Assembly (NCBI RefSeq): GCF_007859315.1 | Contig: NZ_VOHA01000005.1 | Span: 310,001 to 374,000, forward strand | Direction of reading: 5' to 3' | Origin: Reyranella sp. CPCC 100927 | Lineage (GTDB): Bacteria; Pseudomonadota; Alphaproteobacteria; Reyranellales; Reyranellaceae | Length of the DNA: 64,000 nucleotides | In this document: piece by piece, positions 1 to 64,000 of the stretch | Position numbering within the stretch: the stretch's first letter is position 1 | Layout of the letters: each line of letters begins with the position of its first letter | Notes under the pieces: model-generated | Databases searched by the model: none | The model's input: the letters and a program-made list of their open reading frames with translations, nothing else | What the model was told of the DNA's origin: nothing | Program-made: the position numbers and the translations under genes

Positions 1-20
1 GAAATCAAGCGCAGCACCGT

Positions 21-593
21 ATGAAGGGGACAGGTGTGGACAATCGGGTCCGGGGAGAAGAGTGGACAACGCTAATGCGTGCTGCGCTTGCGGGCGATGC
101 TGACGCCTACCGGCAGTTTCTGATCTCCGTCACGCCCTACGTGCGCGCGGTGGCGCGCCATCGGTGCCGAATCATGGGTGCCCCCGACAGCGAAGCCGAG
201 GACGTCGTTCAGGAAGTTCTCCTTGCCGTCCACCTCAAGCGCGACACCTGGGATCAGTCGCGGCCCATCGGGCCTTGGATTGTCGCGATTGTTCGCAACA
301 AGCTCATCGATGCGCTGCGCCGGCGCCCGCGACAGGCCAGCATTCCAATCGACGATGTCATGGACACGCTGGCGCAGGGCGAGCCTGAGACAGACCTGTC
401 GGCGCACGAAATCGACGTCCTCGTGGGACAACTGAAGACCCAACAGCAGGCCATCGTGCGATCCATATCGATCAACGGCGCCAGCGTCCGCCAGACCGCG
501 GACCGGTTCCACATGAGCGAAGGTGCGGTACGTGTCGCCCTGCATCGGGCCTTGAAGACGCTGGCCGATCTCTATCGAAAGCGCACACTGTGA
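21..593 (+). CDS. ECF-type RNA polymerase sigma factor
   Basis: Group 4 sigma factor of 190 aa, expected to direct core RNA polymerase to a small stress regulon. Region 2 spans about residues 22-105, including DVVQEVLLAVH (61-71) and a WIVAIVRNKLID helix (86-97). Region 4 spans about 130-185, with a helix-turn-helix at 154-181. There is no extra regulatory domain. Its stop overlaps the GTG of the next gene by 4 bp (GTGA), so the two are probably translationally coupled and the NrsF-like protein is its anti-sigma factor. ATG at 21 is used here; GTG at 36, preceded by AAGGGGA, is a good alternative. The promoter is mostly outside the window. Confidence 0.9.
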   Translation: MKGTGVDNRVRGEEWTTLMRAALAGDADAYRQFLISVTPYVRAVARHRCRIMGAPDSEAEDVVQEVLLAVHLKRDTWDQSRPIGPWIVAIVRNKLIDALRRRPRQASIPIDDVMDTLAQGEPETDLSAHEIDVLVGQLKTQQQAIVRSISINGASVRQTADRFHMSEGAVRVALHRALKTLADLYRKRTL

Positions 594-1225
594 AGACTCA
601 CGATCTCATCGAGCTGCTCGCGCAAGACGCGCCGCCGCGCAAGGACTTCGGGGCAGTCTTCGCGACTGCCGTCGCCCTCGCGGTCATCGCCGCAGGCGCG
701 GTCTTTTTCGCCGGCATCGGATTTCGGCCCGACATCGCCCAAGCTGCTGAGACGGTGCGGTTCCTGTTCAAGTTCGTCGTGACGGTGTCGCTTGCCGTGA
801 GCGCAACGGTGGCCGTTCTCCGCCTCAGCCGCCCCGGTGTTGCGATGGGCGGCTGGAGTGTTGCGCTGGCGGCCGTCCCGGTATTGCTGGGCGGCGCCGT
901 CGTCGCCGAATTGTTCGCCGTGCCCCGGGACGGGTGGATGACGCAGCTTGTCGGGCAGAACATGCGGTTCTGCCTGACGCTGATTCCGTTGATGGCGATC
1001 GGACCCCTCGCCTGCCTGATCGTCGCCTTGCGCCGGGGCGCGCCGGCCCGGCCGGGCCTCGCCGGGGCGCTTGCCGGTTTGGCCGCCGGCGGCATTGCCG
1101 CGACGTTCTACGCCTCGAATTGCACCGACGACAGCCCGCTGTTCGTTGCCGCCTGGTATCCCTTGGCGATCCTGGCAGTCACAGCCGTCGGTTTCATCTC
1201 AGGCCGCCTGTTCCTGAGGTGGTAA
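590..1225 (+). CDS. nrsF: NrsF family (DUF1109) membrane anti-sigma factor
   Basis: Integral membrane protein of 211 aa with about six hydrophobic segments (roughly 23-44, 57-78, 89-110, 125-147, 156-173, 188-208) and a short cytoplasmic N terminus. The family holds an ECF sigma factor at the inner membrane. Cys128 and Cys178 are 50 residues apart, and the second lies in the family signature NCTDDSP before a WYP motif. In Caulobacter NrsF two conserved cysteines with this arrangement are known to be needed for the response to heavy metals. The GTG start overlaps the sigma-factor stop (GTGA at 590-593). The gene ends facing mfd. Family assignment is secure; the inducing signal is inferred from the family only. 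Confidence 0.88.
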   Translation: MKTHDLIELLAQDAPPRKDFGAVFATAVALAVIAAGAVFFAGIGFRPDIAQAAETVRFLFKFVVTVSLAVSATVAVLRLSRPGVAMGGWSVALAAVPVLLGGAVVAELFAVPRDGWMTQLVGQNMRFCLTLIPLMAIGPLACLIVALRRGAPARPGLAGALAGLAAGGIAATFYASNCTDDSPLFVAAWYPLAILAVTAVGFISGRLFLRW

Positions 1226-1227
1226 TC

Positions 1228-1257
1228 AGCATGGCTTCCCGCCGGGAAGCCTATGCT
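1228..1257. terminator. Hairpin between convergent nrsF and mfd
   Basis: Stem GGCTTCC/GGAAGCC (1233-1239 with 1245-1251) extended by AGCAT/ATGCT (1228-1232 with 1253-1257, one bulged base). It lies between two genes that end towards each other and overlaps the mfd stop codon. There is no clear T run on either side, so it may be a bidirectional terminator or only a 3' stabilising hairpin. Confidence 0.45.
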
Positions 1258-4200
1258 GCAAGCTTGGCCAACTCGCCGACGATGGTCTTCACACCCGCCA
1301 GGCGTTTGCGGTCGTCCTCCCAGGCACGCAGCAGCACCAGCTTCTGGTCGGGCCTGACCTTCACCACGGGTGCGCGGCGCTGGATGTAGTCGATCAGGCG
1401 GTCGGGCCGGGCGAACTTGTTGTCGCGCAGCGCAAAGACAATGCCCTTGGGGCCGGCGTCGATCTTCTCGACCCCTGCCGAGCGGCACAACAGCTTGAGT
1501 TCGACGGTGCGCAGCAGGTTCTCGACTTCGGCCGGAATCGGGCCGAAGCGGTCGACCAGTTCGGCCGCCAGAGAATCGATCTCGGCGCTGTCGCGGATAT
1601 TGCCGATCCGCCGGTACGCCGCCAGTCGCACGCCGAGATCGGCGACATACTCTTCGGGGATCAGCACCGGCAGGCCGAGGTTGATCTGCGGCGACCAGTC
1701 GGCAGCCTGTCGCGCGGCCTCGCGGGCCTGACCACGCGCGGCTTCCACCGCCTCCTCCAGCAGCTGCTGGTAGAGCTCGATGCCGACCTCGCGAATGTGG
1801 CCGGACTGCTCGTCGCCCAGCAGGTTGCCGGCGCCACGGATGTCGAGGTCGTGGCTGGCGAGCTGGAAGCCGGCGCCCAGGGTATCGAGCGTCTGCATCA
1901 CCTCCAGCCGCTTCGATGCCGCCTCGTTCAGGGCCCGGTTGGGCGGCACCGTGAGATAGCAATAGGCGCGCACCTTGGCGCGCCCGACGCGGCCGCGCAG
2001 CTGGTAAAGCTGCGCCAGGCCGAACATGTCGGCACGGTGGATGATCAGCGTGTTGGCGTTGCGGATATCAAGCCCGCTCTCGACGATGTTGGTCGACAAC
2101 AGCATGTCGTACTTGCCGTCGACGAAGGCCTGCATCGTATCTTCAAGAGTCGCCGGCGCCAGGCGCCCGTGCGCCATGGCGAATTTGATCTCCGGCACCA
2201 GCTCGCGCAGATTGGCGGCCACGCCGTCGAGATCCTCGATGCGCGGGCAGACATAGAAACTCTGGCCGCCGCGATACTGCTCGCGCAACAGCGCCTCGCG
2301 GATCGCCACCGGATCGACCTCGGTCACGAAAGTGCGCACCGCCAGGCGGTCAACCGGCGGCGTCGCGATCAGGCTCATATCGCGTACACCGGTCAGCGCC
2401 AGCTGCAAGGTGCGCGGAATCGGCGTGGCGGTCAGCGTCAGCACATGCACGTCGGCGCGCAGCTCCTTGAGCCGTTCCTTGTGCGCAACGCCGAAGTGCT
2501 GCTCCTCGTCGACGATCAAGAGGCCGAGATCGGTGAACTCGATGCTCTTGCCCAACAGCGCGTGCGTACCGACCACGATGTCGATAGTACCGGCTTTCAG
2601 CGCCTTCTTGGTTTCGGCGGCCTCCTTGGCCGGCACCAGGCGCGACAAACGCCCGATGCGCACCGGCAGGCCGGCAAAGCGCTCCACGAATGTGCGATGG
2701 TGCTGGCGCGCCAGAAGCGTGGTCGGTACCACGACCGCCACCTGCTTGCCGGTCATGGCGGCGACGAACGCAGCGCGCAAGGCCACCTCGGTCTTGCCGA
2801 AGCCGACATCGCCGCACACCAGCCGATCCATCGGCTTGCCGGACGCGAGGTCCTCCAGCACGTCGGTGATGGCGCCGAGCTGGTCGTCGGTCTCGTCGTA
2901 GGGGAAGCGGGCGCAGAACTCGTCGAACAGGCCGTCCGGCGGCGTCATCAGGTCGCCACGCTTGAGCGCCCGCTCGGCCGCGATCTTGATCAGCTTGTCC
3001 GCCATGTCGCGGATGCGCTGCTTCAGGCGCGCCGAGCGAGTCTGCCAGCCGGCACCGCCCAGGCGATCCAGCGCCACCGGCCCCTCGGACGCACCATAGC
3101 GGCTCAGCACGTCGATGTTCTCGACCGGCACGAACAGCTTGTCGCCGCCGTCATAGACCAGCCGCAGGCAATCGTGTTTGGCGCCACCGACCTCGAGCGC
3201 CACCAGACCCTCGTAACGGCCGATACCGTGCTCGCGGTGCACGATCAGATCGCCGTCGGCCAATGCCGACGCCTCGGCGATGAAACGCTCCGACGGACGG
3301 CGCTTGGGCTTGGGCCGGGTCAGCCGGTCGCCGAGAATATCCTCCTCGCCGATGACCTCGAGATCGCCCAGCACGAAGCCGTTCTCGACCGGCAGCACTG
3401 CCATGCCGACGGCACCGGCCGGCAGGGCTTGCGCCGTGCGGAAGTCGGGTATCGCCGTCGGTGCCGCAACGCCGTGATCGCGCAACAATGTCCGCAGGCG
3501 CTCGACCGAGCCCTCGCTGAAACCCGCCACCACGACACGGCGCCGGGCCGCGTGCGCGTCGGCGATGTGCTTGCCGACGGTGTCGAACAGGTTGACGTTC
3601 TGGGCCTTGCGCGCCGCCGCGAAGCCTTCGTGGCGCCGGCCCGCAAGATCGATGGTCTTCCCCTCCCCGTCCGCCTGGGTCGCATCGAAGCTCGACAATT
3701 CAACCGTCGTACGATCGGCGAGCCGCTGGCGCCATTCCTTGACGTCCAGGTAGAGCCGCGCCGGCGGCACCGGCCGATAGTCGGCAGCGCCGGCGAACCC
3801 GCCCTTCGCGCCCTTGGCGTCCATCGACTGGCGCGCCTGGTAATAGTCGTTGATCAGCTCCAGGCGCGCATCACGCGCCTCGTCGGCTTGCTGGTCGAGG
3901 CTCACCAGCGCATCGGGCATGTAGTCGAAGAAGGTGTCGAGCCCATCGTGGAACAACGGCAGCCAATGTTCCATGCCGGCGTGTCGCTGGCCCGCCGATA
4001 CGGCTTCATAAAGCGTGTCGTGGCCCGCCACGTTGCCGAAAAGCTCGCGATAGCCGGCGCGGAAGCGTTCGATCGACTGCGGCGTCAGCACGATCTCGCT
4101 TACCGGCTTCAGCACGATCCCGTCGCGTGTGCCGGTCGAGCGCTGTGACATCGGATCGAAGATGCGGATCGCCTCCAGCGTATCGCCGAACAGGTCCAGC

Positions 4201-4763
4201 CGCAAAGGCTCGCCGGCGCCGGGCGGAAACAGGTCGACCAGGCCACCGCGCACGGCATATTCACCCGGTTCCATCACCGTCTCGCCGCGACCGTAGCCGT
4301 TGTCGGCCAGGAAGCGCTGCAGAGCGTCGAGATCAATGGCGGCCCCGACTTTCAGCATGAAGCCGATGTCGGCATAGCCCTTGCGCCGCGGCACGCGTTG
4401 CAGCAGGGCACCGACGGACGCCAGTACGATACGCGCCGGGGTACCAGCCGGTTTTTCGGTTGCCAACCGCGTCAGCGTATTGAGCCGTTCGCCGACGATA
4501 TCCGGGTGCGGCGACTGGCGGTCGTAGGGCAGGCAATCCCAGGCGGGGAAGATCAGCACCGTCCGCTCAGGCGCGAAAAAGCGCAGCGCCTCCTCCAGCC
4601 GCTCCAGGCGGTGGCCGTCGCGCACGACATGCAGGATGTCCTGTCCGCCCGAACCACGGGCCAGTTCAGCGAGCACCAGCGCATCGGCGCCCTCGGGCGT
4701 GCCGTACAGCGTCCAATGCGCGCGCCTGCTGTGGACGCGGGCGATCGTGTCGGCGAGCCTCAT
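1251..4763 (-). CDS. mfd: Transcription-repair coupling factor Mfd
   Basis: Full-length Mfd, 1170 aa. It removes RNA polymerase stalled at DNA lesions and recruits UvrA. Layout: N-terminal UvrB-homology region (about 1-330), RNA polymerase interaction domain near 470-550 (HREHGIGRYEG), then a RecG-like translocase with Walker A GDVGFGKTE near residue 650, DEEQ near 750, TLTATPIPRT just after, and a C-terminal TRCF domain. The ATG at 4763 has GAGG about 8 nt upstream. sdhE lies upstream on the same strand and recG beyond it on the other strand, the usual alphaproteobacterial arrangement. A structured repeat begins 17 bp upstream of the start codon, so transcription may come from the sdhE promoter. 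Confidence 0.98.
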   Translation of the reverse strand: MRLADTIARVHSRRAHWTLYGTPEGADALVLAELARGSGGQDILHVVRDGHRLERLEEALRFFAPERTVLIFPAWDCLPYDRQSPHPDIVGERLNTLTRLATEKPAGTPARIVLASVGALLQRVPRRKGYADIGFMLKVGAAIDLDALQRFLADNGYGRGETVMEPGEYAVRGGLVDLFPPGAGEPLRLDLFGDTLEAIRIFDPMSQRSTGTRDGIVLKPVSEIVLTPQSIERFRAGYRELFGNVAGHDTLYEAVSAGQRHAGMEHWLPLFHDGLDTFFDYMPDALVSLDQQADEARDARLELINDYYQARQSMDAKGAKGGFAGAADYRPVPPARLYLDVKEWRQRLADRTTVELSSFDATQADGEGKTIDLAGRRHEGFAAARKAQNVNLFDTVGKHIADAHAARRRVVVAGFSEGSVERLRTLLRDHGVAAPTAIPDFRTAQALPAGAVGMAVLPVENGFVLGDLEVIGEEDILGDRLTRPKPKRRPSERFIAEASALADGDLIVHREHGIGRYEGLVALEVGGAKHDCLRLVYDGGDKLFVPVENIDVLSRYGASEGPVALDRLGGAGWQTRSARLKQRIRDMADKLIKIAAERALKRGDLMTPPDGLFDEFCARFPYDETDDQLGAITDVLEDLASGKPMDRLVCGDVGFGKTEVALRAAFVAAMTGKQVAVVVPTTLLARQHHRTFVERFAGLPVRIGRLSRLVPAKEAAETKKALKAGTIDIVVGTHALLGKSIEFTDLGLLIVDEEQHFGVAHKERLKELRADVHVLTLTATPIPRTLQLALTGVRDMSLIATPPVDRLAVRTFVTEVDPVAIREALLREQYRGGQSFYVCPRIEDLDGVAANLRELVPEIKFAMAHGRLAPATLEDTMQAFVDGKYDMLLSTNIVESGLDIRNANTLIIHRADMFGLAQLYQLRGRVGRAKVRAYCYLTVPPNRALNEAASKRLEVMQTLDTLGAGFQLASHDLDIRGAGNLLGDEQSGHIREVGIELYQQLLEEAVEAARGQAREAARQAADWSPQINLGLPVLIPEEYVADLGVRLAAYRRIGNIRDSAEIDSLAAELVDRFGPIPAEVENLLRTVELKLLCRSAGVEKIDAGPKGIVFALRDNKFARPDRLIDYIQRRAPVVKVRPDQKLVLLRAWEDDRKRLAGVKTIVGELAKLAA

Positions 4764-4780
4764 GGCCGCGCCTCATATCC

Positions 4781-4895
4781 CCTCCCCCCTTGTGGGGGAG
4801 GGTTAGGGAGGGGGGCCTCCACGCACACCGCCTCGTGTGTGCCCCCCCCACCCGTCGGCGCTGCGCGCCGCCGACCTCCCCCACAAGGGGGGAGG
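4781..4895. repeat. Multi-hairpin inverted-repeat element in the mfd 5' region
   Basis: A perfect 21-bp inverted repeat (4781-4801 with 4875-4895, CCTCCCCCCTTGTGGGGGAG then G) encloses 73 bp that itself contains two further hairpins: CACAC/GTGTG near 4824-4840 and GTCGGCG/CGCCGAC near 4854-4875. It fills most of the sdhE-mfd gap. It looks like a mobile non-coding palindromic element. A similarly built element is at 62721-62820. Confidence 0.75.
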
Positions 4896-4932
4896 TGGAG
4901 AAGGCCGCGGTCAATATTCGCGACAACACCCA

Positions 4933-5208
4933 TCAAAATTGCACCCTGAATGCCAGCACCATGCGCAGCACCGGCGTATCTTTTTCCGGTGGCACGGCGG
5001 CCTTGCCGGCGGCCCAGTCGAAAATGTCGTTGTCGCTCTCTGCCAGGAGCGCCTCGTAATGGTCGAGTTGGGTGGCATCGAACGTCATCACATGGGCCCG
5101 GGCGAACTGGCCGAGCAGGATGTCGTTCTCCTTGTTGCCGCGATGCTCGCTGCGATAGAGCAGCCGCCGGCGGCGCACATCGAGCGGATTGTCGGAACCG
5201 GACGCCAT
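4933..5208 (-). CDS. sdhE: FAD assembly factor SdhE (DUF339)
   Basis: Small soluble protein, 91 aa, that promotes covalent attachment of FAD to the succinate dehydrogenase flavoprotein subunit. The family hallmark R-G-x-x-E is at residues 23-27 (RGNKE), followed by NDILLGQFA and an FDWAAG segment. The reading frame stays open further upstream, but family length and the conserved RRRRLLYRSEHRG start region place the initiator at the ATG at 5208. It is divergent from recG with a 166-bp gap and sits upstream of mfd on the same strand, a linkage common in Alphaproteobacteria. Confidence 0.93.
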   Translation of the reverse strand: MASGSDNPLDVRRRRLLYRSEHRGNKENDILLGQFARAHVMTFDATQLDHYEALLAESDNDIFDWAAGKAAVPPEKDTPVLRMVLAFRVQF

Positions 5209-5374
5209 GTCATCCTCAGCCGAATCGGCACCCTCCCGCCGGGCCGGGAGGATATCCCCCAAGGCCGGGCTGGGATCGCGCAAGGGCTGCGGTATAAAGG
5301 ACCGACGCGGCGCTGTCAGCAGGCGAAAGCGTCGCTCTTTCAACAGCTTGGAATGGCAAGCGAAACACCGACCG

Positions 5375-7456
5375 ATGCGCCCGGAGATCCTGAACAAGCT
5401 GTTTGCGACCGTAACGTCGTTGCCCGGCATCGGCGACAAGCTGGGCCGGCTGGTCGCCAAACTGACCGGCGAGCACGTCGTGGACCTGCTGTGGCATTTG
5501 CCCTACGGCGTGATCGACCGGCGCTATTCCCCCAAGGTCGCCGAAGCCGGGCCGGGATCGGTGGCCACGATCACGCTCACCGTCACGGAACATCAGGCGC
5601 CGCGCACACCACGCCAACCCTATCGCGTGTGGTGTGAGGACGAGACCGGCAGCCTGTCGCTGGTGTTCTTCCACGCGCGCGTGGCCTGGGTGCAGGGCCT
5701 GCTGCCGATCGGCGAGCAACGTGTGGTGAGCGGCCGCATCGAGATGTACAACGGCCAGCCCCAGATCACCCATCCCGACCACATCGTGACGCTGGCCGAG
5801 CGCGAGAAATTGGCGCGTGTCGAGCCGGTCTATGGGTTGACCGGCGGCCTGACGGCGAAACCCTTGGCCAAGGCCATCGAGGCAGCGCTGGAGCGCGCGC
5901 CGGCGCTGCCGGAATGGCTCGACCCGGCATGGCAGAAGCGCCAGGGCTGGACGGACTGGCTCACGGCGCTGAAGGCAGTCCATCACCCGCAGACCGAGGC
6001 GGACCTCGACAAGTCATCGCCGGCGCGCCAGCGACTGGCGTTCGATGAACTGCTGGCAAGCCAACTGGCGATCACCCTGGTGCGCAACCACACGCGCACC
6101 GCGGCCGGCCGATCGGTCAAGGGCGACGGGCGCCTGCGCGTCAAGGTGATGGCCGCCCTGCCCTTCAAGCTGACCGCAAGCCAGGATGCGGCGGTGCGCG
6201 AGATCATTGCTGACATGGCCGCGCCGCAGCGCATGGCGCGCCTGCTGCAGGGCGATGTCGGCAGCGGCAAAACGGTCGTGGCCTTGATGTCGATGCTCAA
6301 CGCCGTCGAGGCTGGCGCGCAGGCGGCGCTGATGGCGCCCACCGAACTGCTGGCGCGGCAGCATCACGCCACCATGGCGCCGCTGGCGGCGTCGGCCGGC
6401 GTGCAACTCGCTCTGCTCACCGGGCGCGACACCGCCAAACGCAAGCGCGAGCTGCTGGCCGGCCTGGAAAACGGCAGCATCGATCTTGTGGTGGGCACGC
6501 ATGCGCTGGTGCAGGACGACGTGGCATTTCGAGATCTGGCTTTGACAGTGATCGACGAGCAGCATCGCTTCGGCGTCGAGCAGCGCCTGGCCCTGGCCGC
6601 CAAGGGTGTGGCTGTCGACCTGCTGGCGATGACGGCAACACCGATCCCGCGAACCCTGATGCTGGCGGCCTACGGCGATCTCGATACCTCGAAGCTGACC
6701 GAAAAGCCGGCCGGCCGTAAACCGATCGACACCCGCACGATTGCGCTCGATCGCCTGGGCGAGGTCGTGGCCGGCATCGGTCGCCGGCTGGCGGCTGGCG
6801 CGCGCGTCTATTGGGTCTGCCCGCTGATCGAGGAATCGGAAATCACGGACCTCGCCGCCGCCGAGGAGCGCCACGGCCAGCTGTCGCGGCAGTTCCCGGG
6901 CAAGGTGGCACTGATCCACGGACAGATGAAGTCGGCCGAGCGTGATGCGGCGATGGCCGCCTTCGTCGAGGGACGGGCCCAGATCCTGGTGGCCACCACC
7001 GTGATCGAGGTCGGTGTCGATGTGCCGGCGGCCACGGTCATGGTGATCGAGCACGCCGAACGCTTCGGCCTCGCCCAGCTGCATCAGCTGCGCGGTCGCG
7101 TCGGACGGGGCAATGAAGCCTCGACCTGCCTGCTGCTGTTTGGCGCGCCGCTGGGCGAAACGGCGCGCGCGCGGTTGGCGATCATGCGCGAGACCGAGGA
7201 CGGCTTTCGCATCGCCGAGGAGGACCTGAAGCTGCGCGGTGCCGGCGAACTGCTGGGAACGCGCCAGAGCGGCCTGCCCGAGATGCGGCTGGCCGACCTC
7301 GCGGTCCACGCTGAACTGTTGCAGGCCGCGCGCGACGATGCACGCCTGATCGTCGAACGCGATCCGACCCTGGCCTCGCCGCGCGGCGAAGCGCTGCGCA
7401 CCCTGCTCTACCTGTTCGCGCGCGACGCGGCGGTTCGCACCTTGCGTTCGGGCTGA
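5375..7456 (+). CDS. recG: ATP-dependent DNA helicase RecG
   Basis: Full-length RecG, 693 aa, a branch-migration helicase that regresses stalled forks and processes recombination intermediates. An N-terminal wedge/OB domain (about 1-230) precedes helicase motifs: GDVGSGKT (Walker A, near residue 297), a DEQHRFG Walker B box near 394, MTATPIPRT, and C-terminal HQLRGRVGRG. The ATG at 5375 was chosen because MRPEILNKLF begins the conserved N-terminal domain; upstream in-frame codons would add a basic low-complexity tail that overlaps sdhE antisense. The lipid kinase gene follows after 19 bp. Confidence 0.97.
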   Translation: MRPEILNKLFATVTSLPGIGDKLGRLVAKLTGEHVVDLLWHLPYGVIDRRYSPKVAEAGPGSVATITLTVTEHQAPRTPRQPYRVWCEDETGSLSLVFFHARVAWVQGLLPIGEQRVVSGRIEMYNGQPQITHPDHIVTLAEREKLARVEPVYGLTGGLTAKPLAKAIEAALERAPALPEWLDPAWQKRQGWTDWLTALKAVHHPQTEADLDKSSPARQRLAFDELLASQLAITLVRNHTRTAAGRSVKGDGRLRVKVMAALPFKLTASQDAAVREIIADMAAPQRMARLLQGDVGSGKTVVALMSMLNAVEAGAQAALMAPTELLARQHHATMAPLAASAGVQLALLTGRDTAKRKRELLAGLENGSIDLVVGTHALVQDDVAFRDLALTVIDEQHRFGVEQRLALAAKGVAVDLLAMTATPIPRTLMLAAYGDLDTSKLTEKPAGRKPIDTRTIALDRLGEVVAGIGRRLAAGARVYWVCPLIEESEITDLAAAEERHGQLSRQFPGKVALIHGQMKSAERDAAMAAFVEGRAQILVATTVIEVGVDVPAATVMVIEHAERFGLAQLHQLRGRVGRGNEASTCLLLFGAPLGETARARLAIMRETEDGFRIAEEDLKLRGAGELLGTRQSGLPEMRLADLAVHAELLQAARDDARLIVERDPTLASPRGEALRTLLYLFARDAAVRTLRSG

Positions 7457-7475
7457 CAACAAGGCAAAGCGCGCC

Positions 7476-8453
7476 ATGTCCGTCGCCCCGCCCGCGCCGC
7501 GCATCGGCGTGCTGATCAACCGCAGGAGTGGCCGCAATCGCGCCAGCCTTACCGACCTGCGGCATCTGATCGTGCAGTCGCCCGATGTCGTCGCGCAGGA
7601 AACCTTGGGGCAGGCAGAAGCGCTGGAAGCGCTGCGTGCCTTCAACGATCAGGGCATCGATATCCTGGCCATCGCCGGCGGCGACGGCACACTGCAGCAC
7701 GTTTTCAGCCTGATGCTCAACGAGCGGGTTTTCCCGACATTGCCGCTGCTGGCAGTGCTGCCCGGCGGCACCACCAACATGATCGGCTACGATATCGGCG
7801 CGGCGCGCAAACCGGCCAAGGAACTGGCGGCGCTGCTTGAACGTGCCCGCACCGGCCGCCTGGACGAAGCGCGCGTTCGGCGCCGGCTGATTGCGGTGCA
7901 CCGGTCCGGCATGGCGGCGCCGGCCTATGGCCTGTTCGGCGGCGGTGCCGGCGTATACCAGGGCACCATGATCAGCCGCCGGTCGGTCGATCGCGTCGGC
8001 ATGCGCGACGCGGCCGGACCGCTGGCCGGGCTGGTGAGCCTGCTGGGCCCATTGATGATCGGCCGCAACCCGATCAAGCCAGTCGCTGCGCGCATTACGC
8101 ACGACGATATTGCCGACGAACCGCGCGACTATATCGCCATCGTCGTGAGCACGATGGAACGTCTGATCCTGGGACTATCGCCATTCTGGGGTACGGGTTC
8201 TGGTGCCATCCGGCTCACCACCGTGGCCGCCAAGCCCCGGCGCTTCTCACGCGTCGTGCTGCCGGCATTGAATGGCCGGCCGACGGCCGATACGACACCG
8301 GCCAACGGCTATCGCAGCGTCAACGCCGATCACATCGAGATCGACATGACCGGCGGGTTCGTGCTCGACGGCGAAGTCCTGGAACTCGAGGCGGGCCAAC
8401 CGCTCAGGCTCGACGCCGGCCCCGAGGTCACATTCGTGCGCGGCGGCGATTAG
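7476..8453 (+). CDS. Diacylglycerol kinase family (YegS/DagK-like) lipid kinase
   Basis: Protein of 325 aa with a diacylglycerol kinase catalytic domain: GGDGT at residues 68-72 binds ATP and PGGTTNM at 96-102 is the second glycine-rich loop. The C-terminal half has the beta-sandwich fold with the terminal FVLDGE segment expected of the family. It likely phosphorylates a lipid or sphingoid substrate at the membrane, but the substrate cannot be read from sequence. It follows recG by 19 bp and may share its transcript. A perfect-stem intergenic repeat lies 24 bp after the stop. Confidence 0.88.
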   Translation: MSVAPPAPRIGVLINRRSGRNRASLTDLRHLIVQSPDVVAQETLGQAEALEALRAFNDQGIDILAIAGGDGTLQHVFSLMLNERVFPTLPLLAVLPGGTTNMIGYDIGAARKPAKELAALLERARTGRLDEARVRRRLIAVHRSGMAAPAYGLFGGGAGVYQGTMISRRSVDRVGMRDAAGPLAGLVSLLGPLMIGRNPIKPVAARITHDDIADEPRDYIAIVVSTMERLILGLSPFWGTGSGAIRLTTVAAKPRRFSRVVLPALNGRPTADTTPANGYRSVNADHIEIDMTGGFVLDGEVLELEAGQPLRLDAGPEVTFVRGGD

Positions 8454-8477
8454 TACTCACGCGTCCCTGATACAGCT

Positions 8478-8563
8478 GTCATCCCGAGCGCAGCGAGGGA
8501 TCTTCTGCAAGTGACGCACGGGTGCACCTGCATCGAAAGATCCCTCGCTGCGCTCGGGATGAC
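8478..8563. repeat. Dispersed palindromic element, family 1, copy A (intact)
   Basis: Perfect 27-bp inverted repeat (8478-8504 and 8537-8563; arm begins GTCATCCCGAGCGCAGCGAG) around a 32-bp centre. The centre (CTGCAAGTGACGCACGGGTG onward) is also present in reverse orientation in copy C at 42934. The arms would form a very stable hairpin downstream of the lipid kinase gene. Confidence 0.9.
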
Positions 8564-8679
8564 GATCCTGAGTCACACTCTAGCGATCGTCGGCACTAGA
8601 CGGACTTGCCTGCGTCGGGCGGCGGCGACAGAGTGTCGGCCGCCAAGGCACGATCCGCAAGACAGGAGCACGTAGGCCC

Positions 8680-9291
8680 GTGAGCATCGAATTTCTGATC
8701 ACGTCGTTCATTGTCGTCGCCTCGCCGGGCACCGGCGTGCTCTATACGCTGGCCATGGGGCTCTCGCGCGGGTCGCGCGCCAGCGTCGTGGCGGCCTTCG
8801 GATGCACGATCGGAATCGTGCCGCATATGGCCGCCGCCATCATGGGCTTGGCCGCATTGCTGCACGCCAGTGCGCTGGCCTACGAGACGTTCAAGTACAT
8901 CGGTGTCGCCTACCTGCTCTACATGGCGTGGAATACGCTGCGCGAACACGGCGCCCTGAAGGTGGAGGCGGATGGCGGCAAGGGATCGGCCACGCAGGTG
9001 ACGGTGACGGCGGTCCTGATCAACATCCTCAATCCCAAGCTGTCGATCTTCTTCCTGGCGTTCCTGCCGCAGTTTGTCAGTGCCGACGAGGCACAGCCGA
9101 TGATGCAGATGCTGACGCTGAGCGGCGTCTTCATGCTGATGACGTTCGTCGTCTTTGTCGGCTACGGGCTGTTCGCCGCCGCCGTCCGCGACCACGTGAT
9201 CTCACGCCCTCGGGTGCTGACATGGATGCGGCGCACGTTCGCCGCGGCCTTTGCCGCCCTGGGCGCCAAGCTGGCCGTGGCGGATCGCTAA
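8680..9291 (+). CDS. LysE/RhtB family amino acid exporter
   Basis: Inner-membrane protein of 203 aa with about six transmembrane segments. The N-terminal ASPGTGVLYT motif is the family PGP-type signature (PGP.. here PGTG), followed by a G-x3-G-rich helix (GCTIGIVPH) and a conserved NPK (INILNPKLSIFFLAFLPQFV). Members export lysine, threonine, homoserine lactones or related compounds; the substrate is unknown here. It starts at GTG 8680 with AGGAG at 8664-8668. It stands alone, separated from the lipid kinase by a palindromic repeat and convergent with the next gene by a few bases of overlap. Confidence 0.9.
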   Translation: MSIEFLITSFIVVASPGTGVLYTLAMGLSRGSRASVVAAFGCTIGIVPHMAAAIMGLAALLHASALAYETFKYIGVAYLLYMAWNTLREHGALKVEADGGKGSATQVTVTAVLINILNPKLSIFFLAFLPQFVSADEAQPMMQMLTLSGVFMLMTFVVFVGYGLFAAAVRDHVISRPRVLTWMRRTFAAAFAALGAKLAVADR

Positions 9292-9695
9292 AGCCCTTCG
9301 CGCGAGCGCTGTCTGATGACAAACGACGCGCCGCACGCCAGCTTCTTGGTGGTTGGCGTGTCGGCATCCAGCACGCGCCAGAACGGCGTGATCTCGTTGA
9401 TGTCAGTGCCCTGCATGTGGGCCTCGTAAGCGGCCTCCGCGACCGTCCGCAGGTGAAATCCTGTCGTGATCGGGCACGTGACTTCCGCCTTGTAGCGGCG
9501 GGCCAGCTTCAGGCGCAGCGTCTTCACATCCATACTGGTGCCGCGCGGGATCCCACGGATGAAGGTGTCGATGATGCGTGGCGATGGTATCAGCATGATC
9601 TCGCCCTTCTTCATGCCGGCGATGTCCATCGGCGCCGGCTTCACCTGGTGCTGCACCGGCGTCGCGAACTTGTCTGTCCAGGTCTTTTTCGCCAT
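9288..9695 (-). CDS. Conserved protein of unknown function
   Basis: Small protein of 135 aa that I cannot place confidently. It has a basic N terminus (AKKTWTDK), a PAPMDIAGMKKGE stretch, a TFIRGIPRG loop, the hydrophobic-patterned TCPITTGFHLRTVAEAA (around 77-93) and an ITPFWRVLDADTPTTKKL segment ending in QRSREGL. The WRV...QR..EG ending loosely recalls the C-terminal alkyltransferase-like (ATL/MGMT) winged helix, but no PCHR-type active-site Cys is present, so that is only a hint. Its ATG lies 1 bp after the stop of the AraC/GyrI gene, so the two are almost certainly cotranscribed. Confidence 0.75.
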   Translation of the reverse strand: MAKKTWTDKFATPVQHQVKPAPMDIAGMKKGEIMLIPSPRIIDTFIRGIPRGTSMDVKTLRLKLARRYKAEVTCPITTGFHLRTVAEAAYEAHMQGTDINEITPFWRVLDADTPTTKKLACGASFVIRQRSREGL

Positions 9696-9696
9696 G

Positions 9697-10563
9697 TCAG
9701 GCCTCACACAAGGGCAGCCAGATGTCCGTCATCAGGTCCTGCGGCGGCGTATCGCGCGGACTGTTGAGATACTCCTCCAGGGCCGGCGCATTGGCGGCTT
9801 CCTTGCCTGATTGCACCAGCCAGTCGCCATAGAGCCACTGATATGCGGCTTTCATCGACGCGTAGGGGCCGACATGCCGTAGCACGGCATAGGGACCGCC
9901 CACGATGTCAGTGCGCACCACCGGCGCCTCGATTGGAAAGGACTCCTCGACCGCGACACAGGCTTTGGAGCGCAGCTTGTCCTCGTCGACCGCCAGGGGA
10001 TCGTCGAGGTACATGCCGATCGACCGCTGCCCGGGTCTGAGATGACTGCGCGCGCCCAACCATCCGTAGAGCGTATCGAACGCCTTGCCGATCTGCATGT
10101 AGGATCCGCGATGGTCGACGGCGACTGCCTGCAGGTCGGGCAGCTCCTTGATCGCGACCTCGTAGCCGCCCGGCCCCGCATCCTGGCGCACCGCCTGGAA
10201 CTTGGCGTGGTCGCCCTCGCGACGGTACTGCGCCGGTGGCATGCCGTAGGCGGCACTGAAGATGCGATTGAACGAGGCGACGTTCGGGTAGCCGGACTTG
10301 CGAGCAATCTCCTGGATGCTCATCGTGGTCTGCGCCAGATACCCCGCGGCACGGTGCAACCGCAGGCGCTTCACCGTCGCGGCAATCGTCTCGCCGTGTG
10401 TCGCATGATACACGCGATGCCAATGGTACGGCGACAGGCAGGCGATGTCGGCCAGCTTGTTGAGGTCCAGATCGTCGTCCAGGTGGTCGTAGACATACAT
10501 GGTCACCCGGTCGAGGCGCTCTCTATAGTTGGTCCAGTTGCTGCTGTTTTCCATCGGTTCCAT
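9697..10563 (-). CDS. AraC family regulator with GyrI-like effector domain
   Basis: Regulator of 288 aa. Unusually ordered for AraC proteins, the DNA-binding domain is N-terminal (about 1-115, two helix-turn-helices: LNKLADIACLSPYHWHRVY and IQEIARKSGYPNVASFNRIF). A C-terminal GyrI/SOUL-like small-molecule binding domain (about 130-285) contains the typical DHRGSY motif. This architecture (Rob/SoxS-like plus GyrI) senses amphipathic or drug-like ligands. Start: ATG 10563 with AAGG 5 nt before; ATG 10554 is possible. It is followed at 1 bp by the unknown small gene, a probable partner or target. Confidence 0.88.
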   Translation of the reverse strand: MEPMENSSNWTNYRERLDRVTMYVYDHLDDDLDLNKLADIACLSPYHWHRVYHATHGETIAATVKRLRLHRAAGYLAQTTMSIQEIARKSGYPNVASFNRIFSAAYGMPPAQYRREGDHAKFQAVRQDAGPGGYEVAIKELPDLQAVAVDHRGSYMQIGKAFDTLYGWLGARSHLRPGQRSIGMYLDDPLAVDEDKLRSKACVAVEESFPIEAPVVRTDIVGGPYAVLRHVGPYASMKAAYQWLYGDWLVQSGKEAANAPALEEYLNSPRDTPPQDLMTDIWLPLCEA

Positions 10564-10638
10564 CCGGCCTTGACGACGACCGGACCCTATCACCCCGCAA
10601 TTTGACAAATCTTGCGGTATGGGCGCCCCCGCCTGCTC

Positions 10639-11505
10639 TCACCCGAAGAACGCCAGCATCGCTTCCAGCGTCTCGCGCGGGGCTTCCTCGGGCAGGAAGT
10701 GGCCACCCGGCACGGCGTGGCCGCGGACATCGTCAGCCCAGTCACGCCAGACGGTCACCGGCTCGTACATGCGACCGACCAGGCCCTTCTCGCCCCACAG
10801 CACCAGCAGCGGACAGGCGATCTTGCGGCCGTTGTCGGTCTTGTGGTGTTCCAGGTCGATGCTGGCGCCGGCCCGGTAGTCCTCGCTGGTGGCGTGGATG
10901 CGTACCTGTGGTGCGAAGCAGCGCAGATACTCGGCGAAGGCCTCCGGCGTGATCGTGCCGGCGTCGGCCAGTGAGCCCAGCAGACGGCGCAGGTAGTATT
11001 CGGGGTCGGCCCCGATCAGGCGTTCGGGAAAATCGGCCTTCTGGATCAGGAAGAACCAGTGCCAGTAGGCGGTTGCCAGCTGCTTGTCGACATGGGCGAA
11101 GACATGCGGCGTCGGCACGATGTCGAGAACGGCCGCGCGGCTCACCCGATCGGGCCAGTCCAGCAGCAGGCGATGTGTCACCCGCGCACCGCGGTCGTGG
11201 CCAGCCACCATGAACCGGCGATGGCCGAGGTGTTCCATGACCTTGACCTGGTCAGCCGCGGTCGCGCGCTTGGAGTAGCTGAAATGATCGTCGGTCGTGG
11301 CCGGCACGCCGCTGTCACCGTAGCCGCGTAGATCGCTGGCCACGACGGTGAAGCGCTCGGCCAGTGCCGGCGCGATCTTGTGCCACATGACGTGGGTCTC
11401 GGGATAGCCGTGCAGCAGCAACAGCGGCGGGCCCTTACCGCCGACCAGGGCGTTGATGGTGGTGTCGCCGACATCGATGGTCTGGCGTTGGAATCCGTCG
11501 AACAT
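10639..11505 (-). CDS. Alpha/beta hydrolase of the fluoroacetate/haloacetate dehalogenase type
   Basis: Cytoplasmic hydrolase, 288 aa, single alpha/beta-hydrolase domain. The nucleophile elbow is GHDRGAR with Asp104 rather than Ser. It also has Arg105 and Arg108 (substrate carboxylate), Asp128 (acid), His149-Trp150 in AYWHW and Tyr210 in EDYRAG (halide pocket), and His269 in GGHFLPEE. These match the Asp-Arg-Arg-Asp-His-Trp-Tyr-His set of the characterised Rhodopseudomonas fluoroacetate dehalogenase, with near-constant offset. Related enzymes hydrolyse haloacetates to glycolate. Divergent from the dienelactone hydrolase with an 83-bp promoter region. The fold is certain; defluorinase activity is inferred from active-site residues. 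Confidence 0.85.
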   Translation of the reverse strand: MFDGFQRQTIDVGDTTINALVGGKGPPLLLLHGYPETHVMWHKIAPALAERFTVVASDLRGYGDSGVPATTDDHFSYSKRATAADQVKVMEHLGHRRFMVAGHDRGARVTHRLLLDWPDRVSRAAVLDIVPTPHVFAHVDKQLATAYWHWFFLIQKADFPERLIGADPEYYLRRLLGSLADAGTITPEAFAEYLRCFAPQVRIHATSEDYRAGASIDLEHHKTDNGRKIACPLLVLWGEKGLVGRMYEPVTVWRDWADDVRGHAVPGGHFLPEEAPRETLEAMLAFFG

Positions 11506-11588
11506 GGCTGCGCCTTCTCGCTATTCTGCCGTAGGATCGGAGACCAAACGCCCCGGCGCAAGCGCCAAGCGAAGCAGCGAGCAAACCG

Positions 11589-12305
11589 ATGATCAAGACC
11601 AGCGATATCGAGTATGCCGTTGACGGCAAGACCTATGTCGGTTTCCTCGCCGACGGTTCCAACGGCAACCGCGTACCGGGCATTCTCGTCTCACACGAAG
11701 GCGGGGGCATGACCGACCATCCCAAGGAACGCGCCAGGATGCTGGCCGACCTGGGCTATGTCGCCTTCGCCATGGACACCTTCGGCGAGCCCATGACCAG
11801 CCGCGAGCAGGTCAGGGCGACGATCGCCGCACTGACGGCGGACCTGCCGACCTTGCGCAAACGCGCGCAGGCAGCGCTTGAGATCGTGAAATCGCAACCG
11901 CATGCAGACCCGAAGCGAACGGCGGCCATCGGATTCTGCTTCGGTGGCACCACGGTGCTGGAACTGGCGCGCAGCGGTGCGGATGTCGACTGCATCGTCG
12001 GCTTTCATTCGGGCCTGCAGACCAGCAGGCCGCAGGATGCCCAGAACATCAAAGGCAAAGTGCTGGTCTGCCTGGGTGCGACGGATCCCATCATCCCGCC
12101 TGAGCAGCGCGAGGCCTTCATCCAGGAGATGGAGGCCGGTGCCGTCGATTGGCGCATGGAAATCTACGGCAGTGCCGGCCACAGCTTCACGAACCGGTAT
12201 GTCGATGCCCTCAATCTCCCCGGCTTCGCCTACCACGAGCGCACGGACAAGCGCTCGTGGCGCGCCATGCGCGACCTGTTCGACGAGGTGTTGGGGCCGG
12301 TCTGA
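11589..12305 (+). CDS. Dienelactone hydrolase family protein
   Basis: Alpha/beta hydrolase of 238 aa with a Cys nucleophile in GFCFGG (Cys near residue 117), Asp in GATDPIIPP and His in SAGHSFTN: the Cys-Asp-His triad of dienelactone hydrolases. Classical members open dienelactones from chlorocatechol breakdown, but this large family also acts on other esters. No chlorocatechol genes are nearby. The divergent neighbour is a dehalogenase-type hydrolase, so the pair might act on halogenated acids; that link is conjecture. It ends facing the M24 gene, only 12 bp away. Confidence 0.88.
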   Translation: MIKTSDIEYAVDGKTYVGFLADGSNGNRVPGILVSHEGGGMTDHPKERARMLADLGYVAFAMDTFGEPMTSREQVRATIAALTADLPTLRKRAQAALEIVKSQPHADPKRTAAIGFCFGGTTVLELARSGADVDCIVGFHSGLQTSRPQDAQNIKGKVLVCLGATDPIIPPEQREAFIQEMEAGAVDWRMEIYGSAGHSFTNRYVDALNLPGFAYHERTDKRSWRAMRDLFDEVLGPV

Positions 12306-12317
12306 ACGCCGAGGGCG

Positions 12318-13469
12318 TCAGCGCGCCACCAGATCGAGCGGCATGGCCGACAGGACCTCGTTGCCACCCTCGCCCACCACCACGGTGTGTCCTGGGCACA
12401 TGGCGGCTTCGGTGCCGCTGTCGAGCAGGATCATGTGCAGAAAGAACACCATGCCGGGCTCGGCCGGTACCGGGTTGCCGCGGTAGAACATTGGCCAGTC
12501 CATCCAGTTCGGCGCGAACGTCGTACCCAGGCTGTAGCCGCAGGCGTTGAGGCGATGCGCCTGGTAGCCATGCGTGTCGCAAACCCGCGCATAGGCATCG
12601 AACACCGCGCCGATCGGCTGGCCGGGCTTCAGCGCGGCAAGACAGGCGTCCATCGCCTCGAGGCAGACCTTGTGCATCTCGCGATGCTGCGAGCGCACCT
12701 CTCCGACCGGGATCGTCCGCATCAGGCAGGCGTGGTAGTGGCGATCGACGCCGGCGAACTCCAAGGTGATCTGGTCGACAGGATCGAGATGGCGCCGGCC
12801 GCTGAAGTAGCGGCAGAGCAGCCCGTCCCGCCCCGAGCCGATGATGAACTCGTTGCCGGGATAGTCGCCACCGCCCTTGAAGACCGCGCCCTGCATGGCC
12901 GCCAGCACGTCACCCTCGAAAGCGCCTGGCCGTACGGTATCGTGGGCCGCGCGCAGGGCATCATCGGCCAGTGCGGCGGCGCGCCGTACGTAGGCAAGCT
13001 CGGCCGGGCTCTTGATGACGCGCAGCCGCGACACCAGGTCCGAGGCGTCGACCAGGGTGCAGAAATCGTCCATGGCGGCGTCGAGCCTGCGGCCGTTGGC
13101 GGCGGTCAGGCCGTAGGCGTCATACTCGACGCCGAACGTGCCGCCGGCCCGGCCGATCGACTGCAGGAAGGCGCGCAGTTCCAGTGCCGGGTTGGCATCC
13201 GGTCCGTCGACCCAGATCCGGATGTCCTCGATCATCGACGTGTGCTGCGCCTGCCGCAGATCGGGCGCGCGCGTCAGCAACATGAGCCGCCCATCGACGC
13301 CCAGGTAGAGGCACTGGAAGAACACGTAGCCAAACGTATCATAGCCCGTCAGGTAGTACATGCTCTCTTGACGGAACATCAGCAGCCCGTCGAGGCCGCG
13401 CCGCTCAAGGTCGGCAATGGCACGCGCTCGGCGGTTCGCCAGTTCTTCGGTCGTGAAATGCAGCGCCAT
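12318..13469 (-). CDS. M24-fold hydrolase resembling ectoine hydrolase DoeA/EutD (non-metal active site)
   Basis: Pita-bread-fold protein of 383 aa: N-terminal creatinase-like domain (about 10-145, SMYYLTGYDTFGYV) and M24 domain (about 155-380). The usual five metal ligands are absent. The first ligand motif reads LEFAGVDRHYHACLMRT (236-252) and the His/Glu motif reads GYSLGTTFAPNWMD (311-324). This pattern (E-x-A-G...YH...RT and GYS-G) is what I recall for ectoine hydrolase DoeA/EutD, except that the PPDWGE-like end is altered to APNWMD. It probably cleaves an amide or cyclic amidine. Start is ATG 13469, in a run of genes with the flavoprotein and MDR reductase. No ectoine deacetylase is present, so the substrate is uncertain. 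Confidence 0.8.
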   Translation of the reverse strand: MALHFTTEELANRRARAIADLERRGLDGLLMFRQESMYYLTGYDTFGYVFFQCLYLGVDGRLMLLTRAPDLRQAQHTSMIEDIRIWVDGPDANPALELRAFLQSIGRAGGTFGVEYDAYGLTAANGRRLDAAMDDFCTLVDASDLVSRLRVIKSPAELAYVRRAAALADDALRAAHDTVRPGAFEGDVLAAMQGAVFKGGGDYPGNEFIIGSGRDGLLCRYFSGRRHLDPVDQITLEFAGVDRHYHACLMRTIPVGEVRSQHREMHKVCLEAMDACLAALKPGQPIGAVFDAYARVCDTHGYQAHRLNACGYSLGTTFAPNWMDWPMFYRGNPVPAEPGMVFFLHMILLDSGTEAAMCPGHTVVVGEGGNEVLSAMPLDLVAR

Positions 13470-13516
13470 GGTGTCTCCCGTCGCTGGTGCGGCTCCAACC
13501 AAAGGCTCACACAACA

Positions 13517-14692
13517 CTACAGCATCGACGCGTCCGTCGGCAGGCCGACCAGCACGCGGCCGGCCAGCTCGTAGCTGGGCGGCGCCACCATCATGTGCTG
13601 GGTCACGACATGCACGTCGCGGAAGCGGCGCTGCAGGGAGCTGGTCCGGTAGACCGACGTGCCGCCGGCCAGGGTATAGCAGATGTCGACCGCCCTTGCC
13701 GCGCTGTCGGTCGCATGCGTGGCCGCCAGCCGCAGCGCCATGCGCTCGTCGATGCCGATATCGGCGCCCCGCACCGCGGCATCCCAGGCAGTCTCGATCG
13801 CTTCCACCAGAAAGGCACGGGCGGATCGCACCAGCGCCTCGGCCTTGGCGATGTCGCCTTGCGTGCCGGATCGCTCGGCCAACGGCCGGCGGCTCAAGGT
13901 CGGCACCTTGGCGCCGGCCAGGGTCTGCAGATCCTCGATGGCGCCGCGGGCGATCCCGAGCGCGACCGCGCCGCAGCCCATGGCGAGGAGTCCGAAGACG
14001 GGGAAGCGATAGAGCGGCCCGTCGCTCTGCGGCTTGTCGCGGGTGAGCGACACGGCATGCGATGCCGGCACGACGACGCCCTCGATGCGCATGTCGCACG
14101 ACCCGGTGCCGCACAGTCCGGATGTGTACCAGTTGTCGTCGAAGGTGATCCTCTCGCGCGGCACGTAAACGGTCAGCACGTCCGGCACGCCGTCGCGCAC
14201 CTGCCGCGGCTTGCCGTCCTCCCAGGCAATGCAGCCAGCCTTCATCCAGCGGCTGTGGCTGTTGCCGCTGGCCCATTGCCAGTGTCCGCTGACGTGCCAG
14301 GTGTCCCCGTTACGCACGGCCTTGCCGCGCGGCGCGAAGATGCCGCCGGTGACGGCATCGGGATCGCCATGGATCAGGCGCGCGACATCCGGCGCGAGAT
14401 ACGCCGCGGTCGTGCCCGACGTCGCACCGATCATGACGTTCCAGCCCGCCGAACCGTCGGCGATGGACGCCGCCTCGATGGCCCGCATCAGCACCAGCGG
14501 GTGCGCCTCATGGCCATGCAGGGACGCTGGAACGCAAAGCTTGAATACCCCGGTGCCGATCAATGTTTCGGCAACGTCAGCCGGAAGCTGCCGTGCTTGT
14601 TCGATGTCGTCGGCGCGGACGGCGATCGCCGGCAGGACGGCATGGAGGCGGTCGAGGACCGGATGGTCGACGGATCGCACGGTACTTGTCAT
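13517..14692 (-). CDS. Acyl-CoA dehydrogenase-like flavoprotein (group D monooxygenase type)
   Basis: Protein of 391 aa with the acyl-CoA dehydrogenase fold: N-terminal helical domain, central beta domain with WHVSGHWQWASGNSH (around 133-147) and C-terminal four-helix domain. It lacks an obvious catalytic Glu context of fatty-acid dehydrogenases and resembles the group D flavin-dependent monooxygenases (HpaB/HsaA/DszC-type), which hydroxylate or desulfurise small substrates with reduced flavin from a partner reductase. Its ATG overlaps the stop of the MDR gene by 4 bp (ATGA at 14689-14692), and the M24 gene follows after 47 bp. The three form one transcription unit, probably a catabolic route. 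Confidence 0.82.
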   Translation of the reverse strand: MTSTVRSVDHPVLDRLHAVLPAIAVRADDIEQARQLPADVAETLIGTGVFKLCVPASLHGHEAHPLVLMRAIEAASIADGSAGWNVMIGATSGTTAAYLAPDVARLIHGDPDAVTGGIFAPRGKAVRNGDTWHVSGHWQWASGNSHSRWMKAGCIAWEDGKPRQVRDGVPDVLTVYVPRERITFDDNWYTSGLCGTGSCDMRIEGVVVPASHAVSLTRDKPQSDGPLYRFPVFGLLAMGCGAVALGIARGAIEDLQTLAGAKVPTLSRRPLAERSGTQGDIAKAEALVRSARAFLVEAIETAWDAAVRGADIGIDERMALRLAATHATDSAARAVDICYTLAGGTSVYRTSSLQRRFRDVHVVTQHMMVAPPSYELAGRVLVGLPTDASML

Positions 14693-15708
14693 GACGCCAA
14701 CCGGGCCAGTGCGCGACCGAAGATCTCGCCCCGCAGTTGGGCGCAAAAGAGGCCAGGCAGTGCCTCCAGGCCCTCCTCGATGTGCTCCTTGAATGCCAGT
14801 TTGCCGCCACGGATCCAGGCGGTCATGGCGGTGGTGGCTTCGTCGAAGCGATCGGCGAAATCGAACACCACCAACCCTTCCATGCGCAGCCGCTTGCCGA
14901 TGAAATCATGGACGCGACGCGTGCCGTAGCGCGCCTCGGGCAGTGTGTTGTAGTCCGAGATCTGGCCCGAGACCACGATACGACCTTTCGGCCGCAAATT
15001 GGCGATCGCGGCATCCAGCAGCGGACCACCGACATTGTCGAAATAGATATCAACGCCGTCCGGCGCCACGGCGGCAATACGCGCCGCGAGCGCGTCGGCA
15101 GAGCCGGCTGCGCTACGATCGACGACGGCGTCAAACCCGGCGACATCGCGCAGCCAACGTAGTTTCGCATCGCCGCTGGCGATACCGATGACGCGACAGC
15201 CCATGATGCGCGCGATCTGACCGGCCGTGGCGCCCACCGGACCCGCGGCCGACGAAATCAGGACGGTCTCGCTTGCCTGGGCGGCGCCGACGTCACGGAT
15301 GCCGAAATAACCGGTGAGCCCCGGAATGCTCAGGATACCGGCCCAGGCGCTCACCGAAGGCGTATCTGACGGCAGCCGACGCAGGCCACGACCGCTCACC
15401 TGAACATGTTCGGCCCAACCGAACGGGCCGGCCACCATGTCGCCGGCCTGGAAGTCGGGATTGCGCGACTGCACGACTCGGCCGACCGCTGGTCCTTCCA
15501 TGGTCTCGCCCATTTCCATCGCACGCGCATAGGACGCGTGGCCGGACAAGCGGTTGCGGCTGCCAGGATTGGCTGTCGCGTACAGCACCTGAACCAGTGC
15601 GCGCCCGTCGGGCAATGCCGGTAGCGTACGGGTGCGCACATCGAAATCGGCCGGCACAGGTGGACCGTCTGGCCGTCGTGCCAACACGACGTGGCGGCTG
15701 TTCAGCAT
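14689..15708 (-). CDS. MDR family NADPH-dependent oxidoreductase (zinc-less, CurA/leukotriene-B4-dehydrogenase type)
   Basis: Medium-chain dehydrogenase/reductase, 339 aa. A GroES-like N domain without zinc cysteines precedes a Rossmann domain with SSAAGPVGATAGQIA (around 151-165). DGVDIYFDNVGG and KGRIVVSGQIS are hallmarks of the CurA/PTGR family, which reduces activated double bonds with NADPH. Start ATG 15708 is supported by GGGGGAGGA 7 nt upstream. It is first in the operon with the flavoprotein and M24 genes and divergent from the DegT aminotransferase gene with a 111-bp gap. Confidence 0.9.
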   Translation of the reverse strand: MLNSRHVVLARRPDGPPVPADFDVRTRTLPALPDGRALVQVLYATANPGSRNRLSGHASYARAMEMGETMEGPAVGRVVQSRNPDFQAGDMVAGPFGWAEHVQVSGRGLRRLPSDTPSVSAWAGILSIPGLTGYFGIRDVGAAQASETVLISSAAGPVGATAGQIARIMGCRVIGIASGDAKLRWLRDVAGFDAVVDRSAAGSADALAARIAAVAPDGVDIYFDNVGGPLLDAAIANLRPKGRIVVSGQISDYNTLPEARYGTRRVHDFIGKRLRMEGLVVFDFADRFDEATTAMTAWIRGGKLAFKEHIEEGLEALPGLFCAQLRGEIFGRALARLAS

Positions 15709-15819
15709 GGCGACATCCTCCCCCAGCGTTGGCAACTCGCAGAATTCCTGCGCGCGGCCACTTCTTGATCACGACCGTGAACAAAGATCTTTTCACCGTT
15801 CCCCGATATCGTCCCGCAA

Positions 15820-17016
15820 ATGACTGATCTTTCAAGCGCCAGAGTCGCTCCGCCATCCGTGCGTCCGACGGCACCGACAGCCGGACCTTCTGCACCACCG
15901 CGCAAGATCGCGCAGGTGAGCCCATGGCTGGGCGAGGCGGAGGCGCAGGCCGTCGCCGACGTCGTGCGCGGTGGATGGATTACGGAGGGTCCACACGCGC
16001 GGGCCTTCTCTGATCAGCTCAACCATCTGATCGGCACGCCCTACGGCGTATTGGCACCCAACGGTACGCTGGCGCTGGCCCTGGGCCTGATGGCCCTCGA
16101 GATCGGCCAGGGCGATGAGGTCCTGGTGCCGGACACCACGTTCATCGGCTCCGCCACCGCCGTGCATATGGTGGGCGCAGTGCCGGTCCTGGTCGATGTC
16201 GACGATCAGACCTTCCAGATCGACATGAACCGGGCGGCGGCCGGCCTGACGTCCCGCACGCGCGCGATCATGCCGGTGCACCTGTTCGGCACGGCCTGCG
16301 ACATGACCGCGGTGCTGGATTTCGCAGTCAAGCACAGGCTGGCGGTCATCGAGGATGCCGCGCAGGGAATCGGCGTGACATTCGGTGGGCGCCACGTCGG
16401 CAGCCTGGGCGACGTCGGCTGTTTCTCCTTCTTCGCCGACAAGACCATCACCACGGGTGAAGGCGGCTACGTCGCCTGCAAGGACCAGCATGTCTATAAC
16501 CGCCTGCGCCTGTTGCGAAACCAGGGGCGGCTCGATCGCGGATCCTTCATCCACGAGGCGATAGGCTACAATTTCAGGATGACCGATCTGCAGTGCGCAA
16601 TCGGCGTCGCCCAGCTCGCACGGCTCGACCAGGTCATCAGCCGCAAGACCGAGCTGCTGCAGCGCTACCAAGCGGGACTGCAGCGCATTTCGGCAGTTCG
16701 AATGCTGGGCGCGGCGCCCAATGCCGGCCACGTACCATTCCGCTGCGTCCTGATGGCGCAGGACGTGCGGGGCCTGATGACGCACCTGGAGGCGGCGGGC
16801 GTGGAGACCCGTTCCTTCTTCCACCCCCTGCACCGCCAGCCCGGATTGCGCGCGTGGAGCGCCTCACGCGTCGAAGGCATGCACCTCGACGATGCGTCGT
16901 TCCCAAATGCGAACTATGGCTGGGATCACGGCGTCTGCCTGCCCATCCAGCCGACGCTGTCGCTGGCGGAGGTCGACTTCATCTGCGACAGCATCGCCGA
17001 ATTCTACGGCGTGTGA
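15820..17016 (+). CDS. DegT/DnrJ/EryC1 family aminotransferase
   Basis: PLP-dependent sugar-aminotransferase-type enzyme, 398 aa. It has APNGTLAL (79-86) for phosphate binding, EDAAQ with Asp179, and the Schiff-base Lys208 in FFADKTITTGEGG. C-terminal HPLHRQPG and a CLPIQPTLS segment complete the family pattern, closest in style to GDP-perosamine synthases. Such enzymes make amino sugars for surface polysaccharide. No other nucleotide-sugar genes are nearby, so the substrate is not fixed by context. The first 25 residues are Pro/Ala rich and may not belong to the fold. Ends facing the SDR gene. Confidence 0.9.
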   Translation: MTDLSSARVAPPSVRPTAPTAGPSAPPRKIAQVSPWLGEAEAQAVADVVRGGWITEGPHARAFSDQLNHLIGTPYGVLAPNGTLALALGLMALEIGQGDEVLVPDTTFIGSATAVHMVGAVPVLVDVDDQTFQIDMNRAAAGLTSRTRAIMPVHLFGTACDMTAVLDFAVKHRLAVIEDAAQGIGVTFGGRHVGSLGDVGCFSFFADKTITTGEGGYVACKDQHVYNRLRLLRNQGRLDRGSFIHEAIGYNFRMTDLQCAIGVAQLARLDQVISRKTELLQRYQAGLQRISAVRMLGAAPNAGHVPFRCVLMAQDVRGLMTHLEAAGVETRSFFHPLHRQPGLRAWSASRVEGMHLDDASFPNANYGWDHGVCLPIQPTLSLAEVDFICDSIAEFYGV

Positions 17017-17031
17017 CCAGCGCTTGCGCGC

Positions 17032-17802
17032 CTACTCGGCACCCGAACCGATGACACCGCCATCGGCGATGATCACCTGGCCGCACACGAAGGCGCCCGC
17101 CTTCGATGCGAGGAAGACGGCCACACCGCCAATGTCGTCGGGCTCGCCGATACGCTTGAGCGCCGCCTTGTTTTCCTGCGCCGAGCGGATCTGCGGATTG
17201 TCCCACAAGGCGCGGGCGAAGTCGGTCTTGATCAGGCCCGGCGCGATGGCGTTGATGCGGATGTTGTGCTTGCCCCACTCCATGGCCAGCGACTTCACGA
17301 GCGACAGATCGGCCGCCTTGGACATGTTGTAGGCCGCGATGTGCGCCGAGCCGACCAGCGCACCGATCGACGACACGATGATGATCGAGCCGTCGCGGCG
17401 CTCGGCCATCTCAGGACCGACGGCATTGACCAGCCACAGGTTGCTGAGCACGTTGTTCTGCATGATCTTGTGAAAGACATCGTCTTTCAGGCCTGACAGC
17501 GGACCGAAATACGGATTGGCCGCCGCGTTGCAGACCAGGATGTCGATACGACCGTAAGCCTTGCGCGCGGCGGCGATCAGGTTCACGAGCTGGTCCTTGT
17601 CGGAGATGTTGGCGGCGACCGCCGTCGCATCTCCACCCTTGGCCTTGATGCCCGCAACCACCTCCTCGCAGGCCGGCAGCTTGCGACTGGAGACCACCAC
17701 CTTGGCGCCGTGCGCCGCCATCTGCTCGCAGATCGACCGGCCGATGCCGCGGCTCCCGCCCGTCACCACGGCCACCTTTCCCGTCAGGTCGAACATCGAC
17801 AT
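17032..17802 (-). CDS. SDR family NAD(P)-dependent oxidoreductase
   Basis: Classical short-chain dehydrogenase of 256 aa: TGGSRGIG cofactor loop (14-21), CNAAA (91-95), catalytic Ser145, Tyr158 and Lys162 in the YNMSK form, and a C-terminal G-x-V-I-x-A-D-G-G segment. It matches the FabG/gluconate 5-dehydrogenase/DHRS4-like group; the substrate cannot be named. It stands alone on the minus strand, convergent with the aminotransferase and with an upstream 10-bp inverted repeat that could be an operator. Confidence 0.9.
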   Translation of the reverse strand: MSMFDLTGKVAVVTGGSRGIGRSICEQMAAHGAKVVVSSRKLPACEEVVAGIKAKGGDATAVAANISDKDQLVNLIAAARKAYGRIDILVCNAAANPYFGPLSGLKDDVFHKIMQNNVLSNLWLVNAVGPEMAERRDGSIIIVSSIGALVGSAHIAAYNMSKAADLSLVKSLAMEWGKHNIRINAIAPGLIKTDFARALWDNPQIRSAQENKAALKRIGEPDDIGGVAVFLASKAGAFVCGQVIIADGGVIGSGAE

Positions 17803-17828
17803 TGTCTTCTCCGCCTCGCCTCTCGAAT

Positions 17829-17860
17829 CGGCGCACCTTAACGGGTGGTCAGGTGCGCCG
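17829..17860. promoter_or_regulatory. Inverted repeat upstream of the SDR gene
   Basis: Perfect 10-bp inverted repeat CGGCGCACCT (17829-17838) and AGGTGCGCCG (17851-17860), 12-bp spacer, 27 bp upstream of the SDR start. Spacing suits a dimeric repressor operator or a leader hairpin. No regulator gene is adjacent. Confidence 0.35.
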
Positions 17861-17960
17861 ACACGGGAAAGTCATCCGGTACCGCCAACCGAAACGCGCC
17901 GATCTGAGTGAGCCAACGCACCGCCGCTAATACCCGGAACCATTGGTCGCTGATCCGGGC

Positions 17961-18027
17961 TGTCATCCCGAGCGCAGCGAGGGATCTAGGCGCCGTTCCT
18001 AGATCCCTCGCTACGCTCGGGATGACA
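17961..18027. repeat. Dispersed palindromic element, family 1, copy B (short loop)
   Basis: 30-bp arms (17961-17990 and 17998-18027) with one mismatch around a 7-bp loop. It has the same GTCATCCCGAGCGCAGCGAG arm as copy A but lacks the conserved 32-bp centre. It lies between the SDR start and the end of the RNA methyltransferase gene, in the longest gap of the window. Confidence 0.9.
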
Positions 18028-18070
18028 GGCGCGACTCACATTCGAGCGACAGCTGGCACTCGCGCCGTGC

Positions 18071-19411
18071 CTAACGCCGAAACAACGCGGCCAGTTCAAC
18101 GTGCGGCGACCACAGGAACTGGTCGATCGGCAGGAGCTGCTCCAGGCGATAGCCGCCGTCGATCAGCGTGCGGGCATCGCGCGCGAAGCTTACGGGATCA
18201 CACGACACCGCAACGATCACCGGCACATGGCTGCGCGCCAATTCGGCGGATTGCGCCGCGGCACCGGCGCGCGGCGGATCGAAGACCGCTGCATCGTACG
18301 CATTCAGCTCTTCGGCCGGAACCGGATCACGCGCGAGGTCGCGGACGTGCGCCTGAGCCACGCCAACCAGCCCGGCCTTGCGCAGCGCGGCATCGACAGC
18401 CGCGACGGCGGCCTTGTCGCCCTCGACCAAGGTCAGACGTCGTTGCGGCAGCAATCCCAGCGACAGCGTGCCGACACCGGCGTAGAGGTCGACGACACGC
18501 CGCGCCGACCCCAGCCAGGCGCGCACGCACGCCTGCAGCGCGGCTTCGCTGGGGACGCTGGCCTGCAGGAAAGCGCCGGGCGGCGGCTCGACATCCACCG
18601 GCCCCAGCCGCAAACGAGGTGCACGTCGGATGACGACCGGCTCGGCCATCCGACGTCCACCCCAGGAAACGCGCGCGACATCGGTTGCCTCGGCAAAGGC
18701 CGCCAGTGCCACGCGGCTATCGAGGTCCAGAGGCAGGCGATCCGCTGGGATCAACAGGATGTCCGCGCCGGTATCGGTCCAGTTGACGACAGCCTCCGCA
18801 TCAGCTCCCCGTGGCAGCACCTCAGGGATCAGTGCGCGCAGCGGCGGCACCAGTTCAGCCAGCGCCGGCATGAGGACGGGGCACGCCTGGAGGTCGACAA
18901 TGGCGTGCGAGGCGCGGCGCGCGAACCCGACGACGGCGCCATCCGCTGTGCGTTTGAGCGTAAAGTCGGCGCGCCGCCGCAACCCCGGCGCCGTACGCAT
19001 CATCGGTACGGTCTGTTGCGGGACCACGTCGCGATAGCCAAGCGCGGTGGTCACCGCTTGCGCCTTCCACGCCGCATAGGCCGAATCGGGCCAATGCTGC
19101 AGGGCGCATCCGCCACAGGAGCCGAAGTGCGGGCAGGCCGGCTCCTGCCGATCCGCACCCGGCGTCAGCACCTGCAGCAATTCGGCATCGAACCGATCGC
19201 CTCGAGGGCGGATCAGGCGGGCCGCCACGGTCTCGCCCGCCAGCACATAGGGAATGTCGACGATGCGACGCGCACCATCAACATCAACGGCGGCGCGACC
19301 GGTGCCACCGCCACCGATCGTATCGACCGTGACCGTGATCGTCTGCGACGGTGCCGCCGGAACCGACGATCCGGGCCGCGGCCGACCTAGGGAGCGGTTG
19401 CGCCGAGCCAT
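18071..19411 (-). CDS. Class I SAM-dependent rRNA/tRNA m5U methyltransferase (RlmD/TrmA/RumA family)
   Basis: Protein of 446 aa that methylates uridine C5 in rRNA or tRNA. It has an N-terminal TRAM domain (about 22-82) and an iron-sulfur motif C-x5-C-x2-C (Cys93, Cys99, Cys102) with a further Cys in DLQACPVL. The SAM domain has VDLYAGVGTLSLGL, DPPRAG, and the catalytic Cys in VSCDP near residue 405. Start ATG 19411 lies inside the preceding asparaginase gene (25-bp overlap, same strand), implying coupled translation. An open frame runs much further upstream but is out-of-frame asparaginase sequence. Confidence 0.92.
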   Translation of the reverse strand: MARRNRSLGRPRPGSSVPAAPSQTITVTVDTIGGGGTGRAAVDVDGARRIVDIPYVLAGETVAARLIRPRGDRFDAELLQVLTPGADRQEPACPHFGSCGGCALQHWPDSAYAAWKAQAVTTALGYRDVVPQQTVPMMRTAPGLRRRADFTLKRTADGAVVGFARRASHAIVDLQACPVLMPALAELVPPLRALIPEVLPRGADAEAVVNWTDTGADILLIPADRLPLDLDSRVALAAFAEATDVARVSWGGRRMAEPVVIRRAPRLRLGPVDVEPPPGAFLQASVPSEAALQACVRAWLGSARRVVDLYAGVGTLSLGLLPQRRLTLVEGDKAAVAAVDAALRKAGLVGVAQAHVRDLARDPVPAEELNAYDAAVFDPPRAGAAAQSAELARSHVPVIVAVSCDPVSFARDARTLIDGGYRLEQLLPIDQFLWSPHVELAALFRR

Positions 19412-20403
19412 GAGGCAGCCGGACGGATATCGCCAACCGTCAGGCCGGCGACGTTGAGGACCGGTGGCGTGATCGCCGCGTCGAACTGCATGTCGGCCAG
19501 CACGCCGAGGTGCCGCAGGATCGCGGCCAGTGCGACTTCCGCGGCGCGTCCGTTGCCGTCCCAGATCTTCAGCGCTACGCCTAGCCCCAGCGTCGGCAAC
19601 ATGCCGCAGTAGACGCCCTCGGCCCCGGTCTTGACCTGCGCCACGTCTTTCAAGGCGCCGTTGATGCGCGTACAGAAACGGCCGGTACCGGCCATGTAGA
19701 ACGGCTCGGCATTCATGGCGGCCCGGATACGCCGGATCGCCTTGGCCCGTACTTCCGGCAGCCGGGCCGGATTGGCTAGGTTGGCCATCGCCAGCGCCAT
19801 ATGGCGCAACGGCACACCCACGGTCGGAATACCGCACCCATCGATGCCCAACGGGGCCCGGGTCAGGTCGCACTGCGCCAGCTGCTCGTAGATGCCGAGC
19901 AGCCGCTGCTGCACCGGGTGATCGCGCCGGATGTAGCCGCGGGTCGGTTCGCCCTTGTGCATCGCCGTGGTGAGAAAGCCCGTGTGCTTGCCCGAGCAAT
20001 TGTTGAAGGCGGCCGTCAACGGCGCGCCGCTGCGCACGAAGTCTTCGAAGATCGGCAGCCGGGTCGGCGCATGGGCGCCGCATTCGAGGTCGCTTTCGCC
20101 AAGTCCGATCGCGCCGAGCCACGCCCGTACAGCCTCGACATGGCGTGGCTCGCCGTTGTGCGAGGCGCAGGCCAGCGACAGGTGCATGTCGGTCAAGCCG
20201 AAGCGATCGGCCGCTCCGCTTTCCACCAGCGGGATCGCCTGCAGCGGTTTGATGGCCGAACGTGCCATCACCGGTGAGTCGATGTCGCCCCACGCTTCGA
20301 CCGCCGATCCGTCGATCTTCATGACGGCGGCGGCACCGACGTGCCGGCTTTCAATCATGTTGCCGCGCGTCACCTCGATGACGACCGGCTTGTCGCTGCT
20401 CAC
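19387..20403 (-). CDS. L-asparaginase, Rhizobium etli type (PF06089, class 3)
   Basis: Protein of 338 aa of the asparaginase family distinct from E. coli AnsA/AnsB. Signatures: RSAIKPLQ with Ser49 and Lys52 (equivalent to the catalytic Ser48/Lys51 pair of R. etli ReAV), CASHNGE, NNCSGKHTG, and DGCGIPT with a zinc-type Cys. It converts asparagine to aspartate and ammonia. It starts at GTG 20401-20403 with GGAG about 9 nt before; that GGAG is inside one arm of an inverted repeat. The gene overlaps the RNA methyltransferase by 25 bp. Confidence 0.92.
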   Translation of the reverse strand: MSSDKPVVIEVTRGNMIESRHVGAAAVMKIDGSAVEAWGDIDSPVMARSAIKPLQAIPLVESGAADRFGLTDMHLSLACASHNGEPRHVEAVRAWLGAIGLGESDLECGAHAPTRLPIFEDFVRSGAPLTAAFNNCSGKHTGFLTTAMHKGEPTRGYIRRDHPVQQRLLGIYEQLAQCDLTRAPLGIDGCGIPTVGVPLRHMALAMANLANPARLPEVRAKAIRRIRAAMNAEPFYMAGTGRFCTRINGALKDVAQVKTGAEGVYCGMLPTLGLGVALKIWDGNGRAAEVALAAILRHLGVLADMQFDAAITPPVLNVAGLTVGDIRPAASWLGATAP

Positions 20404-20412
20404 GCTGTTGCT

Positions 20413-20460
20413 CTCCGTGTCCGCGCCCAGGGTCTACCACAGAGACAGCAGGACACGGAG
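20413..20460 (-). promoter_or_regulatory. Possible Shine-Dalgarno-sequestering hairpin of the asparaginase gene
   Basis: On the minus-strand transcript CTCCGTGTCC (20460-20451) pairs perfectly with GGACACGGAG (20422-20413) across a 28-nt loop. The second arm contains the only good ribosome-binding site (GGAG) of the GTG start at 20403. Pairing would hide the site. It lies just after the P450 stop codon, so it could alternatively act as a terminator stem, but no T run follows. Confidence 0.4.
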
Positions 20461-20473
20461 GGGGAGATTTACC

Positions 20474-21703
20474 TCATCCCCATACGGCTGGCAGCGTCGT
20501 CAGACCGCGCAGGGTGAAGCTCTGGCGCCACTGCGGCTTGTCGATCTCGGGCAGGCGCAGATCCGGCAGGCGCGTCACCAGTGCCTTGAACACCACCTCG
20601 CCTTCCAGCCGCGCCAGCTGGGCGCCCAGGCAGTGATGGATGCCGCCGCCGAACGACAGCGGGCGGATATTCTGGCGGCGAATGTCGAGCCGATCAGGGT
20701 CGTCGTAGATCTCCGGGTCGCGGTTCGCGGCGCCGAGCAGACAGACGATATTTTCGCCCTTGCCGATCTGCTGTCCGCCCAGTTCGACATCCTCGGCGGC
20801 GGCCCGTCCGGTCATTTGGACTGACGAATCGTAGCGTAGCAGCTCTTCGACTGCATTGGCGGCTAGCGACGGGTCGGCCTTCAGCGCCTCCCACTGGTCG
20901 GGATGGCGGTGCAGTGCCAGCAGGCCATTGGCGATCAGATTGGATGTGGTTTCGTGGCCGGCCGCGAACAGCAGGCTGACATTGGCCCGCAGTTCCTCCT
21001 GCGACAGGCGATCGCCCGCCTCTTCCGCCTGTACCAGCAAGGTCGTGAGGTCATCGCCAGGCTCGCGGCGACGGCGCTCGAAAAGGGTGTCGAAGTACTC
21101 GTCCGACTCGCGGTTACGCTCGTTGGCATCGTCGATCTCGGCCCGGGTCATCGGCACCGGATCGATGATGCGGCCGTTGACACTGGAGTGATCGAGGAAG
21201 CGATGCTGCTCCTCCTCCGGGATGCCCAGCATGTCGCAGATCACTTTCACCGGCAGCCGGTGTGCGATATCCCAGACGACATCCATGCGGCCTTGCGCGT
21301 AGACGCGATCGATCATGCCGTCGACCAGGGCGGTGATACGCGCCCGCATCTCCTCGACCCGGCGCGCGGTAAATGCCTTGGTCACCAGGCCGCGCAGGCG
21401 CGTGTGGTCGGGCGGATCGAGCACCAGCATGGTGCGCCCCAGGCTCGCGAATGACCGGTCCTGCATGGCGTCGGGACCATAGCGGCGGATCAGGTTGCCC
21501 TCGTAGTTCTTGCCGAAGCGCTTGTCGCGCAACACCAGCGCCACGTCGGCATAGCGGCTGACCAGCCACATGCCCAGCGGGGTGCGAAACACCGGCGCCT
21601 TGTCGCGCAGAAAGCGGTACGTCGGGTAGGGATCGGCGATGAACGCCGGATCCAGCGGATTGAACACGGGCGTCGGCGCTGCCGTCGTCAGGGTGTCGGG
21701 CAT
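20474..21703 (-). CDS. Cytochrome P450
   Basis: Soluble bacterial P450 of 409 aa. I-helix AGHETT (248-253), ExxR at 287-290, and heme loop FGGGIHHCLG with Cys358 as ligand. No fused reductase and no ferredoxin gene nearby, so it depends on electron partners elsewhere. It belongs to the broad CYP family that hydroxylates terpenoids, fatty acids or aromatics. It lies 69 bp downstream of a LysR gene on the same strand, with a 12-bp-stem hairpin in the gap, and near a FAD hydroxylase, transporter and CoA ligases, so a catabolic role is likely. Confidence 0.96.
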   Translation of the reverse strand: MPDTLTTAAPTPVFNPLDPAFIADPYPTYRFLRDKAPVFRTPLGMWLVSRYADVALVLRDKRFGKNYEGNLIRRYGPDAMQDRSFASLGRTMLVLDPPDHTRLRGLVTKAFTARRVEEMRARITALVDGMIDRVYAQGRMDVVWDIAHRLPVKVICDMLGIPEEEQHRFLDHSSVNGRIIDPVPMTRAEIDDANERNRESDEYFDTLFERRRREPGDDLTTLLVQAEEAGDRLSQEELRANVSLLFAAGHETTSNLIANGLLALHRHPDQWEALKADPSLAANAVEELLRYDSSVQMTGRAAAEDVELGGQQIGKGENIVCLLGAANRDPEIYDDPDRLDIRRQNIRPLSFGGGIHHCLGAQLARLEGEVVFKALVTRLPDLRLPEIDKPQWRQSFTLRGLTTLPAVWG

Positions 21704-21759
21704 GCTCGCTCCTCGCTGAAGTTGTCCCGACCTTAGCGAAGGTGCCCGGCCCTGCCAAC

Positions 21760-21789
21760 AAAATTCGATACACTACTGTATCGAATTTT
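21760..21789. terminator. 12-bp inverted repeat between lysR and P450 gene
   Basis: AAAATTCGATAC (21760-21771) and GTATCGAATTTT (21778-21789), 6-bp loop, perfect. On the minus strand the stem ends in TTTTGTT, so it can act as the lysR terminator; on the plus strand it is followed by TTT. It overlaps the lysR stop codon. Because it sits 57 bp before the P450 start and is AT-rich, an operator role is equally possible. Confidence 0.5.
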
Positions 21790-22729
21790 TTCTCGACCTT
21801 TTCCGGTGGGCATTCGCGGAACGGCGCCGTCTGGTCCCCGGCTCCACACACCGGATGCGGCCCTCAGCAATGAGCGTGGCGCTGACCGTCTTGATGGCGG
21901 CGATCATTTCGCGCGTAGCCCGGCTGGCGGGCCGCCCGCGTGGCAGCGCCAGCACGCGCCGCGCCTGCACCCAGGGCAACTCCACGGCGCCCAACGTTCC
22001 CGCCGCCAGTTCACGGTGAAAACCTGAATACGGCAGGAAGCCGTAGCCGATACCGGCCATCACCATCTGCTTGAGCGGTTCCATGTTATCGACCTCGAAG
22101 GAACAGATCGGCCGATCCGGCAGAAAGCCTCGGGTGGTGTCGCTCAGCGGCAGGATCAACGGCAGGCGTACGATGTCGGCCGGCGACAATGCCGCCGTCT
22201 TCAGATGCGGATCACCGGGTCGCCCCAGCATGTAGACGCCTTCATGGAAGAGGTCGATGAACTCGAGATGCTCGACGCGCTGTGGTGCCGTGACGATCGC
22301 AAGGTCCAGCACGCCGCGCAGGACGCGATCGCACAGTTCCTCGGTCAATCCTTCGCTGAACTGCACCCGCACGCGCGGAAAGCGGCGGGCGAAATGCAGC
22401 GCCAGCGGCGCGAACAGGATATCGGCCAGCGTCGATGGCGCGCCCAATCGCACCATGCCGCCCGGTTCGCGGTTCTCCAGCGAGACCTCGGCCCGGATGT
22501 TGTCGAGTTCGCCCAGCATGTAGCGGGCGCGATCGAGCAGGATCTTGCCGGACTCGCTGATCGCGATACCGTGGCGGCCGCGTTCGAACAGAAGCCCGCC
22601 CATCTCGTGCTCCAGCGCCTGCATGTGCCGGCTGAGCGCGGACTGCGCCACGTTCAGCGCGCTGGCTGCGGCGCTGAAGCTGCCGCGCTCGGCGATGGCG
22701 ACGAAGTAACGAAGCTGGCGCAGGTCCAT
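21773..22729 (-). CDS. LysR family transcriptional regulator
   Basis: Regulator of 318 aa. The N-terminal winged helix (1-60, SFSAAASALNVAQSALSRHMQALE) precedes a type 2 periplasmic-binding-like effector domain (about 90-295). The C-terminal 20 residues are Arg/Lys/Ser rich and run into the hairpin sequence at 21760-21789, so the terminal codons look like drift into non-coding DNA. It is divergent from the FAD hydroxylase gene with a 110-bp gap containing a strong ATCAAA-N6-TTTGAT palindrome. It most likely controls the hydroxylase operon and itself. Confidence 0.93.
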   Translation of the reverse strand: MDLRQLRYFVAIAERGSFSAAASALNVAQSALSRHMQALEHEMGGLLFERGRHGIAISESGKILLDRARYMLGELDNIRAEVSLENREPGGMVRLGAPSTLADILFAPLALHFARRFPRVRVQFSEGLTEELCDRVLRGVLDLAIVTAPQRVEHLEFIDLFHEGVYMLGRPGDPHLKTAALSPADIVRLPLILPLSDTTRGFLPDRPICSFEVDNMEPLKQMVMAGIGYGFLPYSGFHRELAAGTLGAVELPWVQARRVLALPRGRPASRATREMIAAIKTVSATLIAEGRIRCVEPGTRRRRSANAHRKRSRKNSIQ

Positions 22730-22758
22730 GGTCGATCTCGAATCGAGATGGGAACGAT

Positions 22759-22776
22759 ATCAAACATATATTTGAT
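22759..22776. promoter_or_regulatory. Palindromic LysR-type operator candidate
   Basis: ATCAAACATATATTTGAT: 6-bp perfect arms with an AT-rich centre, containing the T-N11-A pattern of LysR boxes. It is 30 bp upstream of the LysR start and 64 bp upstream of the hydroxylase ATG, the usual position for dual autoregulation and activation. Its AT richness stands out from the GC-rich surroundings. Confidence 0.6.
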
Positions 22777-22839
22777 AGATGGCGGCCGCCACTGCACGTT
22801 CACGCCAACGCACGCCATACGTGCGATGGAGAGGAACGC

Positions 22840-24441
22840 ATGGCCAGGACTGAGACGACGTCGGTGTTCATCGTTGGTGGCGGGCCGGTCGGGCTGGCGA
22901 TGGCGCTGCTGCTGGATCGCTTCGGAGTCGACTGCGTCGTCGTCGAAAAAAGCGCCACGACCACCGATCATCCCAAGTCGCGCGGCTGCTGGGTGCGCAC
23001 CATGGAGATCTTCCGGCAATGGGGGATCGAGGATGCCATTCGCGCCCGCGGCTTGCAGGACAAGTCCGACATGTTCGTGTTCGTCGAGAGCGTGGCCGGG
23101 CGCGAGGTCGGCCGCACCCGGCCGGAACTGAACCTGGGCCAGACCCCGGCGTGGAAGAGCCTGGTCGCCCAGGACGCCGTCGAGGAAGAGATCTACCGCA
23201 TCGTCGCGGCGTCGAAGCACGCGCGGGTTCTGTTCTCGACCGAGTTCGTGTCGTTCGTCGAGACCACCGAAGGCATCGAGGCCACCACGCGCTCGGCGTC
23301 CGGCGACATGACGTGGCGCGCCCGCTACCTGGTGGCGGCCGATGGCGCCGGCAGCGCCACGCGCCGAGCCGCCGGCATCGAGATGGTAGGCCCCGGCAAC
23401 ATGGCCACCATCCTGAACGAGTACTGGCGCGGTGATCTCTCCCGCTTCCCGCTGGCCCGCGAGGCTGCGGGCTATCGCATCATCCCCAAGGATCCCGACG
23501 CGGTTGCCTCGACCATCCTCAACACCAACGGTCGCGACCGCTGGCTGACCCTGCTGCCGGTGGGGGGCCCTGGCGACGAGCGGCCGCGGACGTGGACTGA
23601 TGCCGAGATCATCCAGATCATCCGGGCGCAGACCGGCGTGCCCGACCTTGAGGTCACGCTGCTCAATCGCTCGGTGTGGCGCATGACGCGCCAGGTGGCG
23701 GCATCGTTCCGGCGCAACCGGACGTTCCTGGTCGGCGATGCCGCGCACCGCTTCCCACCGACCGGTGGGTTCGGTCTCAACTCGGGCGTTCAGGATGCCC
23801 ACAACCTGGCCTGGAAGCTGGCTTACGTGTTGAAAGGCCTGGCATCGGAACGGTTGCTCGACAGCTACGACCTCGAACGGCGACCGGTGGCCGAATCCAA
23901 TGCCGACTTCAGCACCGGCAACATGCGGCGCTTTCCCCTGACCGAGGAGGCGATCCGTTCCGGCGATCCCGACCGCATCCGGTTCTGGATCAACGACATG
24001 GACAAGCACCTGCACAGCATCGGCCAGGCATTGGGCTTTTCCTATGAGCAAGGCGCCGTGATCCCGGACGGCACGGTGCGGACCGGCCATGACACCCGCG
24101 TCTACATGCCAAGCGATCGGCCGGGCGGGCGCTTCCCGCATCTGTGGCTCGATCTTGCGCGCCAACAGTCGACGCTCGACTGGTTCGACAAGAGCTTCGT
24201 CGTCGTCGCCGGCCCCCTGGGCGAAGCCTGGCTCGAAGCCGGCAAGAGCGTGGCCGGTGCGTTGAAGCAGCCGCTGGGCCTGCAGATGTTGCCGACAGCC
24301 GACCCGTCGGACGGCTTCCAGATCGGCTTGCGGGGGGCGGTGCTGGTGCGGCCCGACGGCCACGTCGCGTGGCGCATGCCGTGGCTGCCCAGCGATCCCG
24401 CCAAGGCGCTCGCCGGCGCACTCACCACGTTGCTGCAGTAG
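22840..24441 (+). CDS. FAD-dependent aromatic hydroxylase (PheA/TfdB/MhpA type)
   Basis: Group A flavoprotein monooxygenase of 533 aa. FAD fold GGGPVGLA at 13-20, DG motif in LVAADGAGSATRR, and GDAAHRFPPTGGFGLN near 299-314. A C-terminal thioredoxin-like domain (about 400-533) is typical of phenol hydroxylase/MhpA-like enzymes. It adds a hydroxyl group to an aromatic or polyketide-type ring using NAD(P)H. It is first of an apparent operon with an alpha/beta hydrolase, an MFS importer and a CoA ligase (gaps 43, 40 and 51 bp). No ring-cleaving dioxygenase is present. Confidence 0.93.
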   Translation: MARTETTSVFIVGGGPVGLAMALLLDRFGVDCVVVEKSATTTDHPKSRGCWVRTMEIFRQWGIEDAIRARGLQDKSDMFVFVESVAGREVGRTRPELNLGQTPAWKSLVAQDAVEEEIYRIVAASKHARVLFSTEFVSFVETTEGIEATTRSASGDMTWRARYLVAADGAGSATRRAAGIEMVGPGNMATILNEYWRGDLSRFPLAREAAGYRIIPKDPDAVASTILNTNGRDRWLTLLPVGGPGDERPRTWTDAEIIQIIRAQTGVPDLEVTLLNRSVWRMTRQVAASFRRNRTFLVGDAAHRFPPTGGFGLNSGVQDAHNLAWKLAYVLKGLASERLLDSYDLERRPVAESNADFSTGNMRRFPLTEEAIRSGDPDRIRFWINDMDKHLHSIGQALGFSYEQGAVIPDGTVRTGHDTRVYMPSDRPGGRFPHLWLDLARQQSTLDWFDKSFVVVAGPLGEAWLEAGKSVAGALKQPLGLQMLPTADPSDGFQIGLRGAVLVRPDGHVAWRMPWLPSDPAKALAGALTTLLQ

Positions 24442-24443
24442 CC

Positions 24444-24469
24444 CTTCTCCCCGCGAAGGCGGGAGGAAG
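24444..24469. repeat. Short palindrome between hydroxylase and hydrolase genes
   Basis: Imperfect hairpin CTTCTCCCCGC / GCGGGAGGAAG around a short GAAG-type loop. It resembles the CCCGC-loop-GCGGG REP-like palindromes common in high-GC alphaproteobacteria. It lies within the operon and could stabilise or attenuate the transcript. Confidence 0.4.
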
Positions 24470-24484
24470 AGCAGGAGAATCGTG

Positions 24485-25261
24485 ATGCAGTTTGTCAAAG
24501 CCAACGGCACTGAAACCGCGTTCGTGCAGAGCGGTAAAGGACCGCCGTTGATATTGCTGCACGGCGCCGAGGCGGACCACGCGATGTTCGATGCCTTCGC
24601 CCCGCTGCTGGCGGCGCATTTCACGGTGATCGCCTGTGATCAGCGCGATTCCGGCAAGACCCGCAATCCACCTGACGCGTACTCCCTGCTCGACCTGGCC
24701 GACGACGCCGCCGGCTTGATCGAGGGCCTGGGGCACGGGCACGCGCATGTCTTCGGCACATCGCTGGGTGGTGCGATCGCACAGGCACTGGCAGCGCGGC
24801 ATCCAACGAAGGTCGATCGACTGGTGCTCAGCAGCACGTTCCGGGTCGGCGCCAACCTGCTGGAGCTCAACCCGACAGCGATACAAGCCATCGCGGCCTT
24901 GCGCGCCGAGCTTCCGGCCAGCGCGCCTAAAATCGCGGCCTACTTCTTCCCTGCCGCCTATCTCGAGGCCCACCCGCAGGTCAGTGCGATCTTCGCCGGC
25001 AACAGCCGCGACGAAGCCCAGAAGGCCCGACGCGCCGGCCTGATGCGTCACCCGGTGTCCGTCGACCTGGCAGCCGTCACGGCACCTGCGCTGGTGCTGG
25101 CGGCATCGGAGGACAGGCTGATCCCCCCCGCCCACACGCTGTCGCTCGCCGACGCCATCGCCGGTGCGCGCACTCATACCATCCAGGGCGTCGGCCACGT
25201 CGCCACGATCCAGGATCCGGCGGCCGTCGCCCGACCGGTCATCGACTTTCTGCTGGGGTGA
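24485..25261 (+). CDS. Alpha/beta hydrolase
   Basis: Hydrolase of 258 aa with nucleophile Ser93 in GTSLGG, acid in ASEDRLIPP and His in GVGHVA. It resembles carboxylesterases, 3-oxoadipate enol-lactonases (PcaD-like) and C-C bond hydrolases. ATG 24485 preceded by CAGGAGA was chosen; GTG 24482 directly before it would add one residue. Its position after the FAD hydroxylase suggests hydrolysis of an ester, lactone or ring-fission product in the same pathway, though the substrate is unknown. Confidence 0.88.
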   Translation: MQFVKANGTETAFVQSGKGPPLILLHGAEADHAMFDAFAPLLAAHFTVIACDQRDSGKTRNPPDAYSLLDLADDAAGLIEGLGHGHAHVFGTSLGGAIAQALAARHPTKVDRLVLSSTFRVGANLLELNPTAIQAIAALRAELPASAPKIAAYFFPAAYLEAHPQVSAIFAGNSRDEAQKARRAGLMRHPVSVDLAAVTAPALVLAASEDRLIPPAHTLSLADAIAGARTHTIQGVGHVATIQDPAAVARPVIDFLLG

Positions 25262-25301
25262 TGGAGGTAACCGACAGTCCACAGCTTCATGGGAGGAAAC
25301 A

Positions 25302-26726
25302 ATGTCCGAAACAAAGGACCTGCTATCGATCTACGACTCGGCCCCGCTGAATTGGCGCTACTGGGTAAGCCTGGGGCTGGGTATCGCAACCACGATCTTC
25401 GACTTCTTCGACTTCTTTCTGGTGAGCTTCCTGGTTGTGGTGCTGGCGCCACAATGGCACCTCACGTTCGGTCAGTCCGCGATCATGCTGCTGAGCGCCG
25501 GCGTTGGGGCGATCGTGGGTGCCCTGTGTTGGGGCGCGCTGGCTGACATCTGGGGCCGCAAGAAGCTGTTCGTCGCGGGCATCCTGCTGTGCGCCGTGGC
25601 GGCCGGCGCCGTCGCGTTCATCCCCGATGGCGCCTGGGTGCTGTTCTCGGTCCTGCGCTTCCTGGTGGGCTTCGGCGTTGGGGCCGCCGCGGCGGTCGGC
25701 CTGCCGCTGATCGTCGAATATACGCCCACACGCTATCGCACGGTGATGACCAGCGCCGCGGTGATTCCCGTGTCGTTCGGCATTCTTGCCGCGTCGCTCT
25801 CGGCGGCGACCCTGCTGCAGATCCTGGGATGGCGCGGCCTGGCCGCACTGGGGTTCATTCCGATCCTGCCTGCCATCGGCATCGTCCTGATCATGCCGGA
25901 ATCGGTTCGCTGGCTGGTCTCGCGCGGCCGTACCATGGAGGCGCGCGCGACCATGGCCCGCTTTTGCGCCATCCCCGAGGCCTCGTTGCCGATGCCGACC
26001 GCCGCGCCGGTACCACCAGCCTCGGCCAGTTTCACCGACCTGCTGGCCGATCCGCGCCGGCTGTGGCTCACCATCATCACGTGGTTCGGCGCCAGCACCG
26101 CCAGCTATGGCGTTTTCCTCTGGGGACCCACCATCGTCGCCTTGCTGCTGGGCCTGGCCCCCAAGGACGCCGCACACCTGTTCGTCTACGTGAGCCTGGT
26201 TGGCATCGTGGGCCGCGTCATCTTCACCTTCCTGCCCCTGCGGATCGGGCGACGGCGCAGCGGCGAGATCATGGGCTACGGCATTGCCGTCACCCTGGGC
26301 GCGGCCGGCCTGTTCTACGACCAGTTCGCCGCCGGTTGGCCGGTGTTCATGATCATGATCGTGTTGGGCGCCCTCTTCTTCGACGGTGGCTTCTCCAACA
26401 TCGGACCCTATTCGGCGGAGATCTTTCCGGTACGCCTGGCGGCGCGCGGCGTCGGCCTGGCACAGGCCGCCAACGGCGTCGGCAAGATCGCGGGCCCGTT
26501 GTGCCTGGCTCTGATCGCCGGCACCGGCAACTTCGTCTCGCCCAAGGCAACCGCCGAGGCGGTGACACCGGCCTTCCTGTTCCTCGCCGGCTGCGGGTTG
26601 CTACTGGGTCTTGCCTTCACTTTCCTGGGTGTCGAAACCCACGGCAAGGCGCTGGCGCTCACGGAGGCCGACCCGGGACAGGCTTCCGCCCAGCAAACCG
26701 GGTCAGCGCGAACATCCTTGACCTGA
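25302..26726 (+). CDS. MFS transporter, aromatic acid/sugar porter type
   Basis: Twelve-helix major facilitator protein of 474 aa. The FDFFDFFLVSF first helix, a loop 2-3 motif GALADIWGRKK and PESVRWL after helix 6 are typical of the AAHS/sugar-porter groups that import aromatic or small organic acids with protons. ATG 25302 has GGGAGGA 6 nt upstream; the frame is open further upstream but overlaps the hydrolase gene. It is third in the hydroxylase operon and probably takes up its substrate. Confidence 0.9.
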   Translation: MSETKDLLSIYDSAPLNWRYWVSLGLGIATTIFDFFDFFLVSFLVVVLAPQWHLTFGQSAIMLLSAGVGAIVGALCWGALADIWGRKKLFVAGILLCAVAAGAVAFIPDGAWVLFSVLRFLVGFGVGAAAAVGLPLIVEYTPTRYRTVMTSAAVIPVSFGILAASLSAATLLQILGWRGLAALGFIPILPAIGIVLIMPESVRWLVSRGRTMEARATMARFCAIPEASLPMPTAAPVPPASASFTDLLADPRRLWLTIITWFGASTASYGVFLWGPTIVALLLGLAPKDAAHLFVYVSLVGIVGRVIFTFLPLRIGRRRSGEIMGYGIAVTLGAAGLFYDQFAAGWPVFMIMIVLGALFFDGGFSNIGPYSAEIFPVRLAARGVGLAQAANGVGKIAGPLCLALIAGTGNFVSPKATAEAVTPAFLFLAGCGLLLGLAFTFLGVETHGKALALTEADPGQASAQQTGSARTSLT

Positions 26727-26777
26727 GGCGTCAAAGACAACTCCATAGCGAAGGGAAGAAACGCTACGGGACGACTG

Positions 26778-28334
26778 ATGTATCTGACGCAGGGATTACG
26801 GCGTGCCGGCCAGCTTCGGCCGCGGGAGAAATCGACGGTCTTTCGCGATCGGCGGCGGATCTGGTCGCAGACGGTCGAACGCGTGGCCCGCCTCGCCGGC
26901 GGACTGCAGGCGGCGGGCGTTCGCCCTGGCGACCGGATCGCGATCATGGCACTGAACAGCGATCGCTACTACGAACTGATGTACGCCATCCCCTGGCTGG
27001 GCGCCGCGATGGTGCCGGTCAATACGCGACTGGCGACGCCCGAGGTCCGGTACATCCTCGAGGATTCCGGTGCCCGCGTCCTGTTCGTGGATGGCGCCAT
27101 GAAGGCGCACGCGACAGCGCTCGCCGGCAAGCTGTCGACCGTCACGGCCGTGTTCTACCTCGACGACGATGCCCTGCCCGACGGCATGCGCCGGTTCGAA
27201 GATCTTGTCTCGGCGCCGGCGGCTGCCGATGCCGGCGCCGGCGGCGAGACGCTGGCCGGCCTGTTCTACACCGGCGGCACGACAGGCCAGTCCAAGGGCG
27301 TCATGCTGAGCCACAACAACCTGGTGTGGAACGCGATGAACGCCATCGCCGGGCTGTTCTTCGACAGCGACACCACGTACATCCATTCCGGCCCGATGTT
27401 CCATCTTGCCGACGGTGCCTCGACCTTCGGCGTCACGGCCTGCGGCGGCTTCCACGCCTTCGTGCCACGCTTTGACGCTGCCGATTGCCTGGAGACCATC
27501 CAGCGCGAGAAGGTCACGCACGGCCAGTATGTGCCGACCATGATCAACATGCTGGCCAATCATCCCAAGGTGAAAGACTACGACCTGTCGAGCCTTCGAT
27601 ACATTCTCTACGGCGCCTCGCCCATGCCTGAAGGCGTTCTGCGCAAGGCTTTGGAGGTTTTCCCTGGCTGCCAGTTCATCCATGCCTACGGCATGACTGA
27701 AGCGGCGCCGATCCTGACCCTGCTGCCGCCGCGCTACACCACGCTGGACGGCCCCTATGCTGGTCGCATCAAGTCGTGCGGACTGGCGGCGCATACAGCC
27801 GAACTGAAGATCGTCGACGAGAACCGCCAGGAAGTGCCGCGCGGCACGGCGGGCGAAGTCGCGGCGAAAGGCCCGATGATCATGCTGGGCTACTGGAACA
27901 AGCCCCAGGAAACCGCCGCGGTCCTGAAGGACGGCTGGTACTACAGCGGCGATGCCGCCACGATGGACGATGAGGGCTTCGTCTTCATCGTGGACCGCCT
28001 GAAGGACATGATCATATCAGGCGGCGAGAACGTCTATTCGGCCGAGGTCGAGAACGCGATCTCACTGATGCCGGGCGTGGCCGAGGTGGCTGTGATCGGC
28101 ATTCCCGACGCCAAATGGGGCGAGACCATCCACGCCGTGATCGTGCCGCGAGCCGGCGCTAACCTGACTGCCGAAGCGGTCATCGAGCATTGCCGCTCGC
28201 AGATCGCCGGCTACAAGTGCCCGCGCTCGGTCGAGTTCCGCGAGACGCCGCTGCCGCTGTCCGGCGCCGGCAAGGTGCTCAAGCGCGAACTGCGGGAGCC
28301 GTTCTGGAAAGGGTATGAGAAGCGGGTGAATTGA
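26778..28334 (+). CDS. Acyl-CoA synthetase (AMP-binding family), copy 1
   Basis: Adenylating CoA ligase of 518 aa. AMP-binding P-loop YTGGTTGQSKG (near 166-176), YGMTE near 303, GDAATMDDEGF near 394, SGGENVYSAEVEN near 414, and the C-terminal catalytic Lys in GKVLKRELR. It activates a carboxylic acid as the CoA thioester; the family covers medium- and long-chain fatty acids, cyclohexane carboxylates and aromatic acids. It follows the MFS gene by 51 bp, so it probably activates the imported or hydroxylated acid. A second ligase lies 400 bp downstream. Confidence 0.93.
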   Translation: MYLTQGLRRAGQLRPREKSTVFRDRRRIWSQTVERVARLAGGLQAAGVRPGDRIAIMALNSDRYYELMYAIPWLGAAMVPVNTRLATPEVRYILEDSGARVLFVDGAMKAHATALAGKLSTVTAVFYLDDDALPDGMRRFEDLVSAPAAADAGAGGETLAGLFYTGGTTGQSKGVMLSHNNLVWNAMNAIAGLFFDSDTTYIHSGPMFHLADGASTFGVTACGGFHAFVPRFDAADCLETIQREKVTHGQYVPTMINMLANHPKVKDYDLSSLRYILYGASPMPEGVLRKALEVFPGCQFIHAYGMTEAAPILTLLPPRYTTLDGPYAGRIKSCGLAAHTAELKIVDENRQEVPRGTAGEVAAKGPMIMLGYWNKPQETAAVLKDGWYYSGDAATMDDEGFVFIVDRLKDMIISGGENVYSAEVENAISLMPGVAEVAVIGIPDAKWGETIHAVIVPRAGANLTAEAVIEHCRSQIAGYKCPRSVEFRETPLPLSGAGKVLKRELREPFWKGYEKRVN

Positions 28335-28366
28335 CCGCTACATGGTGCGCCTGTCGAGCCAGGCTG

Positions 28367-28588
28367 CTATGCCCGGCGGCGTCCCATGAACACGCAGGCC
28401 AAACCGGCCACGACGGCGACGATACCGGCGACAGCGGGGATCGGAATGACGCGCTGCTCCTTGGCCTCGACCGACAGCGGCCCCAGGTCGAGCACCTGCT
28501 TGGTGTCGGTGACCACGATGTAGGGCACCACCAGCGCAACGATACCGGCAATCACCAGCACAATTCCCAGAATCATCAGCGGCCGCAT
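28367..28588 (-). CDS. Small two-helix membrane protein
   Basis: Protein of 73 aa with two predicted membrane helices (about 4-25 and 51-69) joined by a polar segment containing LGPLSVEAKEQR and ending RRRA. Short proteins of this pattern are widespread and unnamed. It is the only minus-strand gene between two CoA ligases. Hydrophobic pattern and start at ATG 28588 support coding; no function can be given. Confidence 0.65.
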   Translation of the reverse strand: MRPLMILGIVLVIAGIVALVVPYIVVTDTKQVLDLGPLSVEAKEQRVIPIPAVAGIVAVVAGLACVFMGRRRA

Positions 28589-28737
28589 GAGAGTCCTCTA
28601 TTCCTGTCGCTTATCGGCATCACCAGCGTGCCGGTATTAACGCTGCGGCCATGTCGCGGTTCCCTGCCCTACGACGCGCTTGCAGACGCCCGTAAACCAC
28701 CTACTCTCGCCTGAGTTTTCCATCCCATCGTCGAGTC

Positions 28738-30288
28738 ATGCCTGCCACCATCCCCTATTACGACTGGACCGCCCATCACGCCGACCGCCGCCCATCCCAG
28801 CGGGCGATTCATGACCTTCATACGGGTCGGACATTCACCTACCGCCAGCTCGACGAGCGCTCACGACGCCTGGCCGCCCATCTGCAGGGCATCGGCGTCG
28901 GCAAGCCTGACCGGGTAGCGCTGCTGGCACCGAACTGCCCGGAGTTTTTCGAACTGCAGTTTGCCTGCGGCAAAATCGGCAGCGTGATGGTGCCATTGAA
29001 CTGGCGACTGACCATACCGGAGCTCGATTACATTCTCGGCGACTGCGCCCCCAAGGTGTTGATCCACGATGCCACGTTCCGGCCGCAGGCCCAGGAACTC
29101 AAGGCGCGCTGCGGCATCCCGCACCTGCTGGAGATCGACATCGACCGGGCTGACAGCAGCTATGAGCGCGCCGTTATGGCGGCCAACCCGACACTGGCCG
29201 CGACGGCGCTGACGCACGACGACATCAGCACCATCATGTACACGTCGGGCACCACCGGCCATCCCAAGGGCGCCATCATCACGCACGGCATGACGTTCTG
29301 GAATGCGGTCAACCTCGGCATCCCGGCGATGATCTCGCCGGCCACCGTGCAGCTGGTGGTCCTGCCCCTGTTTCACACCGGTGGACTCAATTGCTACGCC
29401 AACCCGGTGCTGCATGCGGGCGGCACGATCCTGATCATGCGGACCTTCGAACCGGGAGCCGCGTTGGATCATGTTTCCGATCCGACGCTCGCCATCACGC
29501 ATTTCTTCGGCGTGCCAGCCCCGTACCAGTTCATGATGCAGCACCCGAAGTTCCAAGGCGCCGACCTGTCACGGCTGCGCATGGCCGGCGTCGGCGGTGC
29601 GCCTTGCGCGCTCACCATCCTGGAAACCTGGGCGGCGCGCGGCGTGCCGCTGGTCCAGGGCTACGGCATGACCGAAACCAGTCCGGCAACGACGATGCTC
29701 GACGCCGTCGACGCCATTCGCAAGGTCGGATCGGCCGGCAAGCCGCTGCTGCATACCGAGGTGCGTATTGTCGATGAGGCTGGCCGCGATGTCCCGCGTG
29801 GCAACATCGGCGAGCTATGGACCCGAGGCCCCAACATCACGCCGGGCTACTGGAACAAACCGGAAGCCACAAAGTCATCGTTCGTCGGGGGCTGGCTGAA
29901 AACAGGTGATGCCGCGCGCGAGGACGATGAAGGTTTCATCTACATCGTCGATCGCTGGAAGGACATGTACATTTCCGGCGGCGAGAACGTCTACCCTGCC
30001 GAGGTCGAGAACGTACTGTTCCAGCTGCCGCAGGTTGCCGACGCTGCGGTGATCGGCGTGCCCAACGATCGCTGGGGCGAGGTCGGCAAGGCTGTCCTCG
30101 TGCTCAAGCTCGGCGAGGCGCTGGTCGAGGCCGACGTCATCACCCACTGCCTGGCGCGCCTGGCCAAATTCAAGGTGCCGCAGTCGGTTACCTTCGTCGA
30201 GGCTCTGCCGCGCAACGCCACGGGCAAGGTGCTCAAGCGCGAGTTGCGTACCCAGTTTGTCGGCACCGCCACGCCAGCGATCACATAG
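28738..30288 (+). CDS. Acyl-CoA synthetase (AMP-binding family), copy 2
   Basis: Second adenylating CoA ligase, 516 aa, clearly related to copy 1 but divergent. P-loop YTSGTTGHPKG (near 165-175), YGMTETSP near 311, GDAAREDDEGF near 391, SGGENVYPAEVEN near 412, and Lys in GKVLKRELR. It likely activates a fatty or aromatic acid. The 149 bp upstream holds its own promoter region on the plus strand. It ends facing the PAAR gene. Confidence 0.93.
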   Translation: MPATIPYYDWTAHHADRRPSQRAIHDLHTGRTFTYRQLDERSRRLAAHLQGIGVGKPDRVALLAPNCPEFFELQFACGKIGSVMVPLNWRLTIPELDYILGDCAPKVLIHDATFRPQAQELKARCGIPHLLEIDIDRADSSYERAVMAANPTLAATALTHDDISTIMYTSGTTGHPKGAIITHGMTFWNAVNLGIPAMISPATVQLVVLPLFHTGGLNCYANPVLHAGGTILIMRTFEPGAALDHVSDPTLAITHFFGVPAPYQFMMQHPKFQGADLSRLRMAGVGGAPCALTILETWAARGVPLVQGYGMTETSPATTMLDAVDAIRKVGSAGKPLLHTEVRIVDEAGRDVPRGNIGELWTRGPNITPGYWNKPEATKSSFVGGWLKTGDAAREDDEGFIYIVDRWKDMYISGGENVYPAEVENVLFQLPQVADAAVIGVPNDRWGEVGKAVLVLKLGEALVEADVITHCLARLAKFKVPQSVTFVEALPRNATGKVLKRELRTQFVGTATPAIT

Positions 30289-30322
30289 GCTCCAGCCGGG
30301 CGCGACGCCCGCGCTTCACGGC

Positions 30323-30610
30323 TTACGGCGCATTGCCGATCAGCACGGTCGGCAGGCCCTGGACGATTACGCCACCATGTCCGGTCGCATCGCCCAGACG
30401 GGCCGCCAGCAGCTTGCCGATCAGCACCGTCGGTGATCCGACGGCGATCGGGTCGGTCGGACCGATGCAGATCGCCAGATCGGTGATGCGAGCCGCTGGC
30501 AGGCTGCCGATCAGTACCGTAGGGCAGCATGGCACCGCAATCGGACCACCGCCGTGGATGGGGCAGACATGCATGTCCGTCATCCGCGCAGCCGGCATGT
30601 TGGCGGTCAT
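30323..30610 (-). CDS. PAAR domain protein
   Basis: Small protein of 95 aa, a PAAR-type spike tip. Three repeats are visible: PAARMTDMHVCP, PAARITDLAICIGP and LAARLGDATGHGG, each followed or preceded by PTVLIG. Family members sharpen the VgrG spike of type VI secretion systems or related contractile machines and carry effectors. The start is ATG 30610, where the repeat begins. There is no C-terminal toxin extension and no vgrG, hcp or effector gene in the window, so it is an orphan. It stands between a CoA ligase and the debranching enzyme. Confidence 0.88.
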   Translation of the reverse strand: MTANMPAARMTDMHVCPIHGGGPIAVPCCPTVLIGSLPAARITDLAICIGPTDPIAVGSPTVLIGKLLAARLGDATGHGGVIVQGLPTVLIGNAP

Positions 30611-30722
30611 GCGATGATCTCCCACAGCAGCGGTGCCGCAACTGCGGCGCCGTGGGGAGATCAACAGCCTGTGGTCACATTGCTTCCATCGCGCCTCTCA
30701 AAATAGAGACGGCATGGAATCT

Positions 30723-32894
30723 TCAAATTTGGTTCAGGATGCGCACCGAATCCTGGTCCCCGCCGTCATTGACGACCACGACCCGCTCGCCAACGCGCTG
30801 GAAACTCAGGTCGATTCGCGTATCGCCCAGCATGAGCCCCTGCAGGGCAATGCGATCGATGCCGATGGGCAACGACGGCCGATTGATGTGAATCTCGCGG
30901 TGCCAGCCATCGATGCGCAGGCCAAGGCAGGCCTGCAGGATCATGAACATCGCCCCCGACGACCATGCCTGCGGCAGACAGGCGACGGGATAGGCAATGG
31001 GCGATTCACCCGGTGCGCGGGGAAAACCACAGAACAGCTCCGGCAGGCGCATGCCGAAATGCACAGCGGTTTCGAATGTCTCGCTCAGCAGACGCACGAC
31101 ACTCTGGCGATGGCCATAGCGCGCCAACCCGGCCGCGCAGAGCGCGGTGTCGTGCGGCCATACCGAGCCGTTGTGGTAGGACATCGGATTGAAACGCGCC
31201 TCGCCCTGGGCCAGCGTGCGAATGCCCCACCCGTTATTGAACGACGCCGACAGCAGTTGCTCGGCCACGCAGGCGGCACGGTCCACCGACGGCAGGCCGA
31301 CATAAAGCAAGTGCCCGGCGTTGGACGCCCGCACGCGACACATGTCCCCGCGCCCGTCCATGGCCAGACCGTAGAAGCCGAGATCCGCCATCCAGAAGCG
31401 CGCTTCGACCGCCGTGCGCAGCGCCTGGGCACGCGCCAGCCAGTGTGCAGCCTGTTCGAGATCGTCACGCCGCTGTGCCAGATCGGCCATCGCCCGCAAG
31501 GCGCCGTAGACATAGCCTTGCACTTCCACCAGCGCGATCGGCCCGTCCGGCGTGCGACCATCGGCATGGAAAATCGAGTCGCTGCTGTCCTTCCACCCCT
31601 GGTTGGCAAGGCCCGTTTCAGCGCCACGGGCATAGTCGAGAAAGCCGCGCCCGTTGGCGTTGCTCTGCTCCTCGATCCAGCCCATGGCTGCTTCCAGGCT
31701 GGGCCAAAGCTGGTCGATGAACGCCAGATCGGCGGTGCGCGCGGCATAGGCGCCCGCCAGAATGACGAACAGCGGTGTGGTGTCGACGCCACCGTAGTAC
31801 TTGCGGAAAGGCAACTCGCCCAACGCCGTCATCTCGCCCTTGCGCGTCTCGTGCATGATCTTGCCGGGCGCGGAGTCCTGGAACTGTGACGTCTCGTAGG
31901 CCTGGTTCTGCGACAGGAAGGTGAGCACGCCGCGGGCGAGCGCAGGATCCAACCACAGGGTTTGCAATGCCGTCACGATGGCATCGCGGCCGAACGGCGT
32001 GGAGAACCAGGGGATGCCGGCGTACGGATATGGACCGGTCGACAGCTCGGTCGTCAGCAGAGCGAGGTCGGCGCGCGACTTGTCGATCCAGTTGTTGAAC
32101 AGGCGGCCCGAGCTGCGCAGTCGCGCACCGCGACGGCGTTGTGCTCGCATGCTGAAGCGCGCCCGCGCCGCCGCGGCGCGAAAGCGCGTGCGTCCGGGCC
32201 TGGTGGGCTGATCGGGGCCAACCTCGATGTAGAGCTCGACGTTACCGTGTTTGCGTACCGCCAGGATAAAATCGGCGCGATCTGTGGTCAGTTTCAGCGG
32301 CGCCGTGGAGAAAGCCACCACGGAGGACCGCACGATGTCATCCAGCCCTTCGTAGCGCAGCAGCACGGAATCGGTACCGATCTGCGGCGCAGCCACCTCG
32401 CCCCGCATCGGCCGCGACTGGCCGCGCACCTCGAACATGTCGCGGAAATCGGCGGCAAAGACGATGGATAGAGGGACGTTGGTGTCGAAATCGCCGTAGT
32501 TGCTCAGCGTCAACCGCTCGTACAGCCGCTCCTGCCACAGGAAGCGGGCCCGTTCGATGTGGATCACCCCTTCGGGGATCGATTGCCCGCCCAGCGGCGG
32601 CAACGGCCGGTTGGTCAGATGCGACGTGAACAGGACGTTGTCTTCGCTGAGCGACGCCCCCAGCAACGATGGCGGCTGCCCGGCCAGCGACAGCGCGAAC
32701 CGTGACAACACGCGCGTGTCGTCCCGGAACATACCGTCGCCGGCACCGCGAATATCGCCGAAGGTGTCGGTAACCAGAAACGTATCGCCGTGCTTCAGCG
32801 CGAAGTGGTGCGCTGCTCCTCGCGGGACCGGGGTCGCTTCAATGGCGGGCAGCGCTTCGCCGCCGGTATCGGGGGCACGGGTCGGCTCCATCAT
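30723..32894 (-). CDS. Glycogen debranching-type amylo-alpha-1,6-glucosidase
   Basis: Protein of 723 aa with an N-terminal GDE_N_bis domain (about 30-215, HGDTFLVTDTFGDIRG) and a C-terminal (alpha/alpha)6 barrel related to glycogen debranching glucosidases (about 260-710; IPWFSTPFGRDAIVTAL, GWKDSSDSIF, YHNGSVWPHD with likely acidic catalytic residues). It trims alpha-1,6 branches or other alpha-glucosides; the exact substrate is unknown. Its ATG overlaps the stop of the glycosyltransferase by 4 bp (ATGA at 32891-32894), so both are cotranscribed. This pairing suggests a joint role in storage or stress glucan metabolism. Confidence 0.9.
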   Translation of the reverse strand: MMEPTRAPDTGGEALPAIEATPVPRGAAHHFALKHGDTFLVTDTFGDIRGAGDGMFRDDTRVLSRFALSLAGQPPSLLGASLSEDNVLFTSHLTNRPLPPLGGQSIPEGVIHIERARFLWQERLYERLTLSNYGDFDTNVPLSIVFAADFRDMFEVRGQSRPMRGEVAAPQIGTDSVLLRYEGLDDIVRSSVVAFSTAPLKLTTDRADFILAVRKHGNVELYIEVGPDQPTRPGRTRFRAAAARARFSMRAQRRRGARLRSSGRLFNNWIDKSRADLALLTTELSTGPYPYAGIPWFSTPFGRDAIVTALQTLWLDPALARGVLTFLSQNQAYETSQFQDSAPGKIMHETRKGEMTALGELPFRKYYGGVDTTPLFVILAGAYAARTADLAFIDQLWPSLEAAMGWIEEQSNANGRGFLDYARGAETGLANQGWKDSSDSIFHADGRTPDGPIALVEVQGYVYGALRAMADLAQRRDDLEQAAHWLARAQALRTAVEARFWMADLGFYGLAMDGRGDMCRVRASNAGHLLYVGLPSVDRAACVAEQLLSASFNNGWGIRTLAQGEARFNPMSYHNGSVWPHDTALCAAGLARYGHRQSVVRLLSETFETAVHFGMRLPELFCGFPRAPGESPIAYPVACLPQAWSSGAMFMILQACLGLRIDGWHREIHINRPSLPIGIDRIALQGLMLGDTRIDLSFQRVGERVVVVNDGGDQDSVRILNQI

Positions 32895-33967
32895 TCTCCC
32901 GCCGTCTGCAGCAAGGGGTGATCAAGATCGTCATCATCCAGGCGTGTCAGCCGTCGATACAGCGCCAGGTATTTGTCGGCCATGGTGAATGACGAAAAGC
33001 GGCGTTCAAAGACCTGGCGGACATGACGGCGATCCAGCATGTCGAGCCGCCGTACCGCGTCGACTGCTTCCGCCTCCGTTTGCACGATGAAGCCGGTGAC
33101 GCCGTGATCGACGATCTCGGTCACGGCCCCCTCCTTCCACGCGACAACGGGCGTACCACACGCCATGGCCTCGATCATGACCAGGCCGAACGGCTCGGGC
33201 CAGTCGATCGGAAACAGCAGCGCCCGTGCATTGCCCAGGAACGCCGCCTTCTGGTCATCCCCGATCTCGCCGATGAAATCGATACCCGGCTGGTCGAGCA
33301 GCGGCTCGATCGTTTCGTGGAAATAGGTCCGATCGACAGGATCGACCTTCGCCGCGATCCTGAGCGGCAGATTGGCTTGCCGTGCGATGGCAATCGCACG
33401 GTCAGGCCGCTTCTCCGGCGAAATGCGTCCGAGAAACGCGAGGTAGCCGTCACGACCGTCCGACGATGGCTGGTAGAGGTCAGGCGGCAGGCCGTGATGG
33501 ACGGTCGCCATCCAGTTGGCAAAGCGCAGTGGCGCGCGTTGGTTGTCGGAAATCGACACCAGCGGATAGGTGTGCCACCGGCGATAGGCGTTGGACAGGT
33601 CCTTCAGGTCGAGACGACCATGCACCGTGGTCAGCGTCCGTGTGGCGCGATGCTCGAAGAACGGAAAATGCAGCATGTCGGTATGAAAGTGCAGGACATC
33701 GAATGTGTCCTCCAATCGGCGTACTTCATGCAGCAACGTGAGATGAGCGGCGAGATCCGACTTCAGCGGTGACGGGTCCAGGCGAATCGCCTGGTCACGC
33801 ATGGCGACGAGTTCGGCCTTGGTGCGTGCTTCGGCACTGGCGAACAGTGTAACGTCGTGCCCGAGATCGACTAGTGCGTCCGCCAGATGCGCGACCGTGC
33901 GCTCGGTACCGCCATACAGCACCGGCGGCACCGCCTCGTAGAGAGGGGCGATCTGCGCGATTCTCAT
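32891..33967 (-). CDS. Glycosyltransferase family 4
   Basis: GT-B fold protein of 358 aa with the GT4 N-terminal loop (IAQIAPLYEAVPPVLYGGTE) and the C-terminal nucleotide-sugar site, GRISPEKRPDRAI near 189-201 and the E-x7-E stretch PEPFGLVMIEAMACGTPVV near 257-275. It transfers a sugar from an NDP-sugar, retaining the anomeric configuration. ATG 33967 is chosen because MRIAQI starts the first beta strand. It is upstream of and overlapping the debranching enzyme. Confidence 0.92.
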   Translation of the reverse strand: MRIAQIAPLYEAVPPVLYGGTERTVAHLADALVDLGHDVTLFASAEARTKAELVAMRDQAIRLDPSPLKSDLAAHLTLLHEVRRLEDTFDVLHFHTDMLHFPFFEHRATRTLTTVHGRLDLKDLSNAYRRWHTYPLVSISDNQRAPLRFANWMATVHHGLPPDLYQPSSDGRDGYLAFLGRISPEKRPDRAIAIARQANLPLRIAAKVDPVDRTYFHETIEPLLDQPGIDFIGEIGDDQKAAFLGNARALLFPIDWPEPFGLVMIEAMACGTPVVAWKEGAVTEIVDHGVTGFIVQTEAEAVDAVRRLDMLDRRHVRQVFERRFSSFTMADKYLALYRRLTRLDDDDLDHPLLQTAGE

Positions 33968-34073
33968 GGCTGCTATCCCCACGGACGCCGATCCAACGAC
34001 GCGACCCGAAAAATCTGGGGCATTGCGCTGGCGGTTTCAAGATCGCCGTGTCGTCAGTCGTCAGCGCGCGCCT

Positions 34074-34101
34074 CTCATTCCCGAGCGCAACGAGGGATCT
34101 T
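34074..34101. repeat. Dispersed palindromic element, family 1, solitary arm (copy E)
   Basis: One arm only: CTCATTCCCGAGCGCAACGA followed by GGGATCTT, 2-3 changes from the consensus arm. No second arm within 200 bp. It lies in the 230-bp gap between the glycosyltransferase start and the GNAT stop, and is probably a decayed copy. Confidence 0.75.
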
Positions 34102-34197
34102 TTCCGCCATGAATGACCTATCGACCATCCAAGCTTCCTCGCCGCGCCCGAAGTAACAGGGAACGGCAGTTGGCGTGGCACGCGCTGCGCAACGCAT

Positions 34198-34722
34198 CTA
34201 CACAGCCAACATCATGCGCTTCACCGACGGCGCGAAACCGAACGCGGCATAGAAGCGGATGGCTTCGGTGTTGAACTCGTGCACGGCGACCTCGACATGT
34301 GTCGCTCTGCGTTGGCGCGACCACTCGACGGCAGCCGACAGCAGACGCCGCCCGACACGTCGCCCGCGGGACGTCTCACGCACGACGAGGTTGTCGAGTT
34401 CAATCACGCGCCGCGGCACGGCTCCCGCGAATGCAGACGCCGGCCGCGTCACCAGCACCGCAAGGCCTGCCAGGCCGTCAGCAGCCGCGGCAACCAGGAT
34501 GGTCGACTCACGATCGGCCAGCAGCCTCGCCACCTCATCACGCGAGCGTGCCGGCCCGTCGAATTCCTGGAACAACTCCGGCCGCGCCTCACGGTGGACC
34601 GCATCCAGCGAATCGAACAGCGCGCACAATTCCTCGTAGTCGCGCAGGGTCGCGGTGCGAATGCGGATGTCGAGCGCCGCCGGCGGCCAGGCCTCGATCG
34701 TACTTTCAGCGGGATTTAACAT
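34198..34722 (-). CDS. GNAT family N-acetyltransferase
   Basis: Acetyltransferase of 174 aa with a single GNAT fold. The acetyl-CoA binding loop R-x-x-G-x-G is seen as SRGRRVGRRLL (near 128-138), preceded by the beta-4 strand RVIELDNLVV and followed by FYAAFGF near the C terminus. The substrate amine is unknown. It is monocistronic, flanked by a lone repeat arm downstream and an intrinsic terminator upstream. Confidence 0.88.
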   Translation of the reverse strand: MLNPAESTIEAWPPAALDIRIRTATLRDYEELCALFDSLDAVHREARPELFQEFDGPARSRDEVARLLADRESTILVAAAADGLAGLAVLVTRPASAFAGAVPRRVIELDNLVVRETSRGRRVGRRLLSAAVEWSRQRRATHVEVAVHEFNTEAIRFYAAFGFAPSVKRMMLAV

Positions 34723-34778
34723 TCGGGCTCTCCTGTCGCAGCTCGTGTCCGCCGCGGGCCGGAGGCCCTCTCGAAACG

Positions 34779-34805
34779 AAAAATGCCGCCGGTCAGCGGC
34801 GGCAT
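34779..34805 (-). terminator. Rho-independent terminator downstream of the DHDPS-family gene
   Basis: Perfect 9-bp stem ATGCCGCCG/CGGCGGCAT (34805-34797 pairing with 34791-34783) with a 5-nt loop, followed on the minus strand by TTTTTCG. It would end transcripts reading from the DHDPS-family gene that stops at 34955; the 150 bp between holds no other gene I can support. Confidence 0.7.
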
Positions 34806-34954
34806 CGTGTGGTCATGACCAATCGGCGCCGCCCTATGGGAGCGACGTAAAATACCAACGTGAGTGGTGGCGACGTCCGGTCATGTGAATCCCTATACAG
34901 GGGGATGGATCATCCGTCAATCAAACGTATGTCACCCCGAGCGGCACATACGGC

Positions 34955-35896
34955 TCACTCTGCAGCCCGCGCCATGGCCTGCCGCAGGCCCGGCATGGTG
35001 AAGCCCAGCGCCTCGAGCTTGGCGATGGAATCCCTGCCCTGTTCCTCGCTCACCTCGACCAGCGGCGGGCGAACCTTGTTCCAGGCCTGATCGGCACCGT
35101 AGTGCGCAATGACGTACTTCATGGCGGGGATCATGACGTAGCCCTGCATCACGGCGCGCACGTCGTTGATCTTCTTCTGCAGGGCATCGGCCTGCGGCTT
35201 GCCAACGCTGCGGTAGGTTTCAGCAATGGCGCCGGGATTGATATTGGCCGTCGCGCTGATGCAGCCGGCGCCGCCCAGGGTCACGTTCTCAACCAGCGGC
35301 TTCTCATTGCCGGAGAAGACGTCAAAGCCCTCCTTGGCGAAGGCATCGATCATGCTCTTGGTGTGCGGCCAGTCGTCGGAGCTGTCCTTCATGCCGGCGA
35401 TCTGCTGTGGATAGGCCTTCAGCAACCGCTCGACCAGCGTGTGCGTGATCGGCACCTGGGCCACCGGCGGGATATGATAGAGGTAGATGCGCAGGCGCGA
35501 ATCGCCTACCCGCTGCACGACCTCGGAGAAGTGCCGGAACAGGCCCTCGTCACTGACGCCCTTGTAGTAGAACGGCGGCAGCATCAGAACGCCCGACACG
35601 CCCAGCTTGGTGGCGTGCGCCGTCACCTTCACCGTCTCGGTCAGAGAGCAGGCACCGGTTCCCGGCATCATGCGTACCGGATCGACGCCGGCGCCGACCA
35701 CGGCGTCGAGCAGGGCCATGCGCTCGTCGGCGGCCATGGAATTGGCTTCGCTGTTGGTGCCGAACACGGCCAGGCCGCAATCCTGGCTCACCAGCCATTT
35801 GCAGTGGGCAATGAAACGGCTGGTATCCGGGCTGAGATCGGCCTTGAACGGTGTGACGACGGGCGACAACACGCCCTTGATGCGGGCCTGGGCCAT
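34955..35896 (-). CDS. Dihydrodipicolinate synthase family aldolase/dehydratase
   Basis: TIM-barrel protein of 313 aa of the DapA/NanA/KDG-aldolase superfamily. Schiff-base Lys170 in IAGMKDSS and Tyr140 in YLYHIPP are present; the substrate loop reads GTNSE (46-50) where true DapA has GTTGE, so a 2-keto acid other than pyruvate plus aspartate semialdehyde is likely. ATG 35896 has AGGAGA 5 nt before. It is divergent from an FAH-family gene with a 76-bp gap. The pair recalls the 2-keto-3-deoxy sugar acid pathways, in which a DHDPS-family dehydratase and FAH-family enzymes act in sequence. Confidence 0.9.
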   Translation of the reverse strand: MAQARIKGVLSPVVTPFKADLSPDTSRFIAHCKWLVSQDCGLAVFGTNSEANSMAADERMALLDAVVGAGVDPVRMMPGTGACSLTETVKVTAHATKLGVSGVLMLPPFYYKGVSDEGLFRHFSEVVQRVGDSRLRIYLYHIPPVAQVPITHTLVERLLKAYPQQIAGMKDSSDDWPHTKSMIDAFAKEGFDVFSGNEKPLVENVTLGGAGCISATANINPGAIAETYRSVGKPQADALQKKINDVRAVMQGYVMIPAMKYVIAHYGADQAWNKVRPPLVEVSEEQGRDSIAKLEALGFTMPGLRQAMARAAE

Positions 35897-35972
35897 GGTA
35901 TCTCCTGCACGAGGTCGCCGCTGGATGCCATGAACGCGTCAACCCGTCCAGTGCCGGCGCGGGAGGATACCT

Positions 35973-37166
35973 ATGACTGACGCCCATATATGGCGCCAAT
36001 ACCCCATCCTGCCGGATGACGGCGTGAGCGGAACCCTGCTGGGCCGCGTCTGGCGGCCGACGCAGGACGACAAGCCAGGTGGCCCCAGTGTCGTGGCAGT
36101 GCGCGCAGACGGCGTGTTCGACATCACTCGGGCGGCACCGACAACGTCGTTCCTGCTGAACCTGCCCGACCCGGCGGCTCGGATCCGCAATGCCGCCGGC
36201 GAGCGGTTGGGCACCATCGAGGATATCGCCGCCAACACCACCGCCGAGAAACGCGACGAATCACAGCCGTGGCTTCTGGCCCCGATCGACTTGCAGGCCG
36301 TGAAAGCCGCCGGCGTAACCTTTGCCGTCAGCTTGCTGGAGCGGTTGATCGAAGAACAGGCCAAGGGTGATCCCTCGCGCGCTGAAGGCGTACGCCAGGA
36401 ATTGAGCGCCGCGGTCGGCGCCGACATTGCCCGCGTAAAACCGGGCTCGCCGCAGGCCGAGCAGCTCAAGCAGGCACTGATCAAGAAAGGCCTGTGGTCG
36501 CCGTACCTGGAGGTGGGCATCGGCCCGCATGCCGAGATCTTCACCAAGGCACCGCCGATGGCCTCGGTCGGCTATGGCGTCGATGTCGGCATCCGCGCCG
36601 ACTCGGACTGGACCAACCCGGAGCCGGAAGTCGTGCTGGTGGTGAATGCGCGCGGTGAGATCGTGGGCGCGACCCTGGGCAACGACGTGAACCTGCGCGA
36701 CATGGAGGGCCGCTCCGCCCTGCTGCTGGGCAAGGCCAAGGACAACAACGCCTCCTCCGCGGTCGGCCCCTTCATCCGCTTGTTCGACAGAACATTCTCC
36801 CTCGACGACGTGCGCCGGGCGGAAGTGCAGCTCGACGTCATGGGGCCGGACCAGTTCCACCTCAAGGGGCGCAGCGATCTGGGCCAGATCAGCCGCGACC
36901 CGACCGAACTGGTGAGCCAGGCCATGGGCCAGCACCATCAGTATCCTGACGGCATGGTGCTCTATACCGGCACCCTGTTCGCCCCCACCCAGCCGCGCTT
37001 GCCCGGCGGTGCGGGCTTTACCCATGTGCTGGGCGACTATGTCGCCATCCGCTCGCCCAAGCTCGGCACCCTGATGAACCGCGTGAATCGCTGCGATGCC
37101 ATCCCGCCGTGGACGTTCGGTGCGGGCGCCCTGATGCAGAACCTCGCCGCGCGTGGCCTGTTGTGA
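35973..37166 (+). CDS. Fumarylacetoacetate hydrolase family protein
   Basis: Protein of 397 aa with a C-terminal FAH domain (about 195-390). Metal motif E-x-E in NPEPEVVLVVN, then TLGNDVNLRDMEGRS and the KAKDNNASSAVGP loop. The long N-terminal part is like that of 2-keto-3-deoxy-arabinonate dehydratases (KdaD type) rather than of FAH itself. It probably dehydrates or cleaves a sugar-derived 2-keto acid. GGAGGA lies 5 nt before the ATG. Its stop overlaps the GTG of the GNAT gene (GTGA), the first of two such overlaps in this operon. Confidence 0.9.
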   Translation: MTDAHIWRQYPILPDDGVSGTLLGRVWRPTQDDKPGGPSVVAVRADGVFDITRAAPTTSFLLNLPDPAARIRNAAGERLGTIEDIAANTTAEKRDESQPWLLAPIDLQAVKAAGVTFAVSLLERLIEEQAKGDPSRAEGVRQELSAAVGADIARVKPGSPQAEQLKQALIKKGLWSPYLEVGIGPHAEIFTKAPPMASVGYGVDVGIRADSDWTNPEPEVVLVVNARGEIVGATLGNDVNLRDMEGRSALLLGKAKDNNASSAVGPFIRLFDRTFSLDDVRRAEVQLDVMGPDQFHLKGRSDLGQISRDPTELVSQAMGQHHQYPDGMVLYTGTLFAPTQPRLPGGAGFTHVLGDYVAIRSPKLGTLMNRVNRCDAIPPWTFGAGALMQNLAARGLL

Positions 37167-37960
37167 CGAAACCCGCCGAGCCGTCGGTGATCGAGTCGCT
37201 CGAGCGCGAGCCGTTGCGCAACATCGTGCTGCTGAAGCACCTCGAGGCCTTCCCGGACCATACGCAGGTGCATCACGCCGCCAGCGCATCAGGCACCGGG
37301 ACGCTCGTTCTGCTGGAGGTCGCCGCGAGTGCGTACGACAGCCGCACGTATCCGGCGGCGACATTCGCGGCCTTGATCTCGAGTGATCACCCCAGCCTCA
37401 CGCGGCAACTGCTCGATGCGGTGCCGCCTGATGTCGGGGTCGTCTTCAAACTGTCGAGCAACGGCGATCGCGATGTCGTCGCCGCGCGGTTTTCGCTCGA
37501 GCGTACGACCAGCGTTCTATCCTTCACGGCGCGGCCATCACGCTTCGCCCATGACGACGGCGTGCGCCTGACCGCCGAACCGAGCGAAGCGATGTACACC
37601 TTCTTCGCGTCGCAAGACCATGATCGAGACTGGCTCGAACCGCTGCTTCGATCGGGCCGTGCCTTCACTTGTGTGCTCGAGCACGGCGGCCAGCCTGTGG
37701 CCGTCTGCTTCGCTTTCGAAAACTACCGGCGCGTCTGGGAAGTCGGTGGTGTCTTTACGCCACCGGAACATCGCGGCCAAGGCCTTGCCGCGCGCGTGGT
37801 TCGCACGGCGCTTGCCGAGCTTGAACGCCGCCAGCTGATCCCCCGCTACCAGGTGCACGAGGAGAACGTGCCCTCGGTGCGGCTGGCGCAATCCATCGGC
37901 CTCGATCAGTTTCTGCAGATCACGCACTTTCTCCACGCCCCAGGAGCAACCACGCGATGA
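37163..37960 (+). CDS. GNAT family N-acetyltransferase
   Basis: Protein of 265 aa. The C-terminal half is a GNAT domain (about 140-262) with acetyl-CoA loop PPEHRGQGLAARVV; the N-terminal half (about 10-130) looks like a degenerate GNAT copy, as in FR47-like proteins. GTG 37163 is chosen because it overlaps the FAH stop (GTGA at 37163-37166). Its own stop overlaps the amidase ATG (ATGA at 37957-37960). Tight coupling with hydrolase and amidase suggests it acetylates an amino intermediate or protects against one; this is inference. Confidence 0.85.
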   Translation: MTKPAEPSVIESLEREPLRNIVLLKHLEAFPDHTQVHHAASASGTGTLVLLEVAASAYDSRTYPAATFAALISSDHPSLTRQLLDAVPPDVGVVFKLSSNGDRDVVAARFSLERTTSVLSFTARPSRFAHDDGVRLTAEPSEAMYTFFASQDHDRDWLEPLLRSGRAFTCVLEHGGQPVAVCFAFENYRRVWEVGGVFTPPEHRGQGLAARVVRTALAELERRQLIPRYQVHEENVPSVRLAQSIGLDQFLQITHFLHAPGATTR

Positions 37961-39378
37961 CGGAGCTCTGGCAACTATCCGCCGATGCCTTGCGGCGCAA
38001 GATTGCAAGCAAGGACGTCTCGCCCGTCGAGGTGACCAAAACCGTTCTCGATCGGGCCGAACAACTACAGCCGCGCCTCAATGCCTTCATTACGATCTGC
38101 CGTGAGCAGGCGCTGGCGAGCGCACAGCGCGCCGAAGATGCCGTCGTGAAGGGCGAGACATTGGGCCTGCTGCACGGTGTGCCGTACGGCGTGAAGGACC
38201 TGGTCAACACGGCAGGCGTGCGCACGACATTCGGCTCCCTGCTCTACAAGGATAACATCCCCACCGACGATGCGGTGGCGGCGGCGCGAATGAAGGCGGC
38301 CGGCGGCATCCTGATCGGCAAGACCGCGACGCCGGAGTTCGGCCACAAGGCATTGACCGACGCGCCGCTGTTCGGCCGCTCCTGCAATGCCTGGGATCAG
38401 ACGCGCACCTGCGGCGGATCGAGCGGTGGTGCCGCGGCCGCGGTTGCGGCGGGCCTCGGGCCGGTCGGCATCGCCACCGACGGCGGCGGCTCGACGCGCA
38501 TCCCGGCAGCCTGCAATGGCCTCGTTGGCCTCAAGCCCACGCTGGGAACGATCCCGCACAGCCAGGTCCAGGATGCGTTCGGCAACTACACCTACGTCAC
38601 ACCCATGTCGCGTACGGTCATGGATACCGCGCTGCAGATGCAGGCCATGGCGGGCTCGCATCCCAGCGACCCCTGGTCGATCGGCGTGCCGGTACAGGAC
38701 TATGTCGCGGCGGCAAGCCCGCAGGGCGACCTCAAGGGCAAGCGCATCCTGTGGTCGCTGACCCTGGGCAACACAGTCGTCTCCCGCGATGTGCAGGCGG
38801 CGTTCGAGGCGGCCTTGCAACGTTTGCAGGCGCTCGGCGCCGAGCTGGTCGAACTGACCGACGCGCTGCCGGCCATGGAGCCGGTATGGCGCGTCATCAA
38901 CCACGGCACGTGGCGCGCCCGCTTCAGCGACATGATCGCCAAGAACGGCAACCAGATGACACCGTCGCTGGTGCGCCAGGTGCAGATGGCCGCCGACTGG
39001 AGCGCGACCGACTATCAGAAGGCGATGTTCACACGCGCCGAGATCTTCCGACGCATCCAGGGCTGGTTCGAGACCTGCGACTGGTTCGTGACGCCGACCC
39101 TGACGCGCACAGCGTTGCCGATCGACCAGGACCTCTTCGATCCGATCACCATAGACGGCCAGGTCGTGGGCGAGCTGCGCAGCAACCTCTTCCCCTACAC
39201 CATGCCGTTCAACATCACCGGTCACCCGGCCATGAGCCTGTGCTGCGGCTTCGGCAACGACGGCCTGCCGATCGGCCTGCATATCGTCGGCCGCTTCCGT
39301 GACGATGCGTCGGTGGTCCGGCTGGGCGCGCTCTACGAGGCAATGGAAACATGGATGAACAAATGGCCCGCTCTGTGA
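37957..39378 (+). CDS. Amidase signature family amidase
   Basis: Ser-Ser-Lys hydrolase of 473 aa. Lys80 in GVPYGVKD, cis-Ser in GGSSGG (153-158) and nucleophile Ser179 in [10 protein letters not shown]. Family members cleave aliphatic, aryl or peptide amides, or glutaminyl-tRNA in GatA; with no gatC/gatB here it is a catabolic amidase. It starts within the GNAT stop (ATGA). Last gene of the FAH-GNAT-amidase unit; a weak hairpin follows at 39412-39430. Confidence 0.93.
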
Positions 39379-39411
39379 CAGATCCGGGTTCCGCCAGTCG
39401 GATATGAGCCT

Positions 39412-39430
39412 CCGCACGACAGAAGTGCGG
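39412..39430 (+). terminator. Weak hairpin after the amidase gene
   Basis: CCGCAC (39412-39417) and GTGCGG (39425-39430) with a 7-nt loop, followed by CGTTTGGGG. Position 33 bp after the amidase stop fits a terminator, but the T run is short. Confidence 0.35.
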
Positions 39431-39520
39431 CGTTTGGGGCTTCGACAACGTCACGATCATGGCTAAACTGACACCCGAACGTTTTCATTGATTACTCTCG
39501 CCGACGGAAGCAGGGAACCG

Positions 39521-41053
39521 ATGCCCGACACAGTCACCCAGACGACGCCGCGTCCGCAGTCTGACCGCGCCGGAGCAGGCGGTGCGGCGACCACCGAACA
39601 CTTCGACGTCGTGATCGTGGGTGCCGGCATCTCCGGTATCGGCGGTGCCTACCACCTCACCCAGCAGAGCCCCGACACCCGCTTCGTGATCCTCGAAGCG
39701 CAGGAAAGCTTCGGCGGCACCTGGATCACCCACAAATATCCCGGCATCCGTTCCGACAGCGATCTCTACACCTTCGGCTACCGCTTCAAACCCTGGACCA
39801 GCGCACCGATCGCGTCGGCTGCCGAGATCCTCACCTACATGAACGAGGTGATCGCCGACAACGATCTGGCCCGTCATATCCGCTATCGGCACAAGATCCG
39901 CTCGGCCACATGGTCCAGCGCCGACAACCAGTGGACGCTCGAGGCCACGCGCGGCGATACCGGTGAAACCGTACGGATCAGCGCCAACTTCCTGTGGATG
40001 TGCCAAGGCTACTACCGGCACGACGGGGGCTACACGCCGGAATGGCCCGATATGGCCGCCTTCAAGGGCCGTATCGTCCACCCGCAGGTCTGGCCCAAGG
40101 ATCTCGACTACACCGGCAAGAAGATGATCGTGATCGGTTCGGGCGCTACGGCCGCGACCCTGGTACCGGCGGTCGCCGAACAGGCCGCGCACGTCACCAT
40201 GCTGCAGCGGACGCCGACCTATTTCATCCCGGCCCGCAACGCCAACGTGCTGGCCGACACCCTGCGCGAGCTGCAGATCGACGAGACGTGGATCCACGAG
40301 ATCGTGCGCCGCAAGATCCTGTTCGATCAGGCCACCTTCACGCGCCGCTCGTTCGAAGAACCCGACGTGGTGAAGAACGAGCTGCTGGCCGGCGTCCGGG
40401 CCTTTCTCGGGCCCGACTATGACGTCGACAAGCATTTCACCCCGAGCTACCGGCCGTGGCGCCAGCGCATCGCCTATGTTCCCGACGGCGATCTGTTCAG
40501 GAGCGTGCGGTCGGGCAAGGCGTCGGTGGTCACCGACGACATCGAGCGCTTCACGGAAAAGGGTATCCTGTTGAAGTCCGGGCAGGAGCTCGAGGCCGAC
40601 ATCATCGTCACCGCGACCGGCTTCCATCTCAACGTGCTGGGCGATATCGCCTTCGCCATCGACGGCAAGCCGTTGGCATTCTCCGACTCGGTGACGTATC
40701 GCGGCATGATGTTCACGGGCGTGCCGAACATGGCCTGGGTGTTCGGCTATTTCCGTGCCAGCTGGACCCTGCGGTCCGACCTGGTGAGCGACTTCGTGTG
40801 CCGTCTGCTGGCGCACATGAAGGCCAAGGGCGCGCGTCGCGTCGAGGTGGCGCTGCGGCCGGAGGACGGCGACATGAAGCTGCTGCCGTGGATCGACACC
40901 GAAAACTTCAACCCCGGCTACATCCTGCGCGGCATGCACCTGCTGCCCAAGCGCGGCGAGAAGCCCGAATGGCAGCACACCCAGGACTACTGGGGCGAGA
41001 AGGATATCTTCCCGGCCATCGATCTCGACGACCGCGCCTTCGTCTACGGCTAG
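39521..41053 (+). CDS. Flavin-containing Baeyer-Villiger-type monooxygenase
   Basis: Protein of 510 aa with two dinucleotide-binding folds: FAD site GAGISGIGG (34-42) and NADPH site GSGATAATL near 205. The Baeyer-Villiger fingerprint F-x-G-x3-H-x3-W-P is seen as FKGRIVHPQVWP near 181-192. The ATGFHL motif near 369 is typical of FMO/BVMO enzymes. It inserts oxygen next to a ketone to give an ester or lactone, or oxidises a heteroatom. ATG 39521 with CAGGGAA 5 nt before was chosen; an upstream in-frame ATT/ATG region lacks a ribosome site. Confidence 0.92.
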   Translation: MPDTVTQTTPRPQSDRAGAGGAATTEHFDVVIVGAGISGIGGAYHLTQQSPDTRFVILEAQESFGGTWITHKYPGIRSDSDLYTFGYRFKPWTSAPIASAAEILTYMNEVIADNDLARHIRYRHKIRSATWSSADNQWTLEATRGDTGETVRISANFLWMCQGYYRHDGGYTPEWPDMAAFKGRIVHPQVWPKDLDYTGKKMIVIGSGATAATLVPAVAEQAAHVTMLQRTPTYFIPARNANVLADTLRELQIDETWIHEIVRRKILFDQATFTRRSFEEPDVVKNELLAGVRAFLGPDYDVDKHFTPSYRPWRQRIAYVPDGDLFRSVRSGKASVVTDDIERFTEKGILLKSGQELEADIIVTATGFHLNVLGDIAFAIDGKPLAFSDSVTYRGMMFTGVPNMAWVFGYFRASWTLRSDLVSDFVCRLLAHMKAKGARRVEVALRPEDGDMKLLPWIDTENFNPGYILRGMHLLPKRGEKPEWQHTQDYWGEKDIFPAIDLDDRAFVYG

Positions 41054-41208
41054 ATCTGCGGGCGGCACATCAGAGCGCCGAACGCTCGCGCTTTCGGCAC
41101 ATGGCTGCTGCGTTCGCATTGCGAACCGCGCCACTCGACGCGGTTCGCGATGCGTGGCCAAATTCTCCCAATGCGCGCACCCAAGCGCCGGTGTGGAGGA
41201 AGCGGCCC

Positions 41209-42921
41209 ATGCATGATCTTGTCATTCGCGGCGGCACAATCGTCGACGGCAGCGGCGCGGCTTCGATCGAGGGCGACATCGCCGTCGACAACGGCACCAT
41301 CACGGCCGTCGGCGGCACAGCCAGCCGTGGACGCGAGGAACTCGATGCGCGCGGCCTGATCGTGGCGCCGGGCTGGGTCGACATCCACACCCACTACGAC
41401 GGCCAGGTGACCTGGGATCCCTATCTGACTCCGTCAGGCTGGCATGGCGTCACCACGGCGGTGATGGGCAACTGCGGAGTCGGCTTCGCGCCGGCGCGAC
41501 CGGATCGCCGCGACTGGCTGATCGGGCTGATGGAGGGCGTCGAGGACATTCCCGGCACGGCCCTGGCCGAAGGCATCCGCTGGGAGTGGGAGACGTTCCC
41601 GCAGTATCTCGATGCGCTGGAAAAGATGCCGCGCGCGATGGATATCGCGACCCAGGTGCCGCATGGCGCCGTGCGCGCCTACATCATGGGCGACCGTGGC
41701 GCCGACAACGAGGTCGCGACCGACGACGATATCCGGCAGATGGCCGCCATTGTCGCCGACGGCGTTCGCGCCGGCGCCCTGGGCTTCTCGACGTCGCGTA
41801 CGCGCCTGCATCGGGCCGTCGACGGCCGCGAAGTGCCTGGGACCTTCGCCAATGCCAAGGAGATGGTGGAACTGGGCCGCGCCGTAAAACGGGGCGGCTA
41901 TGGCGTGGTCGAGATCGCGTCCGACATGACGCCCAAGCAGGATGAGTTCGCCTGGATGACGGCGCTGTCGCGCGAAACCGGCCTGCCGATCACCTATGCC
42001 CTGGTGCAGAACGCGGCACACCCCGGCAAATGGCGCGCCCTGCTCGACCAGACCGCCGAGGCGCGCGCATCAGGCGCCAACATCACAGCCCAGGTCGCCT
42101 GTCGGCCGGTGGGCGTCCTGTTGGGCCTGCAAAGCCGCGTGCAGCCGTTCACGACCTGTCCTTCGTACATGGCAATCGCCGACAAGCCGCTGGACGAGCG
42201 TGTGCGCCTGATGCGCGATCCGGCGCTGAAGGCCCGTATCCTCGCCGAGAGCGCCCAGAACACCAAGCGCGAATGGTTCCGGCCGGCCGGCCAGTTCGAC
42301 AACATCTTCGCGCTGGGTGATCCGCCCAACTACGAGCCCACGCCCGAGCAGTCGATCGCCCATGTCGCCGCCGCCGTCGGCCGCGATCCCAACGAATACC
42401 TCTACGACCTGATGCTGCAGCGCGAGGGTCGCGAGTTGCTCTACTTCCCGACGCTCAACTACGCCGACCGCAATTTCGATGCGCTCGACACCATGCTGCG
42501 CCATCCCGATACGGTGCTGAGCCTGTCGGATGGCGGTGCCCATTGCGGCGTCATCTGCGACGCCAGTGCGCCCACGTTCCTGCTGACGCACTGGGTCAAG
42601 GGTCGCACCCGCGGTCCGCGTCTGGGGTTGGAGCAGGCCGTCCGCCTGCAGACCCGCCGCACCGCCGAGGTCTATGGCCTGTTCGACCGTGGCCTGCTCA
42701 AGCCGGGCCTGAAAGCAGACATCAACGTCATCGACCTCGACAACCTGCGGCTGGATCCACCGGTGATGGCCTACGACCTGCCCGCCCAGGGCCGCCGGCT
42801 GCTGCAACGCGGCCACGGCTATCGCGCCACCATCGTCTCGGGCCAGGTGACCTGGCGCGACGGCGAGGCCACCGGCGCCCTGCCCGGCCATCTGATCCGC
42901 GGGCCGCAGTCGCCGCGCTAG
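41209..42921 (+). CDS. Amidohydrolase, N-acyl-D-amino-acid deacylase family
   Basis: Metal-dependent amidohydrolase of 570 aa. Metal motif DIHTHYDGQ (His60, His62), VMGNCGVG (Cys ligand typical of D-aminoacylases) and C-terminal LSDGGAHCG with the catalytic Asp. The family removes acyl groups from D-amino acids or hydrolyses cyclic amides. GGAGGA ends 8 nt before ATG 41209; the frame stays open much further upstream over the monooxygenase gene but there it is an out-of-frame shadow. It follows the monooxygenase by 155 bp on the same strand. Confidence 0.92.
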
Positions 42922-42933
42922 TACATCAGAATC

Positions 42934-43035
42934 GTCATCCCGAGCGCAGCGAGGGATCTTTCGATGCAGGCGCACCCATGCGTCACTTGCAGAAGATCCC
43001 TCTCCTGAGCCTGCCGAAGGGGCGCTCGGGATGAC
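42934..43035. repeat. Dispersed palindromic element, family 1, copy C (inverted centre, interrupted arm)
   Basis: Left arm 42934-42960 is identical to copy A. The centre equals the reverse complement of the copy A centre with two changes. The right arm (42993-43035) is interrupted after AAGATCCCTC by TCCTGAGCCTGCCGAAGGGG and then resumes CGCTCGGGATGAC. It sits between convergent amidohydrolase and dioxygenase genes. Confidence 0.88.
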
Positions 43036-43083
43036 ACCTGTATCACCGACGAGTGATTCCGAGTAATAGGCGGTGGCCGTCAT

Positions 43084-43935
43084 TCAGGCGGGCCGGTCAC
43101 CCGCCAGGGTGATGCGGTGCAGGATTCGGCGGTAGCCGTGATAGTCGTTGATCGGGTTGTGCATGGCGCAGCGATTGTCCCATAGCGCCAGCGAACCGGG
43201 TTGCCAGCGGAAGCGGCAGGTGAACTCCGGCCGGACCTGATGCTGGAACAGGAAGTCGAGCAGCGGCTGGCTCTCCTTCTCGGTCCAGCCCTTGAACTGT
43301 GTCGTGTGACCGGTGTTGAGGAAGAGCGCCTTGCGCCCGGTTTCCGGATGCGTGCGCACGATGGGATGTTCGGCGATCAGCGTCTTCAGTTCCTCGCCGG
43401 CTGCCTTCAGCCGGTCTTCGCGGGTCTTGGACGCGTCGGCCTTGAGCGATGAACTGATGCCGGTCAGCCCGTCGAGCACGTGGCGCATGCCGGCGGACAG
43501 TGTTTCGTAGGCAAGGTACTGATTGGCAAATTCTGTATCGCCGCCCTGCGGTGGGATTTCCTTGGCATAGAGCATGCTCGCCATCGGTGGCCGCTCCAGG
43601 TAGGTCGTGTCGGAGTGCCAGACTCCGCCGAAGTTGGTGCGCTCGTGCTCCAGCTTCATCACAGGCGTGATCAGCGGCTGATCCGGCAACCCCTTGAGCT
43701 GCGGGTATTCCATCGGCTCACCCAGGCGCCGCGCGAAGGCGACCTGCTGCGCCGGCGTCAGGGTCTGATCGCGGAAGAACACCACCAGGTGATCCAGCCA
43801 CGCTTGGCGCACCTCGGCGATCATGTCGTCGTCCAAATCCTGCGACAGGTCGATGCCGTGCAACTCGGCGCCCAGCGCACCGGCGATCGGTCGGACATCC
43901 AGGTACTGGAAATTGCGGCGAGCTTGTTGCGTCAT
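43084..43935 (-). CDS. TauD/TfdA family Fe(II)/2-oxoglutarate dioxygenase
   Basis: Protein of 283 aa with the jelly-roll dioxygenase fold. Iron ligands His107 and Asp109 in WHSDTTYLERPP, distal His259 in AMHNPINDYHG, and the 2-oxoglutarate Arg in YRRILHR shortly after. Members release sulfite from taurine or hydroxylate aryloxyalkanoates and related acids; the substrate is not resolved. ATG 43935 overlaps the enoyl-CoA hydratase stop by 4 bp (ATGA), so the two are coupled. The frame extends upstream out of phase with that gene and was not used. Confidence 0.92.
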   Translation of the reverse strand: MTQQARRNFQYLDVRPIAGALGAELHGIDLSQDLDDDMIAEVRQAWLDHLVVFFRDQTLTPAQQVAFARRLGEPMEYPQLKGLPDQPLITPVMKLEHERTNFGGVWHSDTTYLERPPMASMLYAKEIPPQGGDTEFANQYLAYETLSAGMRHVLDGLTGISSSLKADASKTREDRLKAAGEELKTLIAEHPIVRTHPETGRKALFLNTGHTTQFKGWTEKESQPLLDFLFQHQVRPEFTCRFRWQPGSLALWDNRCAMHNPINDYHGYRRILHRITLAGDRPA

Positions 43936-44768
43936 GAGGTCCTCCCGGTGTCGCCGTCTGCCCTGGCCCAGGGCGGCGTCTGCTTGTTGAGGAATGCCTG
44001 CATGCCGGCCTGCGTGTCGGGGCGGCGCAGCAGCACGACCAGCTCGATAGCCGCAGCGTCGAGCACCTCGACATCCGATTGGACGGCACAAGCCAGCACC
44101 AGCCGCTTCACGGCGGCGAGGGCTGCCGGCGAATTACGCCGGATGTCGGCCAGCGCCACCTGCAGGATGGCGTTGGCCTGCTCCGGTGTTTCGCAGAGAT
44201 GCCGGCCGATCCCCAGGTTGAAGGCCTCTGATGCCCCGATGACGCGACCGGTCACGGCGAGTTCGCGCAGCGGCCCCTCGCCGATGCGGCGCACGATGAA
44301 GGGCAGGACCTGCGAGGGGATGAAGCCGGTGCGGGGCTCGGGAATGCCGAACTTCGCACCCTGCACCAGGATCACGATATCCGAGCAGCACACCATCCCG
44401 AAACCGCCACCCACGGCCGGTCCCTCGACGATCGAGATCACCGGGACCGGCAGGTTGTTGAGTGTAATCAACACATCGCCGAACACCCGGTACGGTGCGA
44501 CCAGCGGATCGTCCTGTCCGTCTTGCGGTGGCGGCGGCATATCGGTCATGGCGCCGATATCGCCACCGGCGCAGAAAGCACCGCCGCTGCCGGCGAGCAC
44601 CAGGGCGCGGACCGAACCATCGTCACGGACCCTGCGAATAGCATCGCCGATTTCCACCATCATGGTGTGCGTCAGCGCGTTGCGGCGCTGCGGTCGGTTG
44701 AAGGTCAGCCGCACCACATCGGCGGTCCTTGCCAACAGGATTGTCTCGTACGGGGGAAAGAGCGACAT
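43932..44768 (-). CDS. Enoyl-CoA hydratase/isomerase family protein
   Basis: Crotonase-fold protein of 278 aa. Oxyanion-hole segments SGGAFCAGGDIG (near 58-69) and EGPAVGGGFGM (near 117-127). The position of the usual second catalytic Glu reads RTGFIPSQVLP, so hydratase versus isomerase/thioesterase activity is open. It acts on a CoA thioester. Upstream of and overlapping the TauD gene by 4 bp; divergent from mepA with a 78-bp gap. Confidence 0.9.
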   Translation of the reverse strand: MSLFPPYETILLARTADVVRLTFNRPQRRNALTHTMMVEIGDAIRRVRDDGSVRALVLAGSGGAFCAGGDIGAMTDMPPPPQDGQDDPLVAPYRVFGDVLITLNNLPVPVISIVEGPAVGGGFGMVCCSDIVILVQGAKFGIPEPRTGFIPSQVLPFIVRRIGEGPLRELAVTGRVIGASEAFNLGIGRHLCETPEQANAILQVALADIRRNSPAALAAVKRLVLACAVQSDVEVLDAAAIELVVLLRRPDTQAGMQAFLNKQTPPWARADGDTGRTS

Positions 44769-44846
44769 GGCCCGACTCTAGACGACGGGCTATACTCGCG
44801 GAAGGTCGCACCGGCATGGCCCACATGCCGATTTCCGAGGTGGCCC

Positions 44847-45701
44847 ATGACGTCGCGTATGGTTCGGGTAGTTCTTGCCGCGCTTGTCTCGCTCGCCGGT
44901 TCCGCCGCCGTCCAGGCCCAGGATGGCGGGCTTACCTTCGCCAACCTGGGTACGCCCAGCGGCGGCCCCGCCCGTGTCATCGGCAGCTATGCCGCCGGCT
45001 GTATCTCCGGCGCCGTGGCCCTGCCGTTGGAGGGGCCCGGTTACGAGGTGATCCGCGTCAGCCGCAACCGCTACTGGGGCCACAACAGCGTCGTCCGCTT
45101 CGTGCAGGATTTCGGCCGGCGCGTACAGGCCAGCCGCCTGCCCACGGTCTATATCGGCGACATCTCCCAGCCTCGCGGCGGCCGCATGGGTTTCGGCCAT
45201 GCCAGCCACCAGGTCGGACTGGATGTCGATATCTGGTTCGAGCTGTCGCCCAAGCCGCGCCTGGCCGCCGCGGCGCGCGAGGAGCCGCTGCTGCGCTCCC
45301 TCACCCTGGCCGACGATAGCGGGATCGACCCGTCCGTGTGGCAAGCGGGCCATGCGACGCTGCTGCGACTGGCGGCCGAGGACCCCGCGGTCGACCGGAT
45401 CTTCGTGAACAAGCTGATCAAGCGCCAACTGTGCCAGACCATAACCGGCGATCGCACATGGCTGCGCAAGGTAACGCCCTGGTACTTCCACAACGAGCAC
45501 TTCCACGTGCGGCTGGTGTGCCCACCCGACAGCCCTGAATGCACGCCGCAGGCGCCGATTCCGGCCGGTGACGGCTGTGGCAAGTCGCTCGACGACTGGT
45601 TCGTCCCGCCGCCGCCCCGCCCGGCCGTGGCGCCGCCCCCGCCCAAGCCTCGCCCACCACGTTACCCGGCGTCCTGCCAGGCCGTGCTGCACGCACCGTA
45701 G
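44847..45701 (+). CDS. mepA: Penicillin-insensitive murein endopeptidase MepA
   Basis: Periplasmic LAS-type zinc endopeptidase of 284 aa that cuts D-Ala-meso-DAP cross-links in peptidoglycan. Signal peptide about 1-24, cleavage near AQA-QD. Zinc and catalytic residues fit E. coli MepA: His118, His121 and Asp128 (GHASHQVGLDVD), and His218 and His220 (NEHFH). Six Cys residues probably form disulfides. An unusual Pro-rich tail (PPPPRPAVAPPPPKPRPP, about 251-272) follows the catalytic domain. ATG 44847 gives a proper signal peptide; earlier in-frame codons run through the divergent promoter. Confidence 0.94.
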   Translation: MTSRMVRVVLAALVSLAGSAAVQAQDGGLTFANLGTPSGGPARVIGSYAAGCISGAVALPLEGPGYEVIRVSRNRYWGHNSVVRFVQDFGRRVQASRLPTVYIGDISQPRGGRMGFGHASHQVGLDVDIWFELSPKPRLAAAAREEPLLRSLTLADDSGIDPSVWQAGHATLLRLAAEDPAVDRIFVNKLIKRQLCQTITGDRTWLRKVTPWYFHNEHFHVRLVCPPDSPECTPQAPIPAGDGCGKSLDDWFVPPPPRPAVAPPPPKPRPPRYPASCQAVLHAP

Positions 45702-45708
45702 TCCAGCG

Positions 45709-46689
45709 TCAGGCCTTGGCGAGGCCCGACTTGATCAGCAGCGGTCGGACTTCCTCGAAATATTTCTCGGCGAAGGCGCGATACGCAGATGGATCGCGGC
45801 GCCACGGCACCTGGACAAACTTGTCGAGCACGGGCTGGTGGCCTGGGTCGTTCATCGCTTCGCTGAAGGCGCCGTGCAGGGTCTGGATGACAACCGGCGG
45901 CAACTCACGGGGGCCGACCAGGCCATAGGGACTGACCGCGATGGCATTGATGCCGCGCTCCACCAGGGTCGGCTTGTCGGGGTATTTCGGGAAACGCTCC
46001 GGAGTGGCCATCGCCAGCAGACGCACGTGACCGCTCTCGACGAACGGTGCCCACTGCGCACCATCGGGGACGAAGTGCACCTGCTCGCCCAGCAGCGCCG
46101 GCATGAATTCGGCGCCGCCCTTGTAGGGCACGTGCGTGAATCGCGCGCCGCTCGCCTGTTCGATTTCGATCGTCAGGAGGTGGCCCGTGCCGCCGATTCC
46201 CGAGGTGCCGTAGTTGTACTTCTCCGGCTCCTTCTTGCCTGCCGCGATCAGATCCTCGATCGACTGCCAGGGCGACGTCGCCTTGACGACGACACCGAAG
46301 GTGAACTCGGACAGGCCCGTGATGTAGCTGAAGTCGCGCAGCGGATGCCAGTTGGCCTGCTGGTAGTGCGGATAGCGCAGGCTGTTGATCGTCATGCAGG
46401 CGATGATCTGGCCGTCCGGCTTGACGTTGAGCATCTGGGCCGCGGCCAGCGTGGCGCCGGCGCCGGCCTTGATGTCGACCAGCACCTGCTGTCCCAGGAT
46501 CTTGCTGACGCGCTCGCCCAGGAAGCGCAGATGCACGTCGCACACGCCGCCGGCGGCGAGCGGATTGTAGACGGTGATCGGCCCCGTTGGCTTCCAGCGC
46601 AATTGCCCACGCACGACGTTCGGCGCTGCAATCGCTCCGGCAAGTCCCAACAGAAGGGCGCGCCGCCCGTGCCGCTGACGGATCCTCAT
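45709..46689 (-). CDS. Bug family (TctC-type) periplasmic solute-binding protein
   Basis: Protein of 326 aa. N-terminal signal RRALLLGLAGAIAAP with Arg-Arg and a hydrophobic stretch (about 9-28), then the two-lobe Bug fold (YNPLAAGGVCDVHLR, GTSGIGGTGHL, THVPYKGGAEFMPALLGEQV). Such proteins bind carboxylates or other polar solutes for tripartite tricarboxylate transporters, but no TctA/TctB gene is present here, so it is an orphan as often seen. Monocistronic; converges with mepA. Confidence 0.92.
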   Translation of the reverse strand: MRIRQRHGRRALLLGLAGAIAAPNVVRGQLRWKPTGPITVYNPLAAGGVCDVHLRFLGERVSKILGQQVLVDIKAGAGATLAAAQMLNVKPDGQIIACMTINSLRYPHYQQANWHPLRDFSYITGLSEFTFGVVVKATSPWQSIEDLIAAGKKEPEKYNYGTSGIGGTGHLLTIEIEQASGARFTHVPYKGGAEFMPALLGEQVHFVPDGAQWAPFVESGHVRLLAMATPERFPKYPDKPTLVERGINAIAVSPYGLVGPRELPPVVIQTLHGAFSEAMNDPGHQPVLDKFVQVPWRRDPSAYRAFAEKYFEEVRPLLIKSGLAKA

Positions 46690-46807
46690 GACGTTTCACT
46701 CCCAATCTTCCGGTCTGCGCCGGATATCGACGATAGTGGGTGAAACCAGTGCCCGGGTCTACGTCCAGCTTCCCTGCTGTGGCATTCCCCGGGCCGTGCC
46801 GCGGTCC

Positions 46808-47626
46808 CTACTCCCCTTGGGTCGACAGCAGGCCTTTACGGCGGGCACCGTTGAACAGCCACATGAAGCAGCCGAACCCGATCACCAGATAGACGACGCT
46901 CAGCCCCAACGCGCCGATCAGCAGCTCCGGCCGCAGGGCGTGATTGGCCAATACCGCGCGCATGCCCTCGAACACATAGGCGGGCGGCAATGCCCAGGCG
47001 ATGTGCTGCAGCCAGCCCGGCAGGACATCGATCGGGTAGTAAACTCCGCTCACCGGCAGCAGGATGAAGACGGCGGCCCAGGCGAAGGTCTCGGCGCCCA
47101 GCCCCTTGCGCAGCACCATGCCGGAGATCGCGAGCCCCACGCCCCAGCCGAACATCTGCAGCGCGAAGAAGAACGCGAGCAGCGGCCAGCCCAGCGAATA
47201 GATCGAGAAGTCGAAGAAGGCAAAAGTCAGGATCGTCACCGGCACCATGCCGACCACGGTGCGGATCAGGCTCATGGTGACGATGCCGGCGGCGAACTCG
47301 ATCGGCCGCAACGGGCTGGCGAACAGGTGGCCCAGGTTGCGCGACCACATTTCCTCGAGGAACGAGATCGACAACCCGAGCTGGCCGCGCACCAGCACGT
47401 CCCACAGCAGCATGCCCGACAGCAGGATGCCGAAAGCCTGCGCCACGTAGTTGGTCTGGCGCGCCAGGAACTCGCTGAGGAAGCCCCACATCACCATCTG
47501 CACGGCGGGCCAATAGGCCAGCTCCAGGATCCGCAGCCACGAACCGCGCAGGATGTACCAGTGGCGCAGTACCAGCGCGGTTACGCGACTGAACGGCGAG
47601 CCTGGCACCGTTGCTGCCGATGTCAT
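46808..47626 (-). CDS. ABC-2 type exporter permease
   Basis: Inner-membrane protein of 272 aa with six predicted helices and the ABC-2 signature region (GMLLWDVLVRGQLGLSISFLEE, then VFILLPVSGVYYPIDVLP near 190-207). Its ATG overlaps the stop of the ATPase gene by 4 bp (ATGA at 47623-47626). Together they form a two-gene exporter, perhaps for a polysaccharide, lipid or drug; no substrate-defining gene is near. Confidence 0.92.
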   Translation of the reverse strand: MTSAATVPGSPFSRVTALVLRHWYILRGSWLRILELAYWPAVQMVMWGFLSEFLARQTNYVAQAFGILLSGMLLWDVLVRGQLGLSISFLEEMWSRNLGHLFASPLRPIEFAAGIVTMSLIRTVVGMVPVTILTFAFFDFSIYSLGWPLLAFFFALQMFGWGVGLAISGMVLRKGLGAETFAWAAVFILLPVSGVYYPIDVLPGWLQHIAWALPPAYVFEGMRAVLANHALRPELLIGALGLSVVYLVIGFGCFMWLFNGARRKGLLSTQGE

Positions 47627-48390
47627 CGCACCACCTCCGCCTTGCGCAGTTCCTCGACGCTGCGCTGACGACCACGCGCCATGTCGAGGAACACCTCCTC
47701 CATGCTGTCGCGGCCGAAGCGGGCGATCAGCGCATCGGGCGCCCCGCGATCGAAGACCTTGCCGGTCTGCATCAGGATCACGTCGTCGCACAGGCGTTCG
47801 ACTTCCTGCATGTTGTGCGAGGCCAGCAGGATCGTGGCGCCGGTCTGGCGCTGGTAGTCCTTCAACAAGGTCCGCACCCAGTCTGCCGTATCGGGATCCA
47901 GCGACGCGGTGGGCTCGTCGAGCAGCAGGACGGCCGGCGTGTTCACCAGGGCCTTGGCAAGCGTGACGCGCGTCTTCTGCCCGGACGACAGATGGCCGAA
48001 CGGCCGGTCAAGATGGTCCCTGAGGTTGAGCTGTTCTGCGAGTTCGGCGATTCGCCGGGGCAAGTCGCGCACGCCGTACAGGCGGCCATAGACGGCGAGG
48101 TTCTGCCGTGCCGTGAGCCGGTGCGGCAGGTCGACATAGGGCGACGACAGGTTCATGCGCGGCAGCACCCGGTAGCGGTGGCGCAGCATGTCCTCGCCCA
48201 GAATGCGGATCTGGCCCGATGTCGGCACCAGCAGACCCAACAGCATGGAGATGGTCGTGGTCTTGCCGGCGCCATTGCCGCCCAGCAAGCCCAGCACCGC
48301 GCCGCCGGGCACCGCGAACGTCAAATCATCGACCGCGATGATCTTGTCGTAGGCCTTGCGCAGGTTGCGCACATCGATGACGGCATACAT
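47623..48390 (-). CDS. ABC-2 type exporter ATP-binding protein
   Basis: ATPase of 255 aa. Walker A GGNGAGKTT (38-46), signature LSSGQ (137-141), Walker B LLLDEPTASLD, and switch His in LLASHNMQEVE. It powers the permease encoded immediately downstream with a 4-bp overlap. Transcription enters from the side of a family 1 repeat (48401-48486), just 10 bp upstream of its ATG. Confidence 0.95.
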   Translation of the reverse strand: MYAVIDVRNLRKAYDKIIAVDDLTFAVPGGAVLGLLGGNGAGKTTTISMLLGLLVPTSGQIRILGEDMLRHRYRVLPRMNLSSPYVDLPHRLTARQNLAVYGRLYGVRDLPRRIAELAEQLNLRDHLDRPFGHLSSGQKTRVTLAKALVNTPAVLLLDEPTASLDPDTADWVRTLLKDYQRQTGATILLASHNMQEVERLCDDVILMQTGKVFDRGAPDALIARFGRDSMEEVFLDMARGRQRSVEELRKAEVVR

Positions 48391-48400
48391 CAGTTCATCC

Positions 48401-48486
48401 TGTCATTCCGAGCGCAGCGCGGAATCTCTCCCGATGACGCACCGTGCCTCCGGCGGAAAAGATCCCTCGCTATGCTCGGGATGACA
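48401..48486. repeat. Dispersed palindromic element, family 1, copy D (diverged)
   Basis: Arms TGTCATTCCGAGCGCAGCGC (from 48401) and ...CTCGCTATGCTCGGGATGACA (to 48486) pair imperfectly. The centre keeps GATGACGCAC and GAAAAGATCCC of copy A. It fills the gap between the ABC ATPase and the aminotransferase. Confidence 0.85.
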
Positions 48487-48495
48487 GTCCTGCCG

Positions 48496-49692
48496 TCACG
48501 AGGCGGCGCGGATACCGGCTTCGATGCGGTCCATCGCCGTGCTCAGCCGCTCGGTGCTCGACGCGAAACACAGCCGGAAGTTCCCCTCGCCGCCCGGCCC
48601 GAAAGCAGCACCCGGCGCGATGCCGACCTGGTGGTCAATGACCAGCTTCTTGGCGAACTCCAGGCTGTCGCTGATGCCATCGACGGAGAAAAACGCGTAG
48701 AACGCCGCTTCCGGTCGCGCCACCTTGACCTGCGGCAGCGCCGACAAGCGCTGGAACACCAGTTCGCCGCCGGCACGGCAGCGATCCACCATCGTTTTCA
48801 CGAAATCGTCGCCATGCTCGATCGCCGCCACGGCGCCGCGCTGCAGGAACGCCGGCGAGCCGCTGAGGTTGAACTGCAGCAGCTTGGCGATCTCCTCGCC
48901 GAAACTGTCCGGCGATGTCATCCAACCCAACCGCCAGCCGGTCATCGCCCACGGCTTGGAGAAGCTCTGCAGGACGATCAGCGGATCATCGGGCGCGGCG
49001 TGCTCGAGAAACGAGGGCGCGTGCGGCGCATTGTAGACGATGCGGGCATAGACTTCGTCCGCCATCACCCAGATGCCGCGGCTGCGCGCAAAGTCGAGGA
49101 TCGCCTTCTGCTGTGCCGACGGCATGGTCCAGCCGGTCGGGTTGCTGGGCGAGTTCACGAAGATGGCACGCGTGCGCTCATCGACCGTCGCGAACAGCTT
49201 GTCGAGGTCGAGTGACCAGTTCACGCCGTCCTTGCGCTCCAGCAACACGGGCTTGCTGACGCCGCGCACGATGCTGAGCGCCGAGACGATGTTGGGCCAA
49301 ACCGGCGACACGACCACGATGTTGTCGCCGGGATCGATCAGCGCCTGGCAGGTGAGGATGATCGCCTGCATGCCCGAGCCGGTGACGGTGATGCGATCGG
49401 ACGAGCAATCGATGCCGTAGAGCGCGCTGGTGTAGCGTGCGATCGCATCGCGCAGTTCGGGGATGCCGCGCTGCCAGGTATAGAAAGTCTCGCCGGCCTG
49501 CATGGCCCGTTCGGCGGCGTCGCAGATGAAGCGCGGTGTCGGCAGGTCGCCCTCGCCGAACCACAGCGGGATCACGTTGGGATTGCCGCGCCCGACAGTG
49601 GCGACATCGCCGATCTTCGACGTTGGGATGTCCGCCACATGGCCGCTGATCGGAGCCTTGGTGCCAGGCAGGAACACACGCTCGGGCAGCAT
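48496..49692 (-). CDS. Class I/II PLP-dependent aminotransferase
   Basis: Fold-type I aminotransferase of 398 aa. Substrate and PLP signatures: GMQAI near 109, NSPSNPTGW near 180, DEVYARIVY near 213, Schiff-base Lys in SFSKPWAMTGWRLG near 246, and the C-terminal carboxylate Arg in NFRLCFA. It resembles aspartate/aromatic aminotransferases with relaxed specificity. ATG 49692 was preferred to an in-frame ATG 33 bp upstream because LPERVFLPG matches the expected N terminus. Divergent from the deacetylase gene pair with a 154-bp promoter region. Confidence 0.92.
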   Translation of the reverse strand: MLPERVFLPGTKAPISGHVADIPTSKIGDVATVGRGNPNVIPLWFGEGDLPTPRFICDAAERAMQAGETFYTWQRGIPELRDAIARYTSALYGIDCSSDRITVTGSGMQAIILTCQALIDPGDNIVVVSPVWPNIVSALSIVRGVSKPVLLERKDGVNWSLDLDKLFATVDERTRAIFVNSPSNPTGWTMPSAQQKAILDFARSRGIWVMADEVYARIVYNAPHAPSFLEHAAPDDPLIVLQSFSKPWAMTGWRLGWMTSPDSFGEEIAKLLQFNLSGSPAFLQRGAVAAIEHGDDFVKTMVDRCRAGGELVFQRLSALPQVKVARPEAAFYAFFSVDGISDSLEFAKKLVIDHQVGIAPGAAFGPGGEGNFRLCFASSTERLSTAMDRIEAGIRAAS

Positions 49693-49846
49693 AAAAAATC
49701 TCGCTTTGTCAATGACTTGGCACAAATCTCGCCAAGTCGAAGGGGCGCACTATGTCAGGGCTGATTGGTTATCTCAAGGTGCGTGCCGCATGCCCGATGC
49801 GCACCATGCCTGTGGCGCGGTCGCGACGGCGTGCTAGCGTTGCGCC

Positions 49847-50752
49847 ATGATCGATCCCGAACAGCGCTTCTCCTACTCGCCGGTCGTGACGCGGCCAAAA
49901 CTGGCGTTGCCCAACAACGCGCGCGTCGCAGTCTGGGTCGTCCCCAATATCGAGCACTACGAGTACATGCCGGCCGACGTGCGCGTGCGCAATCCCTGGC
50001 CGCGGCAGCCGCATCCCGACGTGCTGGGCTATGGCGGCCGCGACTACGGCAACCGGGTCGGCCTGTGGCGCATGTTCGAGGTGCTGGACAAGCACGACAT
50101 CCGCTGCACGGTATCGCTGTCGCTCTCGGTGATCGAGATGTATCCCGAGATCCTGGAGGCCATGGAGGCGCGCGACTGGGAATACATGTCGCACGGCCTC
50201 TACAACACGCGCTACCACTGGTCCTACGGCGAGGACGAGGAGCGCGCCGCCATCGCGCAGTGCTGCGAGATCCATGAACGCCTGACCGGCCGCAAGCTGC
50301 GCGGGTGGTTCTCGCCGGCAGTGTCGTTCACGACCAACACGCCGGACCTCGTGGCGGAGGCCGGTATCACCTACTACTGCGATTTCTATCATGACGATCA
50401 GCCGACGCCGCTCAAGGTACGCAGCGGCAACCTGATCAGCATCCCCTACTCCATGGATATCAACGACGCGATGATCTACCGCCGGCCGCTGGAAGCTGCT
50501 GAGTTCACGCAGATGATCATCGACCACTTCGATACCGTCTATCGCGAGGGCGCCACGCAACCGCGCGTCATGTGCATCGCATTGCATCCCTACATGATGG
50601 GCGCACCGCATCGGCTGGCACATCTCGACCGGGCGCTCGCCTACATCCGCAGCCACAGCGACGCCTGGATCACCACGGGCGCGGAGATCGCCGACTGGTA
50701 CATTGCCCACGGACTGGCGCCCTTCCGGCAGCACCTGGGAGTCCCGGCATGA
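49847..50752 (+). CDS. Polysaccharide deacetylase family protein, PuuE-like, copy 1
   Basis: Protein of 301 aa with the NodB-homology barrel but without the TFDDG first motif; instead it has VPNIEHYEY. Conserved blocks shared with copy 2: YGNRVGLWRMFEVLDKHDIRCTVSL, a YMSHGLYNTR motif, DEERAAIAQC and RGWFSP. This matches the PuuE/allantoinase-like group (metal-independent amide-ring hydrolases) more than chitin deacetylases. No signal peptide, so cytoplasmic. Its stop overlaps the ATG of copy 2 by 4 bp (ATGA at 50749-50752). Confidence 0.87.
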   Translation: MIDPEQRFSYSPVVTRPKLALPNNARVAVWVVPNIEHYEYMPADVRVRNPWPRQPHPDVLGYGGRDYGNRVGLWRMFEVLDKHDIRCTVSLSLSVIEMYPEILEAMEARDWEYMSHGLYNTRYHWSYGEDEERAAIAQCCEIHERLTGRKLRGWFSPAVSFTTNTPDLVAEAGITYYCDFYHDDQPTPLKVRSGNLISIPYSMDINDAMIYRRPLEAAEFTQMIIDHFDTVYREGATQPRVMCIALHPYMMGAPHRLAHLDRALAYIRSHSDAWITTGAEIADWYIAHGLAPFRQHLGVPA

Positions 50753-51651
50753 CCGCGTCTATCCCGCCGGGTATGGATAACCCCTACTACCCGTTCTCGC
50801 CCATCGATCGGCGCCTGCCGCTCGTGTGGCCGAAGGGCAATCGCCTTGCCTTCTGGGTGATGCTGGCGATCGAGTACTGGGAACTTCAGGCGCCGCCCGG
50901 ATCGCACAAGGACCCGCGCTTCGTGGGTGAATACGGCAGCTACGACCCAGACTATCGTACCTGGACCCAGCGCGAGTACGGCAACCGCGTCGGCATCTTC
51001 CGTGTGCTCGATGTTCTGGACCGCCATGGCATCAAGGCCACCGTCGCGCTCAACAGCGCCGCGGCCAAGCGCTACCCCTACCTGGTCGAGCAGTGCCGTC
51101 AGCGCGGCTACGAGTTCATCGGCCACGGCAGCCATGCCACCCGCATGCTGACCGGCAAGATGAACGAGGAGGAAGAGCGCGCCGCCATCCGCGATGCGCT
51201 CGATACGCTGGGACGGACCACCGGCAAGCGGCCGCGTGGCTGGCACGGCCAGGACTTCGGTGAATCACAGCGCACACCACGCCTGCTGGCCGAGGCCGGG
51301 CTCGATTTCGTCGCCGACTGGCCCAACGACGATCAGCCGTATGCAATGACCATGGACCGCAGGTTCGTCTCGTTGCCGACGCAGCCGGAATGGGACGATG
51401 TCCAGCTTCTGTGGTTGCGCCGGGTCGAAACGTCACGCTACCCCGCGATCGTCGCCGAAGCCTTCGATGGCCTCTATGCCGAAGGCGGCCGTGTCTTCTG
51501 CCTGGCCCTGCACCCCTGGCTGATCGGCATGGCGCACCGCATCCGCTACCTCGACGAAGCCCTGAAGCGCATCGCCGGCAGGTCCCAGGTGTGGCAGGCG
51601 ACGGCTGGCGAGATCGTCGACGCCTTCAACGCCGCCAGCTCCGGGCAATAA
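50749..51651 (+). CDS. Polysaccharide deacetylase family protein, PuuE-like, copy 2
   Basis: Protein of 300 aa, a diverged tandem paralogue of copy 1. Shared blocks: EYGNRVGIFRVLDVLDRHGIKATVAL, FIGHGSHATR, EEERAAIRD, RGWHGQ, and a C-terminal LALHPWLIGMAHRIRYLDEAL. The HG-SHATR motif and the missing Pro in RGWHGQ distinguish it from copy 1, so the two may form a heteromer or act on different substrates. ATG 50749 lies within the stop of copy 1. The hydroxyacid dehydrogenase follows after 69 bp. Confidence 0.87.
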   Translation: MTASIPPGMDNPYYPFSPIDRRLPLVWPKGNRLAFWVMLAIEYWELQAPPGSHKDPRFVGEYGSYDPDYRTWTQREYGNRVGIFRVLDVLDRHGIKATVALNSAAAKRYPYLVEQCRQRGYEFIGHGSHATRMLTGKMNEEEERAAIRDALDTLGRTTGKRPRGWHGQDFGESQRTPRLLAEAGLDFVADWPNDDQPYAMTMDRRFVSLPTQPEWDDVQLLWLRRVETSRYPAIVAEAFDGLYAEGGRVFCLALHPWLIGMAHRIRYLDEALKRIAGRSQVWQATAGEIVDAFNAASSGQ

Positions 51652-51720
51652 CCTGCCACGTAATTGAAGCGCCGCCGCGGGCAGCCGATATGATGGCGAT
51701 CATGCCGGGAGGACTCGACG

Positions 51721-52695
51721 TTGAAACTGCGCATCGCCTTTGCCGGCGGAGTCGCGCGCGGCCTGGAGCCGCGGGTCCGAGGCCGCCTGCGGATCGACCA
51801 CGATATCGTGCTGGGCGATGAGGACGGGATCGGCGCCCACCTGCCCGATATCGACGTGTTGGTGACGCTGGCGTTCAATCGCGACATGGCTGCGGCGGCG
51901 CGACGCCTCAAGCTGGTCCAGGTGCCTGGCGCCGGTCTCGACCGCATCGACCGCTCCGCTCTGCCAACCACGACATGGCTCGCCAACGCTTATGGCCACG
52001 ACACCGGCATTGCCGAACACGTCATGGGCGCCATGCTCAGCATGAGCCGTCCGTTCAGCCGCCTGGACGCCAGGATGCGGGAGGGCGTGTGGGAGAGCGG
52101 TTGGGGTGGCGTGGTCGTACCACCCTATTCCGAACTGGCGGGCAAGACCCTGTGCATCCTGGGCTATGGGCATATCGGCCAGGCGCTGGCGCGCCGCGCC
52201 CGCGCCTTCGATATGGACGTCCACGCCATGCGCCGCGATACGGCACACGGCGCCGATCCGTCACTGGTGTCGTTGAGCGGCCCCGAGGCACTGCCGGATC
52301 TGCTGCGGCGAGCCGACTACCTCGCCGTCACGCTGTCGCTCAATGCCACGACCCGCGGCATGCTCGGCCCCCGCGAGCTCGGACTGATGAAACGCTCGGC
52401 AATCCTGATCAATGTCGCGCGGGCCGAAATCATTGACGAAGAGGCGCTCTATCACGCGCTGGCAAGTGGCCACATCGCCGGTGCTGCCCTTGACGTCTGG
52501 TATCGCTACCCGTCCGGTCCCGGCCCCACCTTCCCCGGCAACCAGCCCTTCCATACCCTGCCCAACGTGCTGATGACGCCGCACATGTCCGGCTGGACGG
52601 AGGGCATGGCGGAATCCCGGGCCGATACCATCGCCGAGAACATCCATCGGGTGGCGCGCGGCGAGCCGCCGACCAACCTGATCCAGGCACTGTAA
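51721..52695 (+). CDS. D-isomer specific 2-hydroxyacid dehydrogenase
   Basis: NAD(P)-dependent dehydrogenase of 324 aa. Rossmann loop LGYGHIGQAL (near 145-154), catalytic Arg in NVARAEIIDEEAL, acid in the following ALDVW block, and His in TPHMSGWTEG near 289. It interconverts a 2-keto acid and a D-2-hydroxy acid such as glyoxylate/glycolate or hydroxypyruvate/glycerate. TTG 51721 is the start, preceded by GGGAGGAC at good spacing. It follows the PuuE-like pair, which fits a route releasing a small keto acid. Confidence 0.9.
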   Translation: MKLRIAFAGGVARGLEPRVRGRLRIDHDIVLGDEDGIGAHLPDIDVLVTLAFNRDMAAAARRLKLVQVPGAGLDRIDRSALPTTTWLANAYGHDTGIAEHVMGAMLSMSRPFSRLDARMREGVWESGWGGVVVPPYSELAGKTLCILGYGHIGQALARRARAFDMDVHAMRRDTAHGADPSLVSLSGPEALPDLLRRADYLAVTLSLNATTRGMLGPRELGLMKRSAILINVARAEIIDEEALYHALASGHIAGAALDVWYRYPSGPGPTFPGNQPFHTLPNVLMTPHMSGWTEGMAESRADTIAENIHRVARGEPPTNLIQAL

Positions 52696-52701
52696 GCGCC
52701 A

Positions 52702-52722
52702 GCCTTCGGATTGGCCGAAGGC
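52702..52722. terminator. Hairpin after the hydroxyacid dehydrogenase gene
   Basis: GCCTTCGG (52702-52709) and CCGAAGGC (52715-52722), 5-nt loop, perfect 8-bp stem, 7 bp after the stop codon. No T run follows, so terminator activity is uncertain; it may be a stabilising or attenuating stem before the MFS gene. Confidence 0.4.
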
Positions 52723-52824
52723 CGGCTTCGGTATCTTCGAATTGCGCCAGACGATCGCGCAGGCCAATTCGAACTTGAACCTTGCGCTATCGAAGATGGA
52801 CTGTTGCTGTCGAGGAATCGTTCC

Positions 52825-54126
52825 GTGCGCCTGCCTTTTTTCTACGGTTGGATTATCGTCGCCGTCGTCTTCGTGACGATGGCCATCGGCGTCAACGCGC
52901 GCACCGCGTTCTCGCTGCTGTTTCCGCCGATCCTGCACGATTTCGGCTGGGAGCGCGGCGTGGTTGCCGGCGCCTTCTCGTTCGGGTTTCTCGTCTCGGC
53001 TGCCGTGAGCCCGATCCTCGGCTGGCTGATGGATCGGCGTGGCCCCAAGGTCGTGATGGAGCTGGGCGTCGTCCTGATGGGCGCCGGCCTGCTGCTGGCG
53101 GCTTATGTCACGCAACCCTGGCACCTCTATGTCACGCTGGGCGTTCTGGTGGGCGGCGGCAGCATCTGCCTGGGTTACACGGGGCAATCGCTGTTCCTGC
53201 CCAACTGGTTCGTGCGCCGGCGCGGCCTGGCGCTCAGCATCGCGTTTGCCGGCGTCGGGGTCGGCTCGATCGTGCTGTTGCCCTGGATGCAGTCGTTCAT
53301 GGATCGCACCGACTGGCGCACCGCCTGCTGGATGCTGGGTGTGGTCGTCCTGGTCGTGCTGGCGCCGCTGAACCTGCTGCTGTGGCGGCGCCCAGAGGAT
53401 CTTGGCCTGCAGCCCGACGGTGACAGCAACGCCCCCAACACCGGCACCACCGGTCCCGCATCGAACGTGGTCGATCCGGCCTGGGCCGCCGTCGACTGGA
53501 CCCTGGCCCGTGCCGTCCGCACCAGCCGGTTCTGGTGGATCGCCGTTGCCTATGTCAGCGGCCTCTACGCCTGGTACGCCGTCCAGGTGCATCAGACCCA
53601 GTACCTGGTCGAGATCGGCTTCACGACGTCCGACGCCGCCTGGGCACTGGGCTTCGTCAGCCTGGTCGCCATTCCCGGCCAGATCGCGCTGGGCTACATC
53701 TCCGACCGGATCGGCCGCGAATGGGTGTGGACAGTGGCCTGCCTGGGCTTCGTGATCTGCTTCCTGGCCCTGATCGCCTTGGAACACACTCCCTCACCGG
53801 TGTTGCTGTGGCTGATGGTCGTGGCACAAGGTGCACTCGGCTACGGCTTCACCTCGGTCATGGGGGCCATCGTGGCCGAGATCTTCCAGGGCCGTCACTA
53901 TGGCTCGATCTTCGGCGTCGTGATGCTGCTGATGATCGGTGGCGGCGCGGCGGGCCCGTGGCTCACCGGCGTCATCCACGATGAGACCGGCAGCTACGCG
54001 CTCGGCTTCTGGATCGGTGCCGCGCTGAGCGTAATCTCCGCGATCACCATCTGGTTCGCCGCGCCGCGCAAGGTACGCGCCGTGGCCGGCCAGGTGCACC
54101 GCATCGTCCGCGCGAAGGCGGCCTAG
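52825..54126 (+). CDS. MFS transporter, oxalate/monocarboxylate type
   Basis: Twelve-helix carrier of 433 aa. Starts FFYGWIIVAVVFVTMAIGVNAR and has GWLMDRRGPK between helices 2 and 3, plus LGYISDRIGRE between helices 8 and 9, as in the OFA/monocarboxylate porters. GTG 52825 is chosen because AGGAA precedes it by 7 nt and the mature protein begins at the first helix. An upstream frame would run through a hairpin. It may import or export the small acid handled by the hydroxyacid dehydrogenase. Confidence 0.88.
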   Translation: MRLPFFYGWIIVAVVFVTMAIGVNARTAFSLLFPPILHDFGWERGVVAGAFSFGFLVSAAVSPILGWLMDRRGPKVVMELGVVLMGAGLLLAAYVTQPWHLYVTLGVLVGGGSICLGYTGQSLFLPNWFVRRRGLALSIAFAGVGVGSIVLLPWMQSFMDRTDWRTACWMLGVVVLVVLAPLNLLLWRRPEDLGLQPDGDSNAPNTGTTGPASNVVDPAWAAVDWTLARAVRTSRFWWIAVAYVSGLYAWYAVQVHQTQYLVEIGFTTSDAAWALGFVSLVAIPGQIALGYISDRIGREWVWTVACLGFVICFLALIALEHTPSPVLLWLMVVAQGALGYGFTSVMGAIVAEIFQGRHYGSIFGVVMLLMIGGGAAGPWLTGVIHDETGSYALGFWIGAALSVISAITIWFAAPRKVRAVAGQVHRIVRAKAA

Positions 54127-54137
54127 CGGTGCGCAGG

Positions 54138-55034
54138 TTAAACCGTTCGCCCCACCACATCCGATGAGCCGTCGTCGGTCGCAGCCGGGGCGTGCAGCCC
54201 TTGCACCGGCGATCCCAGTAGCGCCTTTCGCCGGTCGCCCGCCTGGCGCATGAAGGGCTGCGGTCGCGCGAAATAGCGCCGCGGCGACATCCCCAGGAAG
54301 TAGCGGAATTCCCGGATGAAGTGCGACTGGTCCACGTAGTGCGGATCGATCAACGTGCCCCAGGAACCCGGCGGCACGTCGCGGATGGCCGCGAGCGAGC
54401 GCAGAAAGCGTTGACGCCGCAGCAGGCGCATTGGCCGCAAGCCGAAATAACGCAGGCACAATCGCTCGAGTTGCCGCGTCGACAACGTCAGGCAGGTGGC
54501 CCAGTCCTCCACGGATCGGTTGCCGGCATCGACGAGGGCGGCGTGCGCTTCTCGGACGATCGTGGGTGCCATCGGCCGCGGGGCCAGCCGATCAAGAAGG
54601 TACCGATCAAGGGCTTCGACAACCCCATCACCGTCGGCTAGCGCCCGCAGCATCGGAACCAGATCGCCCGCATGAGGGCCGAATGCATCGGACAGTGGCC
54701 GCAAGCGGTTGGCAAAGGCGTCCGCCGGCTGGCCGGTCAGCTGAACCCATCCTTCCGGAAGGATGCCGATGCCCATGCCGATCCCCGGCGTGCCGTAGGC
54801 AACAAGACCGCGCTCCTGCGTCCCACTGATCGTCGCTTCCGCTACGGGCTGGACTGACTGTCCGAGAATCTTGACCCGCCAACGGCCCGAGAGGACCAAC
54901 CGGATGTTGGCCCACTCCGGCGGAAACATGTCCTCGACGTCATCCGGTCCGGCGATGTGCAGGACATAATAGGTGGAGACAGCGTGACGCAGCGCCGGCG
55001 CCGGCAGAAAGAAGTGGACGGTCGCCTGGGACAT
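54138..55034 (-). CDS. AraC family regulator, twin 1
   Basis: Regulator of 298 aa with an N-terminal effector domain resembling DUF6597/AraC-binding-like (about 1-130, ISGTQERG and GILPEGWVQLTGQPADAF) and a C-terminal two-helix-turn-helix AraC domain (about 165-270, SVEDWATCLTLSTRQLERL and YVDQSHFIREFRYFLGMSPRRYF). By eye it is about three-quarters identical, without gaps, to the gene at 57394-58338. The two lie on the same strand on either side of a core MetE-like and a threonine-dehydratase-like gene. It ends facing the MFS gene. Confidence 0.92.
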   Translation of the reverse strand: MSQATVHFFLPAPALRHAVSTYYVLHIAGPDDVEDMFPPEWANIRLVLSGRWRVKILGQSVQPVAEATISGTQERGLVAYGTPGIGMGIGILPEGWVQLTGQPADAFANRLRPLSDAFGPHAGDLVPMLRALADGDGVVEALDRYLLDRLAPRPMAPTIVREAHAALVDAGNRSVEDWATCLTLSTRQLERLCLRYFGLRPMRLLRRQRFLRSLAAIRDVPPGSWGTLIDPHYVDQSHFIREFRYFLGMSPRRYFARPQPFMRQAGDRRKALLGSPVQGLHAPAATDDGSSDVVGRTV

Positions 55035-55087
55035 GACATCCCCGACTTCATGCTGCGGCGAGATATTTCGTCGCTGGTGCTGCCTTA

Positions 55088-55098
55088 TACAATTGTTC
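55088..55098. promoter_or_regulatory. Upstream motif shared with twin 2 (TACAATTGTTC)
   Basis: TACAATTGTTC lies 54 bp upstream of the AraC twin 1 start. A motif with one change (TACAAGTGTTC) lies 56 bp upstream of twin 2. The centre ACAATTGT is palindromic here. It could be a promoter element or autoregulatory site. Confidence 0.4.
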
Positions 55099-55122
55099 GG
55101 GACAGTTCTCCACTGGCGCCGG

Positions 55123-56289
55123 CTACGATCTCCCCCACAGCCGCCTGGTTGCGATACGGGCGCCTTCCGCCGCGGCCTGCAGCTTGGCCCACACGACGTC
55201 GGGCGCCACGAATTCGTACCCGGCGAAAGTGCCGAAACCGCAATCCGTGCTGGCGATCACGCGCGTGCGATCACCCACCGCCGCCACCGCTTCGCAGATG
55301 CGGTTGGCGACCACCTCGGGATGCTCGACATAGTTGGTCGTCGAGTCCAGCACGCCCGGCAGCAGCACCATCTCGGCCGGCAATGTCTGACGCTTGAGTT
55401 CGGCATATTCGTGCTGATGCCGCGGGTTGGCGAACTCCAGGCTCAACCCGCCGACCCGGGCCTGGTACAGCAACGGCAGGATGTCGCCCACCGGCACGTC
55501 ATGCACGTGCGGCCCCTCCCAGTTGCCCCAGCAGCAATGCAATCGCACGCGGTCGCGCGGGATGTTCGCCAGTGCCTCGTTGAGGGCTGCGACATGCAGT
55601 TCGACAACCGCCTGGAATTCGGCCAGTGACTTGTCCTGGAACAGCACGACGCGCTCCATCGCCAGGTCGGGCGCATCCAGCTGCAGGACAAAGCCGCGGG
55701 CGACGATCAGCTCGTATTCCTTCCTCATCTCGCGTGCCAGCGCGAAGACGTACTTCTCATGGCTATCGTACCAGGCGTTCAGCATGGTCGTGGCGATGAT
55801 ACCGGGCGACGCCGCCGTCATGAACCGATCGACATAGCCCCCGGCATGTCCAGCGCTGGCGGCGTCGAACAGGGCACATTCCTGCTCGGCCGCACTCAGG
55901 TCCTCGTACGAAACATCGGCGATCGCCTGTGGTGCGTCACGCACCTTGGAACGCCGCGGGAAACGCGCCACCGAGGCCTGGGCGAAGCCGGGAAAGTCAC
56001 GGAAGTCCGTTGGGAACGGTCGCTTGGAGGCACCACCGAAGCCCTTCATGCGCTGCGGCACATAGGTCTGAAACCCGACCCGTGGTTGCTCGCCATCGTT
56101 GATGACGTCGACACCGGCCTTGATCTGCTGGCGCACGACCGCCTCGACCGACTGTTTGACCTCGCGTGCGAACGTGGCGTCGTCGATCGGCTCATCCCGT
56201 TCCTGGCGGATCAACAGGTCCGTAAGTGTCGCTGACCGTGGCAGGCTGCCGACATGCGTGGTCAGGATTCGATCGGTGCTGAGCTGCAT
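55123..56289 (-). CDS. MetE C-terminal-type (core) methionine synthase family protein
   Basis: Protein of 388 aa corresponding to the catalytic C-terminal barrel of cobalamin-independent methionine synthase; the N-terminal half of the usual 750-aa MetE is absent. Zinc ligands are retained: His251 and Cys253 (LHCCWGN), Glu285 (LSLEFANP) and Cys350 (STDCGFG), with THVGSLPR near the start. It probably transfers a methyl or alkyl group to a thiol, but core-MetE proteins often have other donors than methyl-folate. It is downstream (15 bp) of the dehydratase gene on the same strand. Confidence 0.88.
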   Translation of the reverse strand: MQLSTDRILTTHVGSLPRSATLTDLLIRQERDEPIDDATFAREVKQSVEAVVRQQIKAGVDVINDGEQPRVGFQTYVPQRMKGFGGASKRPFPTDFRDFPGFAQASVARFPRRSKVRDAPQAIADVSYEDLSAAEQECALFDAASAGHAGGYVDRFMTAASPGIIATTMLNAWYDSHEKYVFALAREMRKEYELIVARGFVLQLDAPDLAMERVVLFQDKSLAEFQAVVELHVAALNEALANIPRDRVRLHCCWGNWEGPHVHDVPVGDILPLLYQARVGGLSLEFANPRHQHEYAELKRQTLPAEMVLLPGVLDSTTNYVEHPEVVANRICEAVAAVGDRTRVIASTDCGFGTFAGYEFVAPDVVWAKLQAAAEGARIATRRLWGRS

Positions 56290-56304
56290 CGCGTTCTCCT
56301 GTGG

Positions 56305-57291
56305 TCAACGGGCCGTCGCAGCGTCGCCGACGCTGAAGCGATCGACCCAGCGCGTCATGTCTGCCACGGATGTGTTGCCGCCGCACAACACCAAGCCGAT
56401 CATCGCATCGGCGCCAGCCCGCTTCACGACCTCGCGCGCCGCCGGAATGAGGCAGCCCGCGGCCGGCTCGACCCACAACCGGGCCTCCTCTGCCAGCGTG
56501 ACAGCACCGGCCACCGCGTCGGCGTCGGACACGACGATCACCTCTTCGACCAGGGCTTTGACATGCTCGAGCGTTCGTTCGGTCACGTAGGGTGCGCCCA
56601 GGGTCGAGGAAATGGACGTGACCTTGATCTGTACCGGTCGCTGCGCAGCCAACGCCTGCGCCATGGCATCGGCGCCCTGCGTCTCCACGCCCCAGATACG
56701 AACATCAGGTTTGACCGCCTTGATGGCGGTCGCCACGCCCGAGATCAAGGCACCACCACCGATGCTGACCAGCACGTCGGTCAACCCCGGTGCGTCGGCG
56801 ATGAACTCGAGGCCCAGGGTACCGTGCCCGGCCATGATCAGGGGATCGTCGTACGAATGAACGTAGGTCAGGCCCTTGGCCCGCTCGGCTTCGGCAACGT
56901 CGAATGCCGCCGCGACGTCGGGTGTCAGGATCAGATTGGCGCCATCCGCACGGATCCGCGCCTTGGACCGTTCTGGTGCGGCCTGCGGCATGACGATGGT
57001 CGCGGCCAGTCCCATGGTGCGCGCCATCATGGCCGTGGCGATCCCATGGTTGCCACCGCTGACGGTCACGATACCCTTGTCTCGTTCCTCAGCCGACAAC
57101 GACAGCACCTTGTTGACGATGCCACGCGGTTTGAAACAACCGGCAAGCTGCAGCGTTTCGAGCTTGAGCGCGACGGGTCGGCCCAGCACGGCTGCCAAAC
57201 CCGGGCTGGCGACGCACGGGGTTCGCAGCACCTGCCCGGCGATGACGCCCTCAGCCTTGCGAATATCGTCGATCGTGATCCTGAGGCTCAT
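56305..57291 (-). CDS. Threonine/serine dehydratase family PLP protein
   Basis: Fold-type II PLP enzyme of 328 aa. Lys54 in CFKPRG forms the Schiff base, SGGNHG near 88 binds the substrate carboxylate and SIGGGALISG near 176 holds the PLP phosphate. It deaminates threonine or serine, or racemises an amino acid; no C-terminal ACT domain, so no isoleucine feedback control and probably catabolic. ATG 57291 with GAGGAA 4 nt before is preferred to an in-frame ATG 30 bp upstream. The MetE-like gene follows by 13 bp, suggesting an operon between the AraC twins. Confidence 0.9.
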   Translation of the reverse strand: MSLRITIDDIRKAEGVIAGQVLRTPCVASPGLAAVLGRPVALKLETLQLAGCFKPRGIVNKVLSLSAEERDKGIVTVSGGNHGIATAMMARTMGLAATIVMPQAAPERSKARIRADGANLILTPDVAAAFDVAEAERAKGLTYVHSYDDPLIMAGHGTLGLEFIADAPGLTDVLVSIGGGALISGVATAIKAVKPDVRIWGVETQGADAMAQALAAQRPVQIKVTSISSTLGAPYVTERTLEHVKALVEEVIVVSDADAVAGAVTLAEEARLWVEPAAGCLIPAAREVVKRAGADAMIGLVLCGGNTSVADMTRWVDRFSVGDAATAR

Positions 57292-57393
57292 ACATTCCTC
57301 ATCGCTCGTATCCATGTTCACGCACGTCAGCGCGCACGCGACATCAATGACCCGGTTCCGCCGGTAGCGATAGCATCGAATGACCCGGGAGAG

Positions 57394-58338
57394 TCAGCTC
57401 GGCATGTAGCGTGGACCGCGGCGGCCGGCATCCTTGTCGTCCTCGGCCGCCTCCAGATCGGCCACGCGTTGACGCGCGCGCGACGCGGCCGGCGCATGCA
57501 GGATCTGCACGGGTGATCCGAGGAGCGCCTTTCGCCTGTCCCCGGTTTGACGCATGAAGGGTTGCGGGCGCGCGAAAAAGACCCGGGGCGACATGCCCAG
57601 AAAATAATGGCACTCCCGGATGAAATGCGGTTGGTCGACATAGTGCGAGTCGATCAGCATGCTCCACGAGCCCGGCGGCACGTCGCGTATGGCGGCCAGT
57701 GTGCGCAGGAACCGTTGCCGCCGCAGCAGACGTTTCGGTGGCAGGCCGAAGTAGCGCCGGCACAATCGCTCCAATTGACGCGCCGACAGTTTCAGGCTGG
57801 TGGCCCAGTCGTCAACGGAGCGGTTGGCATCATCGAGAAGCGCGGCGTGCGCCTCTCGCACGATCGAGGGTGCTGCCGGCCGCCCCGCCAACCGGTCGAC
57901 GAGATACCGGTCGAGCGCTTCGACGATCTCCTCGTCATCGGCCAACGTGCGCAACGTCGGGACCAGGTGGTCTGCCGCGGCCCCGAATACTGTGGCGAGC
58001 GGCCGCAAGCGCTTCGCGAAGGAGTCGGCGGGCTGTCCGGTCAGCTGTACCCAGCCTTCGGGTAGGATGCCGACGCCGGCGACCAGCCCCGGCGTACCAC
58101 GGACTACCGAACCTCGTTCCTGGGTGCCGCTGATCGCCGCTTCTGCCACGGGCTGGAACGGCTGGCCGAGAATCTTGGCACGCCACCGCCCCGACAGGAC
58201 CAGGCGGATGCTCGCCCACTCCGGCAGAAACATGTCTTCGATGTCGTCCGTCCCGGCGACGGTCATGATTTGGTAGGTCGTGATGGCGTGACGCAACGCG
58301 GGCGCCGGTAGAAACAAGCGGACTGTCGCCCGTGACAT
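57394..58338 (-). CDS. AraC family regulator, twin 2
   Basis: Regulator of 314 aa with the same two domains as twin 1 (effector about 1-130, DNA-binding about 165-270: SVDDWATSLKLSARQLERL and YVDQPHFIRECHYFLGMSPRVFF). It differs from twin 1 mainly in the effector domain and in a longer, charged C terminus (about 290-314, AEDDKDAGRRG). It lies upstream of the dehydratase and MetE-like genes on the same strand with a 102-bp gap, so it is the likelier direct regulator of that pair. The two twins probably arose by duplication. Confidence 0.92.
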   Translation of the reverse strand: MSRATVRLFLPAPALRHAITTYQIMTVAGTDDIEDMFLPEWASIRLVLSGRWRAKILGQPFQPVAEAAISGTQERGSVVRGTPGLVAGVGILPEGWVQLTGQPADSFAKRLRPLATVFGAAADHLVPTLRTLADDEEIVEALDRYLVDRLAGRPAAPSIVREAHAALLDDANRSVDDWATSLKLSARQLERLCRRYFGLPPKRLLRRQRFLRTLAAIRDVPPGSWSMLIDSHYVDQPHFIRECHYFLGMSPRVFFARPQPFMRQTGDRRKALLGSPVQILHAPAASRARQRVADLEAAEDDKDAGRRGPRYMPS

Positions 58339-58393
58339 TCGCGTTTTTGGCCCTCATGCGGCGCCGAGGTGTTCGTCGCCCACGGCCCCTTTG

Positions 58394-58404
58394 TACAAGT
58401 GTTC
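58394..58404. promoter_or_regulatory. Upstream motif shared with twin 1 (TACAAGTGTTC)
   Basis: TACAAGTGTTC lies 56 bp upstream of the AraC twin 2 start and differs by one base from TACAATTGTTC, 54 bp upstream of twin 1. Surrounding sequence (CATGCGGCG-like and TTCGTCGC) is also partly conserved, so the duplication included the leader. Confidence 0.4.
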
Positions 58405-58465
58405 TGCAGCGCCCTCCAACACAAATGCCCGCCGGAACGGAAAGCGCGGGTCTAGTGGTCTCCCC

Positions 58466-59170
58466 CTATTTCGGCTGACCTGGATAGGCCGGAAACGCGT
58501 CCGCGAGTCCGTCGAACAGCGCGATCATCCGCAGGCGCCACCCATGAACGGCGCTCCCGTGCTCGATAACGTCACGTGGACTGCCCAGGCGGGCCCATTG
58601 CAGGACGGAAAACACGGCGTAGTCGGCATAGGTCGGTCCAGCACCGCCGATGAAAAGCTGCTCCTCCAATGTGTGCTCCAGCGGCACCATCGCCTGGTGA
58701 AACCGGATCAGACCGGCAGCCGGATCGGCACAGGCTTCCTCGAAGGTCATGCCGAGGTCCCGCTCGCGCGACTGCCGGAAATAGGCGCGATCGTCTGCAT
58801 GCAGGCACCAGATGAAGTCGGCGTAGATGACCCGGCGCAACAGCGGCGCCAGCACGGTGTCGCTCCAATTGCTGATGAAACGGGCCATCCCACGGGCCCT
58901 GTCGCCGCCGAACAATGTCGGGCGGTCGGCAAAGCGGTCTTCGAGATGGAGCGCGATACGCCAGCTGTCGTGGATGGCGCGATCACCATCGACCAGAACC
59001 GGCACCATATCCTGGCCGCTCAGCCGCCTGATGATCTCGACGTCGGCGAACCGCACCGCGACATAGTCGGCCGCCACCCCCTTGTGGCGCAGAGCGTAGC
59101 GGACACGCCAGGAGAACGGGCTGGGCCGGCGTCCCTCGTGGCCAACCCGCTCATACAGGGTCAGGGCCAT
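58466..59170 (-). CDS. Glutathione S-transferase, LigE (beta-etherase)-like
   Basis: Soluble GST of 234 aa. N-terminal thioredoxin fold with RPSPFSWRVRYALRHKG and MVPVLVDGDRAIHDSWRIALHLED; the Ser in SPFSWR is the probable glutathione-activating residue and the DSW motif replaces the common ES/DS gamma-glutamyl site. A helical C domain follows (about 95-230). This N-terminal pattern is that of LigE-type beta-etherases and relatives, which cleave aryl ethers in lignin dimers. ATG 59170 was chosen over 59197 because the fold starts MALTLYERV. Substrate unproven. Confidence 0.85.
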   Translation of the reverse strand: MALTLYERVGHEGRRPSPFSWRVRYALRHKGVAADYVAVRFADVEIIRRLSGQDMVPVLVDGDRAIHDSWRIALHLEDRFADRPTLFGGDRARGMARFISNWSDTVLAPLLRRVIYADFIWCLHADDRAYFRQSRERDLGMTFEEACADPAAGLIRFHQAMVPLEHTLEEQLFIGGAGPTYADYAVFSVLQWARLGSPRDVIEHGSAVHGWRLRMIALFDGLADAFPAYPGQPK

Positions 59171-59247
59171 GGCATCCTCACGTCGGAGCGATGCCATGGC
59201 CGAAGCGGTCAGTCACGGCCGCGGCATAGGTGTTTCCATCTGATCTG

Positions 59248-59961
59248 TCATGACCGTCGATGGCCGTCGATGGCAGCCTTGAAGAAACTGACGATCACCG
59301 GATGCGGGCGGCTGAGCGTGCTGGTGAGCTGGGGCACAAACAGCGTCGCCAGGAAGAACCGATGGCGGGGAATCGTGAGGATTCTCGCTTCCCCATCCGC
59401 GTCCTTGCCGACGATCATGAGCCCCGCCTCGTGCAGGCGCTGCTGATGGTCGGGATTCAATCCGAAATTGCAATAGTACTGCTCGGACACCGTCCTCGCG
59501 CCATAGATGGCTTCGGCACGACTGCCCGGTTCGATCCTCACGTCCATCGTCTGGCCGACCAGCGAGCAGGACAGCGGCGTGACGAACAGGTTGGAGGCGT
59601 AGGGATCGTATTCGGCGTGTGCGGCGTCGGTGAAGCCCAGCACATTGCGTGCGTATTCAATGACGACGTGTTGGCAGCCTCCGCATGTGCCCAGCAGCGG
59701 GACATCCCCTTCCCGCGCATAGCGGATCGCATCGAGTGCGCCTGACAGGCTCGCATAGGGACTGCCCGGGGCGATCCAGACCGCATCGAAACCCCGCAGG
59801 CGTTCGGCCGCCCCGCTCTCCAGTGCCGCTGTCGATACCCACTCGATCGCGATGCGCTCTCCCAGCGCCGCTTGCGCGTGGTCGACGGCTTCGTTCGTCT
59901 TGGCGTGGGGAGGAAACGACGGCGTGAACTCGCCGACGATTGCAACCGATATTCTCGTCAT
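59248..59961 (-). CDS. CTP synthase C-terminal-like glutamine amidotransferase-fold protein with CGGC motif
   Basis: Single class I amidotransferase domain of 237 aa, closest to the glutaminase half of CTP synthase (VIEYARNVLGF and HRFFLATLFVPQLTST), with no synthetase half. The nucleophile elbow is GTCGGCQH: Cys93 occupies the usual nucleophile position and Cys96 gives a CGGC motif. The catalytic His and Glu of CTP synthase FHPEF are replaced (Val209, Gln211), so glutaminase activity is unlikely. Proteins of this type are described in databases as CTP-synthase C-terminal-related (seleno)proteins, which fits a thiol or selenol role. Divergent from a LysR gene with a 91-bp gap. Confidence 0.85.
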   Translation of the reverse strand: MTRISVAIVGEFTPSFPPHAKTNEAVDHAQAALGERIAIEWVSTAALESGAAERLRGFDAVWIAPGSPYASLSGALDAIRYAREGDVPLLGTCGGCQHVVIEYARNVLGFTDAAHAEYDPYASNLFVTPLSCSLVGQTMDVRIEPGSRAEAIYGARTVSEQYYCNFGLNPDHQQRLHEAGLMIVGKDADGEARILTIPRHRFFLATLFVPQLTSTLSRPHPVIVSFFKAAIDGHRRS

Positions 59962-60028
59962 CGCTATCTACCACCAGGTCTTTCGATTGTCGTGGCCTTG
60001 AACCTGGATTCTGGGTTGATATAAGTAA

Positions 60029-60049
60029 AATGACTTTGAAAGCATCATT
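60029..60049. promoter_or_regulatory. Possible LysR box AATGA-N11-TCATT
   Basis: AATGACTTTGAAAGCATCAT T: 5-bp arms with an 11-bp centre that contains the small palindrome CTTTGAAAG. It sits in an AT-rich 91-bp divergent region, ending 3 bp before the LysR ATG at 60053. Position and shape fit an autoregulatory site. Confidence 0.3.
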
Positions 60050-60052
60050 GAT

Positions 60053-60937
60053 ATGACTAATACTAATGTCTCTCTGTCTCATCTTCGCGTGCTGAACACG
60101 GCCATCGAAAAAGGAAGCTTTTCGGCAGCCGCGGAAGAGATCGGCATCACGCAGTCTGGTGTGAGCCAGAGCATCAAGCATCTTGAGGCAACCCTGGGGG
60201 CTCAGCTGCTCATCCGGCACCGCGACGGCGTTGCGCCGACCGAGCTGGGCAAGGCGGTGCTTGCCGACGCCCGGCTCGCGCTCCAGGCCATCGAGCGCAT
60301 CCGGCAGGCCTGCAGCGCTGCCAAAGGCGTGCCGTCGGGCCGGATCCGTCTCGGCAGCATCTCGAGCGTCGCCGCGCGGATGCTGCCGTCCATCCTGGCG
60401 CGATTCCGCCGGCAGTATCCCGGCGTCAAGATTGATCTCATCGAAGGCACTGAGACCGAGATTGGCGAGTGGGTCGAGAACGCGGTCGTCGATTTAGGAT
60501 TGACGGGAGAGACGACGCCGAACGTGCTGGCCTCGCCTGTAGCGGAAGACGACTTCGTCCTGGTCGTCGGCGCCAAGCACCGCCTGGCCGGGCGGCGCTT
60601 CATCCGGCCGGCAGACATCGCACAGGAATCGTTCTTGATGTCGACCTCGGGTTGCGAGCCGGCCATACGCCGGATCTTCGGCGCGGCCAACATTAATCCT
60701 CCCATCGCCTTTCGCGTGCGCGACCCGGAAGCGCTGGTGAACATGGTCGGCCAGGGGCTCGGCGTGACGATCATGCCACAGCTCTCCATCCCCGACAGGG
60801 TGCGGGGAGTAGTTTGCGTCTCGATCCAACCGCGCCAGGAACGCCGGATCGTCGCGATCACAAGCTCTGATCAACCCGAGATGCCGGCCGTCGAGATCTT
60901 GAAAGTGATGCTCATGAGGGGCAAGAACGCAGGGTAG
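60053..60937 (+). CDS. LysR family transcriptional regulator
   Basis: Regulator of 294 aa: winged helix at 1-60 (SFSAAAEEIGITQSGVSQSIKHLE), effector domain about 88-290 with the typical GVTIMPQLSIP pocket segment. Divergent from the CTP-synthase-like gene, so that gene is a likely target. The ABC transporter operon starts 143 bp downstream on the same strand and could also be controlled by it. Confidence 0.93.
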   Translation: MTNTNVSLSHLRVLNTAIEKGSFSAAAEEIGITQSGVSQSIKHLEATLGAQLLIRHRDGVAPTELGKAVLADARLALQAIERIRQACSAAKGVPSGRIRLGSISSVAARMLPSILARFRRQYPGVKIDLIEGTETEIGEWVENAVVDLGLTGETTPNVLASPVAEDDFVLVVGAKHRLAGRRFIRPADIAQESFLMSTSGCEPAIRRIFGAANINPPIAFRVRDPEALVNMVGQGLGVTIMPQLSIPDRVRGVVCVSIQPRQERRIVAITSSDQPEMPAVEILKVMLMRGKNAG

Positions 60938-61080
60938 CTCGCAGCGCTCGCGTCTTGATCGAATGGGAGGTCGCCGGCCTCACCGGCGAATGGCACGCTG
61001 TGTGCACCCGCGATAGGGTGACTTGAGCCGACACAGTTGATGTGCTTGGCTCCCGACCCGGGAAATCAGGGGGACTCACC

Positions 61081-61938
61081 ATGATACGACTCATTCACCG
61101 CGCCGTTCTGGCGGGCGCCAGCCTGCTGCTTGCGACCGGGAGCGTCGTGGCACAAGCTGACAAGCCGATCACTGTCGGCCTCGACGGCACGTTCGCGCCG
61201 CATGCCATGCCCAAGGTCGGCGGCAAACCGGGCGAGGTTGAGGGTTTCAATGTCGATCTGGCGAACGAGATCGCCAAGCGTCTGAAGCGGCCGATCAATG
61301 TCGTGGCGCAGGAGTTCTCGGGCCTGATCCCGGCGCTCAACGCCGGCCGCTTCGACTGGCTCGCAGCCCCCACCACCGTAACGCCCGAACGGGCGAAGAA
61401 CCTGCTGTTCACCGAGGGCTATCTCAACACGTATTATCAGCTCCTGCTCAAGAAGAGCACGCCCGACATCACCAGGATTGAGGACCTCAAGGGCAAGAAG
61501 CTCACGGTCAACAAGGGCTCGGCCTATGACAAGTGGGCCGATCTCAACAAGGAAAAGTACGGCTTCGAGGTGCTGGCCTTCCCGACCCAGACCGACTCGG
61601 TGCAGGCGGTGATGGCGGGCCGCGCCGATGCCAACCTCGGCGGCAACACCGTGGTCGCCTGGGCGGCGAAACAGAATCCGACGCTGAAGCTGGGCGCCAA
61701 GGTCGATGAAGGGTTGATGTGGGCGGCACCGTTTCGCAAGGACGATGTCGCCGGCCGCAATCAGGTCGAAAACGCTCTCGAATGCCTGAAGCTTGACGGC
61801 ACCATCGCCCGGCTGCACGAAAAGTGGTTCGGCATCAAACCCGAACCCGGCTCGGCGGCTGTGACAGTCTTCAAGGGCTATGGTGTACCCGGCACCGAGG
61901 GGCATGACCCGACTGAGCACACGCCGCAGTGCGGCTGA
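61081..61938 (+). CDS. ABC transporter substrate-binding protein (polar amino acid type)
   Basis: Periplasmic binding protein of 285 aa. Signal peptide about 1-24 (hydrophobic AVLAGASLLLATGSVVAQA, cleavage after AQA). The family 3 binding domain has GFNVDLANEIAKRLKRPI near 57-74 and a C-terminal LEKWFGI-like LHEKWFGIKPEPG. It binds an amino acid or related compound. ATG 61081 with GGGGGACTC upstream is preferred to an in-frame ATG 39 bp earlier that would spoil the signal peptide. First gene of a transporter operon. Confidence 0.93.
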   Translation: MIRLIHRAVLAGASLLLATGSVVAQADKPITVGLDGTFAPHAMPKVGGKPGEVEGFNVDLANEIAKRLKRPINVVAQEFSGLIPALNAGRFDWLAAPTTVTPERAKNLLFTEGYLNTYYQLLLKKSTPDITRIEDLKGKKLTVNKGSAYDKWADLNKEKYGFEVLAFPTQTDSVQAVMAGRADANLGGNTVVAWAAKQNPTLKLGAKVDEGLMWAAPFRKDDVAGRNQVENALECLKLDGTIARLHEKWFGIKPEPGSAAVTVFKGYGVPGTEGHDPTEHTPQCG

Positions 61939-61958
61939 GGCGAGTTGATGCTCGGACG

Positions 61959-62711
61959 ATGACAGCGATCGACCGCCCCATCCTCGAGGTGCAGGGCCTA
62001 CGCAAGAGCTTCGGCGCGGTCGAGGTGCTCAAGGGCATCGACTTCCGTCTGCGCGAGCGCGAACTGGCGTTCATCATCGGACCGTCGGGCTCGGGCAAGA
62101 GCACGTTCCTGCGCTGCTGCAATCGCCTGGAGGAACCCAGCAGCGGCGCCATCCGCGTCGACGGCACCGATATCCTGGCGCACGGCGTCGACATCAACGC
62201 AGTGCGCCGGCGGATCGGCATGGTGTTCCAGTCCTTCAATCTCTATCCGCACATGACAGCCTTGGGTAACGTGACGCTGGCGTTGCGACTGGCGTCGCGT
62301 AAATCCAAGGCTGAAGCCACGGATATCGGACAGGCGGCGCTGGCGCGGGTCGGTCTTGCGGAAAAGGCGCACGCCTATCCGGGCGAGCTCAGCGGCGGCC
62401 AGCAGCAGCGCGTCGCTATCGCACGGGCCCTGGCCCTGGAACCCAAGATCGTGCTGTTCGATGAGCCGACCAGTGCGCTCGACCCGGAACTGGTGGGATC
62501 CGTGCTGCAGGTCATGCGCGACCTGCGCGAGGCCGGCATGACGATGCTGGTGGTCAGCCACGAACTGCAGTTCGCGCGTGCAGCGGCCGATCGCGTCGTC
62601 TTCATGGAAGATGGCGTGATCGTCGAGCAAGGGCCGCCGGCGCAGATCTTCGGCGACCCGCAGCAGGCCCGTACGCGGGCGTTCGTGGCGCGCATCGACG
62701 GACATCGGTGA
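61959..62711 (+). CDS. Amino acid ABC transporter ATP-binding protein
   Basis: ATPase of 250 aa of the GlnQ/HisP group. Walker A GPSGSGKST (about 37-45), Q-loop MVFQSFNLYPH, signature LSGGQQQR, Walker B VLFDEPTSALDPE, switch His in VVSHELQFA. It energises uptake with the two permeases. ATG 61959 is used; GTG 61929 in frame would overlap the binding-protein stop. A structured repeat separates it from the first permease. Confidence 0.93.
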   Translation: MTAIDRPILEVQGLRKSFGAVEVLKGIDFRLRERELAFIIGPSGSGKSTFLRCCNRLEEPSSGAIRVDGTDILAHGVDINAVRRRIGMVFQSFNLYPHMTALGNVTLALRLASRKSKAEATDIGQAALARVGLAEKAHAYPGELSGGQQQRVAIARALALEPKIVLFDEPTSALDPELVGSVLQVMRDLREAGMTMLVVSHELQFARAAADRVVFMEDGVIVEQGPPAQIFGDPQQARTRAFVARIDGHR

Positions 62712-62720
62712 TGTTTCTTG

Positions 62721-62820
62721 GGACTGCGGGCGTCCACGCCCGCAGTCGCCCGAAGCGTGAGCGAAGGGCGACCTCATGTTCGGCGCTCCGCGCCGATGCG
62801 GGCGTGGACGCCCGCGGTCC
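62721..62820. repeat. Multi-hairpin inverted-repeat element inside the ABC operon
   Basis: 24-bp terminal inverted repeats (62721-62744 and 62797-62820; arm starts GGACTGCGGGCGTCCACGCC) with one mismatch. Inside are two hairpins: GTCGCCC/GGGCGAC (about 62744-62771) and TCGGCGC/GCGCCGA (about 62780-62796). Each arm is itself nearly palindromic. It occupies the gap between ATPase and permease. Overall plan is like the element at 4781-4895, but the sequence differs. Confidence 0.75.
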
Positions 62821-62836
62821 GAAATAGGATGAGTCC

Positions 62837-63541
62837 ATGGATCGCTTCCTCTTTACGTTTTTCAACGGCGAGGTGATGTGGGAGTACCTGCCCAAGATCC
62901 TCTCGGGCATGTGGGTCACGACTTATCTCGCCGCTTTCGTCATCGTCACCGGTCTCGCGTTGGGCCTGCTGCTGGCCCTATTGCGCTCTATCCTGTCACA
63001 AACGATGCCGGCGCCGTTGTCGTGGCTGGCCGAGGCCGTGCGGCTGCTGATCATCTTCTTCGTGGACCTGATGCGCTCGGTGCCGCCGCTGGTCCTGATC
63101 GTGCTGTTCTTCTACGGCCTGCCGGCCTTGGGCCTCGACATTGCCGGCCTGGGCGCAACCTGGTTGGCGCTGTCGCTGGTGCTGGCAGCGTTCGCCGAGG
63201 AGATCTACTGGGCGGGCTTGGTCGCCGTCGCCAAGGGACAATGGGAAGCCGCGCGCTCGACCGGGCTGGGATTCCTCCAGACCCTGCTCTACGTGATCCT
63301 GCCGCAGGCGATCCGGTTGACCATACCCCCGCTCACCAACCGCACCATCGCCATCACCAAGGGTACGGCGCTGGGTCAGGTCGTGGCGGTGCAGGAGATC
63401 CTGTATCAGGCCTATAGCGGCCTTTCGTTTTCGTCCAATCCCTCGCCGCTGACCCTGGGCGCACTCGCCTATCTCGCGCTGTTCCTGCCCGTGGTTGTCG
63501 TCGGGCGCTGGATCGAGACGCGCTTCGCGTGGCGTCGGTGA
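62837..63541 (+). CDS. Amino acid ABC transporter permease, first subunit
   Basis: Inner-membrane protein of 234 aa of the HisM/GlnP family with about five helices. The EAA loop that contacts the ATPase reads AKGQWEAARSTGLGFLQTLLYVILPQAIR (about 134-162). It pairs with the next gene to form a heterodimeric channel. ATG 62837 lies 16 bp after the repeat, whose end may include its ribosome-binding region (AGGATGAG). Confidence 0.93.
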   Translation: MDRFLFTFFNGEVMWEYLPKILSGMWVTTYLAAFVIVTGLALGLLLALLRSILSQTMPAPLSWLAEAVRLLIIFFVDLMRSVPPLVLIVLFFYGLPALGLDIAGLGATWLALSLVLAAFAEEIYWAGLVAVAKGQWEAARSTGLGFLQTLLYVILPQAIRLTIPPLTNRTIAITKGTALGQVVAVQEILYQAYSGLSFSSNPSPLTLGALAYLALFLPVVVVGRWIETRFAWRR

Positions 63542-63551
63542 GGGCCACGCC

Positions 63552-64000
63552 ATGAGCGACATCATCGCGCTGTTCTTCAATGCCGAGATCATGGCGAAAA
63601 CGGCCGGCTTCCTGCTCGACGGCCTGTGGATGACCCTGCTGCTGTGCCTTGTCGTGATCCCGGTTGGTGCGCTGGGCGGCCTGGCGGTGGCGGTGCTGGC
63701 GGCGTTGAACCGGCGCTGGCTCAACATCATGCTGGTGATCTACGTCGACGTCTTTCGCGCCCTGCCGCCGCTGGTGCTGCTGATCTTCGTCTACAATGTG
63801 CCGCCCTTCGCCGGGTACCGCATCTCCGAGTTCGAGGCAGTCGTCGTTGCCTTCCTGCTCAACACCTCGAGCTATTACGGTGAGATCTTCCGCGCCGGCA
63901 TCGAGAGCGTCGGCCGCGGCCAGCGCGAGGCGGCGCGATCGACCGGCCTGGGCTGGTGGCAGACCATGGCCTGGGTGGTATTGCCGCAGGCAGTGCGCAA
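63552..64000 (+). CDS. Amino acid ABC transporter permease, second subunit (partial, runs off window)
   Basis: First 149 codons of a HisQ/GlnP-type permease, paralogous to the upstream one. It starts ATG 63552, 10 bp after the first permease stop. Hydrophobic helices and the EAA motif GRGQREAARSTGLGWWQTMAW are seen before the sequence ends. The gene continues beyond position 64000. Confidence 0.9.
   Translation, partial: MSDIIALFFNAEIMAKTAGFLLDGLWMTLLLCLVVIPVGALGGLAVAVLAALNRRWLNIMLVIYVDVFRALPPLVLLIFVYNVPPFAGYRISEFEAVVVAFLLNTSSYYGEIFRAGIESVGRGQREAARSTGLGWWQTMAWVVLPQAVR

Follow-up and report, generated by a model that had tools for sequence, protein, structure and literature searches.

A reductase-monooxygenase gene pair and a separable M24 gene with a rebuilt active site in Reyranella sp. 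CPCC 100927

A stretch of three genes in Reyranella sp. CPCC 100927 consists of two separable things, a reductase-monooxygenase pair and a gene for an M24 (creatinase/prolidase fold) protein that occupies a variable slot. The stretch is part of the 64,000 nucleotides of contig NZ_VOHA01000005.1 that were analyzed here, referred to as the window. The account that we favor, by a modest degree, combines this partition with an accessory oxygenase pair and a metal-independent M24 hydrolase. The original prediction had described the three open reading frames, the lost metal ligands, and an unusual sequence motif, all of which were confirmed, and had treated the genes as one conserved unit, which they are not.

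Gene layout and linkage

The three same-strand genes are present on the reverse strand as predicted. They encode an MDR double-bond reductase resembling curcumin reductases (14689..15708, 339 aa, PF16884/PF00107), an HsaA/Rv3094c-like flavin monooxygenase, the flavoprotein (13517..14692, 391 aa, assigned from Pfam and a match to structure 7f70), and the M24 protein (12318..13469, 383 aa, PF00557 at 108 bits and PF01321 at 66 bits). The junctions had been given as 4 bp and 47 bp. The former, between reductase and flavoprotein, is an overlap in which the reductase stop and the monooxygenase start share an ATGA read directly from the sequence (14689..14692, reverse strand), and translational coupling of the two genes through this overlap is likely. 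The latter is a true gap following the flavoprotein gene, with a ribosome-binding-like GGGAG before the M24 ATG. A promoter/terminator scan found no sigma-70-like promoter and five terminator-like sites as compared to 1.7 (sd 1.3) in shuffled sequences; all five lie inside genes and are uninformative. The composition check gave a GC content of 63.6-69.7% with no sign of a foreign block.

To define the linkage of the genes, the relatives were searched. The reductase (E ≤ 1e-110) was found in 8 of 61 genomes, the identical eight carry the monooxygenase at ≥70%, and the two genes are adjacent in every case. In seven of the eight (G000, G001, G004, G006, G007, G009, and G011) the pair follows a string of cytochrome P450, asparaginase II, RlmD-like, and SDR genes; in the eighth (G002) the contig stops after the reductase and the upstream string is not visible. 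The M24 gene adjoins the pair in five of the eight, and these five, among 37 genomes of the family, hold all three genes in one orientation. Elsewhere the components occur apart: M24 is reduced to a 34-codon relic in G001, the pair is present without M24 in G004 and G006, and G013 has M24 but lacks the pair. In G013, the M24 gene, a gene of 338 aa, and the SDR gene are spaced by 2-3 bp. A congener (G003) has none of the three genes; there, the alignments of a kinase and the SDR lie ∼20 bp apart.

The class sample of 385 genomes contained M24 in 77 (E ≤ 1e-90), the monooxygenase in 15, and both in three, among which they are linked in G000 only. This search scored up to five candidates per genome and copy numbers are therefore lower bounds. 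From the class sample, 76 of the 101 matches outside the window were fetched, mostly the nearer ones, and exclusion of two loci lacking an M24 gene call (L170 and L225) left 74. All three proteins were then compared by tblastn to 174 fetched loci. Four of the 168 fetched M24 loci also hold the pair, all four from this bacterial family, and no pair was detected at the other 164, some of which are represented by stretches of only 3-9 kb. On the basis of the searches of relatives, the class sample, and the tblastn analysis, the trio was rejected as a conserved unit, and the proposed check of synteny gave linkage that fails outside one bacterial family.

These patterns bear on whether the trio could be a single catabolic route, in which an N-heterocycle is altered by the reductase and the monooxygenase, with the M24 protein as the ring-opening enzyme. 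The shared strand, the 47-bp gap with its GGGAG, the common orientation in the five genomes, and the uninterrupted one-strand run from the P450 through an alpha/beta hydrolase in G007, G009, and G011 count in favor of such a route. However, we consider it improbable given the relic in G001, the orphan M24 in G013, the two genomes with the pair alone, the pair-free M24 loci, and the unlinked positions of M24 and the monooxygenase in the remaining two class genomes with both genes. Because linkage fails outside one family and the parts are separable inside it, a three-step pathway is unlikely. The linkage has persisted in five genomes of two genera, as could also be the case if a genuine functional link had arisen recently.

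The surrounding genes place the pair beside an older string. This string consists of the SDR oxidoreductase (17032..17802, reverse strand), which lies upstream of the reductase in relatives with 83-96% identity over seven stretches, an RlmD/RumA-like methyltransferase (18071..19411, reverse strand) assigned by domain search and comparison of stretches, an asparaginase II family protein (19387..20403, reverse strand, PF06089 by Pfam), and the cytochrome P450 (20474..21703, reverse strand, by Pfam). At E ≤ 1e-130, the P450 was found in 36 of the 37 genomes of the family and in one further genome of the order; in G037, from the same order, it is the sole window protein found in the 11 kb read. 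The pair is probably an addition to this string. Other neighbors vary. A DegT/DnrJ aminotransferase gene (15820..17016, forward strand, Pfam) lies between the SDR and reductase genes in the opposing orientation, and G001 is its sole other carrier among the 12 stretches compared. A dienelactone-hydrolase-family gene (11589..12305, forward strand, Pfam), convergent with M24, was not found in those 12 stretches. The alpha/beta hydrolase gene (10639..11505, reverse strand) is found directly 3' of M24 in G007, G009, G011, and G013, genomes in which M24 also adjoins a 338-340-aa gene whose product had no Pfam or NCBIfam match when the L068 copy was scanned.

The reductase and the flavin monooxygenase

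The flavoprotein had been described as acyl-CoA-dehydrogenase-like, which is accurate for the fold family; its best matches are flavin monooxygenases, and we take it to belong to 'group D' of these enzymes. The closest solved structure is 7f70 (Rv3094c, E 3.6e-68). Aligned with Rv3094c (PMC9904262), the flavoprotein is 42% identical over 356 residues and keeps the flavin-site residues W80, G113, S138, W174, L179, S184, and H351, the last being the proton-donor His (H366 in the flavoprotein). Of the listed Rv3094c pocket residues, 11 of 19 are identical and the gate Phe is Leu; differences include W115, F221, F352, and Q353, which are F, L, M, and M, respectively. No flavin reductase or repressor like Rv3093c or Rv3095 was seen beside the flavoprotein gene. 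The score with the HsaA model NF045629 was 163.4 bits, under the 450-bit cut-off. A Pfam scan of 50 of the 57 window genes found no flavin reductase, which leaves the monooxygenase step without a visible partner, and reduced flavin would be supplied by a reductase encoded elsewhere.

The reductase contains both superfamily domains, PF16884 and PF00107. It resembles the NADPH-dependent curcumin/dihydrocurcumin reductases (NF058644) as an MDR protein with the PF16884 N-terminal domain, yet scores 301.4 bits, under the 440-bit cut-off of that model. Most likely, the pair would take part in the oxidative processing of one organic substrate, adding a C=C reduction and an oxygenation by flavin hydroperoxide. 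If the flavoprotein were instead an acyl-CoA dehydrogenase, the pair would belong to beta-oxidation, as could be read from its acyl-CoA dehydrogenase C-terminal Pfam matches and from the surroundings of four distant homologs (40-51%), three of which (L079, L080, and L181) lie near acyl-CoA-dehydrogenase-like and enoyl-CoA-hydratase-like genes, partly of weak similarity, and one of which (L180) is not directly near such genes. That the best solved relatives are monooxygenases, and that the proton-donor His is kept in the region where acyl-CoA dehydrogenases have their catalytic Glu, makes this assignment very improbable.

Fold and active site of the M24 protein

The M24 protein is the single copy of its subfamily in the genome, the next copy having 30% identity. 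Its structure model (pLDDT 93.4) matches the ectoine hydrolase DoeA (6yo9) with a Z of 47.6, as compared to 40.9 for the best prolidase. To locate the active site, residues were mapped on E. coli PepP and on prolidases; the His-ligand site is affected by a gap in one alignment and was read from the other. The M24-metallopeptidase ligands D, D, H, E, and E are replaced by E237, C/A248, Y312, H345, and G360, in agreement with the predicted loss of the metal-ligand pattern. In PepP numbering, the replacements are D261 to E, E384 to H, E407 to G, and the catalytic H244 to R, and position D272 carries C or A, except for K in a single distant row. R220, E237, Y245, and Y312 are present in 104 of 104 subfamily rows and H345 in 103, so that Arg220 takes the position of the pita-bread catalytic His throughout. 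The protein has APNWMD where DoeA has PPDWGE, as had been noted. P320 and W322 are kept in all 104 rows, M323 and D324 in 101, and N321 in 84, and since the motif is kept across the alignment it is a subfamily signature and not an oddity of one protein.

The original prediction that the protein is DoeA-like in fold and is not DoeA is supported. Likeness to DoeA/EutD (6twk and 6yo9) extends over the whole length (379 residues, rmsd 1.7, 27% identity); both proteins lack the metal ligands and have in common E237 (DoeA E255, numbered by counting along the printed structure chain), Y245/H246, a CGY, and a P-x-W. They differ in that R220 corresponds to DoeA H238 (6twk), H345 to a Met, and WMD to WGE. 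The tree, computed without the near-identical row L174, places the M24 subfamily on a separate deep branch. The DoeA models TIGR02993 and NF038259 gave 143.8 and 153.8 bits against cut-offs of 613 and 575. A nearer DoeA homolog is encoded on contig C31 of the same genome (438 bits, PPTWGE motif, His at the R220 position). The predicted absence of doeB, doeX, and ect genes holds for the 50 of 57 called window genes with Pfam scans, which had no doe or ect match. In the whole genome, the best DoeB match had 270.5 bits (cut-off 402.7) on a different contig, and a search for EctC (ectoine synthase) was empty, as were its controls, and is uninformative. Creatinase (1chm) shares the pita-bread fold (Z 39.8) at 20% identity, and the window gene has no adjoining creatininase. 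The DMSP lyase DddP is reported to keep the M24 metal ligands (PMC4108388), whereas here the ligand positions are replaced. Among the matches listed by literature searches, covering few subscription titles, on metal-free or non-peptidase M24 proteins, creatininase and X-Pro names, pgeF neighbors, and the presumed host family, none dealt with this protein.

We consider it probable that the M24 protein is a catalytically active, metal-independent hydrolase. It would likely cleave a C-N bond, possibly within a small cyclic amide or amidine, and the assignment of a cyclic nitrogen substrate is tentative. Glu237, which DoeA also keeps, could act as nucleophile or base; the mechanism of DoeA is covalent. 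Acid/base chemistry and anion binding may come from His345, relocated to the position of a metal-ligand Glu, and from Arg220, which substitutes for the usual His.

Alternatively, the rebuilt site may be catalytically inactive, and the protein would then have a binding or regulatory role like the eukaryotic pita-bread proteins Spt16 and Ebp1. The replaced ligands, the lost general His, and the presence of Spt16 among the structural matches (Z 35.1) are consistent with such a role, but the strict conservation of the polar residues R220, E237, Y245, H345, and D324, the enzymatic neighbors in some relatives, and the precedent of DoeA, an enzyme likewise without ligands, make it rather unlikely. 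An X-Pro peptidase, as the public record names and the M24 and Creatinase_N Pfam domains would have it, is highly improbable with the D261, D272, E384, E407, and H244 positions of PepP all replaced. Least probable is an ectoine hydrolase (DoeA/EutD). Although DoeA is the closest solved structure, membership in its family was rejected on the basis of scores far under the cut-offs, Arg for the DoeA His in all 104 rows, the nearer homolog on C31, and no doeB-like or ect match near M24 among the window genes scanned.

Relatives of the M24 protein

Relatives of the M24 protein were found at no fewer than 582 loci in species-representative genomes. SAR11 and SAR324 organisms are among the best 80 relatives listed, and Rhizobium and Sinorhizobium also carry one. 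In the class sample, pgeF adjoins M24 on either side in 34 of 74 loci. A hydantoinase/oxoprolinase gene is the immediate neighbor in 5 of 74 and an arginase-like gene, judged by eye, in 1 of 74. Some relatives have LamB/YcsF, CT_A_B, arginase family, creatininase, or allophanate hydrolase genes as neighbors, again in a minority of cases. In Rhodococcus jostii RHA1 and Paenarthrobacter aurescens TC1, M24 relatives of 37% identity adjoin creatininase-family genes. Of the original prediction that a cyclic amide or amidine is opened after oxygenation, the substrate class fits this minority of neighbors, and the three-gene route is not supported. With the five hydantoinase/oxoprolinase neighbors and the one arginase-like neighbor as its basis, a cyclic nitrogen substrate rests on a small minority of loci, and pgeF, the commonest neighbor, points away from it.

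We tentatively suggest that the M24 protein represents a distinct, widespread, and unstudied subfamily with a rebuilt site (Arg220, His345, and Glu237) that may hydrolyze metabolites without metal. In many Alphaproteobacteria it might work alongside PgeF in housekeeping or repair, and in other lineages it might have been recruited to the use of cyclic-amide, hydantoin, creatinine-type, or guanidino compounds. Its relatives are recorded at NCBI as 'Xaa-Pro peptidase family protein' despite the replacement of the metal-ligand positions. A neat three-gene neighborhood need not be a pathway, as the parts of this one occur independently in near relatives. The main interest of the trio therefore seems to lie in an unstudied family of enzymes and not in a new pathway of three steps; the swapped His/Arg site and conserved Glu of that family could lead to a reaction that is new for the pita-bread fold.

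Gene content around the reductase-monooxygenase pair

Three minus-strand ORFs are present where the original prediction placed them, namely those of an M24 protein (12318-13469; Pfam M24 and Creatinase_N), a flavoprotein, the putative monooxygenase (13517-14692; Pfam acyl-CoA dehydrogenase C-terminal domains), and an MDR reductase (14689-15708; Pfam MDR domains). The reductase stop and the flavoprotein start overlap by 4 bp, and 47 bp separate the flavoprotein and M24 genes, with a GGGAG a little upstream of the M24 start. A dienelactone-hydrolase gene is convergent with the 3' end of the M24 gene, and a DegT aminotransferase gene lies on the opposite strand ahead of the reductase.

We searched 61 genomes (the window's genome and 60 relatives; 37 of the 61 in its family). 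Eight carry the reductase (E ≤ 1e-110), and exactly the same eight carry the monooxygenase at ≥70% identity, next to the reductase in every case. In seven of these, the pair extends a one-strand string, P450-asparaginase II-RlmD-like-SDR. An opposite-strand DegT gene interrupts string and pair in the window's genome and in G001 (same genus), one additional gene sits inside the string in G004 and likewise in G006, and in G002 the contig stops after the reductase, with P450 and asparaginase II on another short contig. The P450 occurs in 36 of the 37 family genomes and in one other genome of the order, and the string is found without the pair in all three further genomes read for this (G003, G005, and G008). 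The RlmD-like methyltransferase (18071-19411) and asparaginase II (19387-20403) genes overlap by 25 bp, and in the family genomes read they stay next to the P450. Separately, a 27-base element, AAGATCCCTCGCTGCGCTCGGGATGAC, has six copies in the window on both strands (≤3 mismatches; 0 expected in shuffles), as inverted pairs at 8478-8504/8537-8563 and 17962-17988/18000-18026 and as single copies at 42934-42960 and 48459-48485.

The M24 gene lies downstream of the pair, on the same strand, in five of the eight pair genomes, directly in the window's genome and G002 and behind one extra gene of 339-340 aa in G007, G009, and G011. G001 carries the pair and a 34-codon M24 relic (79% identity), and G006 has the pair without M24, as does G004, but the G004 contig ends ∼200 bp past the monooxygenase. 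In G013 (67% complete), the M24, extra, and SDR genes are spaced by 2-3 bp and the pair is absent. In G003, of the window's genus, the aligned ends of lipid-kinase gene and SDR are ∼20 bp from each other, with all intervening genes absent. Because M24 and pair contents differ between genomes (G001, G003, G004, G006, and G013), the kinase-to-SDR stretch is a variable slot. Among family genomes, the M24 gene has been gained or lost independently of the pair, and the trio is not a conserved unit; across the 61 genomes, it is the pair that stays together. A 338-340-aa protein adjoins M24 in genus g5 (L068:9852-10871, L069:9249-10268, L070:9117-10139, and L067:3516-4532); the L068 copy had no Pfam or NCBIfam match, and by eye the protein resembles a TIM-barrel glycosidase.

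Linkage was also sought in 385 genomes drawn from across the class (E ≤ 1e-90 for both proteins). The M24 subfamily was present in 77 and the monooxygenase in 15, with both in three, the window's genome, G232, where they lie ∼176 kb apart, and G324, where they are on different contigs. M24 was held by 168 of 174 fetched stretches, four of which also contain the reductase and monooxygenase (E < 1e-30), all in the window's family. Conserved linkage of the trio was not seen near M24 outside the family in the fetched stretches, many of which span just 3-9 kb, so the count of 4/168 may miss distant linkage. The three ORFs are real; the predicted single route, in which the M24 protein opens a cyclic amidine or amide after oxygenation, is unlikely because pair and M24 are separable in relatives.

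Putative chemistry of the flavoprotein

The closest solved relative of the flavoprotein is Rv3094c (E 3.6e-68; 42% identity over 356 residues); against the HsaA model it falls below the cut-off (163 vs 450 bits). Pocket residues have been listed for Rv3094c (PMC9904262), and the flavoprotein shares 11 of these 19, including H351 (flavoprotein H366), whereas the gate F221 and W115, F352, and Q353 are changed. This pattern supports oxygenation chemistry on a different substrate. In the proposed scheme, the MDR enzyme would reduce a C=C bond and the monooxygenase would oxygenate via a flavin hydroperoxide, presumably on the substrate handled by the P450/SDR string, as position and co-occurrence suggest. 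No flavin reductase was found among the 50 of 57 window genes scanned.

Neighbors and phylogeny of the M24 subfamily

A scan of named genomes returned at least 582 M24 relatives, and the best 80, which partly overlap the class sample in genomes, include Thalassospira, Kiloniella, Dongia, Pelagibacteraceae, SAR324, SUP05, and others. Among these best 80, pgeF is present in 35 stretches, mostly as the next upstream gene, and by eye a housekeeping string, rfaD-lgt-midA-pgeF-M24-lipoprotein-prs-rplY-pth-ychF, can be read. Public annotation of Rhizobium leguminosarum and Sinorhizobium meliloti confirmed lgt, pgeF, and phosphoribosyl pyrophosphokinase, and in Rhizobium also ribosomal protein L25. 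In the class sample (76 of 101 matches outside the window fetched, M24 called in 74), pgeF is next upstream in 31 and downstream in three (L230, L243, and L244), so the adjacency outlasts a change of gene order.

A minority of neighbors suggests a cyclic amide or amidine as the substrate class. A fused hydantoinase/oxoprolinase is the next gene in 5/74 class-sample loci (domains checked on L118), and an arginase-like gene (by eye) takes this place in 1/74; most remaining neighbors bear no relation to one another. Single checked cases in the best 80 adjoin arginase-family, LamB/YcsF, carboxyltransferase CT_A_B, DUF1989, or HpaB genes. More distant relatives adjoin creatininase (37%; Rhodococcus jostii RHA1 and Paenarthrobacter aurescens TC1) or occur with hydantoinase/carbamoylase and allophanate hydrolase (46%; Terrarubrum). 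In the Pelagibacteraceae (SAR11) loci L144 and L149 (8000-12200), M24 starts 2 bp past a gene of M20 type (DapE-like by eye), and a gene of the histone-deacetylase family comes next (domains checked on L144). Four genomes of family f115 each have at least five subfamily copies, and in three of these genomes two or three copies lie close together (G341:C388, G252:C4, and G150:C12).

In a quick tree of 109 rows, the window M24 clusters with its own family's copies and with G062 and G193 (SH-aLRT 98), which belong to another family, lack the pair, and are placed inside this group; Thalassospira-type lone copies branch next. Rows linked to pgeF are scattered across the tree (14 label changes). The window gene is thus a non-pgeF-linked copy in an often pgeF-linked subfamily. 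DoeA and a second copy in the window's genome (contig C31) sit on a very long separate branch; the tree leaves 39 of its 106 inner branches open. The C31 gene (C31:15921-17084; L078, L184) is truer to DoeA, with motif PPTWGE, 438 bits to TIGR02993 (cut-off 613), and an ABC-transporter-like gene nearby.

Active site and fold of the M24 protein

In an alignment with 104 rows of the subfamily, some of them near-identical, R220, E237, Y245, Y312, P320, and W322 never vary; H345 and H246 are each kept in 103 rows and D324 in 101. R220, E237, and H345 also occur in four distant plasmid relatives. When E. coli PepP (Met1 numbering) was aligned with 13 subfamily rows, its catalytic His fell on R220, D261 on E237, E384 on H345, and E407 on Gly; D272 is replaced by Ala or Cys, once by Lys. 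In prolidase alignments, Y312 stands in the place of the His ligand, a position that is gap-affected in the PepP alignment. D261, D272, E384, and E407 of PepP are metal ligands, and titles of PepP mutant structures agree with the residue roles.

For the predicted structure (pLDDT 93.4; 46-row alignment), the best match is DoeA (Z 47.6 over 379 residues, rmsd 1.7), followed by prolidases (Z 40.9) and creatinase (Z 39.8). DoeA, which acts by a covalent route, and the C31 copy have His where the subfamily has R220 and Met or Ile where it has H345. Conservation and fold are consistent with a metal-independent hydrolysis in which E237 would act with H345 and R220. No paper on this subfamily was found among the matches listed in searches of open-licence full text, and it is the M24 subfamily itself that merits follow-up.

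Follow-up and report, generated by a model that had tools for sequence, protein, structure and literature searches.

A (seleno)protein family with the fold of the CTP synthase glutaminase domain, a lost catalytic histidine and three new invariant residues

The 64,000-nucleotide stretch of Reyranella DNA analysed here (the window) encodes a stand-alone relative of the glutaminase domain of CTP synthase, in whose family the catalytic histidine is gone throughout, the nucleophile position holds cysteine or selenocysteine (Sec), and one histidine and two cysteines foreign to CTP synthase are invariant; a LysR-type regulator recurs beside the gene. The chemistry of the family is most likely thiol- or selenol-based, its main rival being that of a hydrolase with a relocated base. 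His19, Cys132 and Cys164 are invariant partners that the original prediction, a first reading of the sequence, had overlooked; together with Cys93 (or Sec93) and the LysR partner they supply, for this (seleno)protein family, a small set of mutants to test and a regulon. The features of the locus are collected in Table 1.

Table 1. Features of the family gene and its surroundings in the window.
Feature	Position	Strand	Basis
NF004836 type A (FVPQ) protein, stand-alone, CTP-synthase-GAT-like	59248..59961	minus	237 aa, ATG start
Codon of His19; 77/77; Tyr in CTP synthase	59905..59907	minus	alignment
PGSPY (65-69), in place of oxyanion-hole/lid GGFG	59755..59769	minus	alignment
Codon of Cys93 (TGC), nucleophile elbow; TGA/Sec in four relatives	59683..59685	minus	sequence and alignment
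Codon of Cys96 (TGC); family-variable	59674..59676	minus	alignment
Codon of Cys132; 77/77; Gly in CTP synthase	59566..59568	minus	alignment
Codon of Cys164; 77/77; within EQYYCNFG replacing ERHRHRYE	59470..59472	minus	alignment
F-V-P-Q (208-211), where CTP synthase has F-H-P-E	59329..59340	minus	alignment
LysR-type regulator, divergent; homologues adjoin family members in four phyla	60053..60937	plus	neighbourhood comparison
Divergent promoter region, 91 bp, between family gene and LysR	59962..60052		gap between ORFs
Glutathione S-transferase-like gene, 50 bp downstream of family gene, same strand	58466..59197	minus	neighbourhood comparison

Family membership and relation to CTP synthase

The window protein scores 305.1 bits against the NCBIfam profile NF004836, over model positions 1-227 of 228, where the curated cut-off is at least 260 bits across the whole model; it thus belongs, as had been proposed, to the family named 'CTP synthase C-terminal region-related (seleno)protein' (NF004836 / PRK06186). 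This is a named, uncharacterised family, of which the window protein is one more cysteine-containing member: it shares the whole length, all invariants and the elbow (GTCGG, of the form GxC/UxG, with TGC at codon 93), and the sole difference is an extra cysteine, Cys96, common to few relatives. The literature found names the family merely as a predicted selenoprotein and gives no function. Among Pfam profiles, PF00117 (class I GATase) is matched with 37.1 bits (gathering score 22.8), and the DJ-1/PfpI profile PF01965 is absent among the matches at E<=1. A role in anti-phage defence was considered and dropped, as PADLOC gave no match.

The likeness to CTP synthase in its glutaminase half, originally noticed by eye, is not due to chance. 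In a phmmer comparison the window protein aligns with residues 294-532 of PDB 3nva at E=3e-31; the NCBIfam PyrG profile scores it at 139.5 bits over model positions 290-526 (cut-off 462.75), below a full-length score and without the synthase domain; and its predicted model (pLDDT 97.1) yields query TM-scores of mostly 0.85-0.93 against CTP synthase GAT domains, the structural alignments showing about 25-32% identity. The same genome encodes a full-length CTP synthase as a separate gene, at a distance of about 159 kb on this contig. The window protein retains the fold of the PyrG glutaminase domain (TM up to 0.93), the cysteine nucleophile, Gln97, and Glu117, which aligns with CTP synthase Glu403.

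Residues lost and residues gained

Homologues were gathered from genome contigs and five phylum samples, and 77 of them were aligned with CTP synthases. They fall into two types: type A, ending in F-V-P-Q (the window, Methylococcales, several actinomycetes, cyanobacteria, planctomycetes, and others), and type B, ending in F-Q-P-E or F-Q-H-E (enterobacterial and other proteobacterial genomes, some actinomycetes and acidobacteria). Position 209, occupied by His515 in CTP synthase, is V, Q, M, or L and never His (0/77); position 211, occupied by Glu517, is still Glu in type B (33/77) and has been lost in type A. The window protein, with Val209 and Gln211, therefore has no Cys-His-Glu triad of the PyrG kind, and the motifs first read from the DNA, FVPQ at 208-211 and GTCGGCQH with Cys93 and Cys96 (both TGC), are confirmed on the ORF sequence. 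The claim that the catalytic His and Glu are lost stands for the histidine throughout, and for the glutamate in type A only. A displaced but intact His/Glu pair near FVPQ is rejected for the family as a whole, a histidine one residue later (FQHE, enterobacterial) being found in only 8 of the 77.

The remainder of the site has changed as well. PxSPY stands where CTP synthase has the oxyanion-hole/lid motif GGFG, and the GTP- and glutamine-binding arginines R429 and R470 are lost; the R429 column is mostly A/V, and the R470 column holds N/S/R/A/H/K, with R470 lost in most members. Invariant in all 77 are His19, Trp41, Arg83, Cys93 (as Cys or Sec), Gly95, Gln97, Cys132, and Cys164; nearly so are PxSPY (65-69), His98 (73 members), Glu117 (76), and Arg193 (76). 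Three of the invariants, His19, Cys132, and Cys164, are new to the family, with Tyr, Gly, and His as their equivalents in CTP synthase; in the predicted model, His19 lies just past strand 1, in the opening turn of helix 1. By alignment, Arg429 maps to position 135, Arg470 to Asn165, and the L11 lid to the PxSPY segment. In E. coli CTP synthase, Arg429, Arg470, and L11 form the lining of a single cleft that adjoins the glutaminase site (PMC9138612), so that the new residues probably face this cleft too. Cys132 and Cys164, in loops that flank the GTP/glutamine cleft in CTP synthase, probably border the same cleft as Cys93.

The elbow cysteines and selenocysteine forms

The original prediction had taken the CxxC formed by Cys93 and Cys96 as a sign of redox, metal, or persulfide chemistry. 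Position 96 is, however, Cys in only 9 of the 77 homologues and Phe in 61, including all four Sec forms; the CxxC is thus a local feature, a mechanism shared by the family cannot rest on the pair 93/96, and the candidacy of this pair as the active site is rejected. From thioredoxin-type CxxC oxidoreductases the family differs in its fold and in the second cysteine, which is not conserved across NF004836, CGGC being limited to the window protein and a few relatives. Of the two elbow cysteines, Cys93 is the reactive residue. Of the chemistry suggested earlier, the thiol or selenol part is plausible, and the CxxC as its basis falls away.

Four homologues carry one in-frame TGA each, exactly at position 93, which answers the earlier suggestion to look for Sec at either elbow cysteine. 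They belong to Actinomycetota (L107 and L108, from the phylum sample of an actinomycete), Acidobacteriota (L121, from that of an Acidobacteriaceae MAG), and Bacillota (L147, from that of a Gracilibacillus); their placement in the tree is rough. All four show a SECIS-like hairpin that starts about 14-15 nt downstream of the first base of the TGA, with a z-score of -2.0 against shuffles in L108, the sole case so tested, and all retain His19, Cys132, and Cys164. Matches to tRNA-Sec above the Rfam gathering score were found in the genomes of these homologues, G511 (84.5 bits), G651 (77.5 bits), G1213 (71.9 bits), and G883 (51.0 bits), the last of these a weaker case, as it barely exceeds the cut-off of 47 and occurs twice. 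A GxUxG motif has been listed for the family (PMC13188914) and deep-Sep has predicted it to be a selenoprotein (PMC12013277); both agree with Sec at position 93, and the present finding extends them to other phyla. The window gene itself has no in-frame TGA at the nucleophile. Its genome contains a strong tRNA-Sec match (72.9 bits at G000:C35:29548-29639, minus strand), so the organism probably uses selenocysteine, though its family gene uses Cys.

Genomic surroundings

Of 64 loci, 19 have a LysR gene adjoining the family gene; these come from Pseudomonadota, Actinomycetota, Bacillota, and Cyanobacteriota. The usual arrangement is divergent, the two genes lying about 20-240 bp apart; in actinomycetes the LysR gene abuts the family gene directly downstream on the same strand. 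The LysR protein of the window is 34-44% identical to those of other type A loci, and the LysR proteins of type B loci are more distant, with the same divergent layout of their genes. At the Sec loci L133-L135 that were examined, no LysR gene lies beside the family gene. A search of the intergenic region of the window for a LysR-box palindrome yielded nothing convincing. Among NCBIfam profiles, the window LysR best matches NF040786 (selenium metabolism-associated LysR), but its 137 bits fall short of the cut-off of 250 bits.

A conserved operon partner as a clue to the substrate was sought and rejected, LysR alone being recurrent. The other neighbours are locally restricted (GST, methyltransferase, alpha/beta-hydrolase, DJ-1/PfpI, PhzF, SMP-30, DHDPS, EamA, MFS, DUF523, and aminotransferase) and, since they vary, indicate no consistent substrate. 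The GST-like gene of the window was not seen beside the other family members examined. A 2-thiouracil-desulfurase (DUF523) gene takes the divergent place in enterobacterial loci and is confined to that one group. In a planctomycete MAG, a DJ-1/PfpI gene begins just downstream of the family gene (L016:1319-1918, plus strand). In the window, genes for a polar amino-acid type ABC transporter (binding protein, ATPase, permease; 61042-63541, plus strand) follow the LysR gene on the same strand; such genes were not seen beside the family gene at other loci with neighbours examined. Two similar regulator-like ORFs of one sequence cluster (54138-55034 and 57394-58338, both minus strand) flank one methionine-synthase-like and one serine/threonine dehydratase-like gene.

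Proposed mechanism and alternatives

Our reading, held tentatively, a little short of calling it probable, is that a CTP synthase glutaminase domain was re-purposed as a small-molecule thiol/selenol enzyme and not as a glutaminase, with Cys/Sec93 tuned by His19 and with Cys132 and Cys164 as resolving thiols. The ancestral domain would have become stand-alone and, its classical base gone, would use the elbow residue Cys93, or Sec93 in some relatives, as nucleophile; the Cys93 thiolate would probably be tuned by His19 from its place at the head of helix 1, and Cys132 and Cys164 would probably resolve or accept Cys93 in an oxidised or thio-bound state. The substrate would be a small molecule and, given that Glu117 is kept, might still resemble an amino acid, though glutamine would not be bound in the manner of CTP synthase; the adjacent LysR probably controls expression. 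In this we infer the proximity of the residues, the redox or thiol-transfer chemistry, and the class of substrate; Sec at position 93 by itself does not prove redox chemistry. If true, this would mean that an old hydrolase scaffold, with a Sec nucleophile, had been turned to a new catalytic use in redox or thiol-transfer reactions. The wider proposal, of a new thiol/selenol oxidoreductase or thiol-transfer class on the class I amidotransferase fold, built on Cys/Sec93, Cys132, Cys164, and His19 in a gutted CTP synthase glutaminase site and spread horizontally, often with its own LysR, is possible but on the whole doubtful.

The same residues could serve a cysteine hydrolase or hydratase whose base has been relocated, in which Cys93 attacks, His19 (or His98) acts as acid/base, and redox is not needed; we consider this unlikely, but a serious contender. 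By shared superfamily fold topology, the acidic partner of the elbow cysteine in the DJ-1 group lies in the turn between strand 1 and helix 1, the very site of His19, which is absolutely conserved here and a tyrosine in CTP synthase; the elbow, Gln97, and Glu117 are retained, and most members have His98. Isocyanide hydratase of the DJ-1 superfamily works through Cys101 with Asp17 as acid/base (PMC10971408). It would be the closest analogue in operation, with a related fold class, an elbow cysteine, a partner from the strand1-helix1 turn, and no classical triad; the family differs from it in the missing Pfam-level match to DJ-1/PfpI, in His19 standing for Asp/Glu, and in the extra conserved cysteines. 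Two further invariant cysteines would be left unexplained by such a hydrolase, and Sec is rare in hydrolases. Three invariant cysteines and an invariant histidine, all family-specific, would also suit a metal-binding site, or one for carrying persulfide or selenide, made up of Cys93, Cys132, Cys164, and His19, and the desulfurase gene of the enterobacterial loci would fit; its restriction to one group, the absence of a known metal motif, and the fact that Sec as a metal ligand is known from few enzyme groups make this quite improbable.

That the protein is still a working glutaminase or amidotransferase whose base is weaker or has been substituted (Gln209/Glu211 in type B) is very unlikely: the fold, Cys93, Gln97, and Glu117 are kept, as is the glutamate of type B, and public annotation reads glutamine amidotransferase or CTP synthase, but His never occurs at 209, type A is without both residues, the oxyanion-hole motif is replaced, R470 is mostly lost, and no conserved partner synthase gene is found among the loci. 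Triad loss, and the fact that the genome encodes CTP synthase separately, would agree with a pseudoenzyme that merely binds a ligand or regulates CTP synthase; against this, which we hold to be most improbable, a costly Sec at the nucleophile position and the absolute conservation of that position argue for catalysis.

Distribution and annotation

The family is widespread. Among 398 sampled genomes of the window's phylum, 27 carry it (E<=1e-50), 24 of these above the cut-off; among 61 close relatives, two have a member above the cut-off. This patchy spread is consistent with horizontal transfer. In public records the family is often labelled 'CTP synthase' or glutamine amidotransferase; in the Klebsiella records L129, L130, and L132, the gene is annotated 'CTP synthase' and adjoins DUF523, DUF488, and a CynX/NimT transporter. 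One type B copy, L081, has an in-frame TAG and is probably a pseudogene or a sequencing error. One Klebsiella record, CP125156.1 (5.4 Mb), resembles a chromosome filed as a plasmid.
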